Assembly: GCA_030065915.1 (NCBI GenBank)
Contig: JASJCQ010000024.1
Span: 1 to 64,000 of the forward strand
DNA from: Woeseiaceae bacterium
GTDB lineage: Bacteria; Pseudomonadota; Gammaproteobacteria; Steroidobacterales; Woeseiaceae
Reading direction: 5' to 3'
DNA length: 64,000 nucleotides
Shown here: piece by piece, positions 1 through 64,000 of the stretch
Numbering within the stretch: position 1 is the first letter of the stretch
Layout of the letters: every line of letters starts with the position of its first letter
Program-made: the position numbers and the translations under genes
The notes under the pieces: generated by a model
Database searches by the model: none
Seen by the model: only the letters and a program-made list of their open reading frames with translations
Told to the model about the DNA's origin: nothing

Positions 1-267
1 TACCGCGCGTCCAAGGCGGCGCTCAACATGGTGTTGAAGACGGCAGCCATCGAGCACCGCCGCAGTCGGCCCCAATCGATTCTCCTGGCGCTGCACCCGG
101 GAACCGTGGACACGCGCCTGTCGTCGCCTTTCCAGCGCGGCGTGCCCAAGGGCAAGTTGTTCGACGCCGCATTCTCTGCCGGCAAGTTGCTCGAGCTTAT
201 TGACGGTGCGCAGGCTGATGACTCCGGCGGTTTCTTCGCCTGGGACGGCCAACCGATAACATTCTAG
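1..267 (+). CDS. Short-chain dehydrogenase/reductase, C-terminal part (cut by window edge)
   Basis: The reading frame is open from the first base, so only the last 88 residues are in the window. It begins on the SDR active-site signature YRASK (residues 1-5 of the fragment, Tyr and Lys catalytic), followed by the PGTVDT stretch that covers the cofactor after strand 6. The Rossmann nucleotide-binding half is off the left edge. The closing DSGGFFAWDGQPI resembles csgA/YciK-type SDRs of Proteobacteria, which end on a short 'dG..ipW' tail. Substrate unknown. The next gene starts 124 bases downstream, so it need not be in the same operon. Confidence 0.85.
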   Translation, partial: YRASKAALNMVLKTAAIEHRRSRPQSILLALHPGTVDTRLSSPFQRGVPKGKLFDAAFSAGKLLELIDGAQADDSGGFFAWDGQPITF

Positions 268-390
268 TCAGACCCCGCCTTCACCCTTGATTCGGCGCCG
301 GTCCGGGGTGACACTCGAAGACCGCCCGGCGAAGTTGCCATTTGAATCGCCCCGGGCAGACTCCAGAGCCCTTGAGAAGGACAACAAGCA
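268..390 (+). other. Leader region of the Rieske/FAD/GcvT-like operon, with a hairpin
   Basis: This 123-base gap precedes the MFS gene and so the whole catabolic operon. It contains a 6-bp stem (GCCCGG 324-329 with CCGGGC 352-357) around a 22-base loop, then GACTCCAGAG and AGAAGGAC before the start codon. The order of blocks (ACACTCGAAGA, GGCGAAG, GACTC, AAGGAC) faintly recalls a glycine-riboswitch aptamer. The conserved core is not matched well, so I do not call one. No clear terminator is present. Confidence 0.3.
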
Positions 391-1611
391 ATGGGTGCTA
401 TTCGTCGCTGGATACTGATGCTGGTGCTCGGCTTTTCCGGTGGCGTTATCTTCCTGCTGCCGTTTCTGCGCGAATTCCTGTACAAACCGCTGTCCGATGC
501 GCTGGCGCTGAACAACACCGAGTTCGGCATGCTCATGAGCGTGTTCGGTATTGCGTCGATGCTGGCTTACATACCCGGAGGCTGGGTGGCCAACCGCTAC
601 TCGCCACGCAAGTTGATCACGCTGTCGTTGTTCATCATGGGTGGATTAGGCCTGTACTTCTCGACCTTTCCCGGTTATCGCGCGAGCCTTCTCATTCACG
701 CGGGCTGGGGTGTCGCCATCACACTGATGTTTTGGGCATCAATGATTCGCGTGACGCGCGGCTGGGCGCCTCCGGACGAGCAGGGGCGCGCTTTCGGGAT
801 ACTCGAGACGACTCGCGGTGTGGCCGAAATGGCCGTCAACGGCTCACTGCTCGCGATCTTCGTCTGGCTGGGCAGCACGAACCAGGCCGTCTCCACTGTC
901 ATTGTCGTGCTGTCGGTACTGACGATTGCGCTCGGCGTTCTGAGCTGGTTGGTGATCGAGGACAGCGTGGCCGACCGCGGCGACAGCGAACAGATCAGGC
1001 TCGCAGACGTGCGCCGCGTCCTGGGCATGCCCGTCGTGTGGCTGATCGCACTGGTTATCCTCGCTGCGTACTCTGCCTACTGGACGTCGTTTTACTTTAC
1101 GCCTTACGCGACCGACGTGTTCCTGATGTCGGCCGGCATGGCCGGCGCCGTGTCGATCGCAAGGATGTGGCTCAAACCCGGCGCCGCCGTGCTTGCCGGA
1201 TTTGCCGCGGATCGCTTCGGCATCGCGCGGACGACGGTCGTGCTCTTCGTTGTCCTGATCATAAGCTTCAGCCTGTTCGCGGTGACGCCTGCCGACCCGG
1301 CGATCGTCTGGCTCATGCTGGCCAATATCGCGATCGCCGCGATCGCGATCTTCGCGCTGCGCGGCATCTACTTTGCGCTGCTCGAGGAGGGCGGCGTTCC
1401 GGTCGCGGTGACCGGAACTGCCGGCGGTGTCGTCTCTTTCGTCGGTTACACGCCGGACATCTACATGCCCTACATCGGCGGTGTCCTGCTCGACGCTTAC
1501 CCGGGCGTCGACGGCTATCGTTACTTCTACCTGATCGCCGTCGGGTTCTGTACTCTTGGGTTCATCGCCGCTCTGCTGATCTATCGCCGTACCCGAAAGC
1601 ACCATGACTGA
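391..1611 (+). CDS. Major facilitator superfamily transporter
   Basis: A 406-residue protein with the hydrophobic pattern of 12 membrane helices. The MFS loop-2/3 signature is seen as GGWVANRYSPRK (residues 63-74) and again in the second half as GFAADRFG, as expected for the duplicated fold. It is probably an inner-membrane importer (or exporter) for the substrate or product of the following enzymes, because its stop codon overlaps the Rieske gene by 8 bases. A related protein lies at 56136-57428, sharing the distinctive block LRGIYFALLEE (about residue 323) and a similar GYTPDIYMPYIGG C-terminal segment. Start ATG at 391 follows a GAGAAGGA ribosome site. Substrate not deducible. Confidence 0.9.
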   Translation: MGAIRRWILMLVLGFSGGVIFLLPFLREFLYKPLSDALALNNTEFGMLMSVFGIASMLAYIPGGWVANRYSPRKLITLSLFIMGGLGLYFSTFPGYRASLLIHAGWGVAITLMFWASMIRVTRGWAPPDEQGRAFGILETTRGVAEMAVNGSLLAIFVWLGSTNQAVSTVIVVLSVLTIALGVLSWLVIEDSVADRGDSEQIRLADVRRVLGMPVVWLIALVILAAYSAYWTSFYFTPYATDVFLMSAGMAGAVSIARMWLKPGAAVLAGFAADRFGIARTTVVLFVVLIISFSLFAVTPADPAIVWLMLANIAIAAIAIFALRGIYFALLEEGGVPVAVTGTAGGVVSFVGYTPDIYMPYIGGVLLDAYPGVDGYRYFYLIAVGFCTLGFIAALLIYRRTRKHHD

Positions 1612-2809
1612 CCCCGTTTCCAAGCTTCTGCAGCAACAGCCGGCGGGGCGCTCGCTTCTGCGAGGCTTTTACACCGAGCCGGCCGTCTATCGCGCCGAGC
1701 TGGCACGCATCGTCTACCCGAACTGGTTCGTCGCCGGCCACCAGTCCGAGTGGCAGGCGCCCGGAGATTTCAGGGTCTTCGAGGTCGCCGACGAGTCGGC
1801 GATCATTGTGCTCGGTGAAGACGGTGAGCTCAGGGCTTTCGCGAACGTATGCCGCCATCGAGGATCGAGGGTCTGCCTCGAGCCGAGCGGCACGACGCGT
1901 GCGTTCTCCTGCCCGTACCACGGCTGGAAGTATTCCCTGGACGGCGCGCTCGTCGCTGCGCGCAGCATGCCTGACGGCTTCGACAAGAGTGACTATGGCC
2001 TGCGGCCGGTGTCGATCGGCATCGTGCACGGCATCGTCCTGATCTGTTTCAGTGACTCGCCGCCGTCGCTGGACGGCGCGGTTCACGACCTCGAGGAGCC
2101 GATGCACGTGCTCGACTTCGAGGGCATGAAGGTCGCGGCGCGACGCAGCTACGCGATCCCCGCGAACTGGAAGCTTGCCGTCGAGAACTACCAGGAGTGT
2201 TATCACTGCTCAACGTCGCACCCCGAGTACGCGCGCATGCACACGTTGACCATCGACCATCGCCGGCGCGGCCCCCTGCAGGACGCGCTGAAGGACAAGC
2301 TCGCGGATTCGCCGCTGCCGGACCGTGTGGTCGATCGTCTCGATACCAAGGCGCGCGACGGAGAGATGGGTTACGGCTATAGCCGGACGGCCTTGTTCGA
2401 GGGCTACCTGACAGGCAGTCGCGACGGGCAGCCCGTCGCGCCGCTGCTCGGCGAACTCACGAGCTACGATGGCGGTGCATCAGATTTTTCGTTCGGCGCC
2501 TTCTCTTTCATGCTCGCCTACAGCGATCACGTCGTCTGTTACGTGTTCAAGCCGGTCGATCTCGAGAACTGTTGCTGCGAGATTACGTGGTTTGTTCGGG
2601 GAGACGCCGAGGCGTCGAAGGACTACGATGTCGACGAGCTCGTATGGCTCTGGGACATTACGACGCAGGCCGACATGAAGATCATCACCGACAACTATGC
2701 AGGTGTTAAGTCACGCTACTACGAGCCCGGGCCTTTCTCCGAGATGGAAGCGGCCGAAAGCGTGTACGTGTCCTGGCTGCTGACAGAACTCGGCCGCGTG
2801 ACTTCATGA
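1604..2809 (+). CDS. Rieske [2Fe-2S] ring-hydroxylating/demethylating oxygenase, alpha subunit
   Basis: A 401-residue non-haem iron oxygenase. The Rieske cluster ligands are Cys83-x-His85 (CRHRG) and Cys103-x2-His106 (CPYHGWK). The mononuclear iron site shows the usual E-x2-H-x4-H arrangement, Glu198-His201-His206 (ECYHCSTSHP). Enzymes of this architecture hydroxylate aromatic rings, or oxidatively demethylate methoxy- or methylammonium compounds (as in the GbcA and vanillate demethylase families); no beta subunit is encoded nearby. It needs an electron-donating reductase, and none with a ferredoxin or FNR signature is present in the operon. It overlaps the MFS gene by 8 bases and the next gene by 4, implying translational coupling. 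Substrate unknown. Confidence 0.92.
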   Translation: MTDPVSKLLQQQPAGRSLLRGFYTEPAVYRAELARIVYPNWFVAGHQSEWQAPGDFRVFEVADESAIIVLGEDGELRAFANVCRHRGSRVCLEPSGTTRAFSCPYHGWKYSLDGALVAARSMPDGFDKSDYGLRPVSIGIVHGIVLICFSDSPPSLDGAVHDLEEPMHVLDFEGMKVAARRSYAIPANWKLAVENYQECYHCSTSHPEYARMHTLTIDHRRRGPLQDALKDKLADSPLPDRVVDRLDTKARDGEMGYGYSRTALFEGYLTGSRDGQPVAPLLGELTSYDGGASDFSFGAFSFMLAYSDHVVCYVFKPVDLENCCCEITWFVRGDAEASKDYDVDELVWLWDITTQADMKIITDNYAGVKSRYYEPGPFSEMEAAESVYVSWLLTELGRVTS

Positions 2810-4422
2810 AGAAGTACGACGTCGTTGTTGTCGGCGCGGGCCACAATGGCCTTACGACGGCCGCGTTCCTCGCGAAGGCCGGCCTCGATGTCGTCTGTGT
2901 CGAGAAGAACGACTATATCGGCGGAGCGGCGGTCAGCCGCGAGCTGCACAAGGACTGGATTTATTCAAACTGCTCGTATGTCTGCAGTCTGCTGCGGCCC
3001 GAAATTTTTCGCTCACTGGAGCTGCACAAGCACGGCCTGCAGATAACGCCTTACGGCGGATCGCTGACCTTCATGCAGAACGGTGACTACTTTGGCTCGT
3101 ACCACGACCCGGAGGTCAAGTACCGGGAGATGTCGCGGTTCTCACGACGCGATGCGGACGCCTACAAGCATTACGCCGCCGACACGCAGCGCCAGTGCCG
3201 GTTCATACGGGACTTCCTGCTGACGACGCCGCCGGACCCGACCTCGTTTCACCCCCGGGACCTGGCCGGGCTGCTAGACATCGGCAAGCGATTCGTCGAC
3301 ATGGGCGAGGATCGCATGTACGAGACGCTGCGTTTCTGGACGATGAGCGTCGCCGATTATCTGAACGAATACTTCGAGACCGACGTCATCAAGGCGGCGC
3401 TGTCCGGCAGCGGCATCATCGGCACGGCACTGGGCATTCATTCTCCCGGCACCGCGTATGTGCTGCTGCATCACTACATGGGCGACGTCGATGGCAACGT
3501 CGGCGCCTGGGGATTTGCGCGTGGCGGCATGGGCGCGGTGTCCAATGCGATCGCCGGCGCGTTCCAGGCGAACGGCGGCGAGTTGCGCACGGAGTCCGGG
3601 GTCGGGCACATCCGCATCCGCGATGGAAAGGTTGTCGGCGTCGCGCTCGAGAACGGTGATGAGATCGATGCAGACACCGTCGTCTCGGCGATGGACGTCA
3701 AGCGCATGTTCCTCGACTGCATGGACGAGAGCGACCTGCCGTCGCACTTCGTCAGGAAGGTCAAAGAATTCAAGATTCGCGGCTCGTCCGGCAAGCTGAA
3801 TATCGCGCTCGACGGCATGCCGGAGTTTCCGGCGCTGCCGAAAGGCAGCACGCTCTACAGCAGCGACATGCACTTCGTCGATTCGATGGAGCGCATGGAG
3901 CGCGCCTACGACGATTGGACGGACGGTACCTGGTCGCAGGATCCGTACATCGACATGGTCATGCCGACGATGAACGATCCGACGATGGCGCCGCCCGGCA
4001 AACATTTCATGAGCTGCTTCGTGCAGTACTGCCCCTATGAGATCGACGGGCGTGCGTGGACCGATGAGGAGCGCCAGCAATTCGCCGACACCGTCATCAA
4101 CCAGATTGCGAACTACAGCCCGAACTTCAAGGACCTGATCCTGCACTACGAGATCCGCACGCCGTCGGACATCGAGTCCCAGATCGGGATCACCGAGGGC
4201 AATATCTTCCACGGCGAGCTGACGATGGACCAGCTGCTGTTCAACCGACCGGTACCCGGCTACGCGCAATATCGTGCGCCGGTGTCCGGCCTGTATATGT
4301 GTGGCTCGAGCACGCACCCGGGCGGTGGCGTCATGGCTGCGCCGGGCGCAAACGCCGCTCGCGAGATCCTCAAAGACCTCAAATACGCCAACACGGTGCC
4401 GGAGAACTTCGGCGATGACTGA
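2806..4422 (+). CDS. FAD-dependent oxidoreductase, phytoene desaturase-like (first of a tandem pair)
   Basis: A 538-residue flavoprotein of the CrtI-like NAD(P)/FAD-dependent oxidoreductase group. The N-terminal dinucleotide fold is VVGAGHNG (residues 8-15), with the ribose-binding Glu33 at the end of strand 2 (VCVEKN). The C-terminal FAD-closing motif is CGSSTHPGGGVMAAPG (about residue 500). Family members desaturate, isomerise or oxidise hydrophobic or amine substrates; carotenoid synthesis is unlikely here because no crtB, crtE or crtY is nearby. The ATG overlaps the Rieske stop by 4 bases. The next gene is a diverged homologue, so the two may form a heterodimer or act in sequence. Confidence 0.88.
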   Translation: MKKYDVVVVGAGHNGLTTAAFLAKAGLDVVCVEKNDYIGGAAVSRELHKDWIYSNCSYVCSLLRPEIFRSLELHKHGLQITPYGGSLTFMQNGDYFGSYHDPEVKYREMSRFSRRDADAYKHYAADTQRQCRFIRDFLLTTPPDPTSFHPRDLAGLLDIGKRFVDMGEDRMYETLRFWTMSVADYLNEYFETDVIKAALSGSGIIGTALGIHSPGTAYVLLHHYMGDVDGNVGAWGFARGGMGAVSNAIAGAFQANGGELRTESGVGHIRIRDGKVVGVALENGDEIDADTVVSAMDVKRMFLDCMDESDLPSHFVRKVKEFKIRGSSGKLNIALDGMPEFPALPKGSTLYSSDMHFVDSMERMERAYDDWTDGTWSQDPYIDMVMPTMNDPTMAPPGKHFMSCFVQYCPYEIDGRAWTDEERQQFADTVINQIANYSPNFKDLILHYEIRTPSDIESQIGITEGNIFHGELTMDQLLFNRPVPGYAQYRAPVSGLYMCGSSTHPGGGVMAAPGANAAREILKDLKYANTVPENFGDD

Positions 4423-5953
4423 GCGATACGATGCAATCGTCGTCGGCGCCGGCCATAACGGGTTGGTCTGCGCCGGGCTGCTCGCCAAAGCGGGCAAGAA
4501 GGTATTGGTCTTGGAGGCGAGGGCCGAGGTGGGCGGCGCCGCCGTCACGCGCCCCTTCGCCGACGGTTTTTCGGTGTCTGCGGGCGCGCACTTGCTGCAC
4601 CAGCTGCAGCCGCGTGTCATGAAGGCGCTGGGCGTGCGGATACCGCTAAAGAGCGAACGCATGCCGACGATCGCGCTGAGCCAAAGCGGCGATCACGTCT
4701 TCATGGATGAGCAGACGGCGGTCGGCGTCAGCGACCAGGACGCACAGGCATTCACCGAATTCATGGAGTGGAGCGACACGTTCGCTGGGTTCCTGAACAA
4801 ACAATTGATGAAGCCACCGCCGAGGCTCGGGTCCGGCAGCTTCAATGACACGATCAAGCTCGCCAGGCTCGGCCTCGACCTGCGCATGCTCGGCAAAGCC
4901 GACATGCGCGACTTCCTGCAGCTGATCGGGCAGAACATCTACGACGAACTCGACGCGCGCTTCGAGAGTGATCTGTTGAAGGGTGCGATCGCACTCGATG
5001 CCGTCACCGGCACACACACGGGTCCACGCTCGCCCGGCTCGATGATCACGTGGCTGTACCGGCTCTGCACCGGAGGGCATGTGTCGCAGCCGGCTGGCGG
5101 TCTCGGCGCCGTCAGCGACGCGCTCGCCGAACGGGCCGAGGCGCTCGGCGTGACGATCCGTACCGACACGCCGGTCGAGGGTATTGTCGTCGACAACGGC
5201 CGGGTCGTCGGTGTTGATACCGCGGCGGGCCGGTTCTCGAGCTGGAAGGTCATCTCGAATGCCGACCCCAAGACCACGGTCTTCGGACTCGTCGGCGCGC
5301 GGCATTTTGAGTCGACATTCGTGCGACGGGTCCACCACCTGCGCAGCAAGGGCAATGTGGCCAAACTGCACGTGGCGCTCGACGCGCTGCCCGAGATCAG
5401 CGGTCTCCGCCCCGAGGATTTCGGTGGCCGTCTGCTGGTGGCTGCGTCGGCGGAAGCCGTCGAGCGGGCATTCAACCCGGTCAAGTATGGGCGCTGTTCG
5501 AGTCAGCCCGTGTTCGAGCTCTCATTCCCCAGCGTATCCGATGACAGTTTTGCGCCCGCCGGCAAGCACGTGATGTCGGCGCTGGTGCAGTTCGCGCCTT
5601 ACGATCTCGCCGGCGGCTGGTCCGACGTCGCGCGAGCAGACTTCCACGATGCTGCACTGCGCGTGCTCGAAGAAACGCTGCCGAGATTGCGCGATCTTGT
5701 TCTCCATTCCGAGTTGCTGACGCCCGTGGATCTCGAGGCTGAGTTCGGCATGTCCGGCGGGCACTGGCACCACGGAGAGCTCGGGCTCGATCAGTTCATG
5801 TTCGTACGGCCGGTCGCCGGCGCGGCGCAATACCGGATGCCGCTCGAAGGACTCTACCTGTGCGGCGCCGGCACGCACCCGGGTGGTGGCGTCACCGGTG
5901 CGCCCGGCTACAACGCCGCGCAGGTGATACTGGAGAGGGAGCGTTCGCGATGA
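4415..5953 (+). CDS. FAD-dependent oxidoreductase, phytoene desaturase-like (second of a tandem pair)
   Basis: A 512-residue homologue of the preceding protein with the same ends: VVGAGHNG at residues 9-16, Glu34 (LVLEAR), and CGAGTHPGGGVTGAPG near residue 482. The frame is open 47 codons further upstream, but the start at 4415 (MTERYDAIVV) puts the dinucleotide fold at the normal position and gives an 8-base overlap with the previous stop. Internal matching blocks such as GKHVMSALVQFAPYDL and HHGELGLDQFMF echo the first copy (GKHFMSCFVQYCPYEI, HGELTMDQLLF), which shows the pair arose by duplication. Substrate unknown. Confidence 0.88.
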   Translation: MTERYDAIVVGAGHNGLVCAGLLAKAGKKVLVLEARAEVGGAAVTRPFADGFSVSAGAHLLHQLQPRVMKALGVRIPLKSERMPTIALSQSGDHVFMDEQTAVGVSDQDAQAFTEFMEWSDTFAGFLNKQLMKPPPRLGSGSFNDTIKLARLGLDLRMLGKADMRDFLQLIGQNIYDELDARFESDLLKGAIALDAVTGTHTGPRSPGSMITWLYRLCTGGHVSQPAGGLGAVSDALAERAEALGVTIRTDTPVEGIVVDNGRVVGVDTAAGRFSSWKVISNADPKTTVFGLVGARHFESTFVRRVHHLRSKGNVAKLHVALDALPEISGLRPEDFGGRLLVAASAEAVERAFNPVKYGRCSSQPVFELSFPSVSDDSFAPAGKHVMSALVQFAPYDLAGGWSDVARADFHDAALRVLEETLPRLRDLVLHSELLTPVDLEAEFGMSGGHWHHGELGLDQFMFVRPVAGAAQYRMPLEGLYLCGAGTHPGGGVTGAPGYNAAQVILERERSR

Positions 5954-7140
5954 CCGAAGTTCACCAGGGTCGACTCGAGACGCCTTTCTACGGTCGCTTC
6001 AAGGCCATCGACACGCTGAATGAATGGCATACGTGGAACGGCTACACCGTCTGCAATTCACCCTACTGCGCGGATCTCGAGTATTTCGCCATACGCAACG
6101 CGACGGCCGTGTTCGACCTGTCGCCGATGAACAAATACCGGATCACCGGGCCCGATGCAGGCGCCTACCTCAACCGACTGGTCACGCGAAACGTGTCGGT
6201 GCTTGGGCCCGGCCGAGTCGGCTACAGCGTCTGGTGCGACAACGACGGCAAGGTCATCGACGACGGAACCATCTTCCACCTGGACGAGGGCGACTATCGC
6301 GTCTGCGCCGCCGGTCGGCACGCGGCCTGGTTTGCAGACGCAGCGATCGGTTTTGACGTCGAGATCGACGACGAGACGGCCGACGTCGCCGCCCTTGCCG
6401 TGCAGGGCCCGACCTCGTGGAGCGTGCTGACGCGCGCCGGGTTCGAGGGTCTCGAGTCGCTGAAGCCCTTCGGCCTGGTGCATATGGAACTGGGCGGCAG
6501 GCCGGTCATGGTGTCGCGTACGGGTTTCACCGGAGACCTCGGGTACGAGCTGTGGATGTCTCCCGACGATGCCGGCGTTATCTGGGACCGCATCTTCGAG
6601 GCCGGGGAGCTGACCGGCATCCGAGCGATCGGCACGGACGCGCTCGAATTGTCGAGGATAGAAGCGGGTTATCTCGCACCGGGTCTCGAGTTCCTGCCGG
6701 CCGACGAGACGGTCAGGACCGGGCGCAGCCGATCGCCTTTCGAGCTGGGCCTCGACTGGCTCGTGGATTTCACGAAACCAAACTTCAACGGCCGCCGTGC
6801 ACTAGCCGAAGAGCAGCGCCGGGGATCAACCTGGCGACTCGTGCGACTCGACATCGAGGGCAACAAGCCGGCGCACAATGCCTATGTCTTTCCCCGCGAG
6901 TCACGCAGTCGATCCGACATCGGTTTCGTGACCAGTGCGGCGTGGTCGCCCGTGTGCAAGAAGAACGTCGCCCTCGGCACGGTTCGACAGCCGCACGGAC
7001 GTCCGGGCACAACGTTGTGGGTCGAGATCTACTACCAGCGTGAGATGCACTGGCAGCGCAAGATGGCGCGAGCGACCGTGGTCGAAGGACCCTTCTGGGC
7101 GCCGGATCGTCGTCGATTGACGCCGCCCGAACCGTACTAG
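5950..7140 (+). CDS. GcvT-family aminomethyltransferase / folate-dependent demethylase
   Basis: A 396-residue protein of the glycine-cleavage T-protein fold. The folate-pocket segments are visible: CDNDGKVIDDGTIF (about residues 96-109), and GDLGYELWM near 197 followed by the DALELSRIEAGY block, then the C-terminal barrel domain. Besides GcvT itself, the family includes the methyl-accepting domains of dimethylglycine and sarcosine oxidation, DmdA (DMSP demethylase) and LigM/DesA O-demethylases. With no gcvH or gcvP nearby, a dedicated methyl transfer to tetrahydrofolate fits better than glycine cleavage. The start at 5950 overlaps the previous stop by 4 bases; the frame extends 30 codons further upstream but inside the neighbour. 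Confidence 0.85.
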   Translation: MTEVHQGRLETPFYGRFKAIDTLNEWHTWNGYTVCNSPYCADLEYFAIRNATAVFDLSPMNKYRITGPDAGAYLNRLVTRNVSVLGPGRVGYSVWCDNDGKVIDDGTIFHLDEGDYRVCAAGRHAAWFADAAIGFDVEIDDETADVAALAVQGPTSWSVLTRAGFEGLESLKPFGLVHMELGGRPVMVSRTGFTGDLGYELWMSPDDAGVIWDRIFEAGELTGIRAIGTDALELSRIEAGYLAPGLEFLPADETVRTGRSRSPFELGLDWLVDFTKPNFNGRRALAEEQRRGSTWRLVRLDIEGNKPAHNAYVFPRESRSRSDIGFVTSAAWSPVCKKNVALGTVRQPHGRPGTTLWVEIYYQREMHWQRKMARATVVEGPFWAPDRRRLTPPEPY

Positions 7141-7154
7141 AGAGGAGTGTGGCA

Positions 7155-7727
7155 TTGATTACCGTTGTCGAACTGCATGCGTATTCGAAGTTGGACCCGG
7201 AGCGGGGCAGTGTTGATGAGCTTCAATTCGAGGTCGACGGCATCGTCGGCGATCGACATCGAGGTCATCTTCGCGCAGCAGGCGGCAACGATAAACAGCC
7301 GAAAGGCACGATGCGGCGCAACGAGCGCATGTGGTCCGCCATCTCGGTCGAGGAGCTGGAGCAAATCTCATCGGACATGGGCCTGGCGTCTCGACTTTCT
7401 CCCAGCGACATCACCGCCAACCTCTGTCTCGAGGGCGCCCCCGATCTGTCAAAGCTGCCGAAAGGCTCGATGCTCAAATTTCCGTCGGGTCTCGAACTGC
7501 TTGTCGAAGAGTTTTGCGCGCCGTGCTTAAGCAAGGGTGAGCTGCTCAAACAGCGCTACCGAAAAGCTGACGGCAGTGAGCTGATGCCGACCGCCTTCGC
7601 AAAAGCGGCCAAACTCAGTCGCGGCCTGCTGGGTGTTGTAGAGCTTGCCGGCGTTGCGCGGGTCGGCGATGTCGTCGAGATCGTCGAGTACGCACATCCG
7701 GCCTGGCTAACGAAGACCGCCGATTAG
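7155..7727 (+). CDS. MOSC domain protein
   Basis: A roughly 190-residue single-domain MOSC protein (the C-terminal domain of molybdenum cofactor sulfurases). The block DGIVGDRHRGH lies near residue 24, followed by the SAISVEELE and ANLCLEGAP segments. The conserved cysteine is in the motif EFCAPCLSKGE (about residue 120), which in family members carries the persulfide sulfur. Known relatives deliver sulfur to molybdoenzymes or act in detoxification (YiiM/YuaD types). The AGGAG at 7143-7147 is 7 bases from the TTG at 7155; a GTG at 7149 is in frame but too close to the ribosome site. It lies 14 bases after the GcvT-like gene and is probably co-transcribed. Confidence 0.82.
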   Translation: MITVVELHAYSKLDPERGSVDELQFEVDGIVGDRHRGHLRAAGGNDKQPKGTMRRNERMWSAISVEELEQISSDMGLASRLSPSDITANLCLEGAPDLSKLPKGSMLKFPSGLELLVEEFCAPCLSKGELLKQRYRKADGSELMPTAFAKAAKLSRGLLGVVELAGVARVGDVVEIVEYAHPAWLTKTAD

Positions 7728-7829
7728 TCGATGACGGCGTAAGTTGCGCCCTCTGTACTTACACTTTGTTGCCATTCCTGCGGTCCCGATGTGATAAAAC
7801 GCAGCCACCCCAATCTGAGGAGAAGAACC

Positions 7830-8582
7830 TTGAGGACTTTGATCGCAATTACAGTGGCCATGATTTCCGCACTGGCTACATCTGTCGCCGTCGCGGGTGA
7901 CATCGATGCCAAGGTCGAGGCGGCACTGGCCGCCGAAGCGCGACCGGAAGCAGACCGCGTCCGTGACCGGAACCGTCGGCCGCTCGAGACGCTGAAGTTC
8001 TTCGGCCTCGAGGACGATATGCGGGTACTCGAACTGATCCCCGGCGGCGGCTGGTATACGCGCGTACTCGCGCCCGTGCTTGCGGAGAACGGCCAACTGT
8101 ACGTGTCGATCGGCACCCGCCGCGTCAGCGAGGGTGTGCTGACCGAACCGGGCTTCGAAGACGTTGAGCTTGTCGAAACCTCGGCGAACCTGCGTCGGGA
8201 GGAGGGCGCCCGCTTCTACTCGCTCGACGACTTCGATTTCGGCCTGTCCGATCTGGACATGGTGCTCACGTTCCGCAACGTTCACAACTTCGACCCCGAA
8301 GCACGCAAGATTCTGAACGATGCGGTGTTCAAGTCTCTGAAATCCGGTGGCCTGTACGGCGTCGTCGATCACACGATGCGCCACATGGAGCCGGCCAACT
8401 ATGAGAACCGTCGCCGTATCGACCCGGTGCTCGTCATCAAGGAAGCGCTCGAGGCCGGTTTTGAGTTCGTCGACTACTCCGATCTCCACTACCGTGCCGA
8501 CGACGAGCTCGAGTACGAAGTCGGCCGTCGGTCGGTCAGCGGCAACACGGATCGATTCACGTTCCTTTTCCGCAAGCCTTGA
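7830..8582 (+). CDS. Exported class I methyltransferase-like protein (COG4798 type)
   Basis: About 250 residues. I place the start at TTG 7830, 7 bases after the strong ribosome site AGGAG (7818-7822). This gives a classic Sec signal peptide (MRTLIAITVAMISALATSVAVAG), whereas the longer frame from 7791 has a charged lead. Residues 66-77 (VLELIPGGGWYT) form the SAM-binding loop of the 'predicted methyltransferase' family, with GGGWYT in place of the usual GxGxG. LTFRNVHNF (about residue 148) takes the motif-IV place. A periplasmic SAM enzyme is puzzling because SAM is cytosolic, so it may have another ligand. A paralogue with a lipoprotein signal lies at 60207-61118. Confidence 0.75.
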   Translation: MRTLIAITVAMISALATSVAVAGDIDAKVEAALAAEARPEADRVRDRNRRPLETLKFFGLEDDMRVLELIPGGGWYTRVLAPVLAENGQLYVSIGTRRVSEGVLTEPGFEDVELVETSANLRREEGARFYSLDDFDFGLSDLDMVLTFRNVHNFDPEARKILNDAVFKSLKSGGLYGVVDHTMRHMEPANYENRRRIDPVLVIKEALEAGFEFVDYSDLHYRADDELEYEVGRRSVSGNTDRFTFLFRKP

Positions 8583-8624
8583 ACGTCTCGCCAGCCCGCT
8601 GATGCATAAGGGCAGAATCCAGCG

Positions 8625-9146
8625 GTGAGCAAGACGACGCCCGCTACGCTATACGCGTTTTCTGGTCTGCCCGGCGTGGGCAAGACGACACTGGCAAAGC
8701 GACTGGCGGCGTCGGTGAATGCCTGCTTCATCCGTATCGATACGGTGGAGCAGGCGCTCCGCGATCTCTGTGATTTCGATGCTGAGGGTGAAGGCTATCG
8801 GCTCAGTTACCGGATAGCCGCTGACAATCTCTTGAACGACGTCAGCGTCGTCGCTGATTCCTGCAATACGATTGCACTGACGCGCCGCGAGTGGGAGGCC
8901 GTTGCCGCTGACGCAGGCTCACGCTGCGTCAATATCGAGGTCGTGTGTTCCGACCGGCAAGAGCACAAGGCCCGCATAGAGAGCAGGACCTCTGACATCG
9001 TTGACCTGTACCTGCCGACCTGGGCCGATGTCGAAGCTCGTGAATACGAGGCCTGGACCGAAGAGCGGCTGATTATCGACACGGCAGGTCGGACCGAGGA
9101 CGAGGCATTCGCGCAACTCGATCGCTGTCTTGCGGTCGAACGATGA
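8625..9146 (+). CDS. P-loop ATPase/kinase of the zeta-toxin/AAA_33 type
   Basis: A 173-residue small nucleotide-binding protein. Walker A is GLPGVGKT at residues 14-21. A strand-helix with RIDTVEQAL follows (about residue 37, lid/Walker-B-like region), and VVADSCNT lies near residue 75. Proteins of this shape phosphorylate small molecules (gluconate, chloramphenicol, sugar nucleotides), or act as zeta-type toxins when paired with an antitoxin; no epsilon-like antitoxin is adjacent, so a metabolic kinase is more likely. Start is GTG 8625 without a strong ribosome site, 42 bases after the methyltransferase. Confidence 0.7.
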   Translation: MSKTTPATLYAFSGLPGVGKTTLAKRLAASVNACFIRIDTVEQALRDLCDFDAEGEGYRLSYRIAADNLLNDVSVVADSCNTIALTRREWEAVAADAGSRCVNIEVVCSDRQEHKARIESRTSDIVDLYLPTWADVEAREYEAWTEERLIIDTAGRTEDEAFAQLDRCLAVER

Positions 9147-9224
9147 GATACTGGCGTCCCGTTGCCTTCTTCCGCAAATGAGGCAGAAGCGCCATGAAAC
9201 ACCCCAAAGAGGCTAGCAGCTACC

Positions 9225-10100
9225 ATGTGCGATGAGTTCACCAACAAAGACGAAGAAGACTTCCTGCGTCGCAACTCGATTACGAGGCGGGAATTCACCA
9301 AGAGAGGCGCCGCAGTAGCGGCGACGACGCTGCTGCCGGCCGTAGCGGGTGCCGTGGATGTCACCGAGCAGGACGTCACGGTCGAAACACCGGACGGAAT
9401 GGCCGACGCCTATTTCGTGCATCCGTCTTCCGGCAAACACCCGGCCGTCATCGTCTGGCCGGACATCAAGAGCATACGCAATGCGTTTCGCGCCATGGGT
9501 AAGCGGCTGGCGCAGTCGGGCTACTCTGTCCTCGTCGTTAATCCTTACTATCGAACCCACAAGGGCGCGATCCTGCCGGACGGCGGATCGTTCCGTGACC
9601 CGGCGATTCGAGAGCTCCTGATGCCCCATGCAAGAAGCCTGTCGCCGGAGACGTGTGTCACCGACGGCAAAGCCTATGTGAAATTCCTCGATGCACAGGA
9701 AGCGGTCGACAGCTCGAAGAAAATCGGAACCACCGGTTACTGCATGACGGGTTCCTACACGTTTCGACTGGCGGCGGCGATGCCGGATCGCATCGGTGCC
9801 GGCGCCTCGTTTCACGGTGGCGGGCTCGCAACCGACAAGCCGGAAAGCCCGCACCTGCTGGTGCCCCGGATCAAGGCCGGCTTCCTGGTCGCCATTGCAG
9901 AGAACGATCACGAACGTTTTCCCGAGGAGGAGCCCCGGCTTCGGAAGGCATTTTCAGAGGCGGGTGTGAGCGCCGAGATCGAAGTCTACGACGGTGCAAT
10001 GCACGGATGGTGCCCCCCGGACAGTGACGTCTACAACGAAGTCCAGGCCGAGCGCGCCTGGAGTCGTTTACTGGTTTTGCTGGAAAAGGAACTCGTCTGA
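9225..10100 (+). CDS. Dienelactone hydrolase family protein with twin-arginine signal
   Basis: A 291-residue alpha/beta hydrolase. The N-terminus holds a Tat-like signal (TRREFTKRG, residues 20-28, then a run of Ala/Leu to about 42), so it probably acts in the periplasm as a folded protein. The DLH catalytic triad is visible: Cys173 in GYCMTGS (the usual motif is GYCxGG), Asp228 in AENDHERF and His260 in GAMHGW. Dienelactone hydrolases open lactone rings in chlorocatechol degradation, but exported members act on unknown esters or lactones. It has its own 78-base upstream gap and is followed directly by the repeat-bearing gene island. Confidence 0.85.
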   Translation: MCDEFTNKDEEDFLRRNSITRREFTKRGAAVAATTLLPAVAGAVDVTEQDVTVETPDGMADAYFVHPSSGKHPAVIVWPDIKSIRNAFRAMGKRLAQSGYSVLVVNPYYRTHKGAILPDGGSFRDPAIRELLMPHARSLSPETCVTDGKAYVKFLDAQEAVDSSKKIGTTGYCMTGSYTFRLAAAMPDRIGAGASFHGGGLATDKPESPHLLVPRIKAGFLVAIAENDHERFPEEEPRLRKAFSEAGVSAEIEVYDGAMHGWCPPDSDVYNEVQAERAWSRLLVLLEKELV

Positions 10101-10166
10101 TACCACGCTAGTTCTCTACCGGCTCATGCTTGCTCGCGTGAGCGCTTCGGACCTGTAAGTATCGCT

Positions 10167-10210
10167 CAGGTGATTTGAGGTAGGATGACCCATGACTGCG
10201 CGAAGCCGCC
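10167..10210 (+). repeat. Promoter-like intergenic repeat, copy 1
   Basis: First of six related elements, one before each small gene to 13.1 kb. It reads CAGGTGATTTGAGGTAGGAT with the -10-like hexamer TAGGAT at 10181-10186, then TGACCC and a GCG-rich end. It matches copy 4 over CAGGT, TTTGAGGTAG and ATGACC. The hexamer is 50 bases before the start codon of the following gene. Confidence 0.6.
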
Positions 10211-10235
10211 GCTCAAGAACACGTAGCGTACGTCT

Positions 10236-10628
10236 ATGAACGAATTATTGGGACTCCTGCGAAACGCCGAGATCGCGCTTCATCAACCAGATACTCGGCG
10301 TGATACATCACAAGTTCAGGCGGTACTGCACGAGTCTTTCCTGGAGTTTGGTCGATCGGGCACTATCTACGATCGGCCCGCAATCCTCGATCTTCTGGCT
10401 TCCGAACAATCTGTTGGTCGTGTCTTGTCTCAGGATTTCGAATTGATTCCGCTGGGCGCCAGCACTGCGTTGCTCACCTATAAATCCGCGAGCGTCGACG
10501 AATCCGGAGAGATTCATAGATATACGCTGAGAGCTTCTATCTGGATACTGAGTGCGGACGGCTGGAAGATCAGGTTTCATCAAGCAACACCGACTGAGGC
10601 GTTCGATGTAACTGCCAATGACTGCTAA
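10236..10628 (+). CDS. DUF4440 / SnoaL-like (NTF2-fold) protein
   Basis: A 130-residue protein of the NTF2-like cone fold. An N-terminal helix (LLRNAEIALHQPDTR) is followed by LHESFLEFGRSGTIYDRPAILDLL and closes with WKIRFHQATPT, the typical DUF4440 pattern of small protein-binding or enzyme-like domains found widely as single genes. No catalytic residue can be assigned. It is the first gene of the repeat-spaced island, sits 50 bases after repeat copy 1, and has no obvious partner. The start at 10236 (ATGAACGAA) is the first ATG of the frame. Confidence 0.75.
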   Translation: MNELLGLLRNAEIALHQPDTRRDTSQVQAVLHESFLEFGRSGTIYDRPAILDLLASEQSVGRVLSQDFELIPLGASTALLTYKSASVDESGEIHRYTLRASIWILSADGWKIRFHQATPTEAFDVTANDC

Positions 10629-10647
10629 TGGCTGTAACCCGTCGCTC

Positions 10648-10695
10648 ATTGAATGTCCGCTATACTGACGCCTCCTGACCCATTGCGGTCATTGG
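10648..10695 (+). repeat. Promoter-like intergenic repeat, copy 2
   Basis: TATACT at 10661-10666 is the best -10 match of the family, followed by TGACGCCTCCTGACCCATTGCGG. The second half (TGACCCATTGCGG) is identical to copy 4. It lies 69 bases before the next start codon. Confidence 0.6.
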
Positions 10696-10734
10696 CTATT
10701 CGTTCAAAAAGACAAAATCCTTCAGCGTGAGTCA

Positions 10735-11031
10735 ATGGACGCGCAACCTTCCGGCAGATTTGAAGTTACCGATCACTACGAACTTTCTGGGCGTGGCGCG
10801 TTTGTCATTGGTTACATTCGCGAGGGCAAAGTCAAAGTTGGCGATTCTGTTCCTTTGCCTGACTCTTCAGTAAGTTGGACGATCAGCGGCATCGAGTTTT
10901 TGGACAATATCTCCAAGCGGAAGTACTGGAATGCTCTTCTCTTCAAAGAACACCCAGCACGCGCCGATGTCGAAGCGGCTTTCCCAGTTGGATCGTTCGT
11001 AGACATTTACGAAGATGTGCCGGAGAGTTAG
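10735..11031 (+). CDS. Small protein resembling a translation-factor beta-barrel domain
   Basis: A 98-residue stand-alone protein. GRGAFVIGYIREGKVKVGDSV (residues 21-41), the later ISGIEFL and the closing PVGSFVDIYED match the beta-strand and turn pattern of EF-Tu domain 2, where G-x-v-x-G-D marks the barrel. It has no GTPase domain, so it cannot be a translation factor; such orphan barrels are unassigned. It is preceded by repeat copy 2. ATG 10735 was chosen; the ribosome site is weak. Function unknown. Confidence 0.65.
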   Translation: MDAQPSGRFEVTDHYELSGRGAFVIGYIREGKVKVGDSVPLPDSSVSWTISGIEFLDNISKRKYWNALLFKEHPARADVEAAFPVGSFVDIYEDVPES

Positions 11032-11063
11032 CGGCGGCCGACTGGTTTTGGCCGGAACCAGTC

Positions 11064-11118
11064 GTCCAGGCATATAGAGGTAGAATGACGGCTTCCGACA
11101 CTTTACAGCCGCTGGGTA
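11064..11118 (+). repeat. Promoter-like intergenic repeat, copy 3, with upstream inverted repeat
   Basis: CCAGGCATATAGAGG is followed by the -10-like TAGAAT at 11081-11086 and TGACGGCTTCCGACA. Directly upstream is a perfect 8-bp inverted repeat, GACTGGTT (11040-11047) and AACCAGTC (11056-11063), which could be the terminator of the previous gene, although no T-run follows. The hexamer is 53 bases before the next start. Confidence 0.6.
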
Positions 11119-11138
11119 ACACCCAATATGTCGTCTCA

Positions 11139-11504
11139 ATGAAGATTCTCAGCAAGGTCCTGATCGCGACAATACTGGCCGGCATCGCATTCTCGCCGGT
11201 TTATTTGTACAGCGGCGCGCCCCTCAGAGTTCATTTGGCGGATGCGCTTGGCCTATTGATCGCATTCTGGATTCCGGCGTTGATGATTCGTAGCTGGGAG
11301 GACTTGAAACGCCGAGCTTTGCTCTTCGCTGCCTTCGTTGTGTTTGGGACTTTGGCATGGGACGCAGTCACTGCTTCAGTCATAAGCAAGCGCGACTTCC
11401 TAATGGGCGCTGCAATCCTTTATCCAGTATCCCTGATCGGCTGTTTTGCGCTGTTTTCGATCCAGGCGGCACTTCTTAAGCTGTTCAAACAAGAGACTGT
11501 CTGA
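11139..11504 (+). CDS. Small integral membrane protein, unrecognised
   Basis: A 121-residue protein with about four membrane segments: LIATILAGIAFSPVYLY (7-23), LGLLIAFWIPALMI (37-50), LLFAAFVVFGTLAWDAV (61-77) and a last one near 92-110. The frame is open upstream to 10875, but that stretch runs through repeat copy 3 and the previous gene, so ATG 11139 is the credible start. No family recognised. It lies 53 bases after the -10-like hexamer of repeat copy 3. Confidence 0.6.
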   Translation: MKILSKVLIATILAGIAFSPVYLYSGAPLRVHLADALGLLIAFWIPALMIRSWEDLKRRALLFAAFVVFGTLAWDAVTASVISKRDFLMGAAILYPVSLIGCFALFSIQAALLKLFKQETV

Positions 11505-11540
11505 GCATGAATTGAACTTCCGCTACTGGCCGTGAGCTGC

Positions 11541-11594
11541 CAGCCAGGTATTTTGAGGTAGCATGACCCCTAGTGACCCATTGCGGACGGTCAC
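11541..11594 (+). repeat. Promoter-like intergenic repeat, copy 4
   Basis: CCAGGTATTTTGAGG then TAGCAT (11559-11564), TGACCCC and TGACCCATTGCGGACGG. It is the fullest copy and closest to the family consensus. Upstream lies CGCTACTGGCCGTGAGCTG, which recurs in diverged form after the last gene of the island (13140 onward). Confidence 0.65.
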
Positions 11595-11616
11595 AGATCA
11601 TCGAAACAGGCGCTAA

Positions 11617-12198
11617 ATGAACAGCAAACCTCTCGCATTGGGGATCATTTTGGCCGTACTGCTATTCGGGGCAGGATGTAGCCGTGGAGATGTCGGTCTG
11701 ACACCCTCGCAGCAAGTCTACGAAGTCGTAATGAATGAGCGTATGCAGGACGCACTGACTGAAGTAATCGTACTCAGTCACACCGAGGCACAGTACCTCC
11801 GCGAAGGAAGCAAAGACGAACTGTGGTCGTACATTCAGCGAGAAGTTAACATGCCCGATGCTCTCTTGGACCGGCTATTCGAGTCAGCCGAAACTAGCGT
11901 AGAGCTTGAATGGTCGCCAGTAATGATCAATGCCAAGTTTGTGGACAAGGCCGAGATTTCCTCCGAATCGAACTGGCGGTCGCGTAAATTCGCTGAAGAT
12001 TTTCGAGCCGCATTTCCGGAGCACCAAGAGTTTTACGCACTGTCAGATGTGGCGCTGAGCGATGATCAGTTAGAAGCGGCTCTGGTACTTTCGTACTACT
12101 GTCCTGCGATGTGTGGAAGCGGAGAGTTCTTGCTCTATTTCAAGAAAACGGGGATGGAGTGGAACATAGAAGGTTTCACAGTCTTCTGGATAACCTGA
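11617..12198 (+). CDS. Putative lipoprotein, unrecognised
   Basis: A 193-residue protein with a lipoprotein-type signal (MNSKPLALGIILAVLLFGAGC, cysteine 21), so it is probably anchored to a membrane facing the periplasm. The mature part has no motif I recognise. It carries two helical stretches rich in Glu, Gln and Arg and ends with LVLSYYCPAMCGSGEFLLYF, holding a C-x3-C pair. Residue composition and codon use look less GC-rich than the genes outside the island. It follows repeat copy 4 by 53 bases. Confidence 0.6.
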   Translation: MNSKPLALGIILAVLLFGAGCSRGDVGLTPSQQVYEVVMNERMQDALTEVIVLSHTEAQYLREGSKDELWSYIQREVNMPDALLDRLFESAETSVELEWSPVMINAKFVDKAEISSESNWRSRKFAEDFRAAFPEHQEFYALSDVALSDDQLEAALVLSYYCPAMCGSGEFLLYFKKTGMEWNIEGFTVFWIT

Positions 12199-12248
12199 TG
12201 CCAGTATTTGGGACGCGGCCACAGAATGCTTCTTGCCGGAAGGCGTCG

Positions 12249-12295
12249 GCCAGGTCCTCTGCGTTAAACTGGCAGCTCCTGATCCAAAGGCGACA
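12249..12295 (+). repeat. Promoter-like intergenic repeat, copy 5
   Basis: CCAGGTCCTCTGCGT then TAAACT (12265-12270), GGCAGCTCCTGATCCAAAGGCGAC. It aligns base for base with copy 6 over most of its 3' half (CTTCTGACCCAAAGCCGAC there). The hexamer is 41 bases before the next start. Confidence 0.55.
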
Positions 12296-12310
12296 TCGAC
12301 GACTTGATCA

Positions 12311-12598
12311 GTGAATATCCTAAAGTTCAATGAAGAGTTTTATCGTCGCTCGTACAAAGCCAGCGAGTCTTTGCGACATCATCGAACTCAAATCATCGCA
12401 GGAGCCCTCGTGTTCTGGACTGGGATGTTGACGGCGATCGGTTACTTTCGCGAGTTCGGGCAAACAGATGCGCGGTTTCTGATCTTCGGGTTCTTTTGGA
12501 TGACGATTCCGATGTCATTAGCTACGTATGGCATGCCTAGATTACTACTACGCGTAGTGCCACTCATGAACGGCTACAAACCGGAGAATGATGGGTAG
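12311..12598 (+). CDS. Small two-helix membrane protein, unrecognised
   Basis: A 95-residue protein starting at GTG 12311. It has a basic and polar N-terminus, then two membrane segments (AGALVFWTGMLTAIGYF, about 31-47, and FLIFGFFWMTIPMSLATYG, about 55-74), and a short cytosolic or periplasmic tail. No family recognised. It is the fifth gene of the repeat-spaced island and there is no sign of a partner gene. Confidence 0.55.
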   Translation: MNILKFNEEFYRRSYKASESLRHHRTQIIAGALVFWTGMLTAIGYFREFGQTDARFLIFGFFWMTIPMSLATYGMPRLLLRVVPLMNGYKPENDG

Positions 12599-12652
12599 CT
12601 GTTTTCTTGGAAATCGTGATTGTCACCGTCAGCCGATCGCCGTTTCCAGCCG

Positions 12653-12705
12653 CCCCTGCATTTTCGGTTAGACTGACGGCTTCTGACCCAAAGCCGACTC
12701 TGAAG
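12653..12705 (+). repeat. Promoter-like intergenic repeat, copy 6
   Basis: CCCTGCATTTTCGGT then TAGACT (12669-12674), TGACGGCTTCTGACCCAAAGCCGAC. An open frame from 12607 runs through this element, but that is best read as chance, because the other five copies are non-coding. Confidence 0.6.
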
Positions 12706-12717
12706 AACTCAATAGCC

Positions 12718-13137
12718 TTGTTGTCAGGCCTCAAATTATTCTGGCTCGAGCATCGTAGTGAAGTAAGAGGATGGGCCATCGTTCTCGCAATACTCTTCGC
12801 TTTCCTGTCGGTGTTGTTCGCTTACGACCGCATGTACAACCCGGAAACAGACTTCCTAGGTACAGAGAAAGGTCAAGTTTCCAAACTTGTCAGAGCATCC
12901 AAGCCGGGAGACTACGCCATGGGTTCTTCTCTATGGGAGCTGGAGATTGTGCTATCTGATGGAAAGAGGATCACAGCACAGAGCCCCTTTCTCGTACCGT
13001 CGGGTTCTGAAGTCTGTCTGGCATCGTTCACAAAGGGATGTTGGGGGCAAGGTCACTGGGTTATCGGCGAAGTGAAAGTCATGGTCGAAGAAGGTGTCGA
13101 TTGCTCGACTTGGCAACCAGCAAGCGAGAATCGTTGA
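12718..13137 (+). CDS. Single-pass membrane protein, unrecognised
   Basis: About 139 residues from TTG 12718 (a second TTG follows at 12721). The frame is open from 12607, but the extra 37 codons lie over repeat copy 6, so the later start is preferred; it is not supported by a strong ribosome site. There is one membrane helix (IVLAILFAFLSVLFAYDRM, about 21-39), then a soluble beta-rich domain with the Cys-containing segment CLASFTKGCWGQGHW and a final VDCSTW. That domain resembles small DUF3592-like or YhdP-tail-like proteins, without a safe match. Last gene of the island. Confidence 0.5.
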   Translation: MLSGLKLFWLEHRSEVRGWAIVLAILFAFLSVLFAYDRMYNPETDFLGTEKGQVSKLVRASKPGDYAMGSSLWELEIVLSDGKRITAQSPFLVPSGSEVCLASFTKGCWGQGHWVIGEVKVMVEEGVDCSTWQPASENR

Positions 13138-13216
13138 GTCCGCTTCTGGCCGTTAGCAGGCCGTTCGGAACCCATCAATAGCGGCCTGTCTGGCGGCCGG
13201 TCGCCCACAATAGCGG
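13138..13216. repeat. Repeat-rich end of the small-gene island
   Basis: After the last gene lies TCCGCTTCTGGCCGTTAGCAG, a diverged copy of the segment at 11519-11540 (TCCGCTACTGGCCGTGAGC). Two CAATAGCGG copies about 30 bases apart follow, with inverted GGCCGCC-like blocks between them. It separates the rightward island from a leftward gene and may act as a terminator or be a recombination remnant. Confidence 0.4.
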
Positions 13217-13858
13217 TCACTCGACAACAAACGCGTCTACGCTGGCCGGCAGGAATCCTGCAGACAGCTGATACTCGGAGAAAATCCGGACAACCAACGT
13301 ACCGCCGTCGAAGCGGCGCGGTGTACCTATGCCGTATCGATCTGCTACGTCTCTCGCTTCGCCGGCACCGTCGACCCAGGATGCCTGCACGACACCGAAA
13401 GGCTTCTTGCTGAAATCGTGCAGTTGGATCTCGGTGCCAGCAGGCAAGTCACCGATCGTAATCGTCTCGTTCGAGAATCGAACCTCGACGTTCGACATGT
13501 CCTTGCTGGACCAGTTCTTCACACGCACCGAGTAGCGCTGGTCTTCGAATGCCGGCTGAATGTACCAGGCTGCGTAAGCTGCGACCGCGACGCCAAGGGC
13601 GACCGCAAGCTTGCGACGGTGGCGCCGGAAGACCGAGATGCGACGTTCTTTCCGGCAATACCAGTGAATGAGACCGAAGAACACGGACGCCAGCACCCCA
13701 AGTGCAAGACCGATGCCGAGCGCCATACCTTCGCCGGCCGGATCCTGGCCGGACCCCAATATCATGCCGAACAGCCACCCAAGCGGCAAGGCGGCCAAGG
13801 CAGCCGCGCCGGTCCAGCGGGTGGCTTGCGGCAGAGGTGTCTTCTCTTTGTTGGTCAT
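13217..13858 (-). CDS. Membrane protein of unknown function
   Basis: 213 residues. Three hydrophobic segments lie in the first half (AAALAALPLGWLFGMIL, about 18-34; GIGLALGVLASVFFGLIHW, about 48-66; LAVALGVAVAAYAAWYI, about 84-100). A soluble C-terminal domain of about 110 residues with alternating beta strands (VRVKNWSSKDMSNVEVRF, EIQLHDF) faces the periplasm and could be an Ig-like fold. Not recognised. It reads leftward, 22 bases after the small membrane gene upstream of it, and the two may form an operon. Confidence 0.65.
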   Translation of the reverse strand: MTNKEKTPLPQATRWTGAAALAALPLGWLFGMILGSGQDPAGEGMALGIGLALGVLASVFFGLIHWYCRKERRISVFRRHRRKLAVALGVAVAAYAAWYIQPAFEDQRYSVRVKNWSSKDMSNVEVRFSNETITIGDLPAGTEIQLHDFSKKPFGVVQASWVDGAGEARDVADRYGIGTPRRFDGGTLVVRIFSEYQLSAGFLPASVDAFVVE

Positions 13859-13880
13859 GCGGGTAGCGCTGCCGGCGCAC

Positions 13881-14231
13881 TCAGGTCAGCGCGTCCCATA
13901 GTCCCGTCTGGTAGACGATAGCACCGACGATGACGACGGTCGGCGCGATCATGCCGCGCTTGAAACAGGCCCTGGCCGTCTCCGAGGTCTGGAAGGCGAG
14001 TACCAGATTCGTGATCAGCACGACCGGCGCTGCGACGATGGCGCCGAGGAATATGCCGAGTGCTGCAAATTCTGCAGCGCCCGCGCGCGTATCGGCGTGC
14101 ATGATGACAAAAAGCAACGCTGCCATGATGACGATCGGGAACACCACTCCGTAGAGCAGTCGATCAAGGGTGCGCAGGGGCGTGGACACGTCGGAACCTT
14201 CGCTCGCGTCGGTTCCGTCCGCGATGTTCAT
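13881..14231 (-). CDS. Small membrane protein, unrecognised
   Basis: 116 residues with an acidic N-terminal 20 (DGTDASEGSD) and three membrane helices (GVVFPIVIMAALLFVIM, about 28-44; LGIFLGAIVAAPVVLITNLVLAF; APTVVIVGAIVYQTGLW). No family recognised. It lies 46 bases downstream of the CX4CH lipoprotein and 22 bases upstream of another leftward membrane gene, so the three may be co-transcribed. Confidence 0.6.
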   Translation of the reverse strand: MNIADGTDASEGSDVSTPLRTLDRLLYGVVFPIVIMAALLFVIMHADTRAGAAEFAALGIFLGAIVAAPVVLITNLVLAFQTSETARACFKRGMIAPTVVIVGAIVYQTGLWDALT

Positions 14232-14277
14232 GCTGCTGGTCCGGCCGCGGTCCGTCGTGGTGACAGCGCGTCAGCGA

Positions 14278-15558
14278 TTACCGCTCGGCGCCGTTCGTGA
14301 TCCAAAGCCGGATCACGTCGATGTCGGCCTGCGGTACCGGCGCGCGACCCGGCGGTGGCATCACGTTGCCGGTAATGCCGGCCGCGTTCTCCATCTTGCG
14401 GATCAGGTAGCTGGCGTCCGGGTCACCGGCGGCCACGAGCATGACGTTCTCCTGGCCGGTCTGGTTGCTGAACTCCCCGACCATCTCGGCATAACTGGTG
14501 TCGGCGTCAGCCAATGAAAGGCTGGCGGCCTGCGTCGTGTTGTCGTGACAGCCAGACGTTGCGCAGTCCGGTGTGAAAATGGCGCCCTGGATCTGATCGA
14601 GCGTCGGGCCGAGTACGACCGGGGTCGTCAGCGTGAACCGCGAGACAAAGTCACCGCCCGCGGTGCCGTTGCCGGATGGGAACACGCCTGCGAACTCACC
14701 GTCGAGTGCGTTCGCATCGAGGTCCATGATGACCGACGCTCCGCTGCCGAGCAGCCGGATTCTATAGGTATCGTCGGCGAGCGTTATGCCGCTCAGACTG
14801 AAAACGGCGCTCTGCGGGTTGCCGCCCGGTACCGTGATTGAGGCGGCCGTGATCGCTATGTCGTCGCCGTTGTCGAATACGCCGTCGCCGTTGCTGCCCT
14901 CGAGCAGGAAGGTGTTTGCATTAACCGAAGACGCGTCGAGCTCTCGGTCGAAACCGGCCGTGATCTGGGCCGGTGTGGTCTGGATGGTGCTGTTGAACGC
15001 GACCGACAATGTCGTGACACGAATCGGACCGGCCGGCGGTGCAGCGGTATCGTCGACCGCGCCGTCCGTGATCCATTGGCGGACAACGTCGATGTCAGCC
15101 TGTTCGATGCTGCCGCCCGGCGGCATGACCTGCCCGGTGTTGGCGGTTCCTTCCATCTTCTGGATCAGGTAACTCTGGTCCGGGTTGGTCGGGTTGACCA
15201 GCTGCAGCCCAGCTTCCTGCGAACTCGCGACGCCGACGATCATGGCGTAAGAATTCGCCGCTTCCAGGTTGAGTCCCGCCGCGGGGCTGCCGCCGGCATG
15301 GCAGCCAGAGGTCGCGCAGGTTGGCGTGAATACGTTTGCCTGGACTTCGGAGAACGTGGGTCCGAAACCGGCACCGGTTGGCGGTGGTGGCGGAGGAGGT
15401 GTCGGCGTCGGGTCTGGCGTCGGCGCCCGGTTGGCGAAGAACTCTTCGGCCGCCTCGTCGTACGAGCTTTCGCAAGCACCGAATGCAACTGCCGAAAGCA
15501 GTACCAGCGCAACTCGGCTCGTGCCGCCACGTCCTGATTTCCGTCCAAAATTCAACAT
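14278..15558 (-). CDS. Lipoprotein with two CX4CH (cytochrome-c-like) modules around an Ig-like domain
   Basis: 426 residues. The signal ends at a lipoprotein-like cysteine (VAFGAC, about residue 29). A Pro-rich linker follows (residues 51-60), then a module with CATSGCH, then the block NPDQSYLIQKMEG and MPPGG, ending PQ/EQADIDVVRQWI. A SbsA/Big_5-type Ig-like domain lies in the middle (about residues 165-305), and a second copy of the module has CATSGCHDN, DPDASYLIRKMEN and MPPPG. The module matches the planctomycete-type cytochrome C domain family, where the cysteines and histidine may bind haem; the spacing here is C-x4-C-H, not C-x2-C-H. Probably periplasmic or surface-bound, and electron transfer is possible but unproven. 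Confidence 0.75.
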   Translation of the reverse strand: MLNFGRKSGRGGTSRVALVLLSAVAFGACESSYDEAAEEFFANRAPTPDPTPTPPPPPPPTGAGFGPTFSEVQANVFTPTCATSGCHAGGSPAAGLNLEAANSYAMIVGVASSQEAGLQLVNPTNPDQSYLIQKMEGTANTGQVMPPGGSIEQADIDVVRQWITDGAVDDTAAPPAGPIRVTTLSVAFNSTIQTTPAQITAGFDRELDASSVNANTFLLEGSNGDGVFDNGDDIAITAASITVPGGNPQSAVFSLSGITLADDTYRIRLLGSGASVIMDLDANALDGEFAGVFPSGNGTAGGDFVSRFTLTTPVVLGPTLDQIQGAIFTPDCATSGCHDNTTQAASLSLADADTSYAEMVGEFSNQTGQENVMLVAAGDPDASYLIRKMENAAGITGNVMPPPGRAPVPQADIDVIRLWITNGAER

Positions 15559-15806
15559 GTTCGTTTCTGCCGGACCTTATTACTCTCGATCCTACCGTCT
15601 GGGTTTCGCAAAATCGTGACCCCTATCACACTACGGTGCCTGCGACTGAATCAACCGAAAAAGCGTCTGTATTCGCCGACAATCAAGGTTTTCCGTAAAT
15701 CGTCCCGAAATCGCCTTTTTCACTGCAATAACACGTCGTTAACAATGAGCTGAAGCCGCGTCAGTGCTATCTTTGGCTGCAGTAGCATCCGCGCTGGTGA
15801 GTCGAA

Positions 15807-16343
15807 GTGCTATCAAGCCTGTTCGGAAAACAAGACCGGGAGCGCGTCCTGCCGGGACACTCGACGCGCGAACTGACAGACGCAAAGAAGCGTTGTAAAG
15901 GCGAGTTGTGCGCGGCGATCTACCTCTACGACGACAGTGTCTTCATCCTGTCCGCCATAGCCGGCCATACGGAAGCCGGTGAGGCCGTCGTCCTCGATGT
16001 CGATGTCTCTGACGAAGCGCTGGGTGAGACCTTGTGCGACAAGCTGATCGAGTACGAGCCCAACGATCGCCGCGAGAGGCCCTCGCACCCGGTTCGCGAC
16101 TGGGCCGTATTCCGGGCCTCCGGCGCGCGGTCCGGCCGAGGCTTCGAGGAACGTTCTTTTTACGGCTACGTGAGGACGATCAACACCGCGATCCGCATCG
16201 ATGTGACACCGCGAAAGACGAATCATCCGGAGATCAGAGCGTCCTGTAGCCTGTCAAACGGACAGTCCCATTCCTCAATCGGCGCGGCCGTCAGGCGCGC
16301 TTTCGAAGCCTCGAAGATCCTGCGCCAGGCCGGGAAAGTCTGA
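15807..16343 (+). CDS. Possible CdiI-family (DUF1436-like) immunity protein or conserved hypothetical
   Basis: 178 residues from GTG 15807, with GGTGAG just upstream. The central block (SVFILSAIAGHTEAG, then VVLDVDVSDEALGETL) follows the L-S-P/A..G...DxDvSDeeLG pattern that I associate with contact-dependent inhibition immunity proteins. No CdiA/CdiB-like gene is in the window, so if the match is right it is an orphan. The closing GAAVRRAFEASKIL is a helix. The match is by eye only and the alternative is an unrelated conserved hypothetical. Its 249-base upstream gap (15559-15806) is AT-rich and divergent, with no other feature seen. Confidence 0.5.
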   Translation: MLSSLFGKQDRERVLPGHSTRELTDAKKRCKGELCAAIYLYDDSVFILSAIAGHTEAGEAVVLDVDVSDEALGETLCDKLIEYEPNDRRERPSHPVRDWAVFRASGARSGRGFEERSFYGYVRTINTAIRIDVTPRKTNHPEIRASCSLSNGQSHSSIGAAVRRAFEASKILRQAGKV

Positions 16344-16458
16344 CTTACTGTCCGGCACGCGCGAGCGTGCCGCCTTCGATCACGTTACACTCCGCGGCGT
16401 CGACCACGTTCGGGCGTTGCACCGAACGGGCGATGATTGAAACCTCGAGGAGCATGCC

Positions 16459-17418
16459 GTGGCCGGTGCCAGCCTTTTAACACTGCTTGATGACATAGCG
16501 ACGCTGCTCGACGACGTCGCGGTGCTGACCAAGGTCGCGGCGAAGAAGACCGCCGGCGTGCTCGGCGACGACCTGGCACTGAACGCACAACAGGTGACGG
16601 GCGTGCGTGCGGAGCGTGAGCTGCCCGTCGTCTGGGCCGTCTTCAAAGGGTCGGCGATCAACAAGCTGATCATGGTGCCGATTGCACTTGCCTTGAGTGC
16701 GTTTCTGCCGTGGATCATTACGCCACTGCTTATGTTAGGCGGCGCATTCCTATGCTACGAGGGTTTCGAAAAAATCGTCCACAAGTTCCTGCATCGTGCC
16801 GAAGAAGAAGTCGAACACCAGAAACGTCTCGAGGCCGTTTCCGACAAGAAAGTGGACATGGTCGAGTTCGAAAAGCAGCGCATTCGTGGAGCGATTCGCA
16901 CCGACGCGATCCTGTCCGCCGAGATCATTGTGATCGTGCTCGGCGTCATCAAGGATGTCGACCTGACGACCCGAATCACCGTGTTGTCGGTTGTCGCGGC
17001 GCTGATCACGGTCGGTGTTTACGGCCTTGTCGCCGCAATCGTGAAGCTGGACGACGTCGGCATGCACCTCATTGACAAACCAGGTGAAGGACGCTGGGTC
17101 CGGTTCCAACAATGGCTGGGTGCGTGGATTCTGCGGCTGGCGCCGAAATTCATGCGCACGCTGTCGATTGTCGGAACGGCGGCCATGTTCCTGGTCGGCG
17201 GCGGCATCCTCGTGCACGGCATCCCGGCGGTCGCAGAACTGTTGCACCACTTCGAGGAATGGCTGCAGGCGCTGGCCGTGGCAGGTAAGCTGCTCGCGAT
17301 CCTCGGCGCGCAGCTCTACAACGGCCTGTTCGGCATGCTGATCGGCGCCATCCTGGTCGGCCTGCTGTCGGTCGGCCAGCGCTTCTGGCCGAAGAAGGCC
17401 GAACCGGCTGCCGACTGA
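16459..17418 (+). CDS. DUF808 (YedI-like) inner-membrane protein
   Basis: 319 residues. The family's highly conserved opening is intact (SLLTLLDDIATLLDDVA, residues 5-21, then KKTAGVLGDDLALNAQQV). Membrane segments follow: IMVPIALALSAFLPWIITPLLMLGGAFL near 74-101, a pair after ILSAEIIVIVLGVI, and C-terminal helices with the glycine-rich GLFGMLIGAILVGLL. DUF808 proteins are common single genes in Proteobacteria and no function is established. The GTG start at 16459 follows GAGGAGC. No operon partner is evident. Confidence 0.9.
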   Translation: MAGASLLTLLDDIATLLDDVAVLTKVAAKKTAGVLGDDLALNAQQVTGVRAERELPVVWAVFKGSAINKLIMVPIALALSAFLPWIITPLLMLGGAFLCYEGFEKIVHKFLHRAEEEVEHQKRLEAVSDKKVDMVEFEKQRIRGAIRTDAILSAEIIVIVLGVIKDVDLTTRITVLSVVAALITVGVYGLVAAIVKLDDVGMHLIDKPGEGRWVRFQQWLGAWILRLAPKFMRTLSIVGTAAMFLVGGGILVHGIPAVAELLHHFEEWLQALAVAGKLLAILGAQLYNGLFGMLIGAILVGLLSVGQRFWPKKAEPAAD

Positions 17419-17487
17419 CTGTCCTCACATACAAGCTGTTACCAGTGAAGCATTGCAATCGCAGTCGGTGCGTGCCGAAATGCGCGC

Positions 17488-18210
17488 ATGGCCGCGAATG
17501 ACAACACCCTGGTCCGCCTGCGGGGCTTGAGCCGTCGTTTCACCGAGGGCGAGCGCGAACACGTCGTGCTCGATGGCGTCGATCTCGATATCGAGCGAGG
17601 CGAGTCGGTCGCTATCTGCGGTCGCAGCGGGTCCGGCAAGTCGACATTGCTCAACCTGATTGGCGGAATCGATGCGCCGGATGCCGGCGAGGTCATCGTC
17701 GATGCGGTCAACCTGACGACGCTGAACGAGCATGAACGGACCTTGTTCCGACGTCGTCACATCGGCTTCGTCTACCAGGCGTTTAACCTGATTCCGACAC
17801 TGTCGGTCAGCGATAACATACGCCTGGTCCTCGAACTCAATGACGTCAAGGGACGGTCGGCGACGATACGCATCAACGCGTTGCTCGATGCCGTGGGTCT
17901 CGACGGACGCGCCGACAGTTACCCCGATGTCTTGTCAGGCGGCGAACAGCAGCGTGTCGCGATGGCGAGAGCCTTGAGCCACGAGCCCGCCGTACTGATC
18001 GCGGATGAGCCGACCGGCAATCTCGATGACGCGACGGCAGAGAGGATCATTGCGCTCCTGAGCGACATTGTCCGCGAGCACGGTACGACGCTCGTCATGG
18101 CGACTCACAGCTCGCGGGTCGCCGCAACCTGCGATCGCGTCATCAACCTGCACAACGGAAAGATCGACGCCGCAGACGCCGTGCCAGCCGACCCGGATTC
18201 CGGCTCGTGA
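17488..18210 (+). CDS. ABC transporter ATPase, LolD/AttE-like
   Basis: 240 residues. Walker A is GRSGSGKS (45-52), the signature is LSGGEQQRV and Walker B is VLIADEPTGNLD, the set typical of the ATPases that power FtsX-fold (type VII) ABC machines. These move lipoproteins or act mechanically across the envelope; they are not import systems. Its stop overlaps the permease gene by 4 bases, and a CrtC-like lipocalin follows 2 bases after the permease. ATPase-permease-CrtC order is that of the Agrobacterium attEFGH cluster. Start ATG 17488. Confidence 0.9.
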   Translation: MAANDNTLVRLRGLSRRFTEGEREHVVLDGVDLDIERGESVAICGRSGSGKSTLLNLIGGIDAPDAGEVIVDAVNLTTLNEHERTLFRRRHIGFVYQAFNLIPTLSVSDNIRLVLELNDVKGRSATIRINALLDAVGLDGRADSYPDVLSGGEQQRVAMARALSHEPAVLIADEPTGNLDDATAERIIALLSDIVREHGTTLVMATHSSRVAATCDRVINLHNGKIDAADAVPADPDSGS

Positions 18211-20726
18211 CGCGGACGACCTGGCGCGCCAGCTTCTCCTACATGCTGCGCCACCCGTGGCAGCTCGCTCTCTCGCTGATCGGCATCAGTATCGGCGTTG
18301 CCGTGATCATCGCTGTCGATCTTGCCAATTCCAGCGCTCGAAAGGCCTTCCTGCTGTCGATGGACGCGGTGACGGGCCAGGCGACGCACCAGGTGATTGG
18401 CGGGCCGCGCGGAGTCGACGAGTCGGTCTACGTGAGTCTGCGAACGGATGCCGGTTTCGAGGCCGTCGCGCCTGTCGTCGAGGGCAGTGTCAGGGTCGAC
18501 GACGTCGATCTCGATCTGCTCGGTGTCGACCTGTTCGCTGAGCAGGAAATACGTACGTTCACACAACAACCGTCGAGCAGCGACTCGACGTCGGAGTCTT
18601 TGTTCCGGGATTTCCTGCTGCAACCGGGCAGCGCGACGATGTCCGAGGGAACGGCAGCAAACCTGGGTATCGGTGTCGGCGATACCTTCGTCGTTGAGAG
18701 CGTGGGCAGGGTCTTTACCGGCAGGCTCGTCGCCGTGTTTCCGGATGCCGAATCGGCCGCGCTGGACCGCCTGATGACGGTCGACATCGCGACGGCACAG
18801 GAGTGGCTCGGGAAAGCCGGCTGGTTATCCCGGATCGACGTCCGCATCGAGGATGGGGACGACGCGGCGTTGGCCGAGCTGAATGCGGCGCTCCCCGACA
18901 GCGTTCGGGTGTTTGACGCCGAGGGCCGCAGCAATACGACGGCCGACCTTAGCGCGGCATTCATGACCAACCTGACTGCGATGAGCCTCCTAGCATTACT
19001 CGTCGGCCTGTTCCTGATCTACAACAGCGTCAGTTTCTCCGTGCTGCAGCGGCGCCGGCTGATCGGCGTGCTGCGTGCGCTGGGCATCACGCGTCGCCAG
19101 GTGCTTGGCCTCGTTCTCGGTGAAGCGCTCGTGCTCGGCACGCTGGCGGCGGTGCTGGGCGTCGCGCTCGGCATCGTGCTTGGCGAGGAACTACTGTCGC
19201 TGGTGTCCCGGTCGATCAATGATCTGTACTTCCGCGTTACTGCAACCAGCGTCATCGTCGATGCCGCATCGATTATCAAGGGACTTGCCGCCGGGATCGG
19301 TGCCTCGCTGGTCGCGGCGGCCGTTCCGGCGATCGAGGCCACGGGTTACCAGCCGCGCCTGACGATGACTCGCTCTACGCTCGAATCCGGCACCCGGAGC
19401 CTGCTGCCGTTCGTCGCGGCGGGTGGCCTCGCGGTGATGATCCTTGCAGCCGTCGTGCTGCTTGGCTCGGGCCGCAGCCTTGTGGCCGGGCTTGCCGCCG
19501 TCTTCATGCTGATCCTCGGGTTTGCGCTGTGCATACCGCTTGCCGTGCGCCACGTCAGTCTTGCCGTTGCCCCGGTTGCGGGTCGAATAGGACGCTCTGC
19601 CGCTCGGCTTGCCGTCGCCGGCGTGGCGGCCAGTCTGAGTCGAACCGGCGTCGCGATCGTCGCGCTGGCGGTCGCCGTCTCCGCGACGATCGGCGTCAGC
19701 GTCATGGTCGACAGCTTCCGCGGCTCTGTTAGCAGCTGGCTGGACCAGACGCTGCGGGCAGACATCTACACCGGCGTACGGCGCGGCGCATTCGACCCTG
19801 GCCTGCTTCGCGATATCACGTCGCTGCGCGAGGTCGATGCCTTCAGCACGAGCCGAAGCGCGACGATCGAGGGCATCGGCGGAGACACCCGGATTCTGGT
19901 CATCGACATGGCGCCCGAGGCTTACGCCGGCACCGAGCTGACGGACGCCGACCCGGCCGAGGTCTGGCCGGCATGGGAGAGCGAGGACGCGATACTCGTG
20001 TCCGAACCCTACGCCTACCAGCAGCGCAAACAGCCTGGTGACGCCGTATCGCTCAGGACCGAGTCCGGCGATCGAGACTTCACCGTGCTCGCGACCTATC
20101 GCAGCTACGACGCCAGTGGCAGTGCCGTGCTGATGAGCCGTACGACCTACGACCGCCACTATCGCGATGACGGTATCGATTCCATTGGCCTGTACCTCGT
20201 CGATGGCGCAGACCCCGACGCGATGATCGAGACGATTCGCGAGCTTAGCGTCGGACGACAGGAGCTGATGCTGAACTCGAATGCGAAGATTCGCGAGCTC
20301 TCCCTGGAGATCTTTGACCAGACCTTCGTCATCACCGATGTCCTTTACTGGCTCGCAATCGGCGTGGCGCTGATCGGCATTCTGTCGTCGATGCTCGCGC
20401 TGCAGCTCGAAAACGGCCGAGAGCAGGGTCTCTTGCGAGCGCTCGGTATGACGCCGTTCCAGGTCGGCGGCATGATCACGGCGCAGACCGGTTTCATCGG
20501 CGTGCTCAGCGGTCTCGCATCGATACCGCTGGGTGTCGTCATGGCCTACGTCCTGATCGAGGTTATCAACCGCCGCGCGTTCGGCTGGGAGATCGACATG
20601 GTGGTAGCACCCGGCATTTTGCTAAGCGCCATCCTGTTCGCGTTCTTCTCGGCGCTCGTCGCCGGCATCTACCCGGCGTGGCGCGCGGGACGAACGCAGC
20701 CGGCGCTGGCGATGAGGGAAGAATAA
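18207..20726 (+). CDS. FtsX-family ABC permease with two permease units (AttF/AttG-like fusion)
   Basis: 839 residues starting GTG 18207. The first helix (LALSLIGISIGVAVIIAVDLA, about 15-35) precedes a large periplasmic MacB_PCD-like domain, then three helices around 255-390. A second unit begins near 470 with AIVALAVAVSATIGVSVMVD, another periplasmic domain and the final helices around 710-825, ending YPAWRAGRTQPALAMREE. The EQGLLRALGMTPFQV-type coupling helix is the FtsX hallmark. The length equals two ordinary permeases, matching AttF and AttG fused. It probably works with the ATPase and the lipocalin downstream on an envelope lipid or lipoprotein. Confidence 0.88.
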   Translation: MTRTTWRASFSYMLRHPWQLALSLIGISIGVAVIIAVDLANSSARKAFLLSMDAVTGQATHQVIGGPRGVDESVYVSLRTDAGFEAVAPVVEGSVRVDDVDLDLLGVDLFAEQEIRTFTQQPSSSDSTSESLFRDFLLQPGSATMSEGTAANLGIGVGDTFVVESVGRVFTGRLVAVFPDAESAALDRLMTVDIATAQEWLGKAGWLSRIDVRIEDGDDAALAELNAALPDSVRVFDAEGRSNTTADLSAAFMTNLTAMSLLALLVGLFLIYNSVSFSVLQRRRLIGVLRALGITRRQVLGLVLGEALVLGTLAAVLGVALGIVLGEELLSLVSRSINDLYFRVTATSVIVDAASIIKGLAAGIGASLVAAAVPAIEATGYQPRLTMTRSTLESGTRSLLPFVAAGGLAVMILAAVVLLGSGRSLVAGLAAVFMLILGFALCIPLAVRHVSLAVAPVAGRIGRSAARLAVAGVAASLSRTGVAIVALAVAVSATIGVSVMVDSFRGSVSSWLDQTLRADIYTGVRRGAFDPGLLRDITSLREVDAFSTSRSATIEGIGGDTRILVIDMAPEAYAGTELTDADPAEVWPAWESEDAILVSEPYAYQQRKQPGDAVSLRTESGDRDFTVLATYRSYDASGSAVLMSRTTYDRHYRDDGIDSIGLYLVDGADPDAMIETIRELSVGRQELMLNSNAKIRELSLEIFDQTFVITDVLYWLAIGVALIGILSSMLALQLENGREQGLLRALGMTPFQVGGMITAQTGFIGVLSGLASIPLGVVMAYVLIEVINRRAFGWEIDMVVAPGILLSAILFAFFSALVAGIYPAWRAGRTQPALAMREE

Positions 20727-20728
20727 GG

Positions 20729-21880
20729 ATGTGGTCGAGACTCATCCTGGCGGCGCTGTTCGGCATCGGTTTGCCTGGCCTCTCTTGTGCTGACGAGACA
20801 ACGGCGAGCAGCAGATCGGAACTCGCTGGCCTGCTGGGAGCGGGCGAGGCGGGCGAATTCGCCAGGGCAGTGGAGCCACGGTCGTTCTCTTTTCCCGCCG
20901 ATCACGGGCCTCACGAGGCCTTCCGCAACGAATGGTGGTATTTCACCGGCAACCTCGATGGGGAAGACGGCCGTCGCTTCGGTTTTGAGCTGACAATCTT
21001 CCGCTTTTCTCTGTCGCCCGATCCCGTCACCGCAGACACCGCCTGGCGCACGAACCAGGTCTACATCGCCCACTTCGCCGTCACGGATGCAGAGGGCAAC
21101 GTATTCTATGCGACCGAGAAGAGCGCGCGCGGCGCACTCGGCCTCGCCGGCGCGCAGGCAGAGCCGTTTCGCGTCTGGATCGACGACTGGGAGATCCTGG
21201 GCGTCGCTGAAGATACCTGGCAGATTCGTGCGGGCGAGGATGACTTCGCCATCGAACTCGAACTTGCGGCACTGAAGCCGCCGGTGCTGAACGGCGACGC
21301 GGGCCTGTCTCAGAAGTCCGACGAACCGGGCAACGCGTCTTACTATTATTCGATGACGCGCTGGCGGACCGACGGCGAGATACGCATCGGCAACGACGTC
21401 CACGCCGTGACCGGCGCGTCCTGGCTGGATCGGGAGTGGAGTACGAGCGCGCTGGCCGACGATCAACAGGGCTGGGACTGGTTCGCGCTTCAGTTTGCCG
21501 ACAACACCGAGCTGATGTTCTACGGGTTGCGCAAGACCGATGGGACGCAGGACGCCCTGAGTTCAGGCACGTGGATAGACGTTGACGGTACGTCTGAGAA
21601 ACTGTCGCGGGAACAGGTCACCGTCGAGGTCACCAGGCTCTGGGAAAGCCCGAAGGGCGGTGTCTATCCTGCCGGCTGGCGGCTCTCAATCGAAGACAAG
21701 GACCTGTCCGTCGAAGTGACACCCGTCATCGCCGACCAGGAGCTGTCGACCATCGTTCGCTACTGGGAGGGCGCCGTCGACGTCAGCGGTACGCGAGACG
21801 GCGAGCCGATCGGTGGTCGCGGTTACGTCGAGCTGACGGGATACGCGGAGAGCGAGGCGGAGCGGGATCGATCGGATTGA
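20729..21880 (+). CDS. CrtC-like lipocalin (AttH family)
   Basis: 383 residues from ATG 20729, preceded by AATAAGG; the open frame extends 17 codons into the permease gene but the later start gives a clean signal peptide (MWSRLILAALFGIGLPGLSCA). The hallmark block is FPADHGPHEAFRNEWWYFTGNL, residues 51-72. Further matches are IYTAHFAV-like YIAHFAVTD and the WLDREWS motif in the C-terminal lipocalin half. The family contains hydroxyneurosporene hydratase, but in Att-type clusters it is an exported hydrophobe-binding or hydrolase-like protein. Its position 2 bases after the permease indicates one operon; the next gene is convergent. Confidence 0.88.
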   Translation: MWSRLILAALFGIGLPGLSCADETTASSRSELAGLLGAGEAGEFARAVEPRSFSFPADHGPHEAFRNEWWYFTGNLDGEDGRRFGFELTIFRFSLSPDPVTADTAWRTNQVYIAHFAVTDAEGNVFYATEKSARGALGLAGAQAEPFRVWIDDWEILGVAEDTWQIRAGEDDFAIELELAALKPPVLNGDAGLSQKSDEPGNASYYYSMTRWRTDGEIRIGNDVHAVTGASWLDREWSTSALADDQQGWDWFALQFADNTELMFYGLRKTDGTQDALSSGTWIDVDGTSEKLSREQVTVEVTRLWESPKGGVYPAGWRLSIEDKDLSVEVTPVIADQELSTIVRYWEGAVDVSGTRDGEPIGGRGYVELTGYAESEAERDRSD

Positions 21881-21966
21881 CCGTTATCGTCGCTGTCGAC
21901 TCACGAACGAGATTGCGCGGCACCGGACGACATGTCCAACGAGCCGTCTGGCCGCCAGTCCCCGTT

Positions 21967-23172
21967 CTATCCACGCCCTGAAATTCTGACCCCGTCCGCC
22001 ACGCGATCGCTCGGATGCGCGACCACTCTCTCTCCGGCCGCCAGGCCGCTGCTGACTTCGGCGATGATGCCATTGCGTTGCCCCACCTCGACGTGACGAA
22101 GCACGGCGCGACCGTCCTCCTCGGCAAACAACGCCCATTGCTCACCGTCCCTGAACAGGGCAGTCAGGGGTACGGTCAGGATGTCGTTGGCCTCCCAGAG
22201 CACGACCCTGGTTTCGACCTGGTAGCCGTGACCCAGTCGCTCCCAGCCGTCGTCGCTTGCGAAGTCGACGATAACGTTGACTCGCTGCTCCTCGATGCCG
22301 AGGGCCGATACCTTGAGGAATCCGAAGGGCTCGACGAGTCGTACGCGGCCGTCCAGTGGTTCGTTGCCACCCCAGTTGTCGATGATGACGCGCTGACCGG
22401 CCTCGATCCTGACCGCGTCCATTGACAGGTAGTCGACGACGATTTCGAGGTCGCCCGGGTCGCCTATCTGAATCAGCGCCTCTCCCTCACGCACGACACG
22501 TTCGCTGCGATCGGCGATATTCAGCACGCGGCCGCTGACCGGGGACTTGACCGGTATGCAGTCGCAGCTCTCCCGGGTGCCCTGGGTTTCGAGCGGGGAG
22601 ACGAGCTGCGCCTGTGCGAGCTCGAGTTCAAAGCTCCGCACTTGCTGTGCGGCTCGCGCGGTATCGAGCCCGGCGCGGCGCGCTTTGAAGTCGCGTTCGG
22701 CGGCATCCAGCTGGCGCTCCGAGATGCTGCCTTCGCCGATCAGCTCCTGCATTCGAGCAAATTCCGAGCGCGCAAACTCATATTGTGCTTCGGCGTCCTT
22801 CACGGCGGCTGCGGCCAGGTCGCGGGCGGCAGTCGCAGCCTGGACGGCCGCGCGTGCCTGCGCCTCGCTGCGCGGGTCGAGGAAACTGGGATCGCCCGGC
22901 TGGATCTGTGCCAGAACGGTATCGTTTGCCGTGACTTCGTCTCCAACGTGCATCTCGATACGCTGTACGCGGCCGGCAACCGGCGCCGACAGCGTGTAGA
23001 CATCGTGCACACGCGTCTCGCCCTCCTCATCGAGCGTGACCACGAGCGGGCCCGGCTCGATCTCGACCAGATCGACCATTACGGGTCTCGGCGCGAAGCT
23101 CAAGGCCAACGCGACCGCGATGACACCGAGGATGACCACCCACATCACTATTCGTTTGCTATTGGCATTCAC
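21967..23172 (-). CDS. Periplasmic membrane-fusion (HlyD/DevB-type) adaptor
   Basis: 401 residues with one N-terminal anchor helix (VMWVVILGVIAVALALSFA, about 9-27). A split biotinyl-lipoyl domain follows (APVAGRVQRIEMHVGDEV near 63-80 and SPVSGRVLNIADRS near 209), with a long Ala/Glu/Arg coiled-coil hairpin between them (about 100-190), then the beta-barrel and membrane-proximal domains. It bridges an inner-membrane ABC exporter to an outer-membrane channel. It is the last gene of a leftward ATPase-permease-adaptor operon, 3 bases after the permease stop. No TolC-like gene is in the window. Confidence 0.9.
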   Translation of the reverse strand: MNANSKRIVMWVVILGVIAVALALSFAPRPVMVDLVEIEPGPLVVTLDEEGETRVHDVYTLSAPVAGRVQRIEMHVGDEVTANDTVLAQIQPGDPSFLDPRSEAQARAAVQAATAARDLAAAAVKDAEAQYEFARSEFARMQELIGEGSISERQLDAAERDFKARRAGLDTARAAQQVRSFELELAQAQLVSPLETQGTRESCDCIPVKSPVSGRVLNIADRSERVVREGEALIQIGDPGDLEIVVDYLSMDAVRIEAGQRVIIDNWGGNEPLDGRVRLVEPFGFLKVSALGIEEQRVNVIVDFASDDGWERLGHGYQVETRVVLWEANDILTVPLTALFRDGEQWALFAEEDGRAVLRHVEVGQRNGIIAEVSSGLAAGERVVAHPSDRVADGVRISGRG

Positions 23173-23175
23173 GTT

Positions 23176-25545
23176 TCACTCCCGGGTTTTCAACACCTCG
23201 ATTAGATCCAGGTGATCGAGGCGATGGCGTACGATCAGTGCCGCGATCACTGTGGCCGCCAGCGCGATCACGACGGACAGCCCATAGGTCGACGGCTCGA
23301 TTTTCAATGGAATTCGAAACAGCTCCGTATTGAACGAAGCCGCCATGAGTTCAGACAGTGCGCGGCCGAGCAGGCAACCGACCGGCAGCGCGAGAACGAT
23401 GAGCAGCCCTGTTTCGCCGAGCAAGATGTAGGAGATCTCGCCGCGGCTGAACCCGAGAACTCGCAGCGTCGCGAGTTCGCGGCCGCGCTCGGAGAGTGCG
23501 ATGCGTGCGCTGTTGTAGGCCACACCGATACCGAGCGCACACGCCAGCGTCGAGAACATCGTGATAAAGACCATCAGATGCTCGACGATCGTGCTGTAAA
23601 AGGAATCGATCGCCGCCCGACGCAGCATTACCGCTGAGATCATCGGCAGCTCTTTCAGCCTTGCGTAAAACGCGGCTTCGTAGCGGCTATCGAGCAAGAG
23701 ATTGACGTACTCGGCGCTGGGGCGTTCTTTCAGCAAGCGATTCAGCGCATCGACGTTTACGAATGCGGGCGTGCCGATGTAGGTTTCGATGAGTCCTACG
23801 ACCGGCAGCCTCACTTCAGGCCGTCGTCCCTCGAAGATCTTCACCCAGACCTGGTCGCCAACCGACGCGCCGAGCTTCTCGGCCAGGACCGTGCCGAGGA
23901 CGAGGCCGTCGGCCGGAACCGGTACGACGCGTGACTTCGAATCGTCGAATATCGGTTGCAGCCAGGCGCCGGATTTCAGTCCGGTCAGGGAGCCTCGATG
24001 TGTTACGGATCCGACTGACAGGTCCGCGCTGACGATCCGCATCGGCTCTGCCGCGAGCACGCCCGGCAGATGCTCGAAGTCGTGCTTGATCGTCTCGGCC
24101 TGCGGCTCGGCGAGGCCAACGGTGACATCCTGGTGCTGTGCCTTGAAGAAATAGCTGTCTCCAAGGTAGTTCAAAGAATCGTTCCACTGCATCGCGAGGA
24201 TCAGCAGGCTGATCGAGGCTGCGACGCCAAGTGTCGTCATCGAGGATCGTTTCGGCGCGCGCATGACGTTGCGAAGGATGATGCGCGACCCCTGGTCCAT
24301 CCAGCGTGCTGCTTCTGATTCCCAGATTCGCATGCGACGGAAGACGGCGGGCGCCGGCGGTATCATGGCTTGCGCCGGTGGCAACTGCGACGCGCGCCGC
24401 ACCGCGCCTACCGATCCTAGAAGCGCAGCGGCGAGGCTCACACCGACAGCCGTTACGATCGCGCTCGTGCTCGGTCGATAGAGCAGTATCGGGAATCGGT
24501 ACAGGTCGGCGTACATCTCCGTGTTGATGCGCCCGAGCCACGTTCCGGCGAGGACGCCGATCAGGCTGCCAACGAGGACGATGCCAACCACGAACTTGCC
24601 GTAGTGGAGGCCCACCTCGTTGCTCGAGTAGCCGAAAGCTTTCATCAATCCGATCTGGCTGCGCTCCGTCGCGACGAGACGACCCAGCACCATGTTGGTC
24701 AGAAAGGCCGACACGACGAGGAAGATCGTTGGCAGGATCAGCGACGTGGTCTTCAGCTGCTCCATCTCGTTCATGACGAACCAGTTGGACAACTGGTCCT
24801 TGCGCGCAATGGAGGCGACTCCGCCGTAGGGCTCAAGGATTCGGTCGAGCCGTCGCAATACCTGTTCGACATCCGAACCTCGCTCGAGATCGAGCGAGAC
24901 GCTGTCGAAAGCGCCCTTGAGGTCGTAGGCAGCGGCCAGCGCTTCGTGCCCCATCCAGAAGATGCCGAAGCGCCGGTCATCGGGCATCAACGCGCCCGGA
25001 GCGATTGCGTACACGAACTCGGGCGACAGCGCTGTGCCGACGATCGTGAGCTCACGTCGATGGCCGTTGATGACGGCGATGATCTGCTGACCGATCGCGA
25101 GCCGGTGCTCCTCTGCGAAGGGCTCGTTGATGACGACCTCATAGTCGGCAGCGGCATCCGGCAGGCGGCCGCTGCGGAGTGCCAACTGGTTCAGAATCGG
25201 CTGTCGTCCCGCGGGAATGGAGACGAACTGGCCCATCACGGGTTCGGCGACACCGTCGAGATCGATCGTCGCGAAGCGCGACACACGAAGCTGCACCGTG
25301 CGCACCCCGGGTATGGCTGCGATGCGTGACTCGACGCTCTCCGGCGCCCGCGTGGCCCAGGCGAAGACTTCGCCGAAGCGGTAGCGCTCGTAATAGGCGT
25401 CCGTCGTATCCTCCAGCGCCTCCAGCGTCGACAGCGACATGATCAGTGCGGCAATGCCCGCCGCGATCACCATGCCTATAGCGAGCACCTGCCCGCGCAG
25501 GTGCCATAGATCGCGAAGTACTTTTCGGTCCAATGCGCGCATCAC
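23176..25545 (-). CDS. FtsX-family ABC permease (DevC/MacB-like, long form)
   Basis: 789 residues. The first helix ([19 protein letters not shown], about 20-38) is followed by a periplasmic domain and a three-helix bundle near 265-385 ([21 protein letters not shown]). A second helix near 435 precedes another periplasmic domain, and final helices lie around 660-775. [17 protein letters not shown] and [17 protein letters not shown] are the two coupling helices, so one chain carries two FtsX units. It overlaps the ATPase gene by 4 bases and works with the adaptor downstream as a tripartite exporter. Substrate unknown; glycolipids or hydrophobic compounds are exported by relatives. Confidence 0.88.
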
Positions 25546-26246
25546 CAGGCCAACTCCGCCGGCGGGCGACGCACGTCATTCTGGTCGATGCGCGCGATAA
25601 CGCCGTCGGCGACGTGCAGCACACGATCGGCCATCGAGCCAATGACCGTGTTGTGGGTGATGACGGCCGTGGTTGTCCCGAGTTCACGATTGACCTGGTC
25701 GATCGCCTCGAGCACGAGGATGCCGGTCTCGCTGTCCAGCGCGCCGGTTGGCTCGTCGCAGAGCAGTATCTCCGGCTGTTTGGCGATCGCGCGCGCTATA
25801 GCCACTCGTTGCTGTTCGCCGCCGGATAACTGTGCCGGAAAGTGATGCAATCGCTCATTCAGGCCGACAATACTGAGCGCCTCTGCCGGGTCGAGCGGCC
25901 GCTCCGCGATTTCAGTGACGAGGGCCACGTTCTCCTCGGCAGTCAGACTCGGAATCAGGTTGTAAAACTGGAACACGAACCCGACGTGGTCCCGCCTGAA
26001 CCGGGTTAGCTCGGCCTCATCGGCACCGGTGAGATAGTGGTCGCGAAACCGCACGTCGCCGGACGTCGCGGAATCCAGGCCGCCGATGATGTTCAGCAAA
26101 GTAGATTTGCCCGAGCCTGACGGGCCGAGGATGACCACCAGTTCTCCGGCGTAGAGATCAAGATCCGCACCGCGCAGCGCGTGCACTTCGACCTCACCGG
26201 TCTGGTAGACCTTGGTGACATCGCGGGCCGTCAGCGTCGCCTTCAT
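25542..26246 (-). CDS. ABC transporter ATPase (LolD/MacB/DevA-like)
   Basis: About 234 residues from ATG 26246. The frame is open a further 7 codons to 26267, but AGGTG lies 4 bases before the later ATG and [15 protein letters not shown] is the normal family opening. Walker A is GPSGSGKS (about 41-48), the signature is LSGGEQQRV and Walker B is [12 protein letters not shown]. First gene of the leftward DevBCA-like operon. The 293 bases upstream (26247-26539) form a divergent promoter region toward the GerW-like gene and hold only a small hairpin (CCCGT/ACGGG near 26463-26480). Confidence 0.9.
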
Positions 26247-26539
26247 AGCACACCTCATCAGATCCATGACAGATTCAACTGCATGTCGCGCCGCGCCTCA
26301 ATCCGCATTAGCCGCTGTAGCGTTTCGGTGTTTTTGGATACGGAAGGATCGGTCCTCGATCGACGTGTGACGCCCGGGGACCAGACCCGGCAGTGTCGTC
26401 CATGACTGGCTCCGATGAACCAGGTCGCGGCAATCATCCGCTGTTGCTCGGCGCGCGGGAAGCCCGTATAGACAACGGGCGCTCGTATTGCTACTTGAAG
26501 TAGTGCGGCCGCAAAGGGCGGGCGCAGGAGGTTAAAGAC

Positions 26540-26917
26540 ATGCCAGGCATCGAAGCACTGTTTGAAAAGACGGTCGGTGAGATCGAAACGATGCTCAACT
26601 CGCGAACGGTCGTTGGCGAGCCGATCAAGATCGACAACCACACATTGATTCCGCTGGTGAACGTCGGCTTTGGCGTCGGGGTCGGAAGTGGCGAAGGCAC
26701 GGAACCGAACAAAGGCAGCGGCCACGGTGGCGGCACGGGCGGCGGTGGCGGTGTCAAACCGGTAGCTGTCGTCATCGTTGACGACGATGGCGTCCGCATC
26801 GAGTCGATCAAGTCGGGAACGGCGTCCGTCATGGAGCGTCTCGCGGAAACGGTCGGCAAGGCAGCATCGGCCAAGAAAGAAGCAGCCTCGGCCAAGCGGG
26901 AAGCGGCCACGACCTGA
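26540..26917 (+). CDS. GerW/YtfJ-family protein
   Basis: 125 residues from ATG 26540 after a strong AGGAGG (26526-26531). It opens with IEALFEKTVGEIETMLNSRTVVGEPI, then TLIPLVNVGFGVGVGSG (about 35-51), a Gly-rich linker (GGGTGGGGG), the strand pair PVAVVIVDDDGVRI and a Lys/Ala tail. This is the whole of the small GerW family, best known from Bacillus spores (YtfJ) but also found in bacteria that do not sporulate. The next gene, 15 bases on, matches DUF2953, the YtfI partner. Function in Gram-negatives is unknown. Confidence 0.85.
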   Translation: MPGIEALFEKTVGEIETMLNSRTVVGEPIKIDNHTLIPLVNVGFGVGVGSGEGTEPNKGSGHGGGTGGGGGVKPVAVVIVDDDGVRIESIKSGTASVMERLAETVGKAASAKKEAASAKREAATT

Positions 26918-26932
26918 GCACGGCGCGCGACA

Positions 26933-27550
26933 ATGTTGACCGGTCTGCTGGTGTTTTTTCTGCTGGCGGTTGCGCTGCTCGCCGTGCCGCTGACGCTCTC
27001 GTGTCAGCTGTCGTCGCGGCCGGGCCGCCCGAATTTCGTTGCTGTAGGCTGGGGATTCGGACTGGCACAGCACCGTATTCCGTTGGATCGCGACGTGGCA
27101 GACTCCACGGAATCAGAACCCGCAGAACCCGCAGAACCCGCAGAACCTGCAGAACCGGCGGAACAGAGCCCTTCCCGGAATCGTATGGATCTCGAGCGCG
27201 GTCTTGCCGTGATCCGGCAGGAAGGGCTCAGACGTCGCCTCGCAAGGTTCGTCGGCGATTTGTGGCGTGCTGTCGACAAAGACGACGTCGAAGTCGATTT
27301 GCGTATTGGCCTCGGCGATCCCGCCGACACCGGACAGCTCTGGGCCGTTGTCGGACCTGTCGCCGGCGTGCTTCAGGGTGCCCGAAGCGCCCGCGTGGCC
27401 GTCGTTCCGGACTTCGTCGATGCCGCGCTCGACTTTGACGGTCGTGGCAGGTTCCGTTTGATTCCCCTGCAGGTTCTATACCTGTTTGTCGCCCTGTTGC
27501 TATCGGCGCCGGTGTGGCGTGCGGTCTGGGCGATGACGCGGCCGGCATAG
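26933..27550 (+). CDS. DUF2953 (YtfI-like) membrane protein
   Basis: 205 residues. An N-terminal membrane helix (LLVFFLLAVALLAVPLTL) is followed by a beta-rich stretch and a Glu-Pro-Ala repeat linker (residues 62-76). The DUF2953-like core comes next (VEVDLRIGLGDPADTGQLWAVVGPVAG..., about 121-148), which has the D-P-x-x-T-G turn of the family, and then a C-terminal helix (VLYLFVALLLSAPVWRAVWAM). Paired with the GerW-like gene as ytfI-ytfJ are paired in Bacillus. Role unknown, probably in the envelope. Confidence 0.75.
   Translation: MLTGLLVFFLLAVALLAVPLTLSCQLSSRPGRPNFVAVGWGFGLAQHRIPLDRDVADSTESEPAEPAEPAEPAEPAEQSPSRNRMDLERGLAVIRQEGLRRRLARFVGDLWRAVDKDDVEVDLRIGLGDPADTGQLWAVVGPVAGVLQGARSARVAVVPDFVDAALDFDGRGRFRLIPLQVLYLFVALLLSAPVWRAVWAMTRPA
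27116..27160 (+). repeat. Five 9-base tandem repeats encoding (Glu-Pro-Ala)5
   Basis: Unit GAACCCGCA, three exact copies followed by GAACCTGCA and GAACCGGCG, all in frame within the DUF2953-like gene. Such in-frame units change copy number by slippage without breaking the protein, so the linker length probably varies among strains. Confidence 0.9.
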
Positions 27551-27553
27551 ATC

Positions 27554-27751
27554 ATGGAGCGGCTGCGACTTCGCGAACTGCATCGGGACGCTCATCGTTC
27601 AATCCACGTCGTAGAGTCCGTTTACGTTGACGGCGGGCACTCGCACGATACGTGCAGGGTGTTCGTTAGGCTGCAACCGGTTGCGCTCATCGTTCGCGAC
27701 GACAGGGTACGGGTGTTCGATTTGAACGCCCCGGACCAAGTGTCTCCATAG
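27554..27751 (+). CDS. Small hypothetical protein
   Basis: 65 residues, starting 3 bases after the DUF2953-like stop, so co-translation is plausible. The sequence has a protein-like alternation (SIHVVESVYVDGGHSHDTCRVFVRLQPVALIVRDDRVRVFDL, residues 16-57) with no membrane segment or known motif. The evidence is only position and residue pattern. It could be a chance frame, although the antisense frames here look worse. Confidence 0.4.
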   Translation: MERLRLRELHRDAHRSIHVVESVYVDGGHSHDTCRVFVRLQPVALIVRDDRVRVFDLNAPDQVSP

Positions 27752-27828
27752 CGATAGTGCTGACGAAGGGCCTTTGCAGCTCGTATCCAGCCAGGTAAGG
27801 GAGAACCCAGCCGCTCGAGAAAGAGTAT

Positions 27829-28479
27829 CTAGCTGGTGTGCGACGTGTTCTTATCAAAAAATTCACCGTTGTGCCCCAGAGAAAGAGACCGATACGAATC
27901 AAGACCGCCAAGAGCCGATCCGACCGGAATGAAGTTCCAACCCAGAGTCTCGCAAGCGGTTTGATCCCATGCACCGTCTCCGAAGTAAGTTACGGAGCGC
28001 ACGCCGTCGCCCGCTTGCCGAAGCGCAAATTGCATGATCTCGACCCGGGAGTGCGATTCATCGCTCGTCACCAGAGGAATACCTGAGACATCGAACCCGG
28101 CGCTGGCGAGCTTCAAAAGCGCCGATTCCCGCCACCCGCCTGTGGCGAGAGCTGTGAACACTTCGTCCGACGCGCGGAGCGACCGAAGGAACTGGCTCGC
28201 GCCCGAAACTTCCTGGAACGGCCCGACGGCCTTCGTGTGTCGTCTCAGGCGGTCGACGAATTCGCGCTTGATGGCATTCAGGACACCATCGTCCGCCGGG
28301 TGTCCGTTGTCAGCCAGAACCTCAAGCAGGATGCCGGTGTCCGTGACGTGCTCGTAATCGACCAGCCGGCGAAATCTGACTGGCCCCAGCACCCCTCGGA
28401 TAGCATCGAAATACAGGTCGGCATCGACAGACGCAGAGTCGAGTAGCGTTCCATCAATATCGAAGATGACTGCGTGCAT
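27829..28479 (-). CDS. HAD-superfamily hydrolase (phosphatase)
   Basis: 216 residues. Motif I is FDIDGTLLDS with the nucleophile Asp7 and acid/base Asp9. A cap domain follows (about 17-90), then motif II at ALATGG (Thr), Lys in the next helix, and motif III/IV as TYFGDGAWDQTAC. The D-G-T and GDGxxD patterns place it among the PGP/beta-phosphoglucomutase-like HAD enzymes, which dephosphorylate small metabolites. The substrate cannot be told. It stands alone, reading leftward. Confidence 0.85.
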   Translation of the reverse strand: MHAVIFDIDGTLLDSASVDADLYFDAIRGVLGPVRFRRLVDYEHVTDTGILLEVLADNGHPADDGVLNAIKREFVDRLRRHTKAVGPFQEVSGASQFLRSLRASDEVFTALATGGWRESALLKLASAGFDVSGIPLVTSDESHSRVEIMQFALRQAGDGVRSVTYFGDGAWDQTACETLGWNFIPVGSALGGLDSYRSLSLGHNGEFFDKNTSHTS

Positions 28480-28513
28480 CGCGCGTCAAGCGATTTGCCT
28501 GCCAATACCGCAA

Positions 28514-28999
28514 TCAGATCTTTCGCAGAACCAGCTGTCCGGTGCCCGGCGCGCCGAGCAATTCGGTGAAGCCCGTCATCGTTGCATCGATCGACGTGCC
28601 GGACTCATCCAGCGACCCGATGATGGAGCCGAAGTGAGACTTCTGCTGCTCGTCACCGCGGTACTCGATCTTCATGAACTGGCCGTGGTGGAAACCGCCC
28701 GTCAGGACCTCCACGTCAATGACGTACTTGTTCCCGTCCTGCTCGGTCTCGAGCTTACCGTAGCCGCTGAGCTGTCGCATTGCGGCCTCGAGATCCAGCT
28801 TGACCTTGTAGACGATCGTGTCTCCGTCCTGCCCGGTCTTCGTGCTTTCGCCCTGCCACGTGCCGGACAGCTGCCGCTGCCTGCCAGCCATCGGATTGTA
28901 ATCCGCGATTTTCTCCGCGCCGCTCTTGATTGACACGAAAAAGTACGTGGCGGCGGCGCTCGCTACGCTGGCCATCAAGACCAGGCCAATGTTGTCCAT
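28514..28999 (-). CDS. Single-pass membrane-anchored protein, unrecognised
   Basis: 161 residues from ATG 28999, preceded by GAGGGGG; the open frame continues 42 codons further but without a better ribosome site. The N-terminal helix IGLVLMASVASAAATYFFV (about 4-22) acts as signal-anchor. A soluble domain starts at LSGTWQGESTKTGQDG and proceeds through beta strands (YKVKLDLEA, FMKIEYRGD) to GTGQLVLRKI, a lipocalin-like pattern of strands. Not recognised. No operon partner; peptide deformylase is divergent 178 bases away. Confidence 0.6.
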   Translation of the reverse strand: MDNIGLVLMASVASAAATYFFVSIKSGAEKIADYNPMAGRQRQLSGTWQGESTKTGQDGDTIVYKVKLDLEAAMRQLSGYGKLETEQDGNKYVIDVEVLTGGFHHGQFMKIEYRGDEQQKSHFGSIIGSLDESGTSIDATMTGFTELLGAPGTGQLVLRKI

Positions 29000-29177
29000 A
29001 ACAACCCCCTCAATTCGCTGTTTTGCCCGTTTACTATGCGTGTAAAGCGAAGTGGCTTCCAGTCGTGACGTAAGGCATTGAAATTGCGGCCGTGACGCTC
29101 GCGTTCGGCCGTCTCTACTCTGCACGGTCGACTCCGGTTATAGTCGTCGCCCTGCAAAGCGTTTTGGGGATAGTCGC

Positions 29178-29723
29178 GTGGCGGTAAGACAGATTCTGAG
29201 GATTGGTGATCCAAGGCTCCGCGAAGTGTCGAAGCCCGTCGAGGATTTCGGTACGCGAGAACTCGATGCACTGATCAAAGACATGTTCGACACGATGGCG
29301 GCCGCGGATGGGGCAGGACTCGCGGCGCCACAGATCGGTGTGCAGCTGCGGATCATGATTTTCGGCATCGAGTCGAACCCGCGCTATCCCGACGCCGAGG
29401 CCGTACCCACGACGGTGCTGATCAACCCCGAATTCACGGTGCGCGACGACTCTATTGTCAGCGGCTGGGAGGGCTGCTTGTCCGTGCCGGGCATGCGCGG
29501 TTACGTACCGCGCTATCGTGCTGTTACCTACTCGGGCTATGACCAGGAGGGCAAGCCGGTCGCGCGCGAAGCGGAAGGGTTTCACGCGGTCGTGTTCCAG
29601 CATGAATACGATCACCTCGACGGCGTGCTGTACCCGGACCGGATCGTCGAACGCGACAAGTTCGGCTTCGAAGAAGAGTTGATGGCGGCAGCAATGCAGG
29701 CGGAGGAGCGGGCCAGTGCTTGA
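29178..29723 (+). CDS. def: Peptide deformylase
   Basis: 181 residues from GTG 29178. All three family motifs are intact: [10 protein letters not shown] (45-54), EGCLSVPG (98-105, Cys100 as metal ligand) and QHEYDHLDG (141-149, His142, His146 ligands and catalytic Glu143). It removes the formyl group from nascent proteins. It is not beside fmt as the housekeeping def usually is, so it may be a second copy; variants with substituted motifs act elsewhere, but none is substituted here. The stop overlaps the next SDR gene by 8 bases. Confidence 0.93.
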
Positions 29724-30564
29724 CGACATCAAGACCGCCGTCGTTACCGGCGGCGGCCACGGCATCGGGCGTGCGATTAGCCGACGCCTGGCGAAGGAGA
29801 ACATTCACGTCGTCGTCGCAGACCTGGACCAGGCCGCCGCGGAGCGCGTCGCCGTTGAAATCGGTGGCAGCGCATTCAGCGTCGACGTCGGCGAGGAGGC
29901 CGACATCCGCGCGCTCATCGACGAGGTCGAGACCGGCATCGCGCCGATCGACCTGTTCGTGTCGAACGCCGGCGTCGGTCATGGCGACGGCGACTCGGGC
30001 GCGGCATCGGCCGAAGGCGGTATGGTGCCGGTAGACGATCGCTGGGACGCCTGCTGGAAAATCAACGTCATGGCGCATGTCTACGCGGCACGCCACCTTG
30101 TCCCACTGATGAAGGAACGCGGCGGAGGCTACCTCGTCAATATCGCATCCGCTGCCGGTCTGTTGAGCCAGATCGGCGATGCGGCATACTCCGCGACGAA
30201 ACACGCGGCCGTCGGTTTCGCCGAGTCATTGGCGATTACTCACGCGGACGACGGCATCAAGGTCTCGGTCGTCTGCCCACAGGCGGTGGCGACGCGCATG
30301 ATCGGCATCGAGGATGACTCCAAAGACTTTAGTGGCGGGTTCGGCGGCAACGACGTCGATGGCATCCTGTCTGCTGACGAGGTTGCGGACATTATCGCGG
30401 ATGGCATTGAGGCAGGTCGTTTCCTGATCCTGACTCACCCGACCGTAACGACCTATGTCGAACGCAAGGCAGCCGATCGCGATCGCTGGATCGACGGTAT
30501 GCGTCGCTTCCGGCAGAAACTCATCGAGACGAACAGCGCCGACGATAGCGGCAACAAGGCGTAA
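29716..30564 (+). CDS. Short-chain dehydrogenase/reductase
   Basis: 282 residues from GTG 29716. The cofactor loop is TGGGHGIG (11-18), Asp36 in VADLD suggests NAD(H), the active-site Tyr158/Lys162 lie in YSATK, and the N-A-G block is VSNAGVG. Other parts of the SDR core are regular in length; the C-terminal 45 residues add a helix. Its start overlaps the def stop by 8 bases and it precedes another SDR by 12 bases, suggesting one transcript. Substrate unknown, probably a 3-hydroxy compound or alcohol. Confidence 0.9.
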
Positions 30565-30576
30565 AGGAGCACAATA

Positions 30577-31329
30577 ATGAAAACGGATCTGTCGGGCAAG
30601 GTTGCGCTCGTAAATGGCGGCTCAAGGGGTATTGGCGAGGCGATCGCACACGGACTGGCCGATTGCGGCGCGACCGTCGTCCTGAGCAGCCGCAAGATCG
30701 AGGGTGTGCAGGGCGTCGCCGACGACATCATTGCGAAGGGCGGCAAGGCTGTAGCTAAGGTCTGTCATGCGGGTCACCTCGACCAGGTGCAGGCGCTGAT
30801 CAACGAGATTGGTGAAGAGTTTGGCAGGCTCGATATCGTCATCAATAATGCGGCGACGAGTCCCTACTATGGCCCCGCGATCGACAACCCGCCCGAGGCA
30901 TTCGACAAATCGGTCGACGTAAATCTCAAGGGTCCTTATTACATGATGGCCTATGCCGTCCCGCTGATGATCAAAAACGGTGGCGGCCGCATCGTCAACG
31001 TCGCATCGATCGCGGCGCTGGCGTCTTTGCCGGGGCAGGCTGTCTATTCGATGACCAAGGCCGGGCTCGTGAGCCTGACGAAGTCTTTCGCGAAGGAGTA
31101 CGGCCATGCCGGCGTCCGCGTCAATGCGATCCTGCCGGGCGTCGTCGAGACGAAGTTCGCCGAAGCGCTGACGACGGATCCGAGAATCCAGAAGTGGATG
31201 GCGAAGATACCGGCGGGTCGTGCAGGGCAGCCGGAGGACATGGTGGCCGGTGTGCTGTTCCTCGTCTCTGACGAGTCGGCCTACACGACGGGTACCGCCC
31301 TGGTGATGGACGGAGGTGCGATGTTGTAG
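30577..31329 (+). CDS. Short-chain dehydrogenase/reductase, FabG-like
   Basis: 250 residues. NGGSRGIG (13-20) opens the cofactor site, with Ser/Arg (LSSRK) at the end of strand 2 favouring NADPH. VINNAATSP is the N-A-G block, the YSMTK catalytic pair is Tyr157/Lys161, and DESAYTTGTALVMDGGAML is a classical FabG-like end. It follows AAAGGAG and lies 12 bases after the previous SDR. It probably reduces or oxidises a carbonyl or hydroxyl in a small pathway with its neighbour and the VOC protein downstream. Confidence 0.9.
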   Translation: MKTDLSGKVALVNGGSRGIGEAIAHGLADCGATVVLSSRKIEGVQGVADDIIAKGGKAVAKVCHAGHLDQVQALINEIGEEFGRLDIVINNAATSPYYGPAIDNPPEAFDKSVDVNLKGPYYMMAYAVPLMIKNGGGRIVNVASIAALASLPGQAVYSMTKAGLVSLTKSFAKEYGHAGVRVNAILPGVVETKFAEALTTDPRIQKWMAKIPAGRAGQPEDMVAGVLFLVSDESAYTTGTALVMDGGAML

Positions 31330-31414
31330 GTTGCGTTATGCTCTGCGCCTGTGCAGAGCAGTCTGAGCAAGCGCGTGTTGTCCGACGATTCAATTTAAGA
31401 TGGGAGAGAGACAG

Positions 31415-31786
31415 ATGGAACTCGGTGCATTTTCAGTAAGCCTGGCGGTCAAGGACATCAAGGCATCGATCGCTTTTTACGAGAAGCTCGGTTTTTCGAC
31501 GATGGGAGGACAGCCTGACGAGAACTGGGCGATTCTGAAGAACGGTGACCACATCATCGGCTTATTCCAGGGCATGTTCGACAAGAACATCCTGACGTTC
31601 AATCCCGGCTGGGACCAGGACGCGAATAATCTCGACTCGTTTACCGACGTTCGCGAACTGCAGAAGAAGCTCAAAGAGCAGGGCGTTACGCTGATCCAGG
31701 AAGCCGATGAGTCAACATCCGGGCCGGCGAGCATCACGATGGAAGACCCGGACGGTAATCCGATACTGATCGACCAGCATCGGTAG
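31415..31786 (+). CDS. VOC (glyoxalase/bleomycin-resistance fold) protein
   Basis: 123 residues from ATG 31415, 8 bases after the GGGAG at 31402-31406; an upstream ATG at 31400 is in frame but lacks a site. The two beta-alpha-beta-beta-beta modules are visible ([21 protein letters not shown] and [17 protein letters not shown]). The N-terminal metal position is not a His but a Ser/Leu (SLAVKD), so the metal-binding quartet seems incomplete, and it may be a binding protein and not a lyase or dioxygenase. It lies close to two SDR genes. Confidence 0.85.
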
Positions 31787-31814
31787 CTTCGAAGCATCGG
31801 CAGAGTATTGCCAC

Positions 31815-31849
31815 AAAAAAAAGGGGATCAGCGCTTCGCGCCGATCCCC
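31815..31849 (-). terminator. Intrinsic terminator of the DUF5666 gene
   Basis: On the minus strand a GGGGATC/GATCCCC stem (arms 31843-31849 and 31823-31829), extended by an inner GCGC/GCGC stem, is followed by eight T (the A-run 31815-31822 on the + strand). It ends the leftward gene finishing at 31876. Confidence 0.85.
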
Positions 31850-31875
31850 CGCCAAAGGCTGGTTGAAGCTCGGGA

Positions 31876-33348
31876 CTAGTCGTCTATCTCCACGACGTCT
31901 GCAACACCGTCTCCGTTCTCGTCGTCCAGTTCGACGAAGTCGTCGACTTGCGGCACGCCGTTCTCAAAGAACGTCTCAGCGCCAATGGTGAACGCAATGC
32001 CGAGAACGCTGATCGACACATCATCGATTGCGGTGACCGGCCCCTCGATCTCATAACCCCGGTCGTCTTCGATGTGCAGCGTCGAAGCGTAGATGCTGCC
32101 ATCACTACCTCTACGAGCGTCGATCTCAACCTTGTCATTGGCCGTGATGCTGTTCAGGTCGTAGCGAACGGTCGCCGTGTCATCGAGGAAGATCGTGTCG
32201 GGCGTAACGCGAACGTCGATCGTGCCGATCGCAGGGCCGAATGACAGCGTGATTGTGCCGTCGCGAGGTGCTGTCGCAGTGACACTCTGCACATCCGCCT
32301 TGAACTCCAGGTCATCTTCTTCGAGCTCGATTTCATCGACGAGCAGGACGTCGTCGACGTAACGGCCCTCGACCTCGACATAAAGTCCATCGGCAGAAAA
32401 GTCTGCGATGCTGTCTGCGAGGCTCATCGGGAAGTACTGTGTCTGGCTGTCGAAGCTTAGTGCGACGCCCATGACCGACCAGGTTTCCGTCCCGGCATCG
32501 TACGACAGCGTACCTTTGATCTCGATGTCGTCATTGTCATCGTCACCGAGACGATCCTCGTCCTCGAGTTCGACTTTGGTCGCCAGCAGGTCGCTAGGTG
32601 CATTGACCGGATCGGGAATCGTGCCCTCAACCTCGACATACTGCTCGTCGGCGATACCGGCGGACGGTATCTCTGCGCCTGCGGCGATCGTTACGTTGAG
32701 CGTGGCCCCGTTCCTTAAAACCAGGACGAACTCGGAGCCGCCATCGTAGGCGGTCACAGTGCCTTTGGCTTCGAAGTCATCATCCGACGCATCCTGCTTC
32801 TCGATATAGGACGCGACCAGGACATCACCGTCGAACGCGCCGCTGACTTCGACGTTGTCGCCATTCATGATGGTCAGGAAGCTGAAGTCGGGATCGTCCT
32901 CAGCATCGAAGTTCGTGCGGCCCTCGATGGCCCGGGTCGACACGCCGAAGATTGTGAACGTCTTGACGCCCTCATTGGCCGGGTCTGCAGCCAGGTTCTC
33001 GACAATGCCCTCAATGTCGTCATCGTAGCTGATGCTGCTGGCTTCGCCGGAGCTGCCGTCCGCGCTTACAGTGCCCTGGATCTTGACTACCATGCCAACG
33101 GCCAGCGCGTCGTCACCCGATGCCGTGTCGTCATCGACGTCGTAGGTCGCACCCGACGTGTCGTAGCGCACGCCATTGACGTAAACGCTGCCAAAGCCAG
33201 TAATTTGCCCGACGGTAGTCTGCGGCGTTGCCGCTGCCGGCAGAGGATTGTTGTTAGAAGTACTGTCGGAACCACCCGAACCGCCGCAACCTGCAAGAAG
33301 TGCTGCGAGCGAAAAGCCGAGCAATCTGACGAATGTCTGGATCTTCAT
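31876..33348 (-). CDS. DUF5666-domain lipoprotein
   Basis: 490 residues from ATG 33348 after GGGAG; the frame is open to 33519 without a better start. Lipobox LLAGC with Cys21, then GGSGGSDSTSNN. Several DUF5666 units follow, each a small beta-barrel of about 60-80 residues with the pattern V-x-G-x-I-T/V-x(n)-V-E-G (VGQITGFGSVYVNGVRY near 45, VEVSGAFDGDVLVASYIE, VEVEGTIPDPV, YVEVEGRYVDDVLLVDEIEL). The protein is very acidic, ending in Asp/Glu-rich blocks. It is exported and lipid-anchored, possibly a surface protein; no enzyme activity can be assigned. Confidence 0.85.
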   Translation of the reverse strand: MKIQTFVRLLGFSLAALLAGCGGSGGSDSTSNNNPLPAAATPQTTVGQITGFGSVYVNGVRYDTSGATYDVDDDTASGDDALAVGMVVKIQGTVSADGSSGEASSISYDDDIEGIVENLAADPANEGVKTFTIFGVSTRAIEGRTNFDAEDDPDFSFLTIMNGDNVEVSGAFDGDVLVASYIEKQDASDDDFEAKGTVTAYDGGSEFVLVLRNGATLNVTIAAGAEIPSAGIADEQYVEVEGTIPDPVNAPSDLLATKVELEDEDRLGDDDNDDIEIKGTLSYDAGTETWSVMGVALSFDSQTQYFPMSLADSIADFSADGLYVEVEGRYVDDVLLVDEIELEEDDLEFKADVQSVTATAPRDGTITLSFGPAIGTIDVRVTPDTIFLDDTATVRYDLNSITANDKVEIDARRGSDGSIYASTLHIEDDRGYEIEGPVTAIDDVSISVLGIAFTIGAETFFENGVPQVDDFVELDDENGDGVADVVEIDD

Positions 33349-33571
33349 TTTGAACTCCCAAGCGTGTTTATGCTTTCTTACACGAGCTGAGTGCGCAAAA
33401 GGTTCCATCGAATGACATTGTGTCGCCAGGTACAGACAGTCGCCAGAAACTCCAGCCTGTACATGCGTTTTCGTTCGTTTTTTGCATTCCGACCGTCCAG
33501 CACTACAAGGCGTTTGCACTAGCGCAACCCAACAACTGCTCGCCGGTGATCGGTCTACGCGCTGAACGGCG

Positions 33572-34438
33572 CTAGGCTATCTTGTTCCTTGGGTTCACCG
33601 ACAGTCTGGATCGCATCTCGCGCCACATTGCCAGGTACTTGTCGTAGGCCTCGGTCCCGGTGACCAGCAGGGGCTGCAGGTAGAAGCTCCTGTCGATGCG
33701 CTGGTCGCGCCAGTACTCCATGACCGGGGTTCTGACGGCGTAGTCGCTGTCGCCGAACTTGTTGTAAACCTGTGGCAGCCTGAAGACGTCCGGCATGCTA
33801 CGCAAGTCGTCAGCGTAGCCGGCATAGAGCCCCAACGGCTCCAGGTACTTCCAGCCGAGACCCTCACTGAGATAGTTCGTCTCGTCGGCGACGAGTCTCG
33901 ACAGCCACTGGTCTGAGAACCAGGCTTTCCAGCCGGGCAGAGGGTCATGTGTCCTGTGATGCAGGACCCTGGCCTCCTGTATGCCGGTGAAATTTGCCAG
34001 CATCCGGTCTGCTATCACTTCACTGGCGATGAAGCCCTCGCAGTACTCCATTGACCAGATTCGATCGGAGTAGGGCTTGATCTTGTCGACGAATAGCTTG
34101 TCCCTGACCTTGAAGGAGCCGAAGTCTGTCTCGTGATGAATCGGCAGCGTGTCGGCGTAATCCCTGTTCGCGGCCGCGACAGTATGGCTCTCATTGATGA
34201 CGTGCTTCGGCGTCAGTACCTGGAAGTCATACTTCCGGGCCTGTGGCCAGGTCAGATCGAAATGTGTGCGCATCTCGCAACCCGCGCCCGTTTCGAAGGC
34301 CTTGACGTAGCGCTCGGCTTTCGCGGTTCCCCAGACCAACCAGGGCGAACACATGTCCCTGGCGATGATCTCGGCTATCTCAGGGTCCTTGCAGGCGCGG
34401 CGTTGATCGTTGCCGAAGAAGCGGACCTGGACTCTCAT
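33572..34438 (-). CDS. Conserved-looking protein of unknown family
   Basis: 288 residues from ATG 34438; the open frame continues another 109 codons over the quinone oxidoreductase start region, which is unlikely to be coding. It is cytosolic in appearance (no signal or membrane segment) and rich in Trp, Tyr and Arg: DMCSPWLVWGTAKAERYVK (29-47), SMEYCEGFIASEVIADRM, FSDQWLSRLVADETNYLSEGLGWKYLEPLG. The pattern resembles large globular enzymes or phage-like/ADP-ribosylation-type domains, but no motif is decisive. It sits 36 bases from the quinone oxidoreductase and reads the same way, perhaps as the last gene of the acyl-CoA operon. I do not recognise it. Confidence 0.6.
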   Translation of the reverse strand: MRVQVRFFGNDQRRACKDPEIAEIIARDMCSPWLVWGTAKAERYVKAFETGAGCEMRTHFDLTWPQARKYDFQVLTPKHVINESHTVAAANRDYADTLPIHHETDFGSFKVRDKLFVDKIKPYSDRIWSMEYCEGFIASEVIADRMLANFTGIQEARVLHHRTHDPLPGWKAWFSDQWLSRLVADETNYLSEGLGWKYLEPLGLYAGYADDLRSMPDVFRLPQVYNKFGDSDYAVRTPVMEYWRDQRIDRSFYLQPLLVTGTEAYDKYLAMWREMRSRLSVNPRNKIA

Positions 34439-34473
34439 TGCCTGGACCTGTGGATCATTCGGGAAAGGCCGGC

Positions 34474-35451
34474 TTATCGCATCCTCAATACGACTTTGCC
34501 CAGCGCGCGTCTGCCGGTTATCGCGCCGAAGGCCTGTTTGAAATCGTCGAGCGCATAGGACTCGGTTACCCGCGGTTTGAGCGTGCCGGCCTGGATCATC
34601 CCTGCCATCTCGATGACGTTCTGTACCTGCAGTTTCGGGTTCTTCTGTGCCCACGTACCCCACCAGACGCCGATGATGCTGGCTTCTTTCAGCAGCGCAA
34701 TATTCAGCGGGAAGGCCGGGATATCGCCGGCGGCGAAGCCTATGACGAGGTAGCGCCCGTGCCATGCGAGTGAGCGATACGCCTGCTCGGCAAGGTCACC
34801 GCCGACCGGGTCGTAGACAACGTCGGCGCCTTTCCCGTCCGTCAGCGATTTCACGGCGTCCTTCAACGGCTGGTCCGTGTAGTTGATCAGATCGTCGGCA
34901 CCTGCCTCTTTCGCGAAGGCGAGCTTCTCGTCGGTGCTGGCTGCGGCTATAACGTGGGCGCCCATCGCCTTGGCGATCTCGACGGCGGTGATGCCGACGC
35001 CGCCGGCGGCGCCCAGGACCAGCACAGTCTCACCGGGCTTGAGCTCAGCACTCTGCTTCAGCGCGTGGTAGCTCGTGCCGTAGGTCACACTGAATCCTGC
35101 GGCCTGTTCGAAGTCCAGCCCTTCGGGTAAAGGCATGCTAAGGATCTCGTCGGCCACGCACTGCTCGGCGAATGCGCCGCCACGCGGCATGACGATGACC
35201 TTGTCGCCGACCTTGAAACGCTTGACGTCATTGCCGACGGCGCTGACGACGCCCGCTGCCTCGTTGCCGGGCACGAACGGCGGCTCTGTCTTGACCTGGT
35301 ACTGGCCAGCGACCACGAGGATGTCCGGGAAGTTCACGCCGGCCGCGTGGACGTCGACGAGAATCTGGGCATCCCCGATGTCGGGCGTCGGACGATCTTC
35401 GATCGCCAGCGTATCCGGCGGGCCGTAAGCATTGCAGACCAGTGCGCGCAT
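34474..35451 (-). CDS. NADPH:quinone oxidoreductase family (zinc-free MDR)
   Basis: 325 residues. The coenzyme motif is GAAGGVG (147-153), with the N-terminal GroES-like half starting MRALVCNAYGPPDTLAIEDRP and the D-V-x-A-A-G-V-N-F-P-D block (33-43). No cysteine cluster for structural zinc is present, and the YxxxK-type SDR site is absent, so it is an MDR of the QOR/enoyl-reductase type. It may reduce a quinone or an enoyl/crotonyl-like intermediate of the neighbouring fatty-acid genes. It ends the SDR-MaoC-acyl-CoA dehydrogenase run. Confidence 0.9.
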   Translation of the reverse strand: MRALVCNAYGPPDTLAIEDRPTPDIGDAQILVDVHAAGVNFPDILVVAGQYQVKTEPPFVPGNEAAGVVSAVGNDVKRFKVGDKVIVMPRGGAFAEQCVADEILSMPLPEGLDFEQAAGFSVTYGTSYHALKQSAELKPGETVLVLGAAGGVGITAVEIAKAMGAHVIAAASTDEKLAFAKEAGADDLINYTDQPLKDAVKSLTDGKGADVVYDPVGGDLAEQAYRSLAWHGRYLVIGFAAGDIPAFPLNIALLKEASIIGVWWGTWAQKNPKLQVQNVIEMAGMIQAGTLKPRVTESYALDDFKQAFGAITGRRALGKVVLRMR

Positions 35452-35461
35452 GTTGTTCCCC

Positions 35462-36373
35462 TTAGTTGTTCAGGTCGATACCGAGTGCCTGGGCACCCTT
35501 CTGTGCAAACTTCAGTGTCTGGTCGGAACCGACCTGCAGTTCGCGCATGCCGTCTGTGTCGCTGATGGCCTCCCACGCCGCCGCGATGCTGTCGGCGCTG
35601 AGATTGTCGGGCAGCAGATTCACGCCTTCCGTTTCGAAGTTGCGGTTGACGGCAAAACCGCCACCGCCCGCGCACAGTATCGTACGACTCGGCGCGGCGT
35701 CGCTGGCCAGGAACACGACGCCATGACTGACTGCCTCAGGCGCCAGGATCTTGTACACGGCGTCGGGAATCAGGCCCTCGGTCATCGCCGTTCCGGCGAT
35801 CGGAGCGAGGCAGTTCACTCGGATGTCGTACTTGGCGCCCTCGAGATGCAGCGTGTTCATGAATCCGACGACCGCCATCTTGGCTGAGCCGTAGTTTGAC
35901 TGGCCGAAGTTGCCGTAGAGACCCGAGCTCGAGCTCGTAAAGACGATCCGCCCGTACTGCTGTTCGCGCATGATGTCCCAGACCGCCTTCGTGCAGTTGA
36001 CGCTACCCATGACGTGCACTTCCATGACGAGGCGAAAATCGTCCAGCGACATCTTCGCAAATGTCTTGTCTCGCAGGATGCCTGCGTTATTGACGAGGAT
36101 GTCGATCCGACCCCAGCGGTTCATCGTCTCCGTCACCATGGCTTCGACCTGCTCCATGTCCGAGACGTTTGCGCCAATCGCCAACCCTTCACCGCCCGCC
36201 GCCTCAATGTCGGCGACAACCGCGTTGGCGCCGGCCAGGTTGCCGTCCGCATCCGCGAGGTCACTGACGACGACGCGCGCACCTTTCTCTGCCAGTGCCA
36301 GCGCGTGTGCGCGGCCCAGCCCACGGCCCGCGCCGGTTACGATGGCGACCTTGCCGGTCAAATCGATACTCAT
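35462..36373 (-). CDS. SDR, peroxisomal multifunctional-enzyme-like 3-hydroxyacyl-CoA dehydrogenase
   Basis: 303 residues. TGAGRGLG (13-20), the Asp-bearing strand end VVSDLAD, and Tyr161/Lys165 (YGSAK) identify the SDR core; NNAGILRDKTFAKM is the family's signature loop of MFE-2/FOX2-type D-3-hydroxyacyl-CoA dehydrogenases. The C-terminal 50 residues are longer than in FabG. With the MaoC hydratase downstream in the run it could oxidise a 3-hydroxyacyl-CoA. It shares 48 bases with nothing else, so the operon is loose here. Confidence 0.88.
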   Translation of the reverse strand: MSIDLTGKVAIVTGAGRGLGRAHALALAEKGARVVVSDLADADGNLAGANAVVADIEAAGGEGLAIGANVSDMEQVEAMVTETMNRWGRIDILVNNAGILRDKTFAKMSLDDFRLVMEVHVMGSVNCTKAVWDIMREQQYGRIVFTSSSSGLYGNFGQSNYGSAKMAVVGFMNTLHLEGAKYDIRVNCLAPIAGTAMTEGLIPDAVYKILAPEAVSHGVVFLASDAAPSRTILCAGGGGFAVNRNFETEGVNLLPDNLSADSIAAAWEAISDTDGMRELQVGSDQTLKFAQKGAQALGIDLNN

Positions 36374-36421
36374 TCGATATCCCCTGTTGGATTGGCGGCC
36401 TGCGCTGCGGCAGGCACACAG

Positions 36422-36883
36422 TTACTTCACAATAAACAGCGCCAGCATCTCGGCAATCAGCGCCGGCTTTTCTTCGCCCTCTATCTCGACGCTGACGTCG
36501 ACCGTCAGCAGCCACTGGCCCGGACTCTTCTCCGTGATGTCCACGACGCGCTGATGCGAGCGTATGCGCTTGCCGACACGCACCGGCGACAGGAAGCGCA
36601 GCTTGTTCGAGCCGTAGTTGACGCTCATCTTCGTACCCTCCGGCACGATGATGTGTTGCTCATTCAGGTGAGACAGCAGCGACAACGACAGGAATCCGTG
36701 CGCGATCGTCCCGCGGAACGGCGTGAATTTCGCCTTGATGCGATTGACGTGGATGAACTGGTGGTCATTCGTCGCGTCAGCGAACTGGTTGACGCGATCC
36801 TGCGTGATCTTCAGCCAGTCCGATGGCTCAAGCTGTTTGCCAACGTATCCGGGCAGGTCCTCGACTTTGACGAACTGTGGCAT
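36422..36883 (-). CDS. MaoC-family enoyl-CoA hydratase (hotdog fold)
   Basis: 153 residues, a single hotdog domain. The R-hydratase motif has Asp40 and His45 (TNDHQFIHV), with the conserved G-T-I-A-H-G-F-L block (58-65) closing the active site, as in PhaJ and FabM-like hydratases. It adds water to a trans-2-enoyl-CoA giving the (R)-3-hydroxyacyl-CoA, which the SDR downstream in the run could then oxidise. It starts 4 bases after the acyl-CoA dehydrogenase stop, so the two are surely one operon. Confidence 0.92.
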   Translation of the reverse strand: MPQFVKVEDLPGYVGKQLEPSDWLKITQDRVNQFADATNDHQFIHVNRIKAKFTPFRGTIAHGFLSLSLLSHLNEQHIIVPEGTKMSVNYGSNKLRFLSPVRVGKRIRSHQRVVDITEKSPGQWLLTVDVSVEIEGEEKPALIAEMLALFIVK

Positions 36884-36887
36884 CGAG

Positions 36888-38105
36888 CTACCTGATGTAC
36901 TGCTTCAGTTCCTTGCGGGCAACGACCATGCGATGCACCTCGTCCGGCCCATCGGCCAGTCGTAAGGTCCGGGCGGCCGTGTACATGCTGGCCAGCGGGA
37001 AGTCCTGCGAGATGCCCGAGGCACCGTGCATCTGGATGGCATCGTCAATGATGTCGATTGCGATGGTCGGGACGACCGCCTTGATCTTCGAGATCCATAG
37101 CTGCGCTTCCTGCACGCCCTGCGTGTCGATGGCATAGGCCGTGCGCAGCGTCAGCAGGCGTGCCATGTCGATGTTCATGCGGGCCGTCGCGATCTTGTCG
37201 TAGTTCCCGCCGAGCTTGGCAAGCGGCTTGCCGAAGGCCGTTCTCGAGACCGAGCGCCTGCACATGAGTCCCAAGGCACGCTCGGCCATGCCAATGGCGC
37301 GCATGCAATGGTGGATGCGTCCCGGGCCGAGCCGGCCCTGGGCGACTTCGAAACCGCGGCCCGGGCCGAGAACCATGTTCGATTCTGGCACGCGCACGTC
37401 GGTGAATTTCAGGTGCATGTGCCCGTGTGGCGCATCGTCCGCCTCGAACACGTGCATCGGTCGGACGACCTCGACGCCCGGCGCGTCCATCGGCACGAGA
37501 ATCTGCGAGTGCTGCTGGTGGCGTGCGTTGTCCGGGTTCGACTTGACCATGCAGATCAGCAGCTTGCAGCGCGGGTCGCCGGCGCCGGAGATGTAGGTCT
37601 TCTCGCCGTTGATGATCCACTCGCCGTTGTCGAGGACGGCGCTGGTTGAGATGTTGGTCGCATCCGACGACGCGACATCCGGCTCAGTCATCGCGAATGC
37701 CGAACGAATCTCGCCGTTCAGCAAGGGCTCGAGCCACCGCTTCTTCTGCTCGTCGGTGCCGTAGCGCTCGATGACCTCCATGTTGCCGGTGTCCGGCGCG
37801 CTGCAGTTGAACGTCTCAGCCGCGAGGTGAGAGCGCCCCATTTCTTCGGCGAGGTAGGCGTACTCGACGGTCGTCAGCCCGTAGCCGCTCTCGCTGTCCG
37901 TCAGCCAGAAGTTCCACAGGTTTTTCTCTTTGGCACCCGACTTCAGCGTGTCGAGGATCTCGAGTTGCCGCTCCGTCAGCGTCCAGCGATCGCCGTTGTT
38001 CACTTCCGCGAGGAACTCCTCGTCGACCGGCTGCACCCGATCCCGGATATAGGCCTTAACCTCGTCGAGAATGGGGGTTAAGCGTTCAGTGACACCGAGA
38101 TCCAT
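36888..38105 (-). CDS. Acyl-CoA dehydrogenase
   Basis: 405 residues of the ACAD11-like branch. The N-terminal helical domain starts after VQPVDEEF. The flavin-binding segments are SAFAMTEPDVASSDATNIS (about 137-155) and EWIINGEKTYISGAGDPRCK (172-191), and the C-terminal helices carry FGKPLAKLGGNYDKIATARM and MHGASGISQDFPLA. It introduces the 2,3 double bond into an acyl-CoA, passing electrons to ETF. First gene of the leftward run; the start is preceded by AGGAAT. Substrate chain unknown; the whole run reads as a beta-oxidation-like pathway. Confidence 0.93.
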   Translation of the reverse strand: MDLGVTERLTPILDEVKAYIRDRVQPVDEEFLAEVNNGDRWTLTERQLEILDTLKSGAKEKNLWNFWLTDSESGYGLTTVEYAYLAEEMGRSHLAAETFNCSAPDTGNMEVIERYGTDEQKKRWLEPLLNGEIRSAFAMTEPDVASSDATNISTSAVLDNGEWIINGEKTYISGAGDPRCKLLICMVKSNPDNARHQQHSQILVPMDAPGVEVVRPMHVFEADDAPHGHMHLKFTDVRVPESNMVLGPGRGFEVAQGRLGPGRIHHCMRAIGMAERALGLMCRRSVSRTAFGKPLAKLGGNYDKIATARMNIDMARLLTLRTAYAIDTQGVQEAQLWISKIKAVVPTIAIDIIDDAIQMHGASGISQDFPLASMYTAARTLRLADGPDEVHRMVVARKELKQYIR

Positions 38106-38183
38106 AGTGATTCCTTTCTATGCGCTGACAGCCGATACGGGGCCGCAGAGTTTGACAGATTGCGGCGTGCTTGACGAGGTGGC

Positions 38184-38897
38184 TCAGGCCTCCCCGGACA
38201 GCGCCTGGCGTGCACGCTGTCGATGAAACTTGATGCCCGGCACGACGATGCCAAAGACGATGTAGAAGACGCCAGCCGAAAAGAGCCAGCTGTCGCTCGT
38301 GTATATGGCGAGCACGACCGAACCGAGCGGAATGAGTGTACTCGCCAGCCAGAAGCTGACGGTCGTAAAGGTATCGAATTGTTCTGTCGGCGAGAGTTCG
38401 ATTTCCTCCGCGACGTTCAGTGCGTGCCAGTTGAGCATCATGATGATGAATGACAACGAGCTGTATCCGAGCCCGAAGATAATCAGAACGGCGCGAAAGT
38501 CCTCGGCCGACGCATAGACGAAAGCCGATTCAGGCGTGACGCCCGGCAGCCACAGAAACGCGCCTGAGTAGATCGCCTTCAATGGATACACATACACGAG
38601 GACGATGAAAATCAGGATCATCGACAGGAACGTCGATTTCGCATCCTCCAGGCCGTAACGACGGCTCCACGCATAATGCGCGTACCAGAAGAACGCGATG
38701 TTGGCGAAGCACAGTGCAAAGGCGGGCACCTGCTGCATCGCGAGCAGGAATTCGTCGTAATTTTGCGGAATGTTGTCACCGCCGCCAACGACCAGCAGCG
38801 TTACAGCAAACGCGAATGCCGCATCGATGAATGTCTCGAGACGCGTCATCTCGGCGCCACGAATCAGGAACCCGTCTTTGGTGTGTGTCTTTGACAC
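38184..38897 (-). CDS. TMEM175-family (DUF1211) ion channel
   Basis: 237 residues. The channel signature R-L-E-x-F-I-D-A-x-F-A-F-A-V-T-L-L occupies residues 19-35, which in TMEM175 forms the pore-lining first helix. Five more helices follow (ALCFANIAFFWYAHYAWSR; LSMILIFIVLVYVYPL; VLIIFGLGYSSLSFIIMML and two later). Bacterial members conduct potassium or other monovalent cations with little selectivity. The stop is 78 bases from the acyl-CoA dehydrogenase start; no functional link is evident. Confidence 0.9.
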   Translation of the reverse strand: MSKTHTKDGFLIRGAEMTRLETFIDAAFAFAVTLLVVGGGDNIPQNYDEFLLAMQQVPAFALCFANIAFFWYAHYAWSRRYGLEDAKSTFLSMILIFIVLVYVYPLKAIYSGAFLWLPGVTPESAFVYASAEDFRAVLIIFGLGYSSLSFIIMMLNWHALNVAEEIELSPTEQFDTFTTVSFWLASTLIPLGSVVLAIYTSDSWLFSAGVFYIVFGIVVPGIKFHRQRARQALSGEA

Positions 38898-38984
38898 GAA
38901 GTCTCGCTTCAGCGGCCTGCCTTCCGGTGGAGTATACCGGGCCGCTGGGCTATCGTTTCATCAACGCCAATCGAAGGGTCTTCC

Positions 38985-39746
38985 ATGCGCCGACTGCTGG
39001 CGATCATCAGCGTGTTCTGTCTGCTCGCGCCCCAGGGCGTGTCGGCTGACGATGACGTGCTTGTCGCTGTCGCGAGCAACTTCGCACCAGCAGCGCGGGA
39101 GATCGTCGAGCAATTCAACGAGACCACCGAATACCGTGCCACGCTGAGTAGCGGATCCACCGGCAAGCTCTATGCGCAGATTGTCAACGGCGCGCCGTAC
39201 GACGTCTTTCTGTCGGCCGACGTTGCGAGACCCGTATTGCTGGAGCAGCAGGGGCACGCGGTGCCGGACAGCCGCTTTACCTACGCGGTCGGCAGGCTGT
39301 TGCTGTGGGCGCGAAACGAAAAGGGCGATGCAGACGCCTGCATCGACGCATTCCTGGATGACCGGTCGTCGAGGATTGCGATTGCCAACCCGAAAATTGC
39401 GCCCTACGGCGCGGCGGCCGAGGAGTATCTCCGGCAAGCCGGTCTCTGGGAGGGCGCGGTCGATCGACTGATCGTCGGGGAGAACATATCGCAGACGCTG
39501 CAGTTCGTCAGCGCCGGTGGCGCAGCCTTCGGTTTCATCGCCGCGGCACAAGCGCCGTTTCTCCCACCGGACGCCTGCCTTTGGGACGTGCCGACGACAC
39601 TGTACGCGCCAATCCGCCAGCAGGCCGTGCTGCTTACGCGCAGCCGCGAAAACGAGGCAGCCACCGCCTTTATGAGCTTCCTGCGCGGTGACGGGCAGGG
39701 GATCGTGCTTGGTCGCGGCTACGCAACGGAGACTGGCGGTGACTGA
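38985..39746 (+). CDS. modA: Molybdate ABC transporter, substrate-binding protein
   Basis: 253 residues with a Sec signal (MRRLLAIISVFCLLAPQGVSA). Mature-protein motifs follow the ModA pattern: VAVASNFAPAAREI, TLSSGSTGKLYAQI, NGAPYDVFLSADVARP, AIANPKIAPYGAAAEEYL and ENISQTLQFVSAGGAAFGFI. The Ser, Ser, Ala and Tyr ligand positions of molybdate can be followed. It binds molybdate (or tungstate) in the periplasm. Its stop overlaps modB by 8 bases. No ModE box or molybdenum-cofactor riboswitch was seen in the 88 bases upstream. Confidence 0.95.
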   Translation: MRRLLAIISVFCLLAPQGVSADDDVLVAVASNFAPAAREIVEQFNETTEYRATLSSGSTGKLYAQIVNGAPYDVFLSADVARPVLLEQQGHAVPDSRFTYAVGRLLLWARNEKGDADACIDAFLDDRSSRIAIANPKIAPYGAAAEEYLRQAGLWEGAVDRLIVGENISQTLQFVSAGGAAFGFIAAAQAPFLPPDACLWDVPTTLYAPIRQQAVLLTRSRENEAATAFMSFLRGDGQGIVLGRGYATETGGD

Positions 39747-40404
39747 CGGCTGGCAGGCGCTCTGGCTGACAGCGCAGCTGGCGGCTATCACCACGGCGAT
39801 CCTGATGGTAGTCGCGACGCCGATGGCCTGGTGGCTTGCGAATACGCGATCGGTCTTCCGACCGCCCATCCAGGCCATCGTTGCCTTGCCCATCGTCTTG
39901 CCACCCACGGTCATCGGCTTCTACCTGCTGGTCCTGCTGGGTCCGACGTCAACGTTGGGCGGCTGGTGGGTGCAGCTGACGGGCAGCACGCTGACTTTCT
40001 CGTTCTCAGGTCTGGTCATCGCATCCTGCATCTACAGCCTGCCCTTCGCCGTACAGCCGTTGCAGAACGCGTTCGAGCCGCTCGGACAAGCCGAGGTGGA
40101 GGCCGCTCGCACGCTGGGTGCGTCGAAACTCGACGCCTTCTTCAGCGTCGTCGTGCCGATGAGCAAGCCGGGTTTCATCAACGCCGCGGTCTTGAGCTTC
40201 GCGCACACGATCGGTGAATTCGGCGTCGTGCTGATGGTTGGCGGCAATATTCCCGGAGAGACGCGCCTGATATCGATCGCGATTTACGACAGCGTGGAGT
40301 CGCTGGATTACTCGACCGCCCACTCAATGTCCGCGGTGCTGTTGGTGCTCGCCTTCGTGACGCTGCTTGGCATGTTCCTGTTCAATCGGAGACGGGCGGC
40401 ATGA
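39739..40404 (+). CDS. modB: Molybdate ABC transporter, permease
   Basis: 221 residues from GTG 39739, which overlaps modA by 8 bases; the frame continues 17 codons upstream inside modA. Five to six helices, and the cytoplasmic EAA loop is EVEAARTLGASKLDAFFSVVVPMSKPGFI (about 129-157), the ABC-permease coupling region. FAHTIGEFGVVLMVGGNIPGETRLISIAIYD is the ModB hallmark. Works with ModA and ModC for molybdate uptake. Confidence 0.95.
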   Translation: MTDGWQALWLTAQLAAITTAILMVVATPMAWWLANTRSVFRPPIQAIVALPIVLPPTVIGFYLLVLLGPTSTLGGWWVQLTGSTLTFSFSGLVIASCIYSLPFAVQPLQNAFEPLGQAEVEAARTLGASKLDAFFSVVVPMSKPGFINAAVLSFAHTIGEFGVVLMVGGNIPGETRLISIAIYDSVESLDYSTAHSMSAVLLVLAFVTLLGMFLFNRRRAA

Positions 40405-41483
40405 ACTCGCCGGTTCGCATCCGGCTGACGCTGCCCCGGGACGCATTTCGCCTGCATGTTGACCTGGCGCTCGAAGGGCAAGGCATTACCGGTTTGTTCG
40501 GCGAGTCGGGATCCGGCAAGACCAGCCTGTTGCGATGCCTGGCTGGTCTCGAGAAGGTCGCCGACGGCCATATCGAGGTTGGCGGTGAGACGTGGCTCGA
40601 TACAGAGGCCGGCGTGAATCGCCCGCCGCATGAGCGCTCCCTGGCTTACGTCTTCCAGGAGCCGAGGTTGTTCCCACACCTGAGCGTGGAGCGAAACCTT
40701 CAGTACGCGGCAAAGCGCGCGGAGTCTTCCGCGGTGTCTTACGATCATGTCGTCGAGCTGCTGTCTTTGACGAGACTGCTGCCGCGGAATGCGACACAAC
40801 TGTCAGGCGGAGAGGCCAAGCGCGTGGCGATTGCCAGGGCGTTGCTTCGATCGCCGTCCCTGTTGCTGATGGATGAACCCCTGTCATCCCTCGATGCCGG
40901 AAAGCAGAGGGAGCTGCTGCCGTATCTTGACCGCCTGCAGGCTGACCTGACGATACCGGTAATCTACGTCAGCCACTCGATAGACGAGATCACTCAGCTC
41001 AGCGATCAGCTGGTGGTCCTGGCGTCTGGAGCGGTGCAGGCCGCGGGCCCGCTCCAGGAAGTGCTGTTGCGGACCGATATCGAACTGCTCGGTGGCGCCG
41101 AGGCGGGCGTCATCCTCGAAACGGATCGAAAAGACTTCGACAACCAGCACAGGCTCACCCGACTGCAGTTCTCTGGCGGCGACCTCTGGGTCAGCGCCGA
41201 TGTGCCCAGCCCCCATCCGAGAGTGCGCATTCGCGCCAATGACGTCAGCCTGTGCAAGACGCGTCCGGCCGACAGCAGCATTCTGAATATCGTCCCGGTC
41301 GTCGTCGAGGAAATTACTGCCGACGGCGAAGCATCGGTGCTCGTCGAACTGCATGCGGGCAGCGACCAGCTGCTGGCTCGTATAACCCGCCGTTCGCTAA
41401 GGGATCTGGACATTGCCGTCGGGAGCCAGTTGTTCGCTCAGATCAAGTCGGTTGCGGTCAGGAACAGCGCCGTCTCGATCTAA
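40401..41483 (+). CDS. modC: Molybdate ABC transporter, ATPase
   Basis: 360 residues. Walker A is GESGSGKT (34-41), the signature LSGGEAKRVAIARAL begins near 134, and Walker B is LLMDEPLSSLD. The C-terminal 70 residues form the TOBE/molybdate-regulatory domain (VRIRANDVSLCKTRP, ILARITRRSLRDL-like), where intracellular molybdate can feed back on transport. Overlaps modB by 4 bases. Confidence 0.95.
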   Translation: MNSPVRIRLTLPRDAFRLHVDLALEGQGITGLFGESGSGKTSLLRCLAGLEKVADGHIEVGGETWLDTEAGVNRPPHERSLAYVFQEPRLFPHLSVERNLQYAAKRAESSAVSYDHVVELLSLTRLLPRNATQLSGGEAKRVAIARALLRSPSLLLMDEPLSSLDAGKQRELLPYLDRLQADLTIPVIYVSHSIDEITQLSDQLVVLASGAVQAAGPLQEVLLRTDIELLGGAEAGVILETDRKDFDNQHRLTRLQFSGGDLWVSADVPSPHPRVRIRANDVSLCKTRPADSSILNIVPVVVEEITADGEASVLVELHAGSDQLLARITRRSLRDLDIAVGSQLFAQIKSVAVRNSAVSI

Positions 41484-41552
41484 CCTGCTCCATGAGGCAT
41501 CGCCTGAGCGCCCCCCCCCTCGGAAAATACGGATAATTTCCGCAAAAATCGT

Positions 41553-41560
41553 CCCCATTA
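41553..41560 (+). promoter_or_regulatory. Possible sigma-32-type -10 element before the small heat-shock gene
   Basis: CCCCATTA matches the heat-shock -10 consensus (CCCCATnT) and lies 54 bases before the hsp20 start. No good CTTGAA-like -35 is at the right spacing, so the call is weak. A short inverted repeat, GGAAAA/ATTTCC (41522-41541), sits just upstream. Confidence 0.35.
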
Positions 41561-41613
41561 GAGAGGTAGTGGCTGGCTATTCGAGGCCATTGTGACAAAC
41601 GGAGGACATCCTT

Positions 41614-42054
41614 ATGAACCTGATTAACTGGTCGCCGTTCCAGGATACGGACGGAATCTTCGACCGATACTTCAACCTGCGAGACAGGCTGCCCGCAGCG
41701 GATGCGAGTTCATCAGGCGCTCTGAACTGGAGGCCCGTCGTGGACATCAGTGAAACCGCTTCCGACTACCTCATCAAGGTAGAGCTCCCCGAGGTCGACA
41801 AAGACGATGTCGACGTTACCGTGGATAACGGAATGTTGACCGTCAGCGGCGAGCGTCACTATGAGAATGAGGAAGAGGACGAGACGCGGCATCGCATCGA
41901 GCGCATGTATGGTCGGTTCTCTCGCAGCTTCGCGCTGCCGACGGATGCCGATGAGCAAGCGATTTCGGCGAAGACCCGAAATGGACTTCTGAAGGTCCGG
42001 ATTCCGAAAACGAAAGTGGTCGAAGAGACGGCGAAAAAGATCAACGTCGACTAA
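41614..42054 (+). CDS. Small heat-shock protein, Hsp20/alpha-crystallin family
   Basis: 146 residues. The alpha-crystallin domain runs from WRPVVDISETASDYLIKVELPEVDKDDVDV (about 36-65) to the conserved NGLLKVRIPK block (about 123-132). A short N-terminal region and an acidic EEEDE stretch (about 88-92) precede the last strands. A canonical I-x-I/V tail is not obvious (IPKTKVVEETAKKINVD). It is a holdase chaperone that forms oligomers. ATG 41614 follows GGAGGA. A hairpin terminator lies 14 bases after the stop. Confidence 0.93.
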   Translation: MNLINWSPFQDTDGIFDRYFNLRDRLPAADASSSGALNWRPVVDISETASDYLIKVELPEVDKDDVDVTVDNGMLTVSGERHYENEEEDETRHRIERMYGRFSRSFALPTDADEQAISAKTRNGLLKVRIPKTKVVEETAKKINVD

Positions 42055-42067
42055 GACCCTGATCACA

Positions 42068-42098
42068 CTGGTCGCGGCTCGATCGGGGTTGCGACCAG
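42068..42098 (+). terminator. Probable terminator of the hsp20 gene
   Basis: A perfect 8-bp stem, CTGGTCGC (42068-42075) with GCGACCAG (42091-42098), loop 15 bases, followed by GCCTTTCC. The T-run is short, so it may be weak or Rho-assisted. Confidence 0.5.
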
Positions 42099-42211
42099 GC
42101 CTTTCCTGCGCCTTGAAATTGACAACGCTGTCATTACTGTCTATACAAACACCCGGTCCCGGGTCGCCGTACCCGGAATGAAGTACAACAAGTCAACGCG
42201 GGGGGCGTATC

Positions 42212-44578
42212 TTGAATGTGCTCAGGGCGCCACCCGGCGCATCTATAAAAACAATCGCGCCGTCGCTGTTTCCAGCGGCCGCAACCGCAATCCCCCGTTT
42301 CATTCACACCACCCGTAATGCGCGCCGTCTGCGCCGGGTGTTTGCCGCGATCTGCGGCTTGAGTATCGCCATGAACGTATCCATCGCCACCGACGCGCCG
42401 AAGCTGAGTGTAGAGCAGCGCGTAGAAGCCCTGCTCGAGCAGATGACCCTCGAAGAGAAGATCGGACAGATGACCCAGGCCAATTCGCCCGGCGGGCATC
42501 TGCCGGACGACTTCCGTGAAGCGATCAAGGCAGGGCGCATCGGGTCCACGCTTAACGAAGTCGATGTCAGTGTCGTCAACGAGATGCAACGCGTTGCGGT
42601 GGAAGAGAGTCGTCTCGGTATTCCGCTGATCGTCGGGCGCGATGTTATCCATGGCTTCAACACGATCCTGCCAATACCGATCGGGCAGGCCGCAAGCTTC
42701 AACCCGGAACTCGTGGAAGCAGGTGCGGCGGTCGCTGCGGCCGAGGCTGCACGTGCCGGTATCGATTGGACGTTTGCGCCGATGATCGACATCAGTCGTG
42801 ACGCGCGCTGGGGTCGAATCGCGGAGAGTCTCGGTGAGGACCCGTATCTTGCCAGTGTCCTCGGTGCCGCAATGATCCGCGGCTTTGAGGGTGACGACCT
42901 GTCGGCGCCGCACACGATTGCCGCCTGTGCGAAGCACTTTGCCGGCTATGGCGATGCCGAGAGCGGGCGGGATTACGCGACGACTAACATTCCCGAGAAC
43001 GAGCTCAGGAATGTGCACCTGAGGCCGTTCAAGGCCGCCGTGGATGCAGGTGTCAGCACGCTAATGGCGTCATTCAGCGACCTGAACGGCGTGCCGGCCA
43101 CGGGCAACGAATTCCTGATGAGGCAGGTCCTGCGCGACGAGTGGGGCTTCGAGGGATTCGTCGTCAGCGACTGGGCGTCGATTTACCAGCTGAAGATTCA
43201 CGGTTTCACAGCGGACGACAAGGGTTCGGCGTTCGAGGCGCTGAATGCGGGCGTCGACATGGAGATGGCGACGCCGTTGTACATGACGCATGCGGCCGAG
43301 CTGGTCAAGGAAGGCAAAATCCCGGAAGACCGGATCGACACGATGGTTCGCAATATTCTCAAGATAAAATTCGAACTCGGCCTTTTCGAGCGCCCGTACA
43401 CGGATCCCGATGAGTTGCCAGAGTTTGCGAACAAACACGCGCTGGAGACCGCACGCAAAGCGGCACTGCAGAGCGTCGTCCTGTTGAAGAATGACCATGG
43501 TGCACTGCCGATCAAACGGGACGAAATCGACTCTATCGCCGTGATTGGCCCCATGGCTAACGTGCCGTATGAACAGCTGGGTACCTGGGTTTTCGACGGC
43601 GATCCCGAGCTCAGCGTGACGCCGCTGGAGGTGTTGTTCGAGCTGGACGGCATCCAGATCAATCACGTTCGTGCAATGACGACGACGAGGACAAGAGACA
43701 CCGATGAGTTCGACGACGCCGTCAAGGCGGCCAGGGGATCCGATGTCGCCGTCCTGTTCCTCGGCGAGGAATCGATCCTGTCCGGCGAGGCGCACTCGCG
43801 CGCGGACATCAGCCTGCCGGGCAACCAGGCGGAACTGGTTCGCCGAATCAAGGAGACCGGCACGCCGGTGATCGCCGTCATCCTGGCGGGTCGGCCGCTG
43901 ACGCTAACCAACATCGTCGACGAGGTCGACGCGATACTGTTTGCCTGGCACCCGGGCACGATGGGCGGGCCGGCGATCGTTGACCTCCTGTTCGGTGTCG
44001 AATCGCCGAGCGGCAAGCTTCCGGCCACATTCCCCAAGATGGTCGGGCAGATACCGATCTACTACAACCAGAAGAACACGGGTAAACCGCCATCGCCGGA
44101 AACCATCGTTCATATCGACGAGATCGACGCGCGCGCGCCGCAGACCTCGCTGGGCATGACCGCGTTTCACTTAGACGCCGGCTACGAGCCGCTGTTCCCT
44201 TTCGGCCATGGCCTTTCCTACACGGAGTTCCACTACGATCACCTGCGCGTCAGCAAGCCGGAGTTTTCGAAGGACGAGACGTTATTCGTCTACGTCAACC
44301 TGACGAACGCCGGCGACGTTGTGGCCGAAGAAGTCGCGCAGCTCTACGTCCGGGACCTGGTCGGCAACGTGACGCGCCCCGTGCGTGAGCTCAAGGGTTT
44401 CCAGCGGGTACGCCTGGCCCCCGGGGAGACGCGCACGCTGACCTTCGAGCTCACAGCGGACGACCTTGCCTTCTATGGCCGGGACAATACGCTGATCGTC
44501 GAGCCCGGCGATTTCCACGTCTGGGTCGGCGGCAGCTCGGAGACCGAGTTGCACACAGAATTCCAGCTGGTGGATTGA
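42212..44578 (+). CDS. Glycoside hydrolase family 3 (beta-glucosidase type)
   Basis: 788 residues if started at TTG 42212; the true start is uncertain, since ATG 42371 and GTG 42338 are in frame. From GTG 42338 a signal peptide is plausible (VFAAICGLSIAMNVSIATDAP). The domain opens at VEALLEQMTLEEKIGQMTQANS, with the TIM-barrel blocks IDWTFAPMIDISRDARWGR and KHFAGYGDAESGRDY. The nucleophile is Asp320 in GFVVSDWAS (numbered from TTG). The C-terminal alpha/beta sandwich and the fibronectin III-like domain (NAGDVVAEEVAQLYVRD) are complete, giving the BglX-like architecture. It hydrolyses beta-glucosides in the periplasm. A sugar porter follows 1 base after its stop. Confidence 0.9.
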   Translation: MNVLRAPPGASIKTIAPSLFPAAATAIPRFIHTTRNARRLRRVFAAICGLSIAMNVSIATDAPKLSVEQRVEALLEQMTLEEKIGQMTQANSPGGHLPDDFREAIKAGRIGSTLNEVDVSVVNEMQRVAVEESRLGIPLIVGRDVIHGFNTILPIPIGQAASFNPELVEAGAAVAAAEAARAGIDWTFAPMIDISRDARWGRIAESLGEDPYLASVLGAAMIRGFEGDDLSAPHTIAACAKHFAGYGDAESGRDYATTNIPENELRNVHLRPFKAAVDAGVSTLMASFSDLNGVPATGNEFLMRQVLRDEWGFEGFVVSDWASIYQLKIHGFTADDKGSAFEALNAGVDMEMATPLYMTHAAELVKEGKIPEDRIDTMVRNILKIKFELGLFERPYTDPDELPEFANKHALETARKAALQSVVLLKNDHGALPIKRDEIDSIAVIGPMANVPYEQLGTWVFDGDPELSVTPLEVLFELDGIQINHVRAMTTTRTRDTDEFDDAVKAARGSDVAVLFLGEESILSGEAHSRADISLPGNQAELVRRIKETGTPVIAVILAGRPLTLTNIVDEVDAILFAWHPGTMGGPAIVDLLFGVESPSGKLPATFPKMVGQIPIYYNQKNTGKPPSPETIVHIDEIDARAPQTSLGMTAFHLDAGYEPLFPFGHGLSYTEFHYDHLRVSKPEFSKDETLFVYVNLTNAGDVVAEEVAQLYVRDLVGNVTRPVRELKGFQRVRLAPGETRTLTFELTADDLAFYGRDNTLIVEPGDFHVWVGGSSETELHTEFQLVD

Positions 44579-44579
44579 C

Positions 44580-46136
44580 ATGGCTTCCCAGACCCGCGCA
44601 ACCGCACTAATCTCATTGCTGGTTGCCCTCGGCGGCTTCCTGATGGGTTTTGACGCATCGGTGATTTCCGGCGTGGTCGGATTCATCGAGACGGAATTCG
44701 AGCTGACCAAGATCGAACTCGGCTGGTCGGTTGCATCGCTGACGCTGACGGCGACGTTGGCCATGATGGTTGCCGGGCCCTTGAGTGACCGGCTCGGCCG
44801 GCGCCCGGTGTTGCAGATCGCCGCGGCAATGTTCGCCGTTTCCGCCATTGCATCCGCGCTGGCTCCGGACTTCGTTACGCTCGTGATCGCGCGAATGCTC
44901 GGCGGCTTCGGCGTTGGCGCTGCCCTGATTATCGCGCCGATGTACATCGCCGAGATCGCGCCGGCGGAACAGCGTGGCAAGCTCGTCTCATTCAACCAGC
45001 TCAACATCGTCATCGGTATATCGGCCGCGTTCTTCAGCAATTACCTGATCTTGAAGCTCGGCTCGTCGGAGGCGGACTGGGCCGTCGCGCTGCAGTTCGA
45101 CGAGTGGGCGTGGCGGTGGATGCTTGGCGTCGAGGCGTTGCCTGCGGTGCTCTACCTCGTCGCGCTGCTCTTTGTCCCCGAGAGCCCGCGCTGGCTCGCC
45201 ATGCGAGAGAGAAATGACGAAGCGCTGACTGTCCTGACCAAGGTATCCGCAACGCCGGAAGCCGACCTCGAGTCCGTAAAGAAGGCCCTGGCCGAGGAAG
45301 CGGAGCTCTTCAACGCATCGTTCATTGAGCTGTTTCGACCGGCAATGCGCCTGGTACTGACCATCGGTGTGTCGGTCGCCATCCTGCAGCAGCTCAGCGG
45401 CATCAACGCCGTGTTCTTCTATGCGCCGATGATCTTTGAGCAGTCGGGTATCGGCACGGACGCGTCGTTCATGCAGGCGGTACTGGTCGGGCTCGTGAAC
45501 CTCGGCTTTACTATTCTGGCGATGGCGCTGATCGACAAACTCGGTCGTCGACCGCTGTTGGGCACTGGCCTCGCCGGGATAGCGATTTGCATGCTGCTGC
45601 TGGCCTATGGGTTCGGGAGCGCAAGCTATTCATTCAAGGATGCCGACCTGGCCGAACTGCCGGAAGGTGTCGATGTCGCCATGATCGAATCCGTGCAGGA
45701 CAAGGTCTGGAACAGCGACGTGGCCTTCCGCGAAGCCGTAACGGGTCTGCTCGGTGAGTCCGTGTACAAGGAGCATGAATCGGCGCTGGTCAGCCTGGCC
45801 ATCGATGCGAATCCGACGCTGATCCTGTTCGGCATCCTGGGCTTCGTCGCGAGTTTCGCGATGTCGCTGGGCCCGATCATGTGGGTGCTGTTCTCCGAAT
45901 TGTTCCCGAACAGGTTGCGCGGTCTCGCCATTTCCTTCGTTGGCCTGATCAACTCCGCGGTCAGCTTCGTCGTCCAGCTCGTGTTCCCGTGGGAGCTGGA
46001 GGTGCTCGGCAACGCCGGCACGTTCTTCGTGTTCGGCGTCGTGGCGCTGTTCGGATTCTTCCTGATGATGCAGATACTGCCCGAGACCAAGGGGCGCTCC
46101 CTCGAGGAGCTCGAGCACGAATTGCTCAAAGCGTGA
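44580..46136 (+). CDS. Sugar porter (MFS, GalP/XylE type)
   Basis: 518 residues, about 12 helices. GFDASVISGVVGFIE (about 21-35) is the sugar-porter opening, DRLGRRPVLQI the loop-2/3 motif, PESPRWLAMRERNDEA the middle signature, and PETKGRSLEELEHEL the closing signature at about 498-512. It imports a hexose or pentose by proton symport. With the GH3 enzyme directly upstream (ATG one base after its stop) it most likely takes up the glucose released in the periplasm. Confidence 0.94.
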   Translation: MASQTRATALISLLVALGGFLMGFDASVISGVVGFIETEFELTKIELGWSVASLTLTATLAMMVAGPLSDRLGRRPVLQIAAAMFAVSAIASALAPDFVTLVIARMLGGFGVGAALIIAPMYIAEIAPAEQRGKLVSFNQLNIVIGISAAFFSNYLILKLGSSEADWAVALQFDEWAWRWMLGVEALPAVLYLVALLFVPESPRWLAMRERNDEALTVLTKVSATPEADLESVKKALAEEAELFNASFIELFRPAMRLVLTIGVSVAILQQLSGINAVFFYAPMIFEQSGIGTDASFMQAVLVGLVNLGFTILAMALIDKLGRRPLLGTGLAGIAICMLLLAYGFGSASYSFKDADLAELPEGVDVAMIESVQDKVWNSDVAFREAVTGLLGESVYKEHESALVSLAIDANPTLILFGILGFVASFAMSLGPIMWVLFSELFPNRLRGLAISFVGLINSAVSFVVQLVFPWELEVLGNAGTFFVFGVVALFGFFLMMQILPETKGRSLEELEHELLKA

Positions 46137-46219
46137 CGAGGTCGGGCGCCGTTACGGGTCGCTCTCAGCTCGTGAAGCACACAGGACGGGTCCGACTGTA
46201 TTGAGCTAGACTCGCGACG

Positions 46220-47605
46220 ATGAACGAGCAGCTGATCAGCCAGTTCGAAGCGAGTCTGGGCAGCGCCGGTGTGCTGACCGGTGACGACGTCAGCAGCCGC
46301 AAGGCGTCCTGGCTGAGCGAAGACCCCTGTGAGGCAATGGCCATCCTGCGACCGTCGACGACCGACGACGTTGCGGCCGTCATGCGGCTCTGTTTCGAGG
46401 CCGATCAACCCGTTATTCCGCTGGGTGGAAATACCGGGCTGGTGGAGGGTACGCGAGCCGGTTCCGCCGACGTGATGCTGTCACTCGAACGTATGAATCG
46501 CATCCAGCGTATCGACGCGATGAGCGGCACAGCGATCGTTGAGGCGGGCGTACCGTTGCAGACCATCCATGATCGAGCCGAGGAGGCCGGCATGCTGTTC
46601 CCGCTGGACCTGGGCGCACGTGGCAGCGCCACCGCGGGCGGGACGATCTCGACCAACGCCGGCGGCAACGCGGTGATCCGCTACGGCATGATGCGTGAGC
46701 AGGTGCTCGGGCTAGAGGCGGTGCTCGCGGACGGTACCGTCGTGTCGTCGATGAACGAGATGCTGAAGAACAATGCCGGCTACGACCTGAAGCAGTTGTT
46801 CATCGGCACCGAGGGCACGCTCGGCATCGTAACTCGCGCCGTGCTGCGCCTGCGGCCGGACATGCCCAGCAGGAACACGGCGATGGTCGCCGTGGACGCC
46901 TTCGACAAGATTCCCAGGCTACTGCGCGAGGTCGAAGCTGGCCTTGGCGGCACGCTGTCGGCGTTCGAAGTCCTGTGGAAGGACTTCTTCGACACCGTGG
47001 TCGTCGACTCATCAACACACGCGCCGCCTGTCGAACAAGGCTTCCCCTTCTATGTTCTGATCGAAGCGAGGGGAGGGGACCAGGCGTTCGACGAGGAGCG
47101 GTTTCATCGCGTCTTAGAGTCTGCCTTCGAGAAAGACCTGGTCACAGACGCCGCCATCGCCAATAGCGGTGCACAGCGCCAGGCGCTGTGGGCCATCCGG
47201 GACGATATCGACGGACTGGTCGCAAAACTGGCACCGGCGATGGCCTTCGATGTCAGCCTGCCGATTACGCATGCAAACGACTATACGAGTGCAGTCCATC
47301 GAAGGTTGGGCGAGGCTTTTCCGGATGTCTATCGCGGCACCACATTCGGTCACCTCGGCGACAGCAACGTTCACTTCATGCTGACGGTAGGAACCAGTGA
47401 CCACGCCGCCCAAAAGCAGGCGATGAAGATCGTTTACGAGGAGCTGCAGCCCTACGGCGGTTCCATCTCGGCGGAGCACGGCATCGGTACGGAGAAGCGG
47501 GAGTTCCTCGGGGTGTCGCGCAACGATACGGAGATCGAGTTGATGCGCACTCTGAAAAAGGCGCTCGACCCGAAGGGTCTGCTCAATCCGGGTAAGGTCT
47601 TCTGA
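46220..47605 (+). CDS. FAD-linked oxidase, GlcD/D-lactate dehydrogenase type
   Basis: 461 residues of the PCMH/VAO fold. The FAD-contacting segments are IPLGGNTGLVEGTRAGS (about 71-87), GARGSATAGGTISTNAGGNAVIRYGMMREQVLGLEAVLADG (about 134-174), and the C-terminal FAD-oxidase domain ends with GGSISAEHGIGTEKREFLG and PKGLLNPGKVF. These enzymes oxidise glycolate, D-lactate or D-2-hydroxyglutarate and pass electrons to quinone. No glcE or glcF is adjacent, so it is the single-subunit form. It starts 83 bases after the sugar porter. Confidence 0.92.
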   Translation: MNEQLISQFEASLGSAGVLTGDDVSSRKASWLSEDPCEAMAILRPSTTDDVAAVMRLCFEADQPVIPLGGNTGLVEGTRAGSADVMLSLERMNRIQRIDAMSGTAIVEAGVPLQTIHDRAEEAGMLFPLDLGARGSATAGGTISTNAGGNAVIRYGMMREQVLGLEAVLADGTVVSSMNEMLKNNAGYDLKQLFIGTEGTLGIVTRAVLRLRPDMPSRNTAMVAVDAFDKIPRLLREVEAGLGGTLSAFEVLWKDFFDTVVVDSSTHAPPVEQGFPFYVLIEARGGDQAFDEERFHRVLESAFEKDLVTDAAIANSGAQRQALWAIRDDIDGLVAKLAPAMAFDVSLPITHANDYTSAVHRRLGEAFPDVYRGTTFGHLGDSNVHFMLTVGTSDHAAQKQAMKIVYEELQPYGGSISAEHGIGTEKREFLGVSRNDTEIELMRTLKKALDPKGLLNPGKVF

Positions 47606-47630
47606 AGACCCGTCGGCGGACAAAAAAAAA

Positions 47631-47802
47631 GCGGCCGGCGAAGCGGCGGATAATCCAGCCAGGGGAAGCTGGTTAACCAGGGGCGTCCTGCAGGCACGGG
47701 GATGGTGCACAGGATCAGCTAAACGATTCACCGCTCCGGCCGGCCAAGGCTTGGGGGGAAATCAGACGCCAGAAGACGTCTACCTAAGCAGACCGGGGCG
47801 GG
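47631..47802 (-). ncRNA. Candidate structured small RNA with intrinsic terminator
   Basis: Read leftward, the 275-base gap holds: a possible -10 (TAATAA, 47815 to 47810), two small hairpins (GTCT/AGAC and AGACG/CGTCT), a closing stem of 7+6 bp joining 47731-47745 with 47633-47646, two hairpins inside it (47686-47714, TCCTG/CAGGA with inner GCAC/GTGC; 47655-47672, CCAGC/GCTGG), and a run of nine T at the end (47622-47630 as A on the + strand). No open frame explains it and no known RNA family was recognised by eye. It is opposite in direction to both neighbours. Confidence 0.4.
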
Positions 47803-47880
47803 TCCGGATTTATTACAGCCCCCCGGGCACCGCAACTAAAGGGCTGCCACCGCGCGGCCGGCGACGTTAAACTCGCTCGC

Positions 47881-48807
47881 ATGCCCGATATCCTGACCAT
47901 ACGAGACCTGCACAAGACTTATCCCGGCGGCTTCGAGGCGCTCAAAGGAGTCGACCTCGATATCGATCGAGGCGAAATCTTCGCGTTGCTCGGACCTAAT
48001 GGTGCTGGCAAGACGACGCTGATCAGCATCGTCTGCGGAATCGCCAACGCCACGTCCGGCAGTATTCGGGTGGACGACTTCGATATCGTCGACGATTTCC
48101 GCGAGACACGATCGCGAATCGGCCTGGTGCCGCAGGAGCTGCCTGTCGATGCATTCGAGACGGTTTGGGACACGGCGACATTCAGTCGCGGGCTGTTCGG
48201 GCGAGACAGCAGTCCGCAACACATCGAGAAGGTGTTGAAGTCGCTGTCGCTGTGGGACAAGAAGGATTCTCGCATCATCGACCTGTCGGGCGGCATGAAG
48301 CGGCGCGTCCTGATCGCGAAGGCGCTGGCACATGAGCCTGAACTGTTGTTCCTCGATGAGCCGACGGCAGGCGTCGACGTCGAACTGAGGCAGGACATGT
48401 GGGACGTCGTCCGCGAGCTCCGCGAGAACGGTGTGACGATCGTCCTGACGACCCACTACATCGAAGAGGCCGAGCAGATGGCCGATCGCGTCGGCGTCAT
48501 CAACAACGGCGAGATCATCGTTGTCGAAGACAAGACGCGACTGATGCAGGAGCTCGGCCGCAAGCAGCTGTTCATCCAGTTGCAGCAGCCGCTTGATGCC
48601 CTGCCAGAGCCACTGAGCGACCTGCCTGTCGAATTACTGCACGACGGCCACGAGCTCTGCTACACCTACGACACCCGCAGCGAGAGTACGGGCATCACGG
48701 CGCTACTCCGAACGTTGCAGGAGTCGGGGATTCACTTCAACGACCTGCATACATCGCAGAGCTCACTCGAGGACATTTTCGTCGACCTCGTGAGGCGGAC
48801 CGAATGA
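47881..48807 (+). CDS. ABC-2 type exporter, ATPase (YadG/CcmA-like)
   Basis: 308 residues. Walker A is GPNGAGKT (38-45), the signature is LSGGMKRRV (about 138) and Walker B is [12 protein letters not shown]. The 80-residue C-terminal extension ([21 protein letters not shown]..) is typical of YadG/NodI-type ATPases. The permease follows with a 4-base overlap, making a two-gene exporter for an unknown substrate (polysaccharide, lipid or drug). Confidence 0.93.
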
Positions 48808-49565
48808 ACGTCAACGGTATCAAGGCAATCTACGGCTACGAGATGGCGAGAATGCGAAGGACGCTGGTCCAGAGCATCGTCTCGCCTGTGCTGTCGACGT
48901 CGCTCTACTTCATCGTATTCGGTGCCGCCATTGGTTCGCGCATCAGCGAGATCGACGGCATCGCCTACGGTGCGTTCATCGTGCCCGGCCTGATGATGCT
49001 AGCGATCCTGACGGAGAGCCTGTCGAACGCGTCTTTCGGCATCTACTTCCCGCGTTTCACAGGGACCATCTTCGAAGTCCTGTCGGCACCGGTGTCCTGG
49101 GTCGAGGTCCTGCTGGGCTACGTCGGTGCCGCGGCGACGAAATCGATCATCATCGGTGTGATCATCCTGCTGACCGCCAACCTGTTTGTCGATATTCGCA
49201 TCGCGCACCCGCTGGTCATGCTGCTGTTTCTGGTCATGACCTCGGTGTCGTTCAGCCTGTTCGGTTTCATCCTCGGCGTCTGGGCTGACGGGTGGGAGAA
49301 GCTGACGATCGTGCCAATACTGGTTATAACCCCGCTGACCTTCCTCGGCGGCACGTTCTACTCGATCAGCATGCTGCCGCCGGTTTGGCAGACGCTGAGC
49401 CTGTTCAACCCGGTTGTCTACCTGATCAGCGGATTTCGCTGGAGTTTCTACGAAAATGCCGACGTATCGGTGGGTATCAGCATCGCCATCACCAGCGGCT
49501 TCCTGCTCGCTTGCCTGCTGGTGGTGCGGTGGATATTCAAGACGGGCTATCGTCTGCGCAGCTGA
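48804..49565 (+). CDS. ABC-2 type exporter, permease (YadH-like)
   Basis: 253 residues with about six helices. The [63 protein letters not shown] region is the ABC-2 transport-associated block near 50-110, and [36 protein letters not shown] (about 177-212) is the conserved ABC-2 signature of YadH/NodJ proteins. It pairs with the overlapping ATPase gene. Confidence 0.93.
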
Positions 49566-49627
49566 CGTTGCGGCTACGCAAATTAGCTGGCACTCTACGC
49601 GACCCCCTCTGACAGGCAGGTGCTGCA

Positions 49628-50005
49628 ATGCGCTGGCTGATGCGCTCCAAGATTCACAACGCCACGGTTACCGAGGCAGACGTGAACTACGTGGGTTCAA
49701 TCTCGATAGACGAAGAGCTGATCGAGCGCGCCGGGTTCTGGCCCGGTGAGAAAGTCCTCGTCGTCAGCAACACGTCCGGGGCTCGTCTCGAGACCTACAT
49801 CATTCCCGGCGAGCGCGGTAGCGGTGTTATCGGCATGAACGGTGCCGCGGCGCACCTGATCAAGGCCGGAGAGCAGGTGATCATCATCGGATTCGAGCTC
49901 GCCGATAAGCCGATTGAGCCAAGTGCCATTCTCGTCGACGAAGACAACCGCTGGGTCAGAGACCTGACCGAGAAAGCCGGCAGCACGGTCGACGATTGCG
50001 ACTAG
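49628..50005 (+). CDS. panD: Aspartate 1-decarboxylase
   Basis: 125 residues. The Gly23-Ser24 bond in NYVGSISID is the self-cleavage site that makes the pyruvoyl cofactor. Lys8, the conserved SKIHNATVT (7-15), GARLETYIIPGERGSGVIGMNGAAAHLI (about 51-78) and Tyr57 complete the PanD pattern. It makes beta-alanine for pantothenate and CoA. panB and panC are not adjacent in this window, so the gene is separate from the usual cluster. Confidence 0.95.
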   Translation: MRWLMRSKIHNATVTEADVNYVGSISIDEELIERAGFWPGEKVLVVSNTSGARLETYIIPGERGSGVIGMNGAAAHLIKAGEQVIIIGFELADKPIEPSAILVDEDNRWVRDLTEKAGSTVDDCD

Positions 50006-50164
50006 GTCTGTCGCCCCCGGCGGCCCACGGCCACAGACTGCGTAAAGACCGGTTTGTCGTTGCTGGTTTCGCGACGCGCAAGTTGCGATAAGCTCCCGCA
50101 TCAGCATTCAATTGTCCCTGCTCTTCGCACCAGGGTCGTTTATGCATGAACCCGGGAGAATATT

Positions 50165-51187
50165 ATGAGAGTGACGCTCGCCTGTTTGTCTGTCCTGCTT
50201 CTTTTCGCCCCGCTTTCCGTGCTGTCTGACGAGCACGAGGGTCAGAAGGCCGTGCTGATAACCGGAGCATCCACCGGCATCGGTCGCCTGACCGCGGAAA
50301 CACTCGCCGAGGCCGGCTACTTCGTTTATGCCGGTGCTCGCAAGAAAGAAGACCTCGAGGCGCTCGATGCTATCGACAACATCAAGGCGGTACGTCTCGA
50401 CGTCACCGTGCAAGAGGAGATCGATGCGGCCGTCGAGCTGATCGAAGACGAAGGCCGCGGACTTTGGGGGCTGGTCAACAATGCTGGCGTCAACGTCATC
50501 GACCCCCTGATCGAATCCGACATGTCGGATCTCGAGTTCATCTTCGACGTCAATGTCTACGGCGTGGTCAGGGTCACCAAGGCCTTTGCGCCAATGATCA
50601 TCGAGTCGCAGGGTCGCATCGTCAACATCAGCTCAATCGCCGGCGTGCTTGCGGGCGGGTTCGATGGCTATGGTTTCTACATCATGAGCAAGCATGCGAT
50701 AGAAGCGTTCAGCGATCAGCTGGCCTGGGAGATGGCGGGGCTCGGTGTGTCGGTCAGCTCGGTGCTGCCGGGCGGATTCGAATCCCGGATCGGATTCTCT
50801 CGCTGCAAAAGGATGCTGAGGAACCAGGCGGAGAAGAAATACAAGTACTTCGCGGAGAGCATGCAGTACTACATCGATTCCTGCCAGAAGCGGATGTCGG
50901 GTGAAGATCTGGATCTCGGACCGAAGCCGGTGCCTGTCGCCAGGGCAGTCCAGCGCGCGTTGTTCGATGAAAAGCCGCTCGAACACTACCTCGTGCCCGG
51001 CGAACCGACGGAGGCGCGGCTGACGATCGCCAAACTCGTTGAGGAGATCGCATCGCTGAACCAGGACGAGGCGCACGCCGTGTCCCGGGAAGACCTGCTC
51101 GATATCTTCGACAATGAAATGCGGATTGCGCGGGGCGAGCAGCCGCGAACGATGCCGGGCTTTTATGGAGAGGACGCCGACCAGTAA
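50165..51187 (+). CDS. SDR with N-terminal signal-like helix
   Basis: 340 residues. A hydrophobic N-terminus (VTLACLSVLLLFAPLSVLS, residues 3-21) precedes the cofactor motif TGASTGIG (33-40). NNAGVNV is the N-A-G block, and Tyr172/Lys176 (YIMSK) form the catalytic pair. A long C-terminal part (about 240-340) adds helices as in 17beta-HSD/retinol-dehydrogenase-like SDRs. The N-terminus could be a membrane anchor (cytosolic enzyme at the membrane) and not an export signal, since NAD(P) is cytosolic. Start ATG 50165 follows GGGAGAAT. Substrate may be lipid-like. Confidence 0.85.
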   Translation: MRVTLACLSVLLLFAPLSVLSDEHEGQKAVLITGASTGIGRLTAETLAEAGYFVYAGARKKEDLEALDAIDNIKAVRLDVTVQEEIDAAVELIEDEGRGLWGLVNNAGVNVIDPLIESDMSDLEFIFDVNVYGVVRVTKAFAPMIIESQGRIVNISSIAGVLAGGFDGYGFYIMSKHAIEAFSDQLAWEMAGLGVSVSSVLPGGFESRIGFSRCKRMLRNQAEKKYKYFAESMQYYIDSCQKRMSGEDLDLGPKPVPVARAVQRALFDEKPLEHYLVPGEPTEARLTIAKLVEEIASLNQDEAHAVSREDLLDIFDNEMRIARGEQPRTMPGFYGEDADQ

Positions 51188-51298
51188 GACGGTCGGTCGT
51201 GAGTACCTGATCGCTTCCGACTCGTACCTCACCCGGCCCATCTCTTGGCCGGGTGAGGTTCGGATTCGCAGGAAAGACCTGCGGCTCTCAGGGACTGC

Positions 51299-52510
51299 TT
51301 AGCCGGAACGCGTCGCTATCGACGGAGCGATCCGGGTTGCCCGCCGGGCCGGTCCCGCGACGGCGGCCTGGCCGACCAGCCACAGGATGATCATCGCGAC
51401 CGGTACCACCCACCACGCCATGGGTGTCAGCGCGAAGGTCTCGACCATGAAGATGTTCAGCCCGATGGCCAACGCACCACCGACGATGACACCGACCGAA
51501 CTGATCATGAAGTTCTCCAGCATGAAGTAGCGCATGATCGCCGGCTTGGTGGCGCCCAGTGCGCGGCGAATACCGATCTGGCGAGTGCGGCGAGACACGT
51601 TGAAGCTCGCGAGACCCACGATGCCGAGGCCGGTGATGATCGTCAGCAACGTGATCACGAAGCCGAGAATCTTGATCATCGCCGAATCGCCGAGATAAGC
51701 GCCTTCCCTGACCTCGTCGAAGGTCTGCGCGCCGCGTATCAGTCGCGTCTTGTCGGCGCTGGCGAGCATCTCCTCGAGCTGCGGCAACAGCTCGTCGCGC
51801 ATTCCGGGCTCGGTACGCACGACGTAGCGCGCGAAACCCTCGGCGCGTTTGACCGGTGAGAACAGCGCGTGCTCGACGTCGTCCCAGCCCTGCCAGGGCG
51901 CCTGCAGCTGGTCGATGACGCCGATGATCTGCACCGGGTCGTTCTGGTTGATGTACGCGGTCTTCCCGACGACAGAGCCTTCCTCGTCGGGGAACAGCGT
52001 CTTCGCCAGCGCCTCGGTGACGATGACGTAGGGCTCCCAGCGGAAGTTGTCCGGATCCAAGAACACCACCTGTTCCGGCGAGAAGTTCTCGCCGTCGATC
52101 AGCTCGACGTCGAAGGTCTCGATCATGTGTTCGTCGCCGAAGTAGATCGCGGCTCCGACGCCGCCCATGTCCTCGCCAGGCTCGGTTTGCAGTCCCATCG
52201 ACCAGCCGCCGCCACGCAGCGGGAAGGAATTGGTACCGACCGCGTTGATGACGCCCGGCGTATTCCTGAGCATCTCGAGGTCGTTGATGTAGGTTGCGCG
52301 CAGGTCGGCGTCAGCGGCAAAACTGATACTCGCAAAAGTGAGTGTGTTGGCCTCGTCCATGCCACTGGGTCGCTGCATGTTCGTCGCCCGCTCCTGCATG
52401 ATGGCTATCGAGTTGACCATGATCGCCATCGTGACGGCGATCTGCAGTGCGATAAGGATAGCTCCGCCTTTGTTCCTCAGGAGCGCTCTCCAGATAGGTC
52501 CGAATTCCAT
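51299..52510 (-). CDS. MacB-type ABC permease (second permease subunit)
   Basis: 403 residues. One helix at about 16-37 (GGAILIALQIAVTMAIMVNSIA), a MacB_PCD periplasmic domain (about 40-275), then three helices (FVITLLTIITGLGIVGLASF near 287, MISSVGVIVGGALAIGLNIFM near 335, MAWWVVPVAMIILWLVGQAAVAG near 370). SRRTRQIGIRRALGATKPAIMR is the FtsX coupling helix. With the first permease, ATPase and adaptor upstream it forms a heterodimeric tripartite efflux system. It lies 12 bases after the other permease. Last gene of the operon. Confidence 0.92.
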   Translation of the reverse strand: MEFGPIWRALLRNKGGAILIALQIAVTMAIMVNSIAIMQERATNMQRPSGMDEANTLTFASISFAADADLRATYINDLEMLRNTPGVINAVGTNSFPLRGGGWSMGLQTEPGEDMGGVGAAIYFGDEHMIETFDVELIDGENFSPEQVVFLDPDNFRWEPYVIVTEALAKTLFPDEEGSVVGKTAYINQNDPVQIIGVIDQLQAPWQGWDDVEHALFSPVKRAEGFARYVVRTEPGMRDELLPQLEEMLASADKTRLIRGAQTFDEVREGAYLGDSAMIKILGFVITLLTIITGLGIVGLASFNVSRRTRQIGIRRALGATKPAIMRYFMLENFMISSVGVIVGGALAIGLNIFMVETFALTPMAWWVVPVAMIILWLVGQAAVAGPARRATRIAPSIATRSG

Positions 52511-52522
52511 GATGTCTTCTCC

Positions 52523-53842
52523 TTACTGGATGCGTAACTGGCTGGCGGGGGTGACCTGGCACGCGCGCCAGGTTGGATACAGCGCGGCGGCAAGCGCCGA
52601 CACGACTGCGAGTACGATGGCCAGTGCGGTCATCGACCAGTCCATGTGCGTGAGCTTCTCCACGAAGTCGAAGCGGTTGAACAGGTTTCGAATGCCCAGC
52701 AGGCCGAGCCAGGTCGTGCCGATGCCGAGCAAACCGCCGGCAACACCGATCATGCCGGCCTCGATGATGTACTGGCTGAACAGCGACGCCTTGCTGGCGC
52801 CTAAGGCACGCCTCAGGCTGATGTCCTTGGTCCTGCGCATCACCTTGGCGAGTAACAGGCCGATGGTGTTCAGCAGGCAGACGATCAGGAACAGGACCGC
52901 GAGTCCCAGCAGCACAGAGACGTCGTCGTCGACGACCTCGTTCAGGATCATCCACTCCTCGACATCCGGCAGCCGGTTATCCAGTGGGCGAGGAAATCGG
53001 CCAAGTTCCTTCTGCTGCTCGACGTAGGCGTCGAGGTAGTTCATGTACTGAGTCTCGGCGGCCTGGTCGGGTATTTCGACCCAGAACTGGATCCAGATGC
53101 ACTCCGAATTCAAGAAGGCTGCACGATCCCCTCCCTCGGGCGGCTTCCAGCAGTTCGTATTGCCCTCATTGCCGTACTCGTTCGCCATCGCGGTGGAGAA
53201 CGGAAAGAAGGTATCTTCAACCGGCTCGTGCGGGTTGTTGTTCAGGTCGTAGAATTTGACGACCGGCGACCACGTGTCGAGTACACCGACGATTCGGAAC
53301 GTGTCCCCGTTCATCGTGATGCGCCGACCCGTCGAATCCTCGCCACCGAACATGCGTTCGTTTAACGGCTCGCTGATGACGACAACAAACTCCTCTGACA
53401 GGTCGGCCGCAGCATCCCAGGCGCTGCCATACTTGAAGGGCACGTCGAACATCGCGAAGAAGTCCTTGGACGTAGCGCGCCCGCTCACTGTGTAGGGCAG
53501 CTCGTCCGGGTCCTCGGGCTCGACGATTCGGCCCGACTTGAATGTCGCGATCTGGCGCACGGCCTGTTCGGCGGCCAGCAGGTTGCGAGCGTCGGTATAG
53601 GTCAGCTGGATGGGCGGATTGGCGCCATCGTTGTAAGGGTTTGCATCGCTCCAGCTGTCCATCTGCACGTGCCGCAACTGGGCCGACTTGTGCGGGATAG
53701 GGTTGGAACCCATCATGTGCTGGATAGTGAAGATCGTCATGCAGGCGCCAATGCCGATGGCGATCGCAGCAACCATCAACGCACTGAGTGCCGGGTTGGC
53801 GCGAATACTGAGTGCGCCGAGTTTCAGGTAGTAACGAAACAT
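52523..53842 (-). CDS. MacB-type ABC permease (first permease subunit)
   Basis: 439 residues with the same 1+3 helix plan: LSALMVAAIAIGIGACMTIFTIQHMMG near 18-44, periplasmic domain to about 305, then LLGLAVLFLIVCLLNTIGLLLA, IEAGMIGVAGGLLGIGTTWLGLLG and a last helix ALAIVLAVVSALAAAL. RRTKDISLRRALGASKASLFS is the coupling helix. It is a paralogue of the next gene, so the exporter uses two different permeases. 9 bases from the ATPase stop. Confidence 0.92.
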   Translation of the reverse strand: MFRYYLKLGALSIRANPALSALMVAAIAIGIGACMTIFTIQHMMGSNPIPHKSAQLRHVQMDSWSDANPYNDGANPPIQLTYTDARNLLAAEQAVRQIATFKSGRIVEPEDPDELPYTVSGRATSKDFFAMFDVPFKYGSAWDAAADLSEEFVVVISEPLNERMFGGEDSTGRRITMNGDTFRIVGVLDTWSPVVKFYDLNNNPHEPVEDTFFPFSTAMANEYGNEGNTNCWKPPEGGDRAAFLNSECIWIQFWVEIPDQAAETQYMNYLDAYVEQQKELGRFPRPLDNRLPDVEEWMILNEVVDDDVSVLLGLAVLFLIVCLLNTIGLLLAKVMRRTKDISLRRALGASKASLFSQYIIEAGMIGVAGGLLGIGTTWLGLLGIRNLFNRFDFVEKLTHMDWSMTALAIVLAVVSALAAALYPTWRACQVTPASQLRIQ

Positions 53843-53851
53843 GGGTGCTCC

Positions 53852-54547
53852 TTATCCGTTGGCCGCTCGCAGGAACTCGGGCGCCGCGTCGGTGACCTGG
53901 CCGTCGCGGACGAAGATGTTTCTCTTCGCGCGATCCGCGAGCGTCAGCTCATGGGTCACCATGATGATCGTTACGCCGTTGCTGTTGATCTCGGACAGCA
54001 GGTCAAGCACGGAATCCGCCATGTGCGTGTCGAGGTTTCCGGTCGGTTCGTCTGCCAGCAAAAAGCGCGGCTCGCCCGCCAGGGCTCGAGCGATGGCGAC
54101 GCGCTGCTGCTGGCCACCGGACAGCTGGGCCGGCTGATGCTTGAGGCGTGATGCGAGGCCCACCATGTCGAGGGATTCCTCGATACGACGCTTGCGTTCC
54201 GCCGCGTTCAGGCCGCGGTAGCGCAACGGCACGTCCACGTTGTCGAAAATATTCAGTTCGGGGATCAGGTTGAAGCTCTGGAAAATGAAACCGATCTTCT
54301 CGTTGCGTACGCGGGAGCGTTCACGATCGTTGAGCTTGGAGATGTCGCGGCCGTCCAGTTCATAGGTGCCGCTGGTCATTTCCTCGAGCAGGCCGGCGAT
54401 GTTCAGGAATGTCGTCTTGCCGGATCCGGACGGACCGGTAACGGAGACGAACTCGCCTTCGTCGACGGTCAGCGAAAACTCGCGTAGCGCGTGCGTCTCG
54501 ACCGTGTCTGTTCGGTAGATCTTGGAAACGTCTGTCATTTTCAGCAT
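53852..54547 (-). CDS. MacB/LolD-type ABC ATPase
   Basis: 231 residues. Walker A is GPSGSGKT (38-45), the signature is LSGGQQQRV and Walker B is FLLADEPTGNLD. It is third in relatedness to the two LolD-type ATPases at 17.5 and 25.5 kb. Follows the adaptor gene by 23 bases; first energy-coupling component of the efflux operon. Confidence 0.93.
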   Translation of the reverse strand: MLKMTDVSKIYRTDTVETHALREFSLTVDEGEFVSVTGPSGSGKTTFLNIAGLLEEMTSGTYELDGRDISKLNDRERSRVRNEKIGFIFQSFNLIPELNIFDNVDVPLRYRGLNAAERKRRIEESLDMVGLASRLKHQPAQLSGGQQQRVAIARALAGEPRFLLADEPTGNLDTHMADSVLDLLSEINSNGVTIIMVTHELTLADRAKRNIFVRDGQVTDAAPEFLRAANG

Positions 54548-54570
54548 GTTCTGCTCCCTGTGCAGAGGGT

Positions 54571-55893
54571 CTAGTTGGTCAGGCGCACTCGTTCGGCGCT
54601 GCGGAATGGATCAAGGTTGGAAATTACGATTTGCTCGCCGGCGTCGAGTCCAGACACGATCTCGACGGCGCCGAGACTGCGAGCACCGGTCTCAATGGGC
54701 CTGCGGGTCGCGAGGCCGTCTTCGCCGATGACATACGCCACGCGACCGGCGCCGCTGTCGAGAAACTGGCCGCGCTGCACGAGCAGCACGTTGTCGTGAC
54801 GAGCGAGCAGGATGCGTGCCTGCAAGCGCTGATTCTGGCGCAGGTTGACCGGCTGATTCTCGCCCACGAAGCGCAGGCGGGCCTTGACTTCGTTGTCGAT
54901 GATCTCGGGTGACACTGCGACGATCTGCGCCGTGAAATTGCTGCCGCCGACGGAGACAATCGACTGCATGCCGACGGAGAGATCGTCGGCGTAGCCTTCG
55001 GGAACGCCTGCCTCGACCTCGAAGCGTGACAGGTCCACGACCGCCATCACAGGTGTGTCGCGAGTCACCGCGGCTTTCTGATCGACCAGCAGGTCGCCGA
55101 CGATGCCGTTGACCGGCGAGTTGATGGACAGGTCATCCACCTGCCGCCTGAGGTCGTCGACAAGCAACCCTTGTCGATTGACATCGAATTCGCTGGCGCG
55201 CAATTCGAAGTCTAGTCGCTCCTCGAACAGCTCCGCGTCCGCGACGGCGTGCTGGTGCGCGAGCTCGGCGTTACGCAGATCGTCCTGCGCTTTTTCGTAG
55301 TCGATCCGGGGTATTACCCCTTTTTCGTTGGCCTGGTCGGCTCTGCGTTTCTCCCGCCGTGCAGCAACAAGCGCAACGTCGGCGAGGTCAGCCGCCTTGC
55401 GTTTCTCGAGCGCCTGCTGGCGAGATTCGATGCGCTGCCGTTCCAGTTCCATCTGGCGCTGTTCCAGCGTCGATTGGGCCTGCTGCCACTGGCTGGTCAG
55501 CTCGGGGCTGTCGACGGTCGCGACCACTTGTCCGGCCAGCACCCGCTCGCCGGCTTCGACGTTCAGCGTGATCGAGCCGGGCGCCGTGGCATACAGCGTC
55601 GGACTCACGGCGGCGACAACACGACCCTGGATCGAGATGTCGCGAACCAGGTCACCGCGGGTGACCGTCGCGACCCGCACGCGCTCGAGCGGAACGCTGA
55701 TCGTTGCGTTCGCCCAGCGCTCAAACCACGGCGCGGCTATCCATGAGATGCCTATCAGAACAACGGCCGCGGCTGCGACCGAGAAATACAGTTTATTTTT
55801 GCCAGGCGGTTCAAGTCGAACGTCCTGGCCGGATGTGTCTGCGATTTTCAGCGCTCTTCCCCTTCCAAGTGCCAAACCACGAGCGTGTCCCAA
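54571..55893 (-). CDS. Periplasmic adaptor (MacA/HlyD type) of the efflux operon
   Basis: 440 residues if started at TTG 55893, about 426 from codon 55851. The anchor helix is LYFSVAAAAVVLIGISWIAAPW (about 35-56). The lipoyl halves are GSITLNVEAGERVLAGQVVATV (about 104-125) and SPVNGIVGDLLVDQK, with a long coiled coil between (about 130-240, ERQRIESRQQALEKRKAADL region), then the barrel domain. The best ribosome site (AGGGGA) sits before a CTG at 55851, from which the protein begins LKIADTSGQD; this may be the real start. First gene of the leftward efflux operon. An outer-membrane channel would be needed and is not in the window. Confidence 0.88.
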   Translation of the reverse strand: MGHARGLALGRGRALKIADTSGQDVRLEPPGKNKLYFSVAAAAVVLIGISWIAAPWFERWANATISVPLERVRVATVTRGDLVRDISIQGRVVAAVSPTLYATAPGSITLNVEAGERVLAGQVVATVDSPELTSQWQQAQSTLEQRQMELERQRIESRQQALEKRKAADLADVALVAARREKRRADQANEKGVIPRIDYEKAQDDLRNAELAHQHAVADAELFEERLDFELRASEFDVNRQGLLVDDLRRQVDDLSINSPVNGIVGDLLVDQKAAVTRDTPVMAVVDLSRFEVEAGVPEGYADDLSVGMQSIVSVGGSNFTAQIVAVSPEIIDNEVKARLRFVGENQPVNLRQNQRLQARILLARHDNVLLVQRGQFLDSGAGRVAYVIGEDGLATRRPIETGARSLGAVEIVSGLDAGEQIVISNLDPFRSAERVRLTN

Positions 55894-56101
55894 GTCACGC
55901 CGTTTTTTAATTGTTAGGGGTTAGATGCGCGATATCGCGAAAAAGTTGTAAATCCGTTTATCGTCGATGGATATTTGCCGCTGCTGATCGTTTTCCTTTG
56001 AGACACCCGCGACTGGAGGATTGGGCCCATCTCAAGGCGCGGAGCCCCGTGAATACTCGCCTGCGCGGTTTCAATCGCGTCGGAACAGCACGTCGGCTCG
56101 C

Positions 56102-56107
56102 GTATAC
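56102..56107 (+). promoter_or_regulatory. Possible -10 element before the second MFS gene
   Basis: TATACT at 56102-56107, 29 bases before the GTG start at 56136. No good -35 sequence is at 17 bases. Supports the shorter start of the transporter. Confidence 0.35.
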
Positions 56108-56135
56108 TGCCCGCCAGGTTGTCACGGAGCTCGCA

Positions 56136-57428
56136 GTGTCGCGTTGGCTGACCCTGTTCACACTGATTCTCGCCGGCGAAATGGTTTTTGGCCTGCCGTT
56201 CAACACGGCGCGTTTCTTTCGCCCGACGCTGCTCGAGGCGTTCAACTTCACAAATACGCAACTGGGCGATCTGTTCGCCGTGTACGGCATCACGGCGATG
56301 CTGTGCTATTTCCCCGGTGGTGCACTCGCGGATCGCTTCCAGGCCAGGACGCTCCTGAGCCTGTCACTCGTTGCCACCGCCTGCGGCGGATTCGTCATGA
56401 TGAGCTTTCCGCAGGCCGAGACGATGGCGCTGCTGTACGCCTTCTGGGGTATCACCTCGGTTCTGCTGCTGTGGGGTGCGCTGATCCGGGCGACGCGCGA
56501 GTGGGGCGGCGCGCGTCAACAGGGCCAGGCATTCGGACTGCTCGAGGCCGGACGCGGGATCATGGCCGCAGCGGTCGCCTTCGTCGCGTTGAAGGTATTT
56601 GCGTGGAGTCTCGCCGGTGACGTCATCGATGATTCAAACCGGCTCGCCGCGTTTCGCAACGTGATCCTGGTCTATACGTTTGTGACACTCACCGTGGCGG
56701 CCATGGCATGGTTCTTCATTCCGACCAGCGACGGTTCGACATCATCCAGACCGAGCCCGCTGCTCGGCATGCGTCGCGTCGTCGGTCGACCGGTCATATG
56801 GGCCCAGGCGGGAATCATCATCGCCGCCTACTGTGGCTACAAGAGTGTGGACAACTATTCACTGTACGCCGTCCAGGTGTTGGGCTTCGATGAGCTTGAG
56901 GCTGCGGAGCTTTCGGCTATAGGTGCGTACATTCGGCCGGCCGGCGCGCTGGCCGCGGGGTTTTTCGCGGATCGCTTCAGTGCTCTGCGCTCCGTCGGGA
57001 TTGCGTTTGTCCTGATGCTTATCGCCTACGTTGCCTTGTCAGTTGCAACGCCCGACTCAGCTGGCCTCACGCTGATTTTCATCAACCTGTTCATCAGCTA
57101 CTTCGCGGTTTGCGGACTGCGTGGCGTGTATTTCGCGCTGCTGGAGGAGAATGAAACGCCGAAACAGATCACCGGTGCGGCCGTCGGTATGATCTCGTTG
57201 ATCGGATTCACGCCCGAGATCTTCTTTCATCCGATCACGGGGCGCATACTGGATGCCGATCCGGGGGTCGTCGGGCATCAGAACTACTTTCTGTTTATGG
57301 TCGGGGTGGCCGTAATGGGCCTGTCTGCCACGCTGCTTCTTACCTGGCTCAGACGGCGCGGGGGGTTGTGGACGCAAGAGATCAGGCATGGGGCAGGGCG
57401 GCCCGCAGGCAAACTGGAGACAGAGTGA
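56136..57428 (+). CDS. MFS transporter, related to the one at 391-1611
   Basis: About 430 residues from GTG 56136, which lies 7 bases after GGAG (56125-56128) and is preceded by a -10-like sequence; the open frame continues 75 codons upstream with no MFS-like content. 12 helices. LFAVYGITAMLCYFPGGALADRFQART (about 49-75) carries the loop-2/3 motif, and the block CGLRGVYFALLEENETPKQITGAAVGMISLIGFTPEIFFHP matches the equivalent part of the first MFS protein. The two share more than general MFS similarity, so they have probably a related substrate. Stop overlaps the next gene by 1 base. Confidence 0.88.
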   Translation: MSRWLTLFTLILAGEMVFGLPFNTARFFRPTLLEAFNFTNTQLGDLFAVYGITAMLCYFPGGALADRFQARTLLSLSLVATACGGFVMMSFPQAETMALLYAFWGITSVLLLWGALIRATREWGGARQQGQAFGLLEAGRGIMAAAVAFVALKVFAWSLAGDVIDDSNRLAAFRNVILVYTFVTLTVAAMAWFFIPTSDGSTSSRPSPLLGMRRVVGRPVIWAQAGIIIAAYCGYKSVDNYSLYAVQVLGFDELEAAELSAIGAYIRPAGALAAGFFADRFSALRSVGIAFVLMLIAYVALSVATPDSAGLTLIFINLFISYFAVCGLRGVYFALLEENETPKQITGAAVGMISLIGFTPEIFFHPITGRILDADPGVVGHQNYFLFMVGVAVMGLSATLLLTWLRRRGGLWTQEIRHGAGRPAGKLETE

Positions 57429-57865
57429 TGAAGCAGAGAATTCCGTTCAAAGACCAACTGCAGAGAAACGCAGTCGCGATCATCAGCTTGTTTATCGCAG
57501 TGAGCGGCCTTTTCTACAACACGTGGCGGAACGAGCTCACCGAGGCAAACCAGAACCAGCGGACCGGTTGCTTCGAAGTGCTGCTGAAGCTCGGCGAGCT
57601 GGATCAGCTCGTTAACCACCTGCACTTCGACATGGACGACCGGCTAAGCGGCAATCAGCGGACCGGCTGGGCGCTGGTCCAGACGATCAATGACATCTCC
57701 ACGATCATCGACGATCCTGTCGGGGACGCGGCGGCCGAGTTGAAGCAGGTCTGGAGCCAGCACGAGAAGGGTCTCGGCGAAAGCGACGCCAGCGTGGAGG
57801 CCATCAGAGGGGCGATTGATAACCTGCGTTCTGCGACCCAGGAGGTGCTCAAAGGGCTGACCTAG
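57428..57865 (+). CDS. Small single-pass membrane protein, unrecognised
   Basis: 145 residues from ATG 57428. One membrane helix near the N-terminus (AVAIISLFIAVSGLFYNTW, about 15-33), then a helical soluble region rich in Asn, Gln, Glu and Asp (TGCFEVLLKLGELDQLVNHLHFDMDD), a coiled-coil-like pattern continuing to the end. Overlaps the MFS stop by 1 base (ATGA), so it may form part of the same operon, perhaps an accessory of the transporter. Not recognised. Confidence 0.65.
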   Translation: MKQRIPFKDQLQRNAVAIISLFIAVSGLFYNTWRNELTEANQNQRTGCFEVLLKLGELDQLVNHLHFDMDDRLSGNQRTGWALVQTINDISTIIDDPVGDAAAELKQVWSQHEKGLGESDASVEAIRGAIDNLRSATQEVLKGLT

Positions 57866-57916
57866 CCATCCGCGAGGCGCGGTCGACGGCCGATTGCTTC
57901 GAGACTCGGCCAGCAA

Positions 57917-58486
57917 TCAGGCGATGCCGTGGGCTTCTGGAATGGCTGAGGGGCTGCCGGCCGGGAAGGCGGTCAATTCCGCCTCGCTGGCGCCCTCGCG
58001 ATACCTGGCCAGCAGGTCTTCCGGGTCGAACTCGACGCCGACCGGGTTGCTGGCGAACGCGTTACTGCGCATGTAGTCGAAGGCCTCCTGAGAGTTGCAG
58101 GACTCCACCTGCAGCTCGATGCGATTGCCGTCCGGGTCCTGGTAGTACATCGATAACGTGAAGCCGTGATGGACAGGCCAGTAGGGCGTGACGCCCTGTT
58201 TCCTGAGCCGGGCATACGTCTCCAGCAGGTCCGCGGCCGTCGGGTAGGTGTACGCGATGTGGTTGAGGCCGATCTCACCGTGGCCGGAGTCCGCCGGCGC
58301 GTCAGGCTTGAGGATATCGAGGTTCGCGATGGCAAAGCGATGACTCTCGTCGTCGTAGGTCAGGAATGCGAGGGCGGCATCGCCGTGCACGATCTCCGCG
58401 CCGAAGACGTTCATGTACCAGGCCTTCATCTCCTCGAAGCGACGAGTCATGAAGACAACATGTGAAAAAGTGGGGGAGCTTGTCAT
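57917..58486 (-). CDS. VOC-family protein, ring-cleaving-dioxygenase-like
   Basis: 189 residues. Metal ligands of a VOC extradiol-type domain are in place: His9 (FSHVVFMTRRFEEMKAWYMNVFGAEIV), His76 (GLNHIAYTY) and Glu123 (DPDGNRIELQVE). The lyase or dioxygenase activity is therefore plausible. A C-terminal extension of about 60 residues (NAFASNPVGVEFDPEDLLARYREG) is typical of catechol-2,3-dioxygenase-like proteins of this group. Reads leftward, alone. Substrate unknown. Confidence 0.88.
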   Translation of the reverse strand: MTSSPTFSHVVFMTRRFEEMKAWYMNVFGAEIVHGDAALAFLTYDDESHRFAIANLDILKPDAPADSGHGEIGLNHIAYTYPTAADLLETYARLRKQGVTPYWPVHHGFTLSMYYQDPDGNRIELQVESCNSQEAFDYMRSNAFASNPVGVEFDPEDLLARYREGASEAELTAFPAGSPSAIPEAHGIA

Positions 58487-58543
58487 CTCAAATCTTCCTT
58501 GTTGTTATTGTTGTTCCGGGCCACGCATCGTACGGCTGAGTCA

Positions 58544-58945
58544 TTAACCCTTGAACGCTTCTCGATGCTGCTTGCCTGCATCTCCGATTTCATCCCAGGC
58601 GGCTTTGGAGTCCACGTAGATGTGGTGGATCACCTTCAGGCCCTTTGCGCTGTCCGGGAGCAGTCCGGCCGGCACAAACATCCGCGAGTCGTCGTTCTTG
58701 CCCGGAAGCCGGGAGCCGCAGACGGAGCAGAACCAGTTTTGCCAGTCCGCGCCCGGCTTTCTCCAGGTCACAATCTTGTCTTCGCCTCGTGTCCATCGAA
58801 GCGCGTCGTTGTCGACGACGACAACAGCGATGCCGTTGCTGCCGGACGATCGACGACAGATCGAACAATGGCACACGTAGACGCCGGACAGTTCGGCGTC
58901 GATTTCGAATGCGACGGCGCCGCAGTTGCAGGCGGCTTCGATCAA
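58544..58945 (-). CDS. GFA/CENP-V-family zinc protein
   Basis: 133 residues from TTG 58945, 7 bases after GGAG; the open frame runs much further upstream but over the next gene. The cysteine scheme of the GFA (glutathione-dependent formaldehyde-activating) family is complete: CNCGAVAF (Cys6, Cys8), CHCSICRR (Cys25, Cys27, Cys30) and FCSVCGSRL (Cys73, Cys76). Two zinc ions are expected. Family members were named for formaldehyde-glutathione condensation, but few have been tested. It overlaps nothing and lies 25 bases after the membrane gene. Confidence 0.85.
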   Translation of the reverse strand: MIEAACNCGAVAFEIDAELSGVYVCHCSICRRSSGSNGIAVVVVDNDALRWTRGEDKIVTWRKPGADWQNWFCSVCGSRLPGKNDDSRMFVPAGLLPDSAKGLKVIHHIYVDSKAAWDEIGDAGKQHREAFKG

Positions 58946-58970
58946 TACGTTCTCCAGACAATTGCCATGG

Positions 58971-59531
58971 CTATGACTCCGCACGTGGCCCGGGCTTAGT
59001 GCCTGCGAACTTGGCTCTGACCAGCAACTCGGCCAGCCGATGCCGGCCCAACAGCATCGGGATCGCGACAAGAACCTGGATGATCGAGGGCAAGCGCTGC
59101 GACATCGCCGTGTCTCCAGCCGCGTTGCTGATTGCTCCCATACCGGCTTCTGCCCGCATTGCGATGCTGGCCTCAACTCGAGCGATGTTGATGATGCCCC
59201 AGGTCAACAGGTACAAGCCAAGCAACGAGACACCGACCAGCATGAAATCCGAGGCATCGACGGTCGACGGCTCCTCGTCCGTCAGGCCGGGCAGTACGCG
59301 CTCTGCGTTGCGCCACAACCACCACGCGCACAAGGCCGGTATGACTACCGTCGAGAGTCCCAGCCATAGCGACACCGAACCCAGCATAGCGAACGCTGAC
59401 AGGCTCGACATGCCGCCGGTGCCGAAATTGAACAGCGCGGGCAGGGTATAGGAAAGGCTCTGTATGGCTGTGACGACGAGGTAGATGCTGAACAGGCGGA
59501 CCATCACGATGCCCATGGATTGTGCGGTCAT
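58971..59531 (-). CDS. Membrane protein of unknown function
   Basis: 186 residues with four hydrophobic segments: LFSIYLVVTAIQSLSYTLPALF (about 13-34), LSAFAMLGSVSLWLGLSTVVIPALCAWWLW (about 43-72), DFMLVGVSLLGLYLLTWGIINIA (about 94-116) and LPSIIQVLVAIPMLLG (about 147-162). Positively charged tail. No family recognised. Reads leftward before the GFA gene. Confidence 0.65.
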   Translation of the reverse strand: MTAQSMGIVMVRLFSIYLVVTAIQSLSYTLPALFNFGTGGMSSLSAFAMLGSVSLWLGLSTVVIPALCAWWLWRNAERVLPGLTDEEPSTVDASDFMLVGVSLLGLYLLTWGIINIARVEASIAMRAEAGMGAISNAAGDTAMSQRLPSIIQVLVAIPMLLGRHRLAELLVRAKFAGTKPGPRAES

Positions 59532-59640
59532 TGCGCGCGCTCCTTACTTTTCTTCGGCGCCAGCGGCCCGAAAGTACGGCCTTTCGCGATCAGTGTAGCC
59601 GAAAAGTCTCCGTTTCCGCTCAAGGCCTCACTCGCGGCGG

Positions 59641-60078
59641 TCAGTCAGTATCCTCGACAGTTGCCAGTATCTTAGAGCTGCAATCGGACAGGGCACGTGA
59701 AGAATCGTTGTCTCTCGCGAACTCCCTCATCTGTTGGCAGACCGACTGCGCCAGCGAGAACGACTTCGACTCGATGGACAGAGTGATCTCGCCCGAAGGG
59801 CTCTTGGCATTCCGGTAGACGATCAAGTGCCGCCGCCCTTCGAATTCAACGGGCAGGGGCTCGGCGAAGTCGTTGTAGCGGGGTAAGGCTTCCGCGAAGT
59901 CGGTGTAAATCGGTACCGGCATCTCGAGGCTCAGGTCTTCGTTGAGTCGGGACAGAAAAGCAGGGACCTGCTCTACCGTCAACGTCATCGACACATCGTA
60001 TTCCGACGGCGCGTCTTCCGTGCAGGCGCTCAGGCCGAATGCCAAAAACGTCGCAGATACCCTGGTGAGTGCTTTCAA
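59641..60078 (-). CDS. Putative lipoprotein, unrecognised
   Basis: 145 residues from TTG 60078, chosen because it gives a lipoprotein signal ending FLAFGLSAC (Cys about 18); the frame runs on to 60204, over the divergent gene. Mature sequence: a DVSMTLTVEQVPAFLSRL stretch, the tandem FAEALPRYNDFAEPLP (about 60-75) and a helical C-terminus with two cysteines (SVCQQMREF, ALSDCSSK). No family recognised; probably periplasmic. Confidence 0.55.
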   Translation of the reverse strand: MKALTRVSATFLAFGLSACTEDAPSEYDVSMTLTVEQVPAFLSRLNEDLSLEMPVPIYTDFAEALPRYNDFAEPLPVEFEGRRHLIVYRNAKSPSGEITLSIESKSFSLAQSVCQQMREFARDNDSSRALSDCSSKILATVEDTD

Positions 60079-60206
60079 GTGGCTTTTCTCATTGGCGCCG
60101 TCCGCCCATTGCCTGCCGACATCATACTCTGCGTATTGCGCCTTAGCGCTTGTTCGCGATCCAGCGGCCAACCATAATCGGCGTTTTCGGGGTCGGGAGG
60201 CCATTC

Positions 60207-61118
60207 GTGCGTATTTCTCTTCTGTTATTCACATTGTTCGTTCTTGCTGCCTGCGGGTCACCGTCGACCGATACGAGCAGTACTGCTGATGCGCCGGAAG
60301 TCGAGGAGCAGGCGGTTGCTTCGAATCCGCTGCAGACCGTGCTCGACGCCCAGCCGGATGAGGTCAAGGCGCGCTACCAGTATCGCCACCCGGAGGAGAC
60401 GCTGGAGTTCTTCGGCATTGTGCCCGGCATGACGGTGCTCGAAGGTCTGCCAGGCCGCGGCTGGTATACGAAGTTGCTGCTGCAGTATCTCGGTCCCGAC
60501 GGCACCGTGCTCGCCGCCAACTACAACCTGGAGATGTACCCGCTGTTCTCGTTCTTTACCGACGAGATGCTTGAACAGCAGGCGGCCTGGGCCGAAAACT
60601 GGCAGGAGTCTACGGCGGACTGGGGCGGTGACAACGGCGCATCGTCTGCCGCGTTTCACTTCGGTTCTATGCCGGAGGAGTTGGCGGGTACCGCGGACGC
60701 TGTCTTCTTTCCGCGCGTGCTGCACAACGCGGCGCGTTTCCAGAGTGAGCGTGAGGGAGACTACCTGACCGAGATCCTGGACGACGCGTATGCGGTGCTC
60801 AAGCCGGGCGGCGTACTCGGCGTGGTTCAACACGAAGCCCGTGAGGACAAGAGCGACGAGTGGGCAAACGGCAGCCGTGGCTACCTGAAGAAGCAGTTCG
60901 TCATCGACCGTATCGTAGCGGCCGGATTTGAGTTCGTCGCCGAATCGGATATCAACGAGAACCCGAATGACCAGCCGGGCGACGAGGATATCGTCTGGCG
61001 ATTACCGCCCAGCTTGTCGACCAGCGGCGGCGATGAGGCGCTCAGTGATAGCTACAAGGCGATTGGCGAGTCCAACCGCATGACGTTGAAGTTTGTGAAG
61101 CCCGCAGAATCGGGCTAA
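60207..61118 (+). CDS. Lipoprotein paralogue of the exported methyltransferase-like protein
   Basis: 303 residues from GTG 60207, 6 bases after GGGAGG. Lipobox LAAC (Cys16), then a Ser/Ala/Glu linker and LQTVLDAQPDEVKARYQYRHPEETLEFFGIVPGMTVLEGLPGRGWYTKLL, the same opening as the protein at 7830 (RPLETLKFFGLEDDMRVLELIPGGGWYT). LKPGGVLGVVQHEAREDKS and FVAESDINENPNDQPGDE complete the COG4798 pattern. A lipid-anchored SAM-dependent enzyme outside the cytosol is unexpected; a different ligand, or a non-enzymatic role, is possible. The 128-base gap before it is shared with the divergent lipoprotein gene. Confidence 0.78.
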   Translation: MRISLLLFTLFVLAACGSPSTDTSSTADAPEVEEQAVASNPLQTVLDAQPDEVKARYQYRHPEETLEFFGIVPGMTVLEGLPGRGWYTKLLLQYLGPDGTVLAANYNLEMYPLFSFFTDEMLEQQAAWAENWQESTADWGGDNGASSAAFHFGSMPEELAGTADAVFFPRVLHNAARFQSEREGDYLTEILDDAYAVLKPGGVLGVVQHEAREDKSDEWANGSRGYLKKQFVIDRIVAAGFEFVAESDINENPNDQPGDEDIVWRLPPSLSTSGGDEALSDSYKAIGESNRMTLKFVKPAESG

Positions 61119-61138
61119 CCGCCGCCAAAAACCGACGC

Positions 61139-61177
61139 AAAAAAAGAGGCCTGGTGTTCAACCAGGCCTCTGCTTTT
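61139..61177. terminator. Bidirectional terminator between the methyltransferase-like and TonB genes
   Basis: An 11-bp perfect stem AGAGGCCTGGT/ACCAGGCCTCT (61145-61171) with loop GTTCA. It is flanked by a run of seven A on the left (T on the minus strand, serving the TonB receptor) and GCTTTT on the right. Confidence 0.88.
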
Positions 61178-61203
61178 CTGAGTGCTTCAGGACTCGTGGA
61201 TCG

Positions 61204-63315
61204 CTAGAAGTCCATGCGCAGGCCGAGGCGAATCGAACGACCCGGCAGCGGCGCAACGTCCTTCAGTGGCGACGTGTGCCGGCGAGCGTCTTCGTCGCCG
61301 AGGTTCAGGCCGCGCAGGTAGACGAGCATGTTCGGCTGGCCGAAGCGATAGCTGAGTTCCGCATCGACCATCGTGTAGCTGTCTGTCGGCAGTTCGTTCA
61401 GCGCGACTTTTTCCTGCTCCGAGTAGTTGACTACGCTGACGCTGGCATCGAACTGATCCTGTGCAAAGTGCAGGCTTGCGCCCAGGCGCATCGGCGTGAT
61501 GCGTGGGAGGTAGTTGCCGTTATCTTCCTCGGCATGGACGAAATCACCGAAGACTCGAGCGTGCAGGTGGCGACCCTCGGTATTGATGATGTCGAACAGC
61601 GCCTCCGCCTCCAGGCCATACAACTCCGCATCCGACTGGCGGAAGTCGAAGACCTGGAATCCATCTTCTTCCTCGGCTGTCGGCGACAGCAGGATGTAAT
61701 CGCTGACGTCGTTGTGGAACGCGGTCACGGCCCATGTGAAGCGGTCGTAGTCGCCACGCAGCGTCACGTCAATGTTGGTTGAAGTCTCTTTGTCGAGAAC
61801 GCCGTTGCCCAGCGTAACGGAGCCACGCTCGAAACGCTCCACGGCCACGTGTGGACCGTTTGCGTAGAGTTCCGTCGAATTCGGATGCCTCTCGGTCAGC
61901 GCTAGGTTGGCGGACAGTACCAGCGTATCTGTCAGGTCGAACAGCGTGCCAACCGACGCACCAAATGCGGATTCGTCGTACTCCGGGAAGTCCGCCGTCG
62001 TAATGGTTTGATTCTCGAAACGAGCGCTGCCCTGCAGAACGAGGCGATCGGAGACCGTCCACTCCTGGAACGCGTAGATGCCGAGCTGCTCAGAGTCGCT
62101 GGGTGGAACAAACGCTTCTTCTCCAACCGCGTCGAAATCCAGTTCCTTGTAATGCAGTCCGACGGTGCCGGCGAGAACGTCAGATTCTTTCTGAAGGAGG
62201 TCTATCCGAATATCCGTACCTTCGTTCTGATAGACCGTGCCGACTTCCGCACCTTCGAATTCGGTGTGCTCATAGTCAGTGTGGGCCAGGCTCAGCCGCG
62301 CTGCATCGAAGAAACCACCGAGACCGAGCTGGCCGCGAACCTCGTAGCGAGTCTGTTCCAGGTCGATGCTGACGACCTCTTCCTCTTCCTCGCCGTGCTC
62401 CTCGCCATGGTCTTCGTCGCCGTGGTCCTCGTCATGGTCTTCGTCATGCTCCTCACCGTGTTCATGGCCGTGTCCGCCCGGGAGGCCGTAATTGGTCTCG
62501 TAGTTGCTGACGGAAAAGCCGAGGAAGTTGTCTCCGGAGCCTAAAAGGGAGAATCCGAACGCTGACGATTCCGTCTCGCTCGCGCTGTTCTCGATGAAAC
62601 CTTCGTTTTCCTCTTCCTCGCCTTCTTCTCCCGCTTCTTCAGCTTCCATCTGGCGAAGGATCGCTGATTCCGCGAATCCGGGAATCTCGACGTCATCGGA
62701 GCTGCGTCGCATGAAATCGAAATGGCCGATAAAGGTTTCATCACCGAAGTCGATCTTCGCAGCCCCGGCGTTGGATCCGAGTGCGGAATCCGACGTAACA
62801 GAGACCGCGCCGCTGAAGTCCGACTCTAGCGGCGACGTGTGAATGCGCGAGTCGACTACGTTGACGATGCCTGCGGCTGCGCTGCTTCCGTAAATCAATG
62901 TCGCAGGTCCGCGAACGATCTCAACGTGATCGGCAAGCAGGTTGTCTATGGTAACGGCGTGGTCTTCGCTAAGCGCCGACACGTCCAGCGAATCCAGGCC
63001 GTTCGACAGAACCTGAACGCGCTCGCCTGCCTGACCACGGATGACTGGCCGCGACGCAATCGGGCCGAAATAGGTTGAGCTGACACCGAGTTCGTCGGCG
63101 ATGGTCTCTCCGAGGCTGATGTCCTGACTGCGCGCCAGATCATCGCCGGACAAAACGGTCGTTGGCTGCGTTAGCGCCTCAACGGTTTTGCCGAGAGGCA
63201 ATGCGGTGACGACAATTTCGTCGACCTGTTCCTGCTCATCGTCCTGCGCAAGCGCCGGACCGGTAACCGCGACGAGTCCGCATACCGCGACCGCCGGGAA
63301 TTTCTTAGATTTCAT
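61204..63315 (-). CDS. TonB-dependent zinc receptor (ZnuD-like) with His-rich loop
   Basis: 703 residues from ATG 63315, which has GGAG 7 bases upstream; an ATG 4 codons earlier is in frame. Signal to ALAQ (about 24). TonB box DEIVVTAL (about 32-39), plug domain with VIRGQAGERVQVLSNGLDSLDVS (about 89-111) and VEIVRGPATLIYGSSAAAGIVNVVD, then a 22-strand barrel ending in LRMDF with a terminal Phe. A loop at about residues 277-311 holds nine histidines among Asp/Glu/Gly (repeats of HxE/DxH); another acidic stretch lies near 220-237. Both are typical of zinc-capturing outer-membrane receptors. Operon with the upstream small gene under a Zur box. Confidence 0.93.
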   Translation of the reverse strand: MKSKKFPAVAVCGLVAVTGPALAQDDEQEQVDEIVVTALPLGKTVEALTQPTTVLSGDDLARSQDISLGETIADELGVSSTYFGPIASRPVIRGQAGERVQVLSNGLDSLDVSALSEDHAVTIDNLLADHVEIVRGPATLIYGSSAAAGIVNVVDSRIHTSPLESDFSGAVSVTSDSALGSNAGAAKIDFGDETFIGHFDFMRRSSDDVEIPGFAESAILRQMEAEEAGEEGEEEENEGFIENSASETESSAFGFSLLGSGDNFLGFSVSNYETNYGLPGGHGHEHGEEHDEDHDEDHGDEDHGEEHGEEEEEVVSIDLEQTRYEVRGQLGLGGFFDAARLSLAHTDYEHTEFEGAEVGTVYQNEGTDIRIDLLQKESDVLAGTVGLHYKELDFDAVGEEAFVPPSDSEQLGIYAFQEWTVSDRLVLQGSARFENQTITTADFPEYDESAFGASVGTLFDLTDTLVLSANLALTERHPNSTELYANGPHVAVERFERGSVTLGNGVLDKETSTNIDVTLRGDYDRFTWAVTAFHNDVSDYILLSPTAEEEDGFQVFDFRQSDAELYGLEAEALFDIINTEGRHLHARVFGDFVHAEEDNGNYLPRITPMRLGASLHFAQDQFDASVSVVNYSEQEKVALNELPTDSYTMVDAELSYRFGQPNMLVYLRGLNLGDEDARRHTSPLKDVAPLPGRSIRLGLRMDF

Positions 63316-63370
63316 TTCTAACTCCAAAGACTGATTTCAAAAGTGCGTCTCCACGACGCAAGGCGAGAAA

Positions 63371-63661
63371 TCAGATGATCGGAGGGGCGCGCACGGGCAG
63401 GCGGTAATCTGTTCTGCCGGAGAGAAATTCTTCGGGTTCTGCCGTCGTGCCCGTCCACCAGACGCTCTCTGCCAGCGGATCGCCGGGTACGGGCTTGCCT
63501 GCGCTCGAGCCGTCGAGGTGAATGCAGGTGACACAAGACTCGGTTTCTTCGACAGAACCGTGGTCGTGCTGGTGAGTGAGCTCAACAAGTTGGACACACG
63601 CGCCCACCAGCAGCAACAAAGTTGCCGCTCGAAAGCGAAGCGTGCGTCTCAGGGAATTCAT
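63371..63661 (-). CDS. Small exported Cys/His protein of the zinc operon
   Basis: 96 residues with a signal-like helix (RAATLLLLVGACVQLVEL, about 11-28). The mature part starts THQHDHGSVEETESCVTCIHLDGS (about 29-52), holding three His in HxHDH and a C-x2-C-x-H, a plausible zinc site. The rest is Pro/Arg-rich with two Trp. Its stop is 55 bases before the receptor start, and its own start is 27 bases after the Zur operator. Such small Cys/His proteins (DUF2946-like) are often found beside zinc or copper receptors; a chaperone or metal-buffer role is likely, not shown. Confidence 0.75.
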   Translation of the reverse strand: MNSLRRTLRFRAATLLLLVGACVQLVELTHQHDHGSVEETESCVTCIHLDGSSAGKPVPGDPLAESVWWTGTTAEPEEFLSGRTDYRLPVRAPPII

Positions 63662-63687
63662 ACTGATAATCGGCTGGAGGTCGTTTT

Positions 63688-63702
63688 TGTTACATTATAA
63701 CA
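63688..63702 (-). promoter_or_regulatory. Zur operator overlapping a promoter
   Basis: On the minus strand TGTTATAATGTAACA is a 15-base palindrome with half sites TGTTA and TAACA, matching the gammaproteobacterial Zur box (GTTATAATATAAC). The TATAAT inside it is also a perfect -10 element, with a weak -35 (TTTCCA) 16 bases upstream, so a zinc-bound repressor would shut off the small protein and receptor. Start codon 27 bases downstream. Confidence 0.8.
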
Positions 63703-63890
63703 CGTTAGCTGTGCTTGGAAAGCCCGAGCTTGCGGGCATCGGGATGCACTACGCACATCTTTATTGGACCATTCTGGCTGGAAACAAGTTTCGGCCGGTA
63801 ACATGAAACTTATAGCCGCTTTACTGTAGCCTCGGGAACTCGGGCTTAGGAGCGCACTCGGCAGGCATAATCTCGGTACTCGGAAAGGCT

Positions 63891-64000
63891 GTGAACGAAT
63901 CGAAGACTCTGGGTTGCGAACTGTACGACTACGTAGAACTCGCCTGCATGTACCACTACAAACTCCGCGTTTGCACAACCGACGGGCAGTCTCTCGAGGG
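63891..64000 (+). CDS. rof: Rho-binding antiterminator (Rof/YaeO-like), N-terminal part (cut by window edge)
   Basis: GTG 63891 after GGAAAGG (63882-63888) opens a frame through the right edge: VNESKTLGCELYDYVELACM and then YHYKLRVCTTDGQSLEG (36 residues in all). The pattern C-x(2-4)-Y-D/E-Y-x-E-L-A-C-x-Y/H-H is the Rof family hallmark, an OB-like small protein that binds Rho and blocks its RNA site. The rest is off the window, so length and function remain unproven. Confidence 0.75.
   Translation, partial: MNESKTLGCELYDYVELACMYHYKLRVCTTDGQSLE

Follow-up and report, generated by a model that had tools for sequence, protein, structure and literature searches.

The analysed stretch of DNA, 64,000 nucleotides from a Woeseiaceae bacterium (hereafter the window), carries a row of six small genes that is probably an orphan array of single-gene mobile cassettes. 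The array would belong to an integron-like system with a different integrase and with sites of the double-stranded type, in which recombination is what we infer from the sequences. Each of the six genes is preceded by a copy of one junction element, and a seventh, incomplete site (L only) follows the last gene. The locus comprises the following features.

9225..10100, + strand: dienelactone hydrolase gene, left of the array, with no recognisable element directly before it in this genome or in the closest congener, G075
10135..10215, + strand: junction element 1, array head, the weakest copy, with the head pattern; -10 hexamer at 10181
10236..10628, + strand: cassette gene 1, DUF4440, 130 aa, the sole Pfam match among the six genes
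10615..10695, + strand: junction element 2 (L, promoter, R); -10 TATACT at 10661
10735..11031, + strand: cassette gene 2, 98 aa, no Pfam match
11035..11115, + strand: junction element 3; -10 TAGAAT at 11081
11139..11504, + strand: cassette gene 3, 121 aa, no Pfam match
11513..11593, + strand: junction element 4; -10 TAGCAT at 11559
11617..12198, + strand: cassette gene 4, 193 aa, no Pfam match
12219..12299, + strand: junction element 5; -10 TAAACT at 12265
12311..12598, + strand: cassette gene 5, 95 aa, no Pfam match
12623..12703, + strand: junction element 6; -10 TAGACT at 12669
12718..13137, + strand: cassette gene 6, 139 aa from a TTG at 12718 (start codon picked by eye), no Pfam match
13133..13165, + strand: terminal site, the L palindrome alone, closing the array; 19.0 bits, best match on the opposite strand 11.9

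The original prediction had described six plus-strand genes, mostly without recognised family, each behind a diverged copy of an element of about 45 bases. The six copies and their hexamers lie where they had been placed, and in a leave-one-out search of both strands of the window every held-out copy came next after the five used for training, ahead of all remaining positions. The element is real but larger than first described. The 45 bases form the right-hand half of a composite that measures about 80 bp and includes a further palindrome upstream. Its order is a palindromic site L (centre TGGCCG), the -10 box and a palindromic site R (centre TGACCC); L stands 3' of a gene and R 5' of the next, both in the same orientation at each junction. 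The window copies are mostly 60-70% alike across about 50 nt. Unanchored profile iteration drifted, as the two palindromes resemble one another, and its counts were left unused.

The genome that carries the window has about 90 copies of the element in 18 loci (85 by the first profile, 93 after refinement), and the reversed sequence gave no match. Two or more copies are found at 16 of the 18 loci. With a 21-base pattern all 44 places in the genome at two or fewer mismatches fall in these 18 loci; at three or fewer there are 62 places as against 17 for the reversed control. The element does not precede ordinary genes throughout the genome, which would have refuted the prediction, though its loci are 18 and not one. 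Mostly one gene lies between neighbouring copies, and in 55 of the 63 intervals the longest open reading frame has the same strand as the element, as a cassette-like arrangement would have it. These intervals span a median of 643 bp and have a mean GC of 0.53, lower than the roughly 0.6 that prevails in the window. At array heads site L is missing while R is kept (30 arrays, p 2.6e-6). At array ends L reaches at least 12 bits in 22/30 arrays and on the opposite strand in 20/30, a test confounded by palindromy. Within the genus, the strict pattern detects elements in 33 of 73 genomes, among them the array-rich G010 with 21 elements in one array.

The null explanation of the original prediction would be a common promoter or intergenic repeat ahead of unrelated small accessory genes, with no recombination system behind it. 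The -10 box is indeed conserved: a TA...T hexamer occurs in 80/93 spacers of the genome and in 121/125 congeneric spacers (shuffles, 25% and 28%), a test that is partly circular because the copies were collected with a profile containing that box. The promoter-like character that had been claimed is upheld to this extent. Palindromes with the same arms also look dispersed, single or as inverted pairs, in Alphaproteobacteria. We nevertheless regard this explanation as very unlikely, given that the 44 places are confined to the 18 loci, that the gene content of array loci varies between genomes and that conservation of both palindromes exceeds the requirements of a promoter. In two pairs of shared cassettes the homologous stretch begins within R and leaves out the promoter upstream of it, which suggests that the promoter is part of the junction. 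This speaks against the earlier notion that each gene brings its own promoter.

Comparison with G075 shows how array loci differ between congeners. A G075 contig of 9385 bp (C49) carries eight homologous blocks from seven different array loci of our genome, which overlap 9 of the 13 open reading frames of that contig. An ortholog of the dienelactone hydrolase (91% aa identity) is found in a differently composed array contig of the same congener. These arrangements show genes shuffled between array loci. Variable content between conserved flanks, which had been anticipated for a cassette-like array, was observed at one locus, L047: here it spans 5.0 kb with two elements, while the same flanks in G075 enclose 1.06 kb with no profile match. 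An element lies directly upstream of the exchanged block in both genomes in 3/8 cases, in our genome only in 1/8 and in neither in 4/8; one of the blocks lacking it in both includes the dienelactone hydrolase. At locus L226 the upstream elements of exchanged blocks are weak (16-24 bits). Five edges define where shared cassettes begin and end, and rapid divergence of intergenic DNA could produce the same picture; most other block edges match gene ends.

The same comparison could be read as the work of natural transformation or general homologous recombination on many short repeats or on neighbouring genes, with no dedicated enzyme and with the small recombinase described below as a passenger. 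Block edges at gene ends and the four blocks without an upstream element in either genome favour this. So does the proteome: our genome, G075 and G082 all have elements, yet encode just two PF00589 proteins each, and our genome and G075 exchange genes all the same. Against it, sequences 60-70% identical over about 50 nt, as the window copies mostly are, make a poor RecA substrate. The recombinase sits precisely at array heads in 7/9 loci, and the same arms recur beside it in another family. On balance we consider that homologous recombination is an unlikely explanation, and site-specific exchange of cassettes is the reading followed here.

In congeners, a gene for a tyrosine recombinase of 208 aa is located at array heads. 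An R site lies 98-106 nt upstream of this gene and faces away from it (22-37 bits) in 7/9 loci, the nine being distinct, drawn from the genus and from IMG/VR, and at least 60% identical. Both viral contigs of IMG/VR that were matched by the DNA pattern alone encode the recombinase (64-74% identical). The protein matches PF00589 (E 9e-19, residues 36-192), and R, K, H, R, H and Y at residues 59, 87, 156, 159, 182 and 191, which we take to be the expected catalytic places, are invariant in 10/10 recombinases. At 208 aa it seems to lack room for the core-binding domain that is usual in such enzymes. A fold of the phage copy, from the single sequence and no alignment, had a mean pLDDT of 36. When the flanks of the gene were compared de novo, 4/23 loci were positive (scores 27-41 versus 7-10.6 for controls): inverted element copies flank the recombinase gene in three congeners and one Pseudomonas plasmid. 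No full element was found at five loci with recombinase relatives of 50-56% identity. Against the cassette reading, a relative of the integrase at E 1e-30 occurs in only 11/73 genomes of the genus, fewer than the genomes that bear elements. The two PF00589 proteins of our genome are taken to be XerC and XerD, and therefore it would hold no cognate enzyme in cis, in line with the earlier statement that no recombinase is present at the locus.

A second such system is present in another family. The one-contig genome G130 has two of these integrases, each adjoining an array, in which an L-type site on the same strand follows 17/18 and 7/8 genes (24/26 in total). Two divergent R-type sites lie in between at the integrase loci, and the L-type sites have the same arms as the element, whereas their centres have changed. 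Arrays occur in two gammaproteobacterial families. Only the two G130 loci have arrays among the eight wider class-level integrase loci; the other six showed neither an array nor an excess of palindromes. The integrase family is also found on large plasmids (Pseudomonas, Paraburkholderia, others) and in a phage contig. No upstream R match of at least 20 bits was detected at 15 loci outside the genus (integrase 62-72% identical), where L307 gave 15.1 bits upstream and 23.1 downstream and L317 gave 16.1 upstream. R-like sites on both sides of the gene were seen only at L307, and weakly at L309, among five plasmid and phage records.

The closest known counterpart is the integron. Shared with it are mostly single-ORF, low-GC arrays in one direction (55/63 intervals here, 24/26 in G130) whose cassettes a family-specific repeat separates, a gene for a tyrosine recombinase that heads the array in congeners and is read away from it, and the occurrence of orphan arrays without integrase. 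An integrase gene beside an attachment site is found, as an analogue, in congeners and IMG/VR but not in our genome. In contrast to integrons, the head recombinase is not IntI (TIGR02249, 19.5 and 25.2 bits, cut-off 265), there are two kinds of core site (L, R) with a promoter-like box at most junctions, and the arrays can extend in both directions. The remnant of a genuine integron (CALIN), its attC sites being atypical, would look the same in its unidirectional single-gene cassettes, low GC and functions without assignment, as it would in being an orphan array in a genome without integrase, and GKTAGAC resembles the attC R' box. It is however extremely improbable: our genome has no IntI-type integrase over the cut-off, the head recombinase scores far below it, and the sites lack the R''/R' boxes of attC. 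GTTRRRY occurs in 5/93 elements of the genome and paired with RYYYAAC in 1. RNAalifold returned no structure, and three candidate stems showed no covariation above shuffles; none was seen across the arms, across the cassette or within either palindrome. The sites are therefore not attC, as had been stated, and the locus does not qualify as a CALIN; folded-strand, attC-like sites were rejected on the same structure and covariation results. An Rfam search of 8 kb had no hit at E 1 or below.

A Y1 (RAYT) transposase could also have spread the elements as REP/BIME or MITE-type repeats, which are likewise palindromic and intergenic, and here too GTAG is found near the palindromes. There is one Y1 match in our genome, and 48/73 genomes of the genus have matches. 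Yet none is present in G010, G012, G042, G076 and G086, all of them element-bearing, and on this distribution of Y1 a RAYT/IS200 logic for the arrays was rejected. REPs are not known to set off single genes in a constant orientation, whereas the present arrays have one gene per repeat, shuffled genes and no link to RAYT. The probability left to this explanation is close to nil.

With Xer/dif and other simple tyrosine recombinases the head protein shares the catalytic domain (best PDB match XerD 1a0p, E 2e-6, then XerH and XerA). It differs in its apparent lack of room for a core-binding domain and in sites that are multicopy between genes. Xer itself as the recombinase of these arrays was set aside, since L and R do not resemble dif. 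Small tyrosine invertases of the FimB/FimE type, presumably about 200 aa, correspond in size, and there is weak similarity to the invertase model NF007371 (26-30 bits), but these act on an invertible promoter and not on direct-orientation multi-gene arrays. Section 7 of PMC8138268 assigns core-binding and catalytic domains to simple recombinases as a rule, and none described in that section is a 200-aa cassette integrase. In the parts covered of the open-access literature, including PMC8618304, PMC3414803 and PMC8138268, no description of such a system was found, and an older one may exist. Matches to the element motif strings in this literature were taken as chance from the title and the start of the abstract.

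As to mechanism, we infer catalysis, crossover positions, the like-with-like rule and promoter activity from these comparisons. The 208-aa recombinase would join sites of the same kind, R to R and L to L, and thereby insert, excise or exchange gene units, as the integron integrase does at attI and attC. The outward-facing R beside the recombinase gene at congener array heads may be the analogue of attI. Our genome retains arrays at 16-18 loci while lacking such a recombinase, so exchange would rely on an outside supply or on an enzyme since lost. The interpretation in the original prediction is partly supported as a whole, and its cassette-like character is supported. Whether the system is a second, independently evolved means of gene capture beside integrons is about evenly balanced. 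It would combine a tyrosine recombinase of catalytic-domain size, double-stranded heterospecific core sites, a natural form of recombinase-mediated cassette exchange and separable promoter-R modules. The differing centres of L and R would restrict each to partners of its own kind.

The textbook example of a system that gathers single genes is the integron. A parallel one with a different integrase and different sites, if real, would escape integron finders, and many of the genes it carries are without known family, as are five of the six in the window. With such a system one could test whether cassette capture has had more than one origin and whether it needs folded single-strand sites.

The original prediction had placed six copies of one element in the window, and all six are present where it claimed them: a profile built from any five copies ranks the sixth right after its training five and above every other window position on both strands. 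Across the entire genome (G000), which is 3.96 Mb in size and 99.98% complete, a 21-base pattern occurs in 44 places at no more than two mismatches, all 44 of them within 18 loci, and in 62 places at no more than three mismatches, as compared to 17 for a reversed control. Within the loci picked for pattern matches, to which the count is confined, the profile finds 85 copies (none in reversed sequence), and 93 after refinement. Of the 18 loci, two contain just one copy each, and two are adjacent pieces of the same contig. Profile searching of three more loci with 3-mismatch matches gave no match; one further such place was left out of this search. A single RAYT-like Y1 transposase gene is found in the same genome (C33:83374-83712).

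The element is about 80 bp long and lies at the junction between genes, in the order gene, palindromic site L, spacer with a -10 box, palindromic site R, next gene. L (GAnYGnCnGCTT-cTGGCCGn-AAGCnGnCnnTC) lies 3' of the gene and R (GAnYGnCnGCTn-CTGACCCA-AAGCnGnCnTTC) 5' of the next one, with 47 bp between their centres. A TA...T hexamer is present in the spacer of 80/93 own and 121/125 congeneric copies (25% and 28% in shuffled spacers), a count which is partly circular, since the profile used for collecting the copies contains the -10 box. Distinct spacer sequences reappear across different arrays and genomes. Covariation in the palindromes does not exceed that of shuffles, and they therefore look like double-stranded protein sites. 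Intervals between elements mostly carry one gene; 63 of them are shorter than 2.5 kb, with a median span of 643 bp and a mean GC of 0.53, and 55 of these 63 have their longest ORF on the same strand as the element. The 67 own cassette proteins scanned match 43 Pfam families, the commonest of which, glyoxalase, is found in three, and for five of the window's six cassette genes the Pfam scan gave no match. Elsewhere in the window five proteins, ABC-ATPase-like by eye, match each other at 25-44% identity:

Homologous ABC-ATPase-like genes in the window
17488-18210
25542-26267
40401-41483
47881-48807
53852-54547

Concerning array heads, in 30 arrays with at least three elements from the own genome and congeners the R of the first element is normal (25.0 vs 25.4 bits) and its L degenerate (9.3 vs 20.9 bits, p 2.6e-6). 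Because of this, and because a lone L closes the window array, arrays tend to have the order promoter-R-[gene-L-promoter-R]n-gene-L; the palindromy of L makes testing for a terminal L weak.

Congeners carry at array heads a 208-aa tyrosine recombinase (PF00589; hereafter integrase), which was first seen in G079 (locus L107) and G067 (L274). At E 1e-30 relatives are found in 11 of 73 genus genomes and not in the own genome, where no integron integrase exceeds the cut-off and where the two PF00589 proteins are those we take to be XerC and XerD. Nine distinct loci from the genus and IMG/VR were compared (at least 60% identity, upstream sequence present). In seven an outward-facing R lies 98-106 nt upstream of the integrase, and four of these seven have a second outward R past its stop; the two exceptions have their R 235 nt upstream (L304) or right behind the stop (L194). 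Both IMG/VR contigs matched by the R pattern encode the integrase and look like one element. L194, a phage contig with genes for terminase, head and capsid, has the integrase along with two more genes (8699-10912) between its head-morphogenesis and capsid genes. Array locus L101 contains a 48-aa integrase remnant. Members of a sister group, with 50-56% identity to the integrase, are encoded at five loci (L299-L303), near which no full element was detected.

Evidence for exchange of cassettes comes from a comparison with G075, the closest of the 73 genus genomes by one marker, the dienelactone hydrolase gene left of the window array (91% amino acid identity). A 9.4-kb (9385 bp) contig of G075 consists in part of eight consecutive blocks, overlapping 9 of its 13 ORFs, with 68-87% nucleotide identity to seven different own array loci:

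Sources in G000 of the blocks on the G075 contig
L047
L039
L032 (twice)
L035
L042
window 9225-10100, + strand, hydrolase gene
L037

Since this comparison covered about 9% of the own genome, chance would not be expected to bring so many array-locus blocks together. An element immediately precedes no more than three of the eight blocks in both genomes (L039, L032 at 3649, L035), and its copies in the G075 contig are weak (16-24 bits); the L042 block is preceded by one in G000 but not in G075, and the remaining four, hydrolase included, lie beside or between elements. Long collinear alignments of up to 6.5 kb between both genomes are found in flanks. At L047 both flanks are kept, enclosing 5.0 kb with two elements in G000 vs 1.06 kb in G075, in which the profile search found no element. 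Draft assemblies may misjoin at repeats; the elements, however, are short and diverged.

Homology of shared cassettes starts inside R in two cases (L034/L044, 89%; L226/L248, 88%) and ends at L in three (L034/L044, L037/L247, L102/L174); at the other edges it stops at gene ends, nothing more. For tyrosine recombinases, differing site centres favour recombination between like sites and, judging from their centres, R would pair with R and L with L.

Two loci of the one-contig genome G130, which belongs to another family, were picked solely by integrase after the model was formed. Both adjoin arrays whose palindromes have unchanged arms and a different centre (TTGCGCCG), numbering 18 and 8 vs 0.4 and 0.5 in shuffles. 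Same-strand palindromic sites lie 3' of 17/18 genes at L321 (a 57-aa ORF left out of the count; one site being a weak repeat found by only one of the analyses) and of 7/8 at L320, and two divergent R-type sites (CGACCC) separate the half-arrays. Because partial tRNA gene duplicates (Met, Ser) flank both arrays (L320 3619-11396, L321 511-13653), these may be genomic islands. Six other loci picked alongside, from five genomes, showed no such array.

The R pattern was matched in 57 stretches from named genomes of Woeseiaceae, other Gammaproteobacteria and Alphaproteobacteria. Its alphaproteobacterial occurrences look dispersed; at L155, L179, L186 and L188 the same palindromes form inverted pairs or triplets, seemingly not arrayed. 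Seven loci of other Gammaproteobacteria (L174, L143, L166, L173, L183, L168, L144) have a junction element that is longer, about 200 bp, and contains as many as four palindromes differing in centre (TGGCCG, TGGnGA, ACnCCC, TGACCC). Among 369 gammaproteobacterial genomes, 8 have the integrase at E 1e-50; it is also present, at no less than 60% identity, in 106 plasmid records, the other 2065 matching records being more distant, and among the matches listed most bear the label tyrosine-type recombinase/integrase. In a Pseudomonas plasmid the integrase lies between inverted copies of an R-like element; at none of the 14 further loci examined outside the genus does a strong Woeseia-type R precede it.

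No description of such a system was found in the open-access literature searched. Two tested defining features of integrons, IntI and attC, fail here; catalysis, crossover points and promoter activity are what we infer. The cassette system probably works like an integron, and the window array is an orphan.
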